This document shows, piece after piece, positions 1-11,242 of a stretch of DNA of 11,242 nt; position 1 is the stretch's first letter; the number at the start of each line of letters is the position of its first letter. Position numbers and translations under genes: made by a program. Source of the DNA: an uncultured Pseudomonadota bacterium (lineage in GTDB: Bacteria; Pseudomonadota; Gammaproteobacteria; Burkholderiales; SG8-39). A model generated the notes under the pieces. That model was not told the DNA's origin and ran no database searches. It worked only from the letters and a program-made list of their open reading frames with translations. The stretch spans positions 1-11,242 of the forward strand of contig CAIVVS010000333.1 in the NCBI GenBank assembly GCA_903909415.1, given 5' to 3'.

Positions 1-724
1 TCCACGCCTTGCGCAACAGCGTGTTCTGGATGTGGAAGCCCTCCGGCTCGATCGATCCGACCGCGGTGTAGATGGGCGCCTTGGTGGCCGGCGGCATCAG
101 CGCCGGGCTGCAGGTGGCGGCCAGTTTTTTCGTGATCTTCACGTCGTCGTTCACCGTGGGCACGTGCGCGATCGGCGCGATGTCGTACAGGCCGCTCAGG
201 GTCAGGTAGCCCTGGATCATGTCGCGCGGCAGGTCCTTGGCGTAGGCATCGAAGCGGCAGGCCGCCATCATCGCCGTCAGGTGGCCGCCGGCCGAGTGGC
301 CCGACACCACCAGCTTGCCCGAGGGCGCGCCGAAGTTGCTGGCATTGCGCCACAGCCAGGCGCTCGCCTGCACCACCTGCATCACGATGCCGTCCAGCGT
401 GATCTTCGGGCACAGCTCGTAGTTCGGCAGCGCCACGGTGATGCCGACCTTGGTCAGCTCGTTGGCGATGAAGGACTGGAAGCCCTTGTCCATGCTGCGC
501 CAGTAGCCGCCATGGATGAACATGTAGGTGCCGCGGCTCCTGCCCCTGGCGCGGAAGATGTCCATCTTCTGCATCGGGTGGGGGCCGTAGGGCACGTCGA
601 TGTAGCCGCCCAGGGCGGCGCGCGTCTTCACCGACTCGCTGGACCAGCGGTCGAAGTGCTCCTGGAAGTCCGGCGCGGAAATGCGCGCGTTGTACTGTTT
701 CTCGTACTTGTTCATCCCTGCCAT
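1..724 (-). CDS. Alpha/beta hydrolase, arylformamidase/esterase-like (3' end outside the window)
   Basis: This serine hydrolase of the alpha/beta fold is read from the minus strand; 241 residues are visible and the C-terminus lies beyond the left edge. An HGGYW oxyanion-hole motif sits at residues 71-75 and a GHSAGG nucleophile elbow at 142-147 (Ser144 as nucleophile). The HGGYW form is typical of the kynurenine formamidase (arylformamidase)-like branch and of related small esterases. The catalytic His would fall in the missing part. No signal peptide is seen, so it is probably cytoplasmic. The start at 724 is preferred over the Met at 715 because an AGGGGA ribosome site lies about 8 nt upstream. 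It lies 64 bp downstream of the ridA-like gene on the same strand, likely in one operon. The substrate is unknown; cleavage of an amide or ester bond on an aromatic compound is an inference from context. Confidence 0.85.
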   Translation of the reverse strand, partial: MAGMNKYEKQYNARISAPDFQEHFDRWSSESVKTRAALGGYIDVPYGPHPMQKMDIFRARGRSRGTYMFIHGGYWRSMDKGFQSFIANELTKVGITVALPNYELCPKITLDGIVMQVVQASAWLWRNASNFGAPSGKLVVSGHSAGGHLTAMMAACRFDAYAKDLPRDMIQGYLTLSGLYDIAPIAHVPTVNDDVKITKKLAATCSPALMPPATKAPIYTAVGSIEPEGFHIQNTLLRKAW

Positions 725-788
725 GGTTGCTGTTCCCCTGGGGTTGTCGTTGTCTGGTGTCGCGCTTCGAGTGTCGGTCTTCGCCGGT

Positions 789-1181
789 TCAGTCCGGCAC
801 GACGGCCGTGACCTCGATCTCGACCTTGGCGCGGTCCTCGATCAGCGCGGTCACCTGCACCGCGGTCATCGCCGGGAAGTTCTTGCCCAGGATCTCGCGG
901 TAGGCGGCGCCGAGCTCGCGGCCGGCGTCGAGGTAGGCGCGCTTGTCGGTCACGTACCAGGTCATGCGCGTGATGTGCTGCGGACCGGCGCCGGCCTCGG
1001 CCAGCACCGCGACGATGTTCTTCAGCGCCTGCACCGCCTGCGGCAGGAACTCGTCGGACACGAAATTGCACTGCGCGTCCCAGCCGATCTGGCCGGCGAC
1101 GAACACCTGCGTGCCGCGCGCGGCGATGCCGTTGGCGTAGCCGCGCGGTTTGGCCCAGTCGGCGGGCTGGAGGATTTTCAT
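789..1181 (-). CDS. RidA/YjgF/UK114-family protein lacking the catalytic arginine
   Basis: At 130 residues this is the usual length for the RidA family, small trimeric proteins that hydrolyse reactive imines/enamines or, in some pathways, 2-aminomuconate. Family features are the VAGQIGWD segment (about 28-35), the long central helix with VQALKNIVAVLAEAGAG, and the C-terminal KVEIEVTAV strand holding the conserved Glu. At the position of the substrate-binding Arg105 of E. coli RidA the sequence reads PAMTAV, with Met105 instead of Arg, so imine deaminase activity of the RidA type is doubtful. It more probably belongs to one of the Rid subgroups without this Arg. The gene precedes the alpha/beta hydrolase on the minus strand and is divergent from the Rieske oxygenase genes. 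No strong ribosome site precedes the ATG at 1181, but no better in-frame start exists. Its role in aromatic breakdown is inferred from location only. Confidence 0.88.
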   Translation of the reverse strand: MKILQPADWAKPRGYANGIAARGTQVFVAGQIGWDAQCNFVSDEFLPQAVQALKNIVAVLAEAGAGPQHITRMTWYVTDKRAYLDAGRELGAAYREILGKNFPAMTAVQVTALIEDRAKVEIEVTAVVPD

Positions 1182-1212
1182 GGTCGGGCACCGGTTGCGA
1201 AAAGTGGATTAT

Positions 1213-1300
1213 GGCGCAGCCATTCGTAGCCGGGTGGCGCAGCCATTCGTGGCTGGGTGGCGCGGCCATTCGCAGCCGGGTGGCACAGCCACGAATGGCC
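1213..1300. repeat. Three 23-bp tandem repeats plus an inverted partial copy
   Basis: Three adjacent 23-bp units (1213-1235, 1236-1258, 1259-1281) share the form GGCGCAGCCATTCG..GC.GGGT with only a few substitutions. They are followed by a segment in the opposite sense: GCCATTCGTGGCTG at 1242-1255 is perfectly complementary to CAGCCACGAATGGC at 1286-1299, and GGCCATTCG at 1264-1272 pairs with CGAATGGCC at 1292-1300. The RNA could therefore form alternative hairpins with loops of 30 or 19 nt. The block lies in the divergent gap between the ridA-like and Rieske genes. It may be an intergenic repeat family, an operator array or a transcript-folding element; nothing in the sequence decides which. 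Confidence 0.85.
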
Positions 1301-1412
1301 GGGAGTCCCGGGAATCCGAACCCGTGCCGTGACGGCCCCTCCCGCCCGGCGGCAGTAGAATGCAGGCATTGCGCCGCACCGGACGACAGGGGCCGGCGCA
1401 GGAGGAGCCACC

Positions 1413-2696
1413 ATGAACGCACCTGAGCACGGACCCGCGCATTCCCCCGAGGCAGCGGGCATCGCGCCGCTGGACTGGCACGAGCGCGGCATCTCCCGCG
1501 TGCCCTACCGCATCTACGCCGATCCGGCGCTGCACGAGGAGGAGCTCAAGCGCTTCTTCTACTCCGGCCACTGGTGCTACGCGGCCCTGTCCTGCGAGGT
1601 CCCGGAGCCGGGCGACTTCAAGCGCACCTGGATCGGCTCGCGGCAGGTGATCGTGGTGCGCGACACCGACGGCAGCGTCAACGTGGTGGAGAACCACTGC
1701 GCCCACCGCGGCGCGCAGTTCTGCCAGAAGGACCACGGCCGCGTCAGCGAATTCATCTGCCCCTACCACCAGTGGAGCTACGACCTGAAGGGCAACCTGC
1801 AGGGCGTGCCCTTCCTGCGCGGCGTGAAGAACGACGGCAAGGTCCAGGGCGGCATGCCCAAGGACTTCCGCCGCGAGGACCACGGCCTGACCAAGCTCAA
1901 GGTCGAGGAATGGAACGGCGTGGTCTGGGCGAGCTTCGACCACACGCTGGGCAGCGTGCGCGACTACCTCGGGCCGGAGGTGGCGCCCTGGTACGAGCGC
2001 GTGTTCAACGGCAGGAAGCTCACGCTGCTGGGCTACTCGCGCCAGCGCATCCCGGGCAACTGGAAGCTGATGCAGGAGAACATCAAGGACCCCTACCACC
2101 CGGGGCTGCTGCACACCTGGTTCGTGGTGTTCGGCCTGTGGCGCGCCGACCAGAAGTCGCAGCTGGTCACCGACGCGCTGCGCCGGCACGCGGTGATGGT
2201 GTCGCAGAAGAACGACGGCGGCAAGGGCGCGGTCACGCAGGGCGTGTCCTCGTTCAAGGAGAGCATGTCCCTGGAGGACCCGCGCGTGCTGGACGTGGTG
2301 CCCGAGCCCTGGTGGGGCGGGCCGACGGTGACCATGCTCACGCTGTTCCCCTCCGTGATCATCCAGCAGCAGGTCAACTCGGTGTCCACGCGCCACATCA
2401 TCCCGCGCGGCAACGGCGAGTTCGATTTCTGGTGGACCCACTTCGGCTACGAGGATGACACCCCGGAGATGACGCGCCGGCGCCTGCGCCAGGCCAACCT
2501 GTTCGGCCCGGCGGGCTATGTGTCGGCCGACGACGGCGAGGTGATCGAGATGCAGCAGGCGGGCTTCCGCCAGCACCCCGACCACCACACGGTGAGCGAG
2601 CTCGGCGGCCTGGAGACCGGCGGCACCGACCACAACGTGTCCGAGACCCTGATACGCGGCATGTACGACTACTGGCGAAAGGTGATGGCGCTATGA
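1413..2696 (+). CDS. nagG: Rieske non-heme iron oxygenase large (alpha) subunit, salicylate 5-hydroxylase-like
   Basis: This 427-residue catalytic subunit belongs to the aromatic-ring hydroxylating oxygenases. The N-terminal Rieske domain has the 2Fe-2S ligands C96-x-H98 and C116-x2-H119. The C-terminal catalytic domain carries NIKDPYHPGLLH, giving bridging Asp226 and iron ligands His229 and His234; the third ligand is probably Asp373 or Asp374 in the SADDGE segment. The overall sequence, including EPWWGGPT, FPSVIIQQQVNSVSTRH and the C-terminal TLIRGMYDYWRKVM, resembles my recollection of NagG, the large subunit of salicylate 5-hydroxylase, which makes gentisate. A related anthranilate- or benzoate-type oxygenase is possible. 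The ATG at 1413 has a strong AGGAGGAG site at 1400-1407. The stop overlaps the small-subunit start by 4 bp. The ferredoxin and reductase needed for electron supply are not in the window. Confidence 0.93.
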   Translation: MNAPEHGPAHSPEAAGIAPLDWHERGISRVPYRIYADPALHEEELKRFFYSGHWCYAALSCEVPEPGDFKRTWIGSRQVIVVRDTDGSVNVVENHCAHRGAQFCQKDHGRVSEFICPYHQWSYDLKGNLQGVPFLRGVKNDGKVQGGMPKDFRREDHGLTKLKVEEWNGVVWASFDHTLGSVRDYLGPEVAPWYERVFNGRKLTLLGYSRQRIPGNWKLMQENIKDPYHPGLLHTWFVVFGLWRADQKSQLVTDALRRHAVMVSQKNDGGKGAVTQGVSSFKESMSLEDPRVLDVVPEPWWGGPTVTMLTLFPSVIIQQQVNSVSTRHIIPRGNGEFDFWWTHFGYEDDTPEMTRRRLRQANLFGPAGYVSADDGEVIEMQQAGFRQHPDHHTVSELGGLETGGTDHNVSETLIRGMYDYWRKVMAL

Positions 2697-3250
2697 ACGC
2701 CCCCCTGAACCCGACCGCAGGCAAGGACGCCGTGGCGCCCGACTACACCCGCGCCGCAACGCTGGCCTCCGACGCAGTGCTGCGCGCCCAGCTGGAAGAC
2801 CTGTACGCGCGCTACGCCGCCTGCCTGGACGCCGGCCTGTACGACCAGTGGCCCGCGTTCTTCACCGAGGATTGCACCTACAAGCTGCAGCCGCGCGAGA
2901 ACTTCGAGCGCGGCCTGCCCTTGTGCACGCTGTCCTTCGAGAGCCGCGGCATGCTGCGCGACCGCGTCTACGGCATCACCCAGACCCTGTTCCACCAGCC
3001 CTACTACCAGCGCCATGCCGTATCCGGCCTGATGGTCACCGGGCAGGACGGCCCGGTGATTCTCGCCGAGGCGAACTACACCGTGGTGCGCACCCGCATG
3101 CACGAGCCCTCGGAGCTGCTGTCGGTCGGGCGCAGCTACGACCGGGTGGTGGGCGAAGCCGGCGATACCGCCGGGGAACTGCGTTTCGCCGCGCGCGTGT
3201 TCGTGTTCGACAACGACCTGATCCCCAACTCAGTCATCTACCCGATCTGA
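2693..3250 (+). CDS. nagH: Ring-hydroxylating oxygenase small (beta) subunit
   Basis: This 185-residue protein has the SnoaL/NTF2-like cone fold of Rieske oxygenase beta subunits, which has a structural role in the alpha3beta3 oxygenase and is not catalytic. Supporting features are the N-terminal helix (LEDLYARYAACLDAG) followed by WPAFFTEDCTYKLQP, a central LSFESRGMLRDRVYGI segment, and the typical ending FDNDLIPNSVIYPI. It is slightly longer than NagH-type small subunits because of an N-terminal extension of roughly 25 residues. The ATG overlaps the alpha-subunit stop codon (ATGA at 2693-2696), indicating translational coupling and equal expression of the two subunits. The pairing supports a two-component oxygenase of the salicylate 5-hydroxylase or anthranilate/benzoate dioxygenase type. 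Confidence 0.92.
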   Translation: MNAPLNPTAGKDAVAPDYTRAATLASDAVLRAQLEDLYARYAACLDAGLYDQWPAFFTEDCTYKLQPRENFERGLPLCTLSFESRGMLRDRVYGITQTLFHQPYYQRHAVSGLMVTGQDGPVILAEANYTVVRTRMHEPSELLSVGRSYDRVVGEAGDTAGELRFAARVFVFDNDLIPNSVIYPI

Positions 3251-3329
3251 GTTGCCCGCACCCGCCGGCGCGGGCGCGCCGCGTCACGAAGTTTTGCAGC
3301 GCCGCAATAGTGTTTGACCGGTGCGGCCT

Positions 3330-3349
3330 GCCCCGGCACGACCCGGGGC
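3330..3349. other. GC-rich hairpin in the gap before the membrane-protein gene
   Basis: GCCCCGG (3330-3336) and CCGGGGC (3343-3349) form a perfect 7-bp stem with a 6-nt loop, ending 14 bp before the ATG at 3364. No T-run follows in either direction, so it is not a clear intrinsic terminator. It could attenuate read-through or occlude the start region of the next gene. A second short stem (CCCGC/GCGGG at 3261-3274) lies just after the beta-subunit stop. The function of both is unknown. Confidence 0.4.
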
Positions 3350-3363
3350 GTTAGCATCGCTGC

Positions 3364-3798
3364 ATGATGAAAGCGTCCCTGCAGCAACGCATTTCCCCGG
3401 AGCCCGGCGGGCGCTGGCGCATGGTCCTGTCCGGTGCTGCCCTGGCCGGTGCGGCCTGGCAGCTGGCGCAGCACGGTTCGGGGGAACTCGCGTTGCCCTT
3501 CGCCATGGCCTGCTCGGTGACCTGCATGCTGCCCTGGCTGGCGATGCTGGCGCTGGTGCGCACCCTGCCGCTGCCCTTGTCGGGGGTCGCGCTGGCGGCG
3601 CTGGTGTCGCTGGAGCTGTCGGCGTTGTGCTTTTCCAGCGTGGGGCACGTGGACTACAGCCTGGCGCACTACGCGGCCAAGCCCGCTGCCCAGGCGGTGT
3701 TCCTGGCCCTGATGCTGACCGCCTCCGGCCTGCTGGCGCGGGCCCGTGGCGCGGCGTTCGCCGGTCCGGACAACGAGGCGGCGCCGAACGAGCGATAA
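3364..3798 (+). CDS. Small hypothetical membrane protein
   Basis: The 144-residue product has about four hydrophobic helices, at roughly residues 19-36, 43-65, 71-92 and 107-126. A basic N-terminus and a polar C-terminal tail (PDNEAAPNER) flank them, so it is probably an inner-membrane protein. I recognise no family. The codon pattern (strong G/C at third positions, in-frame Leu/Ala runs) looks like real coding sequence. It sits between the Rieske genes and the extradiol dioxygenase on the same strand, 113 bp after the former and 37 bp before the latter. The ribosome site is weak, and Met at 3367 is an equally possible start. A role in uptake or in the membrane stress response would be speculation. 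Confidence 0.6.
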   Translation: MMKASLQQRISPEPGGRWRMVLSGAALAGAAWQLAQHGSGELALPFAMACSVTCMLPWLAMLALVRTLPLPLSGVALAALVSLELSALCFSSVGHVDYSLAHYAAKPAAQAVFLALMLTASGLLARARGAAFAGPDNEAAPNER

Positions 3799-3835
3799 TC
3801 CCGTCCTTCGCATGCAAGCCGAACGGAGGATGGGA

Positions 3836-4723
3836 ATGAACCTGCGCAGCATCGAACTGGATGTCACCGACCTCGCCAAGGCGAGCGAATTCCTGACCGG
3901 AACCTGGGGACTGGCCGAGGCCGGCCGCAGCGGCAAGACCGCGTTCTTCCGCGGCACCGGCGACGCCCCTTACGTGATGGCGCTGACCGAGTCCTCCGGC
4001 CCGGCCGTGTCCACCGTGAGCTTCGCCATCGCCGAGTCCGAAGCCGATGCCCTGCGCAAGCGCGCCAGTGCCGCCGGCGCGAAGGTGTCGGCCACCGCCA
4101 AGGTGGACGAACCCGGCGGCGGCAGCGCCTTCACCATCGCCGGCCGCGAGGGCCAGGCCTACCGCTTCGTGTCCGGCGCCACGCCCGCCGGCGCCTTCAA
4201 GGCCACGGCGCTGCCCGCGGACATGTGCCCCAGCGGCCTTGCCCACGTGGTGTTCAACACGCCCGACCGCGATGCCTGCACGAAATTCATGCTGGATACC
4301 TTCGGCTTCCGCCTGTCGGACCGCACCGCGGTGATGGACTTCGTGCGCTGCGACAGCGTGCACCACGCCATCGCCTTCGCGCGCGGCGACCAGCCGGGGC
4401 TGAACCACATCGCCTTCGAGATGCCCTCCACCGACGCGCTGATGCGCGGCATCGGTCGCCTCGGCGACGCGGGCTTCAGCTCCCCCTGGGGCCCCGGACG
4501 CCACGGCCCGGGCAACAACGTGTTCGCCTATTTCATCGCGCCCTTCGGGGCCACGATCGAGTACACCGCCGAGGTCGAGCGCGTCGGCGAGGACTACCGC
4601 ACCGGCCAGCCCGAGGACTGGACCTGGCCGCCGGGGCGCGTCGACCACTGGGGCATCTCCAAGCGCGACAACGCGCGCCTGCACGAGGCGGAGGCGGCCT
4701 TCCGCTTCAAGCAGGCCGCATGA
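3836..4723 (+). CDS. Two-domain VOC protein, type I extradiol dioxygenase-like
   Basis: This 295-residue protein has two vicinal-oxygen-chelate modules (about 1-115 and 133-250), the architecture and length of extradiol ring-cleavage dioxygenases such as 2,3-dihydroxybiphenyl 1,2-dioxygenase. The second module keeps the 2-His-1-Glu iron site: His137 (GLAHVVF), His191 (LNHIAFE) and Glu242 (ATIEYTAE). The region 222-242 (GRHGPGNNVFAYFIAPFG plus E) follows the extradiol signature, with Ala where an aliphatic or aromatic residue precedes the Tyr. It probably cleaves a catecholic compound beside the hydroxyls, using Fe(II); the substrate is unknown. The start at 3836 is chosen because GGAGG (3825-3829) lies 6 nt upstream; in-frame ATGs at 3812 and 3830 are too far or overlap that site. 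Its stop overlaps the next gene's start by 4 bp. Confidence 0.87.
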   Translation: MNLRSIELDVTDLAKASEFLTGTWGLAEAGRSGKTAFFRGTGDAPYVMALTESSGPAVSTVSFAIAESEADALRKRASAAGAKVSATAKVDEPGGGSAFTIAGREGQAYRFVSGATPAGAFKATALPADMCPSGLAHVVFNTPDRDACTKFMLDTFGFRLSDRTAVMDFVRCDSVHHAIAFARGDQPGLNHIAFEMPSTDALMRGIGRLGDAGFSSPWGPGRHGPGNNVFAYFIAPFGATIEYTAEVERVGEDYRTGQPEDWTWPPGRVDHWGISKRDNARLHEAEAAFRFKQAA

Positions 4724-5709
4724 CCCCGCGCAGGGCAGTGCCGGGCGCGGCGCTGGCCGCATGCCTCCTGCTCGGTGCGGCGGGCGCCCACGCGCAGGCC
4801 CCCGCCGGCGCCGGCGAATGGCCCGCCCGCCCGGTGCGGGTGGTGATGCCCAACGCACCCGGCAGCTCCATCGACACCGTGGGCCGCATCGTGTCCGCGC
4901 GCCTGCAGGAACTGCTCGGCCAGCCGCTGGTGATCGAGAACAAGGCCGGCGCCAGCGGCGCGATCGGCATGGAGGCGGTCAAGGTCGCCCCGCCCGACGG
5001 CTACACGCTCGCGGTCGGCTCGGCCAGTTCCATGTCGGTGGCACCGCTGGTGCAGAAGAAGGTGCCCTACGACCCGTTGTACGACTTCGCCTTCGTGTCC
5101 CTGGTCGCGGTGATGCCCAACGTGCTGGTGGTCACGCCCTCGCTGCCGGTGAAGAACGTGGGCGAACTGATCGAGTACGCGCGCGCCAACCCGGGCAAGG
5201 TGAACATGGCCTCGGCCGGCGTGGGCGCGGCCAGCCACCTCGCGGGCGTGCTGTTCCAGACCATGGCGCGCTTCGAGGCGCTGCATGTGCCCTACAAGGG
5301 CGGCAGCCCGTCGGCCGCCGCGGTGGTGGCGGGCGAGTCGCAGTTCAGCATCACGCCGGCCCCCGCGGTGATGGGCCTGGTCAAGGGCGGGCGCCTGCGC
5401 GCGCTGGGCCACAGCCTGCCGCGCCGCACGCCGCTGCTGGACATGCCGTCGATCGCGGAGGCCGTGCCGGGCTATGACTACAACGGCTGGGCCGGCTTCG
5501 TCGCCCCGCGCGGCACGCAGCGCGCCGTGGTGGACAAGCTGCGCTTCGCGCTGGCCAAGGTGGTGGAGCTGCCGGCGGTGAAGGAAGCGCTGGGCGCGCA
5601 GGGCGCCGAGGCGACCATCACCACGCCCGAGGACTTCCGCACCTTCCTGGAGCGCGACCTCGCCAACAATGCGCGCGTGGTGAAGTCCGCGAACATCCAG
5701 CCGGAATGA
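4720..5709 (+). CDS. Bug/TctC-family periplasmic solute-binding protein
   Basis: The 329-residue product is a substrate-binding protein of the tripartite tricarboxylate transporter type, a family greatly expanded in Burkholderiales, where most members are orphans that bind carboxylates or aromatic acids. A signal peptide spans about 1-25, with a probable cut after AHA. Family motifs are PVRVVMPNAPGSSIDTVGR (about 38-56), GQPLVIENKAGASGAIG (67-83), PPDGYTLAVG (91-100) and HVPYKGG in the middle. No TctA or TctB membrane partner is nearby. The ATG overlaps the extradiol-dioxygenase stop (ATGA), so the two are translationally coupled, which links this binder to the same catabolic unit. The ligand is inferred to be an aromatic or related carboxylate. 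Confidence 0.92.
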   Translation: MTPRRAVPGAALAACLLLGAAGAHAQAPAGAGEWPARPVRVVMPNAPGSSIDTVGRIVSARLQELLGQPLVIENKAGASGAIGMEAVKVAPPDGYTLAVGSASSMSVAPLVQKKVPYDPLYDFAFVSLVAVMPNVLVVTPSLPVKNVGELIEYARANPGKVNMASAGVGAASHLAGVLFQTMARFEALHVPYKGGSPSAAAVVAGESQFSITPAPAVMGLVKGGRLRALGHSLPRRTPLLDMPSIAEAVPGYDYNGWAGFVAPRGTQRAVVDKLRFALAKVVELPAVKEALGAQGAEATITTPEDFRTFLERDLANNARVVKSANIQPE

Positions 5710-5724
5710 GTCCAGCCGGAATGA
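5696..5724. repeat. 15-bp-period direct duplication at the Bug/hslO junction
   Basis: TCCAGCCGGAATGA occurs at 5696-5709 and again at 5711-5724, separated by one G. The first copy contains the Bug stop codon; the second lies in the 19-bp gap before the GTG start of the Hsp33 gene. The second copy's ATG opens a three-codon reading frame (5721-5732) whose stop overlaps the GTG start at 5729. It looks like a recent slippage or tandem duplication. Confidence 0.9.
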
Positions 5725-5728
5725 ACGC

Positions 5729-6601
5729 GTGAGCACCCACGCGCAGACCGGGCTGCACGCCGACTACGTGCAGCGCTTCCTGTTCGAGAACTTGGACATA
5801 CGCGGGCGGGTGGTGTCGCTCACCGGCGAGTGGGTGAAGATGGTGGCCGGGCGCAATTACCCGCCGCGCATCGTCTCGCTGCTGGGCCGCACCGCCGCGC
5901 TGGTGGTGCTGATGGGCGCGAACCAGAAGGCCGCGCGCCGCATCACCCTGCAGCTGCAGGGCGAGGGCCCGGTGACGCTGCTGGTGGCCGATTGCACGTC
6001 GGCCATGCGGCTGCGCGGCATGGCGCGCGCCATCGGCGAACTCGACCCCGCCGCCACGGACCGGGCCCTGCTGGGCAAGGGGCGCATGGCGCTCACGCTG
6101 GAGGACGACGCCACCGGCCAGACCTACCAGAGCCTGGTGCCGCTGGAGGGCGACAGCCTGGACGAGGTCTTCGGCCATTACCTCGCGCAGTCCGAGCAGG
6201 GCGAGGCCTTCATCCTGCTGCACGCCGACGAGCACTCGGCCAGCGCCATCCTGCTGGAGAAGCTGCCGGGCGCGGATGCGAAGGACGCCGACGGCTGGAA
6301 CCGCGTCACGCGGCTCGCGGCCACGCTCGCGCCGGGCGAGGCGGCCACGGTGTCGGCGGCGGACCTGCTGGTGCGCCTGTTCCACGAGGAACTGCTGCGC
6401 GTCTACCCGCTGCACGCGGTGGTCTACCACTGCCCGCGCGACGAGGAGAAGGTCGCCGACATGCTGCGCAGCCTAGGGCGCGCCGAGGTGGATTCGATCC
6501 TCGCCGAGCAGGGCGAGGTGAAGATCGTCAACGAGATGTGCAACCACGAGTACCGCTTCGACGCGGCGGCGGTTGCGAGGATGTTCGAAAAGATTAATTA
6601 A
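5729..6601 (+). CDS. hslO: Hsp33-like redox chaperone HslO with an incomplete zinc motif
   Basis: This 290-residue protein is of normal length for Hsp33, a cytoplasmic holdase chaperone activated by oxidation and unfolding. The N-terminal domain is recognisable (YVQRFLFENLDIRGRVVSL, the ITLQLQGEGPVTLLVADC segment, and ALTLEDDATGQTYQSLVPLEGDSL). Normal Hsp33 holds zinc with CxC and CxxC near the C-terminus. Here these read Y233-H-C235-P-R and N268-E-M-C271-N, so two of the four cysteines are missing; His234 and His273 are nearby and could substitute. The usual redox switch is therefore doubtful. The start is GTG at 5729, 19 bp after the Bug gene, without a strong ribosome site; coupling to the upstream gene is likely. 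A terminator hairpin begins at the stop codon. No better name than HslO is apparent. Confidence 0.88.
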   Translation: MSTHAQTGLHADYVQRFLFENLDIRGRVVSLTGEWVKMVAGRNYPPRIVSLLGRTAALVVLMGANQKAARRITLQLQGEGPVTLLVADCTSAMRLRGMARAIGELDPAATDRALLGKGRMALTLEDDATGQTYQSLVPLEGDSLDEVFGHYLAQSEQGEAFILLHADEHSASAILLEKLPGADAKDADGWNRVTRLAATLAPGEAATVSAADLLVRLFHEELLRVYPLHAVVYHCPRDEEKVADMLRSLGRAEVDSILAEQGEVKIVNEMCNHEYRFDAAAVARMFEKIN

Positions 6602-6622
6602 AACAGCGGGTTATGCTGTTTT
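6600..6622. terminator. Bidirectional intrinsic terminator between convergent genes
   Basis: AAAACAGC (6600-6607) and GCTGTTTT (6615-6622) form a perfect 8-bp stem with a 7-nt loop, and a second GCTGTTTTT follows at 6626-6634. On the plus strand it overlaps the hslO stop and ends in T-rich sequence. On the minus strand it reads into TTTTAATTAA after the CPBP protease gene. The position between two convergent stops supports action in both directions. Confidence 0.75.
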
Positions 6623-6673
6623 CAGCTGTTTTTCGGCCTTGCAGAGGTACGTTGCCGCCCGGGAACGGCTGAG

Positions 6674-7543
6674 TCAGGCCGGGCGTTTCCAGATCGGCGG
6701 CACGATCCTTCCGCGCCTTGTCGCCATGACCAGCATCACGACGCCGGTCGTGGTGCACGTGACCAGCGCCAGCACGGACGATTCGACGCCGAAGCTGCCC
6801 CCGGTCAGCCAGTCGGGGCCATTCACGGTGGACCGGATCAGGCCCTGCTGCGGATCGTTGCCGGAGACGATGCCCGAGAAGATGGCCGACTGCGTGTAGT
6901 TCCACGCCATGTGGAAGCCGATGCTCAACCACAGCCGGCGCGTCAGCATGAAGGCGGCAGCCAGCAGGATGCCGGCCTCGACGGCGATGAACAAGGCGCC
7001 CTCAACCGTGCCCTGCGGGTTCAGCAAGTGGGTCAAGCCGAACACCAGCGACGACACCACCAGTGCCGCCCAGCTTCCGAACCATGTCTCGACCGAGCGG
7101 AACAGCGCGCCACGGAACAACAGCTCCTCGAAGACACTCGAACTGATCGCCATGGCGACCGCGGGGATCATGAAGCCCACCGGGTTCAAGCCATTGATGC
7201 GGTAGATGCCGAGGGCCATCAGGACCAGCTCGCAGGCGGTGTACAGGCCCGCGCCGATGAGCAGGCCGGTGCCGAGTTCGCGGCCCATGCCGGGCAGGGC
7301 CAGTTCGGAGACGGCACGCTGCTCGATGAACTGCGCGTAAGCGATGTACACGGCGAAGCCGGCGATGGCCAACGCAACGATATGCTGGACAGACTTGACC
7401 GGCACGCCGGCGTAGCTGGCCATCACATCGGCGTTCAGGCCCATCATCAGCAGCAGGATGAATCCGAGCACCAGGACACGGGCCGGCGGTGAAGCAAGCA
7501 GGCGGCGTGCGAGGCCGGGACGTGCGTGGTGAAGTGTGGTCAT
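6674..7543 (-). CDS. CPBP-family intramembrane metalloprotease (Rce1-like)
   Basis: The product is a 289-residue polytopic inner-membrane protein with about seven or eight hydrophobic helices. It carries the CPBP/Abi motifs: E139-E140-x3-R144 (VFEELLFRG), F168-x3-H172 (VFGLTHLLN) and a later H211-x3-N215 (GFHMAWN). These correspond to the glutamate/histidine active site of Rce1-type CAAX proteases. Bacterial members act in peptide maturation, bacteriocin self-immunity or unknown processing; the substrate here is unknown. The ATG at 7543 is chosen because the sequence MTTLHHARPG then leads directly to the first helix. An upstream ATG at 7609 would add 22 residues of low-complexity polar sequence and also has no good ribosome site. 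It is convergent with hslO, has its own upstream region, and shows no obvious link to aromatic metabolism. Confidence 0.88.
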   Translation of the reverse strand: MTTLHHARPGLARRLLASPPARVLVLGFILLLMMGLNADVMASYAGVPVKSVQHIVALAIAGFAVYIAYAQFIEQRAVSELALPGMGRELGTGLLIGAGLYTACELVLMALGIYRINGLNPVGFMIPAVAMAISSSVFEELLFRGALFRSVETWFGSWAALVVSSLVFGLTHLLNPQGTVEGALFIAVEAGILLAAAFMLTRRLWLSIGFHMAWNYTQSAIFSGIVSGNDPQQGLIRSTVNGPDWLTGGSFGVESSVLALVTCTTTGVVMLVMATRRGRIVPPIWKRPA

Positions 7544-7641
7544 CGGTGCGTCTTGTCGTCTAGTCGTCTTGTGTTGCGGATGGGTGGCTGAATTTACCCG
7601 TTCCCGCATTCCTGGTTTCCATGCTCGGGATGCAACTGGCC

Positions 7642-7669
7642 AAAAAAAAGCCGCCCGGAGGCGGCTTTT
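7642..7669 (-). terminator. Strong intrinsic terminator of the gentisate dioxygenase gene
   Basis: Read on the minus strand, AAAAGCCGCC pairs with GGCGGCTTTT (plus-strand arms 7646-7655 and 7660-7669) around a 4-nt loop, followed by a run of eight Ts. It begins about 20 bp past the stop codon of the dioxygenase gene and should isolate it from the CPBP protease gene downstream. Confidence 0.92.
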
Positions 7670-7689
7670 CTTTATCCGGAAATTCCGGC

Positions 7690-8730
7690 TCAGAACGCTT
7701 CCCGCCAGAGATCCAGCGCCTGCTGCACCGGACGGTCAGAGAAGCTGAAGATCACCGCCTCGTCGTCGGCTTCCAGCGTGTAGGGCATCCACGACGGGCA
7801 GACGAACACGTCCTTGGGGCCGAAGGCCATGGTGGTGTCGCCGACCTTGCAGCGGCCCTTGCCCTCGACCACCGCGTACACGGTGGAGTCGGTGGAGCGG
7901 TAGGGCTTGCCCTTGAAGCCCTTCGGGAGCATCTGCATGAAGGTGCCGATGGTGGGCATCGCCGACAGGCCGGTGAGCGGGTTGGTGTACTGCAGCTTGT
8001 GGCCGTGGCAGGGGTGCGGGTCCTGGCCCTTGCGGATCACGTCCAGCGCCTCGCGCGTGCGGCCGTAGGGGTACCAGAACAGCGGCGAGGTCTGCGAGTG
8101 GTGCTTGTACTCCAGCGGCTTCATGGTGTTGCCGAACATCGCCAGGTTCACGCCGGCCGTCTTGGTGGTGTGCTGGCTTTCCTCGGCGCCGCGCTCGAGG
8201 AACTGCGCGTCCAGCAGCTCGACGATGGGCACGTCCAGGCCGTCCAGCCAGACCATGGGCTTGTCCGAGTCGTTGCCGTGGTCGTGGAAGCACCAGGACG
8301 GCGTGATCACGAAGTCGCCGACGTTCATGATCACCTTCTCGCCGTCCACCGCGGTGTAGGCGCCGGCGCCGTCGAGGATGAAGCGCAGCGCCGACTGCGA
8401 GTGGCGGTGCGCCGGGGCGACCTCGCCGGGCAGGATCAGCTGCAGGCCGGCGTACAGGCTGTGGGTGACGCGCGACTGGCCGCGCAGGCCCGGGTTCTCC
8501 AGGATCAGCACGCGGCGCTCGGCTTCCTTCGCGGTGATCAGCTTGCCGGACTCCTGGATCCACGGCCAGACCGTGTCCCACTTCCACAGGTAGGGCTTGC
8601 AGGGCGTGTTGGGCGTGGCGGTGATCAGGCCGTGCAGCACTTCCCAGAGCGGGGTGACGTTGGCCTTGTCGATCTTGTCGTAGAAGGCACGGCGCTCGGG
8701 GGCGACATCGGGTTTCAGCACGGCAGACAT
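7690..8730 (-). CDS. gtdA: Gentisate 1,2-dioxygenase (bicupin)
   Basis: The 346-residue enzyme opens the ring of gentisate between C1 and C2 to maleylpyruvate using Fe(II) and O2. The first cupin carries the family motif PGEVAPAHRHSQSALRF, with His108 and His110, and FHDHGN with His149 as the likely third ligand. Also typical are TPLWEVLHGL near the N-terminus, ERRVLILENP and WLDGLDVP. The second cupin (about 270-330, STVYAVVEGKGRCKVGD) lacks a full metal site, as is usual. Salicylate 1,2-dioxygenase and 1-hydroxy-2-naphthoate dioxygenase are close relatives and cannot be excluded. The ATG at 8730 follows a CGGAGGA ribosome site at ideal spacing, whereas an upstream ATG at 8811 has none. It is transcribed alone, divergent from the second Bug gene. 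With the NagGH-like oxygenase it would complete salicylate to maleylpyruvate; the next two pathway enzymes are not in the window. Confidence 0.92.
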   Translation of the reverse strand: MSAVLKPDVAPERRAFYDKIDKANVTPLWEVLHGLITATPNTPCKPYLWKWDTVWPWIQESGKLITAKEAERRVLILENPGLRGQSRVTHSLYAGLQLILPGEVAPAHRHSQSALRFILDGAGAYTAVDGEKVIMNVGDFVITPSWCFHDHGNDSDKPMVWLDGLDVPIVELLDAQFLERGAEESQHTTKTAGVNLAMFGNTMKPLEYKHHSQTSPLFWYPYGRTREALDVIRKGQDPHPCHGHKLQYTNPLTGLSAMPTIGTFMQMLPKGFKGKPYRSTDSTVYAVVEGKGRCKVGDTTMAFGPKDVFVCPSWMPYTLEADDEAVIFSFSDRPVQQALDLWREAF

Positions 8731-8768
8731 GGTTCCTCCGGGAAGCGTTTGCACTAGGGATGCCGGCG

Positions 8769-8798
8769 ATTTTGCGCCTTTTCCGCGCGGTGCATCAA
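8769..8798 (-). promoter_or_regulatory. Possible sigma70 promoter of the gentisate dioxygenase gene
   Basis: On the minus strand TTGATG (plus positions 8793-8798) and CAAAAT (8769-8774) are 18 bp apart. Each matches the -35 and -10 consensus at four of six positions. The element lies about 40-70 bp before the ATG, and the palindrome at 8799-8817 abuts its -35 box, a usual activator position. Confidence 0.35.
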
Positions 8799-8817
8799 TG
8801 TCGACTTGCAATCGACA
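8799..8817. promoter_or_regulatory. 19-bp palindromic operator candidate
   Basis: TGTCGA (8799-8804) and TCGACA (8812-8817) are perfect inverted copies separated by 7 bp, in the divergent gap between the gentisate dioxygenase and Bug genes. This size and symmetry suit a dimeric regulator. The site touches the proposed -35 box of the dioxygenase promoter. The regulator is not encoded in the window. Confidence 0.5.
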
Positions 8818-8827
8818 CGGCCGCTTG

Positions 8828-8843
8828 TTTGATCCATGTCAAA
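8828..8843. promoter_or_regulatory. FNR/ANR/DNR-type binding site candidate
   Basis: TTTGATCCATGTCAAA contains TTGAT-N4-GTCAA, which fits the TTGAY-N4-RTCAA form used by FNR/DNR-type regulators and differs at one position from the E. coli FNR consensus TTGAT-N4-ATCAA. It lies about 105 bp before the gentisate dioxygenase ATG and about 115 bp before the Bug ATG, so it could control either gene in response to oxygen or nitrogen oxides. Which regulator binds is inferred from the motif alone. Confidence 0.55.
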
Positions 8844-8950
8844 GGGGGCGGGGACCCGCGCGCGGCCTCACTCCGGCGGCCACGGTGCTGCGCCGCGCCA
8901 ACCACGGCTCCCGGCTTTGCGGCAGGATGGCGCCCGAGGAGGAGTTCCCC

Positions 8951-10003
8951 ATGCCATCCGGCCCCGCAATCCCCCGCAGTACCCGCAGCACCCGCAGCAC
9001 CCGAGGCGCGCGTCGGCGCGCCGGCCTTGCCGCCGTCCTTGGCAGCGCGTTCGCCCTCGCCGCCGCGCCGGCCTGGTCCCAGGGCCAGTCGGCAGCGACC
9101 GGTACCTGGCCGAACAAGTCGCTGCGCATCGTGGTGCCGCTCACGCCCGGCGGCGCCAACGACCTGCTCGGCCGGCTGTTCGCCGAGCGCATGCAGGCGG
9201 CGCTGGGCCAGCCGGTGGTGGTGGAGAACCGTCCCGGCGCCGGCGGCAACGTCGGCACCGAGTACGTCGCGCGCCAGCCGGCCGACGGGTACACGCTGGT
9301 GGTCTCGTCCATCACCCACGTGGTGAACCTGAGCTTCTTCGCCAAGCTGCCCTACGACCCGATCAAGGACTTCGAGCCGGTGTCGCTGGTCGCGACCGTG
9401 CCCTTCCTGATGACCGTCAACGCCGCGCTGCCGGTCACGTCGGCCCGGGAGCTGATCGCCCTGCTCAAGGCCAAGCCCGGTTCCACCTACGGCACCGCCG
9501 GCATCGGCACCCCGCACCACCTGGGCGCGGAGCTGCTGCGCACCATGGCGGGCGTGGAGATCACGCACGTGCCGTACAAGGGCGCGGCGGGCATCGTGCC
9601 GGCGCTGCTGGCCAACGAGGTGACCTTCTCGATCGCCTCCAGCAGCTCGCTGGTGCAGCACTTCCGCTCCGGCAAGCTGCGCGCGCTGGCGATCGCCGAC
9701 GGCACGCGCTCGCCGCTGTTTCCGGACGTGCCGACCATCGCCGAGGCCGCCGGCCTGTCGGGCTATTCCATCGACGTCTGGCTGGGCCTGCTCGCGCCCG
9801 CCGGCACACCGCGCCCCATCATCGACCGGCTGAACGACCTGGCCAACCGCACGGTGCGCGACCCGCAGGTGGCGAAGGACCGGCTGAACTCGGTCGGCCT
9901 GCAGGGCGTGGGCACCACGCCCGAGCGCTACATGGAAGTGATGAAGGCCGACATCATCAAGTACGCGAAGATCGCGAAGGACGCGGGGATCAAGCCGGAG
10001 TAG
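8951..10003 (+). CDS. Second Bug/TctC-family periplasmic solute-binding protein
   Basis: The 350-residue product is a paralogue of the Bug protein at 4720-5709. Its motifs are LRIVVPLTPGGANDLLGR (about 58-75), GQPVVVENRPGAGGNVG, PADGYTLVV and THVPYKGAAG. The signal peptide is unusually long: a basic N-region with three Arg-Ser-Thr repeats and RRR at 21-23, a hydrophobic core, and a probable cut after AWS (about residue 43). The ATG at 8951 follows GAGGAGGAG (8936-8944) by 6 nt and is preferred over an in-frame ATG at 8927, whose ribosome site is poor. It is divergent from the gentisate dioxygenase and shares its regulatory region, suggesting a ligand such as salicylate, gentisate or a precursor; that is inference. 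No TctAB partner is nearby. The 3' end overlaps the convergent integrase gene by 14 bp. Confidence 0.93.
   Translation: MPSGPAIPRSTRSTRSTRGARRRAGLAAVLGSAFALAAAPAWSQGQSAATGTWPNKSLRIVVPLTPGGANDLLGRLFAERMQAALGQPVVVENRPGAGGNVGTEYVARQPADGYTLVVSSITHVVNLSFFAKLPYDPIKDFEPVSLVATVPFLMTVNAALPVTSARELIALLKAKPGSTYGTAGIGTPHHLGAELLRTMAGVEITHVPYKGAAGIVPALLANEVTFSIASSSSLVQHFRSGKLRALAIADGTRSPLFPDVPTIAEAAGLSGYSIDVWLGLLAPAGTPRPIIDRLNDLANRTVRDPQVAKDRLNSVGLQGVGTTPERYMEVMKADIIKYAKIAKDAGIKPE
8973..8999 (+). repeat. 9-bp tandem repeat inside the Bug signal peptide
   Basis: Three contiguous 9-bp units (CCCGCAGTA, then CCCGCAGCA twice) encode Arg-Ser-Thr repeats before the hydrophobic core of the signal peptide. A fourth, degenerate unit follows. 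Because the period is a multiple of three, slippage would change the length of the N-region without a frameshift. Confidence 0.85.
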
Positions 10004-11060
10004 GGCCGGAGACATGGGCGGCTGCCGCGGCCGCCCGGTCCAGCGCGACATCCACGCCTGCGCGGTCCAGCGGGCTGCGCACGCCACGCGCGCCCTTGTT
10101 CATCACGTGTGTGTAGATCATGGTGGTCTCGACGCTGGCGTGGCCGAGCAGCTCCTGGATGGTGCGGATGTCGGTGCCTGACTGCAGCAGGTGTGTCGCG
10201 AACGAATGGCGCAGCGTGTGGCAGGACACCGGTTTCATGATGGCGGCCGCTTGCGCCGCGCGCTTGACCGCGCGCCCGAGGGTGTCGGGGTGGATGTGGT
10301 GGCGGCGAATCACGCCGGACTCGGGGTCCGCCGAGCGACTCCCCGAGGGGAACACGAACTGCCAGCCCCATTGCCGCCCCGCCCTGGGGTACTTGCGCGA
10401 GAGCGCGTGCGGCAGCCACACCTCGCCGCAGCCCTCGGCCAGGTCCCGGTTGTGCAGCACGCGCACGCGCCCGAGGTGCGCCTGCAGCGGCTGCACCACG
10501 GCCTCGGGCAGCATGGTCACGCGGTCCTTGCCGCCCTTGGCGTCGCGGATGAACAACTGCCGGTAAGCGAAATCGACGTCCTTCACTCGCAGCTTCAGGC
10601 ATTCGGCCTGCCGCAGCCCGGCTCCGTAGAGCAGGCTCGCCATCATCCAGGCACCGCCCTGCAGGTGCGAGAGTAGGCGCGTGGCCTCATCCTCCGTGAG
10701 CACCGTGGGCAGGCGCACAGGGCGCTTGGCGCGCACCATGTCGTCAAGCCAAGGCAGGTTGACGTGGAGCACATGCTTGTAGAGGAACAAAAGCGAAGAA
10801 AGTGCCTGGTTCTGCGTCGACGCCGCCACATTGCGATCCGTCGCCAGCCACGACAGGAATTCGGCGACCTCCGGTGCCCCCATGTCGGCGGGGTGCCGCT
10901 TGTCGTTGCGGACGATGAAGTACCGAATCCAATAGACATAGGCCTTTTCGGTCCGGAGGCTGTAGTGGTTCATGCGCATGCAGCGGCGCACCTGATCCAG
11001 CAGCCGCGGTTTTCCTGGAGCCGATGGAGGATTCCTTGGTGGTTCAATGGGTTGTGCCAT
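9990..11060 (-). CDS. intI: Integron integrase IntI (tyrosine recombinase)
   Basis: This 356-residue site-specific recombinase recombines attI with cassette attC sites. The N-terminal SAM-like domain has LLDQVRRCMRMNHYSLRTEKAY. The catalytic domain has Arg150 (GAGLRQAEC), a beta-hairpin lysine (Lys175 or Lys178), His281 and Arg284 (HTLRHSFATHLL), His307 (LLGHAS) and nucleophile Tyr316 (TTMIYTHV). The segment LPHALSRKYPRAGRQWGWQFVF (about 216-237, cf. ALERKYPRAG in IntI1) is the insertion that separates integron integrases from XerC/D and phage integrases. All catalytic residues are present, so it is probably functional. It is about 19 residues longer than IntI1; after SPLD the last ~25 residues are Ala-rich and run into the end of the Bug gene. 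It is oriented away from the attI-like region, as usual. No ribosome site is obvious at the ATG, and a LexA box covers the promoter. Confidence 0.95.
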   Translation of the reverse strand: MAQPIEPPRNPPSAPGKPRLLDQVRRCMRMNHYSLRTEKAYVYWIRYFIVRNDKRHPADMGAPEVAEFLSWLATDRNVAASTQNQALSSLLFLYKHVLHVNLPWLDDMVRAKRPVRLPTVLTEDEATRLLSHLQGGAWMMASLLYGAGLRQAECLKLRVKDVDFAYRQLFIRDAKGGKDRVTMLPEAVVQPLQAHLGRVRVLHNRDLAEGCGEVWLPHALSRKYPRAGRQWGWQFVFPSGSRSADPESGVIRRHHIHPDTLGRAVKRAAQAAAIMKPVSCHTLRHSFATHLLQSGTDIRTIQELLGHASVETTMIYTHVMNKGARGVRSPLDRAGVDVALDRAAAAAAHVSGPTPA

Positions 11061-11082
11061 GTTGCGCCGGCTTTCAAGGAGG

Positions 11083-11098
11083 CTGTATATTTATACAG
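11083..11098. promoter_or_regulatory. LexA (SOS) box over the integrase promoter
   Basis: CTGTATATTTATACAG matches the CTGT-N8-ACAG LexA consensus at every defined position, with an AT-only centre. It lies 22 bp upstream of the integrase ATG. On the minus strand it contains TATAAA (plus positions 11090-11095), a likely -10 box, so LexA binding would block intI transcription. SOS control is known for many integron integrases. Confidence 0.85.
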
Positions 11099-11103
11099 TA
11101 CCG

Positions 11104-11192
11104 TAACGCCTTGAAATCAGGGAAGGTTGACAACAACGCGCCGGATTTCAACCTTGATATCCGGCATCTTTGCTGACTATTGAACGTTAGGC
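11104..11192 (+). other. attI-like recombination region with a GTTAGGC core
   Basis: The region just upstream of intI and divergent from it should hold attI. GTTAGGC at 11186-11192 matches the GTTRRRY core at which integrases exchange strands, and it directly precedes a possible cassette start. Nearby symmetry includes TAACG (11104-11108) with CGTTA (11185-11189), each 8 nt from TCAG (11117-11120) and CTGA (11173-11176). There is also AAGGTTG/CAACCTT (11123-11129, 11149-11155) and GCCGGAT/ATCCGGC (11140-11146, 11159-11165). The core position is well supported by context; the boundaries of the full site are approximate. Confidence 0.7.
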
Positions 11193-11200
11193 CTTATTCC

Positions 11201-11242
11201 ATGGCTGGAAACATTGAATCGTTCGCCCGCCTCTCGGACAAA
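11201..11242 (+). CDS. Start of a probable first gene-cassette ORF (cut by the window end)
   Basis: An ATG lies 8 bp after the GTTAGGC core and stays open for 14 codons to the window edge (MAGNIESFARLSDK). First cassettes normally begin within a few bases of the core, so the position fits. No family can be named from 14 residues, and the ribosome site is weak. Confidence 0.4.
   Translation, partial: MAGNIESFARLSDK

Follow-up and report, generated by a model that had tools for sequence, protein, structure and literature searches.

The described systems closest to the locus analysed here are the sedentary chromosomal integrons of Burkholderiales from the freshwater and soil group. According to a part of PMC8618304, complete integrons occur in 10% of betaproteobacterial genomes, and the same part states that the cassettes of sedentary chromosomal integrons are mostly of unknown function. 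In a section of PMC3108266, 624 of 1,103 intI promoter regions are reported to contain putative LexA sites, every one of the CTGTN8ACAG-type motif, and the combination of a LexA box with intI is thus a well-known arrangement. The integrases of the mobile class 1 and class 3 integrons belong to the same protein family, the active-site residues and the IntI-type stretch being common to IntI3 and the integrase described below.

The window, i.e. the whole stretch of DNA that was analysed, has a length of 11,242 nt and comprises the whole contig, which ends 50 nt past a GTTAGGC core. With high probability it belongs to a Burkholderiales-type bacterium and holds the platform end of a sedentary (chromosomal) integron, with a LexA-repressed intI and with cassettes from position 11187 onwards. 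It resembles the Burkholderiales sedentary chromosomal integrons in the family and clade of its IntI and in the divergent intI with a core ahead of the presumed cassettes, and its relatives carry attC sites. It differs from them in that the array would lie outside the contig and in that no other of the 120 protein matches listed exceeds 85% identity to its IntI. The platform is of a common environmental type whose integrase, LexA box and attI arrangement are already known. The integron platform proposed in a preliminary description of this DNA was borne out by the protein family, the trees, the LexA box and the comparative attI boundary.

Based on the protein sequence analysis the gene at 9990..11060 on the minus strand is an integron integrase gene (intI, 356 aa). 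The predicted protein matched the NCBIfam integron integrase model TIGR02249 with 470.4 bits (cut-off 265), contains the Pfam domains PF13495 and PF00589 and retains all of the active-site residues (R150, K175, H281, R284, H307 and Y316). The stretch ALSRKYPRAGRQWGWQFVFPS, which begins at residue 219 and which we take to be the IntI-specific region (219-239), is likewise present, so both the catalytic residues and the insertion that had been noticed previously were recovered, and by family and IntI-type stretch the protein qualifies as the integrase of an integron. Residues 21-333, active-site residues included, could be aligned with the solved Vibrio cholerae integrase IntI4 (PDB 2a3v; E 4.9e-88), which is distant from the IntI of the window in the tree and sits there on a long branch of unsure placement. 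The reading frame is intact and its tail beyond SPLDR varies between the relatives compared in the alignment. The database record of the protein has a later start and a length of 329 residues; the start at 11060 is favoured since relatives align ahead of the later one. The statement that intI is as GC-rich as its neighbours was roughly borne out by its overall GC content (0.670 vs 0.651-0.729 in the 11 other genes of the window), but its GC3 of 0.843 is the lowest among the 12 genes measured.

A tree with 87 rows (the window, 75 loci, 10 proteins from the protein search and IntI4) placed the integrase among proteins of metagenomes and betaproteobacterial MAGs, within sets of 6 rows (100/99), 16 rows (98/93), which form a betaproteobacterial clade, and 31 rows (100/97). 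Five of the 80 loci are missing from this tree, either because the matched frame contained a stop or because the match began beyond residue 30 or ended short of residue 325. Among the 120 matches listed the nearest other protein is 85% identical to IntI, and where a source is named, the nearest integrases belong to betaproteobacterial MAGs; the integrase of locus L002, the closest relative with flanking sequence, shares 78% identity. Integrases of the TIGR02249 type are common: a sample of 100 genomes from the order to which L002 belongs included 42 that encode one above the cut-off (0 of 14 control genomes). The window adds one intact, LexA-boxed integrase with its attI from a betaproteobacterial-type lineage, and without a sequenced array no open question hangs on this particular copy.

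The LexA box expected at intI from the preliminary description was located at 11083..11098 (no strand assigned) as the exact CTGTN8ACAG sequence CTGTATATTTATACAG, 22 nt ahead of the intI start codon. When 11061-11242 was shuffled 5000 times by mononucleotides, 12 of the shuffles contained an exact motif of this kind. Sites with one mismatch are no commoner in the whole window than expected by chance (2 observed vs 3.18 expected), and the weight of the box thus derives from its exactness and its placement. Among 23 loci whose region upstream of intI was scanned, three also had an exact box, namely L002, L003 and L007 (in L007 in the CTG-N10-CAG form), at 23-25 nt from the intI start, and none was found in the other 20. 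As judged from its sequence, the promoter region of intI is that of an SOS-regulated integron, and the box is likely to function as a damage-response switch. No sigma-70-like promoter was found in 9900-11242, either for intI or for cassettes (Pc).

The core GTTAGGC, suggested earlier as the attI core, is located at 11186..11192 on the plus strand, beside intI, and its assignment is based on sequence comparison with L002. In integrons the crossover takes place between the G and the T of the core, here expected between G11186 and T11187. The core by itself is weak evidence, because the GTTRRRY class arose in 787 of 5000 shuffles of 11061-11242. The intergenic region between intI and attI (11061..11185, plus strand, 47% GC (0.472)) is 73% identical to that of L002 from the intI start up to GTTAG, a value that none of 500 shuffles reached, whereas beyond the core the two sequences show no similarity (369 of 500 shuffles score as well). 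Furthermore, the window and L002 have the 12 bases ATTGAACGTTAG in common, which among 131 loci occur exactly only in L002 and its duplicate record L082. The attI assignment is strengthened by these shared bases together with the end of the similarity at the core, and the loss of similarity past GTTAG is what a cassette boundary would predict. The boundary is seen with this one close relative, whose own core reads GTTAGAA and does not conform to GTTRRRY. The class was present in 14 and absent in 9 of the 23 scanned regions upstream of intI; the invariant GTTA in an alignment of seven loci is partly the result of selection, as these loci were chosen after the core scan.

The DNA from 11187 on (11187..11242, plus strand) is most likely the start of the first cassette, cut by the contig end, and a cassette array to the right of the core is likely. 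The preliminary description had placed an ORF start after the core, and an ATG is indeed found at 11201; the open frame comprises 14 codons up to the contig end, which is too short for a gene call. A search with a degenerate pattern of the first nine codons of this frame, with no mismatch allowed, was negative in 250 genomes and in viral stretches, and the best tblastn match of the 14 residues in 80 loci had an E value of 0.65. Against plasmids, blastn of 11150-11242 returned four matches, all 19-24 nt long, the best of them with an E value of 0.06. The covariance model for attC described below detected no credible site in the window, its best match scoring 11.5 bits (E 0.16). Since the contig ends 50 nt past the core, the array of the window is unreadable. 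That the first cassette encodes a protein starting with MAGNIESFARLSDK of a family not yet seen, and that it sits in an array next to an aromatic-degradation locus with its exchange controlled by the SOS response, is a tentative proposal which we regard as somewhat doubtful.

Established integron knowledge suggests an SOS-induced IntI inserting cassettes at attI. In the window LexA would repress intI until DNA damage relieves the repression; the integrase would thereupon integrate gene cassettes in circular form at the core G^TTAGGC (11186) and release them again through attC x attI or attC x attC recombination. The contig would stop past the core because variable cassette arrays break assemblies. 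The same point, that integrons are split between contigs in draft genomes, is made in a part of PMC9024848. In 80 contigs with related integrases (L001-L080; distances to the contig end capped at 10 kb) the shorter flank was that of the cassette side in 58 and that of the other side in 14, the two being equal in the remaining 8 (Wilcoxon p 5e-9), and flanks of less than 1500 nt were found on the cassette side in 43 vs 7 on the other side. In the subset with at least 60% identity (n=28) the corresponding numbers were 19, 5 and 4 (p 0.005). As related contigs tend to stop on the cassette side, the contig end of the window looks like the usual assembly break. This bias offers a likely explanation for the cassette-less appearance of such integrons in metagenomes, and it would inflate the counts of cassette-less integrons in MAGs.

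The search for attC sites in the related loci yielded few candidates under strict R''/R' complementarity, and a relaxed search took its place. Since attC sites are near-palindromic, the reverse-strand control of the relaxed search (60 sites against 53) has no discriminating power. From the relatives 26 sites were picked by pattern and fold for the covariance model R1, whose consensus structure comprises five pairs only and whose scores on these training sites are not independent. Applied to the window and to 34 of the 131 loci, R1 detected attC sites at E<=0.001 in 17 of the 34, or in 16 of 33 distinct loci given that L024 and L109 are the same locus; all 41 matches lie on the cassette side in array orientation. 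At least one site outside the training set was present in 12 of the 16 (L003, L007, L009, L010, L012, L017, L021, L024, L027, L102, L105 and L107). Of the nearest relatives, L003 carries a single such site of 47.9 bits, and L007 four sites at E<=0.001 and six at E<=1, one of them a training site, while both sites of L004 are training sites, one via the duplicate record L084. In L002, within whose integrase match a TGA was reported, a single weak site was detected (16.6 bits, E 0.3). No site at E<=0.001 was found in the other 17 loci, 13 of which hold less than 1000 nt of cassette-side sequence; the remainder are L008 (3847 nt), L011 (1384 nt), L023 (7202 nt) and L108 (1503 nt).

These data have to be weighed against three other readings of the locus. 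If a tyrosine recombinase of the XerC/XerD or phage kind had been misidentified as IntI, the two would have the tyrosine recombinase domain PF00589 in common, but the scores against XerD (146.1 bits, cut-off 329.6) and XerC (142.5 bits, cut-off 335.15) remained below half of the cut-offs, on which grounds this identity was rejected. A small tree (the window, 17 of the 75 loci, two proteins, L130, L131 and four Xer-like frames) separated the 22 integrase rows including the window from the four Xer-like rows by a branch of 100/99, one of these four rows, L094, being a doubtful, seemingly wrong reading frame (four of eight Xer candidates had been dropped by length). A grouping of IntI with XerC/D, against which the preliminary description had proposed to check the integrase, was thus not observed, and no relative was found in viral contigs by the six peptide patterns searched. 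Taken together, such a misidentification is exceedingly improbable. An integron of the mobile class 1, 2 or 3 type, recently inserted at this position, could be suggested by the lowest GC3 value of intI and by the 14-nt overlap of its stop end with the end of a TctC-type gene, so that the platform closely abuts a resident gene. However, IntI is only 52% identical to the class 3 integrase IntI3 of L130, near-identity to IntI1 or IntI3 was not observed, and the best plasmid match shares 56.8% identity, each of the best 5000 plasmid records remaining below 60%. Moreover, unlike in mobile class 1 and class 3 integrons, no transposase, replication protein or other transposon or plasmid protein was detected among the proteins scanned (10 in one profile scan and 9 in another). 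A recent mobile origin therefore seems very improbable. Since the plasmid records are less than 60% identical and the nearest named sources are betaproteobacterial MAGs, a resident environmental type is supported, in agreement with the earlier view of a resident rather than a mobile class 1 element, and the integron of the window is very probably resident in nature.

The reading which deserves most attention besides the sedentary integron with cassettes is an In0, i.e. a functional or remnant integrase with its attI, without cassettes and with ordinary chromosome following the core. The window without a credible attC site would be consistent with it, as would the post-core frame cut at 14 codons, whose nine-codon pattern is unmatched in the 250 genomes and the viral contigs, and the four of 17 attC-less loci that hold more than 1300 nt of cassette-side sequence. 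Taking into account, on the other hand, that attC sites occur at the equivalent place in 16 of 33 distinct relatives, that related contigs tend to break off on the cassette side and that the IntI frame is intact, an In0 seems unlikely, albeit less so than the two readings considered above.

The genes to the left of intI are predicted to encode a TctC-type receptor, a gentisate 1,2-dioxygenase (529 bits, cut-off 442), a CPBP protease, an Hsp33-type protein and a pair of ring-hydroxylating dioxygenase subunits. No functional link between these neighbouring genes and the integron was found in the window. The TctC-type receptor gene next to intI is convergent with it, their ends overlapping by 14 nt (9990-10003). 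The region 1413-5709 encodes the large and small subunits of the ring-hydroxylating dioxygenase, an extradiol-dioxygenase-like protein and a TctC receptor, all in one direction, and the matches of its three dioxygenase-type proteins were far below the equivalog cut-offs. Between the genes of a RidA-like protein and a Rieske dioxygenase the 23-bp unit TGGCGCAGCCATTCGTAGCCGGG is repeated in 3.5 tandem copies (1212-1291).

A search with the Hsp33-type protein revealed a 96% identical relative on a contig of 39,614 nt. In the search for an empty site none of the 120 listed TctC matches had a longest contig of 39,614 nt. The Hsp33-type protein itself (5729-6601) reached 190.8 bits, below the NCBIfam Hsp33 cut-off of 244. 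Hsp33 usually carries the zinc motif CxC...CxxC, which is missing from the protein of the window, where one cysteine of each pair is kept (YHCP...NEMCNH). The full motif was likewise absent from the last 90 residues of all 120 Hsp33-type matches listed of 4541. Judging from these sequences, the protein could be a member of a chaperone clade whose redox switch is altered.
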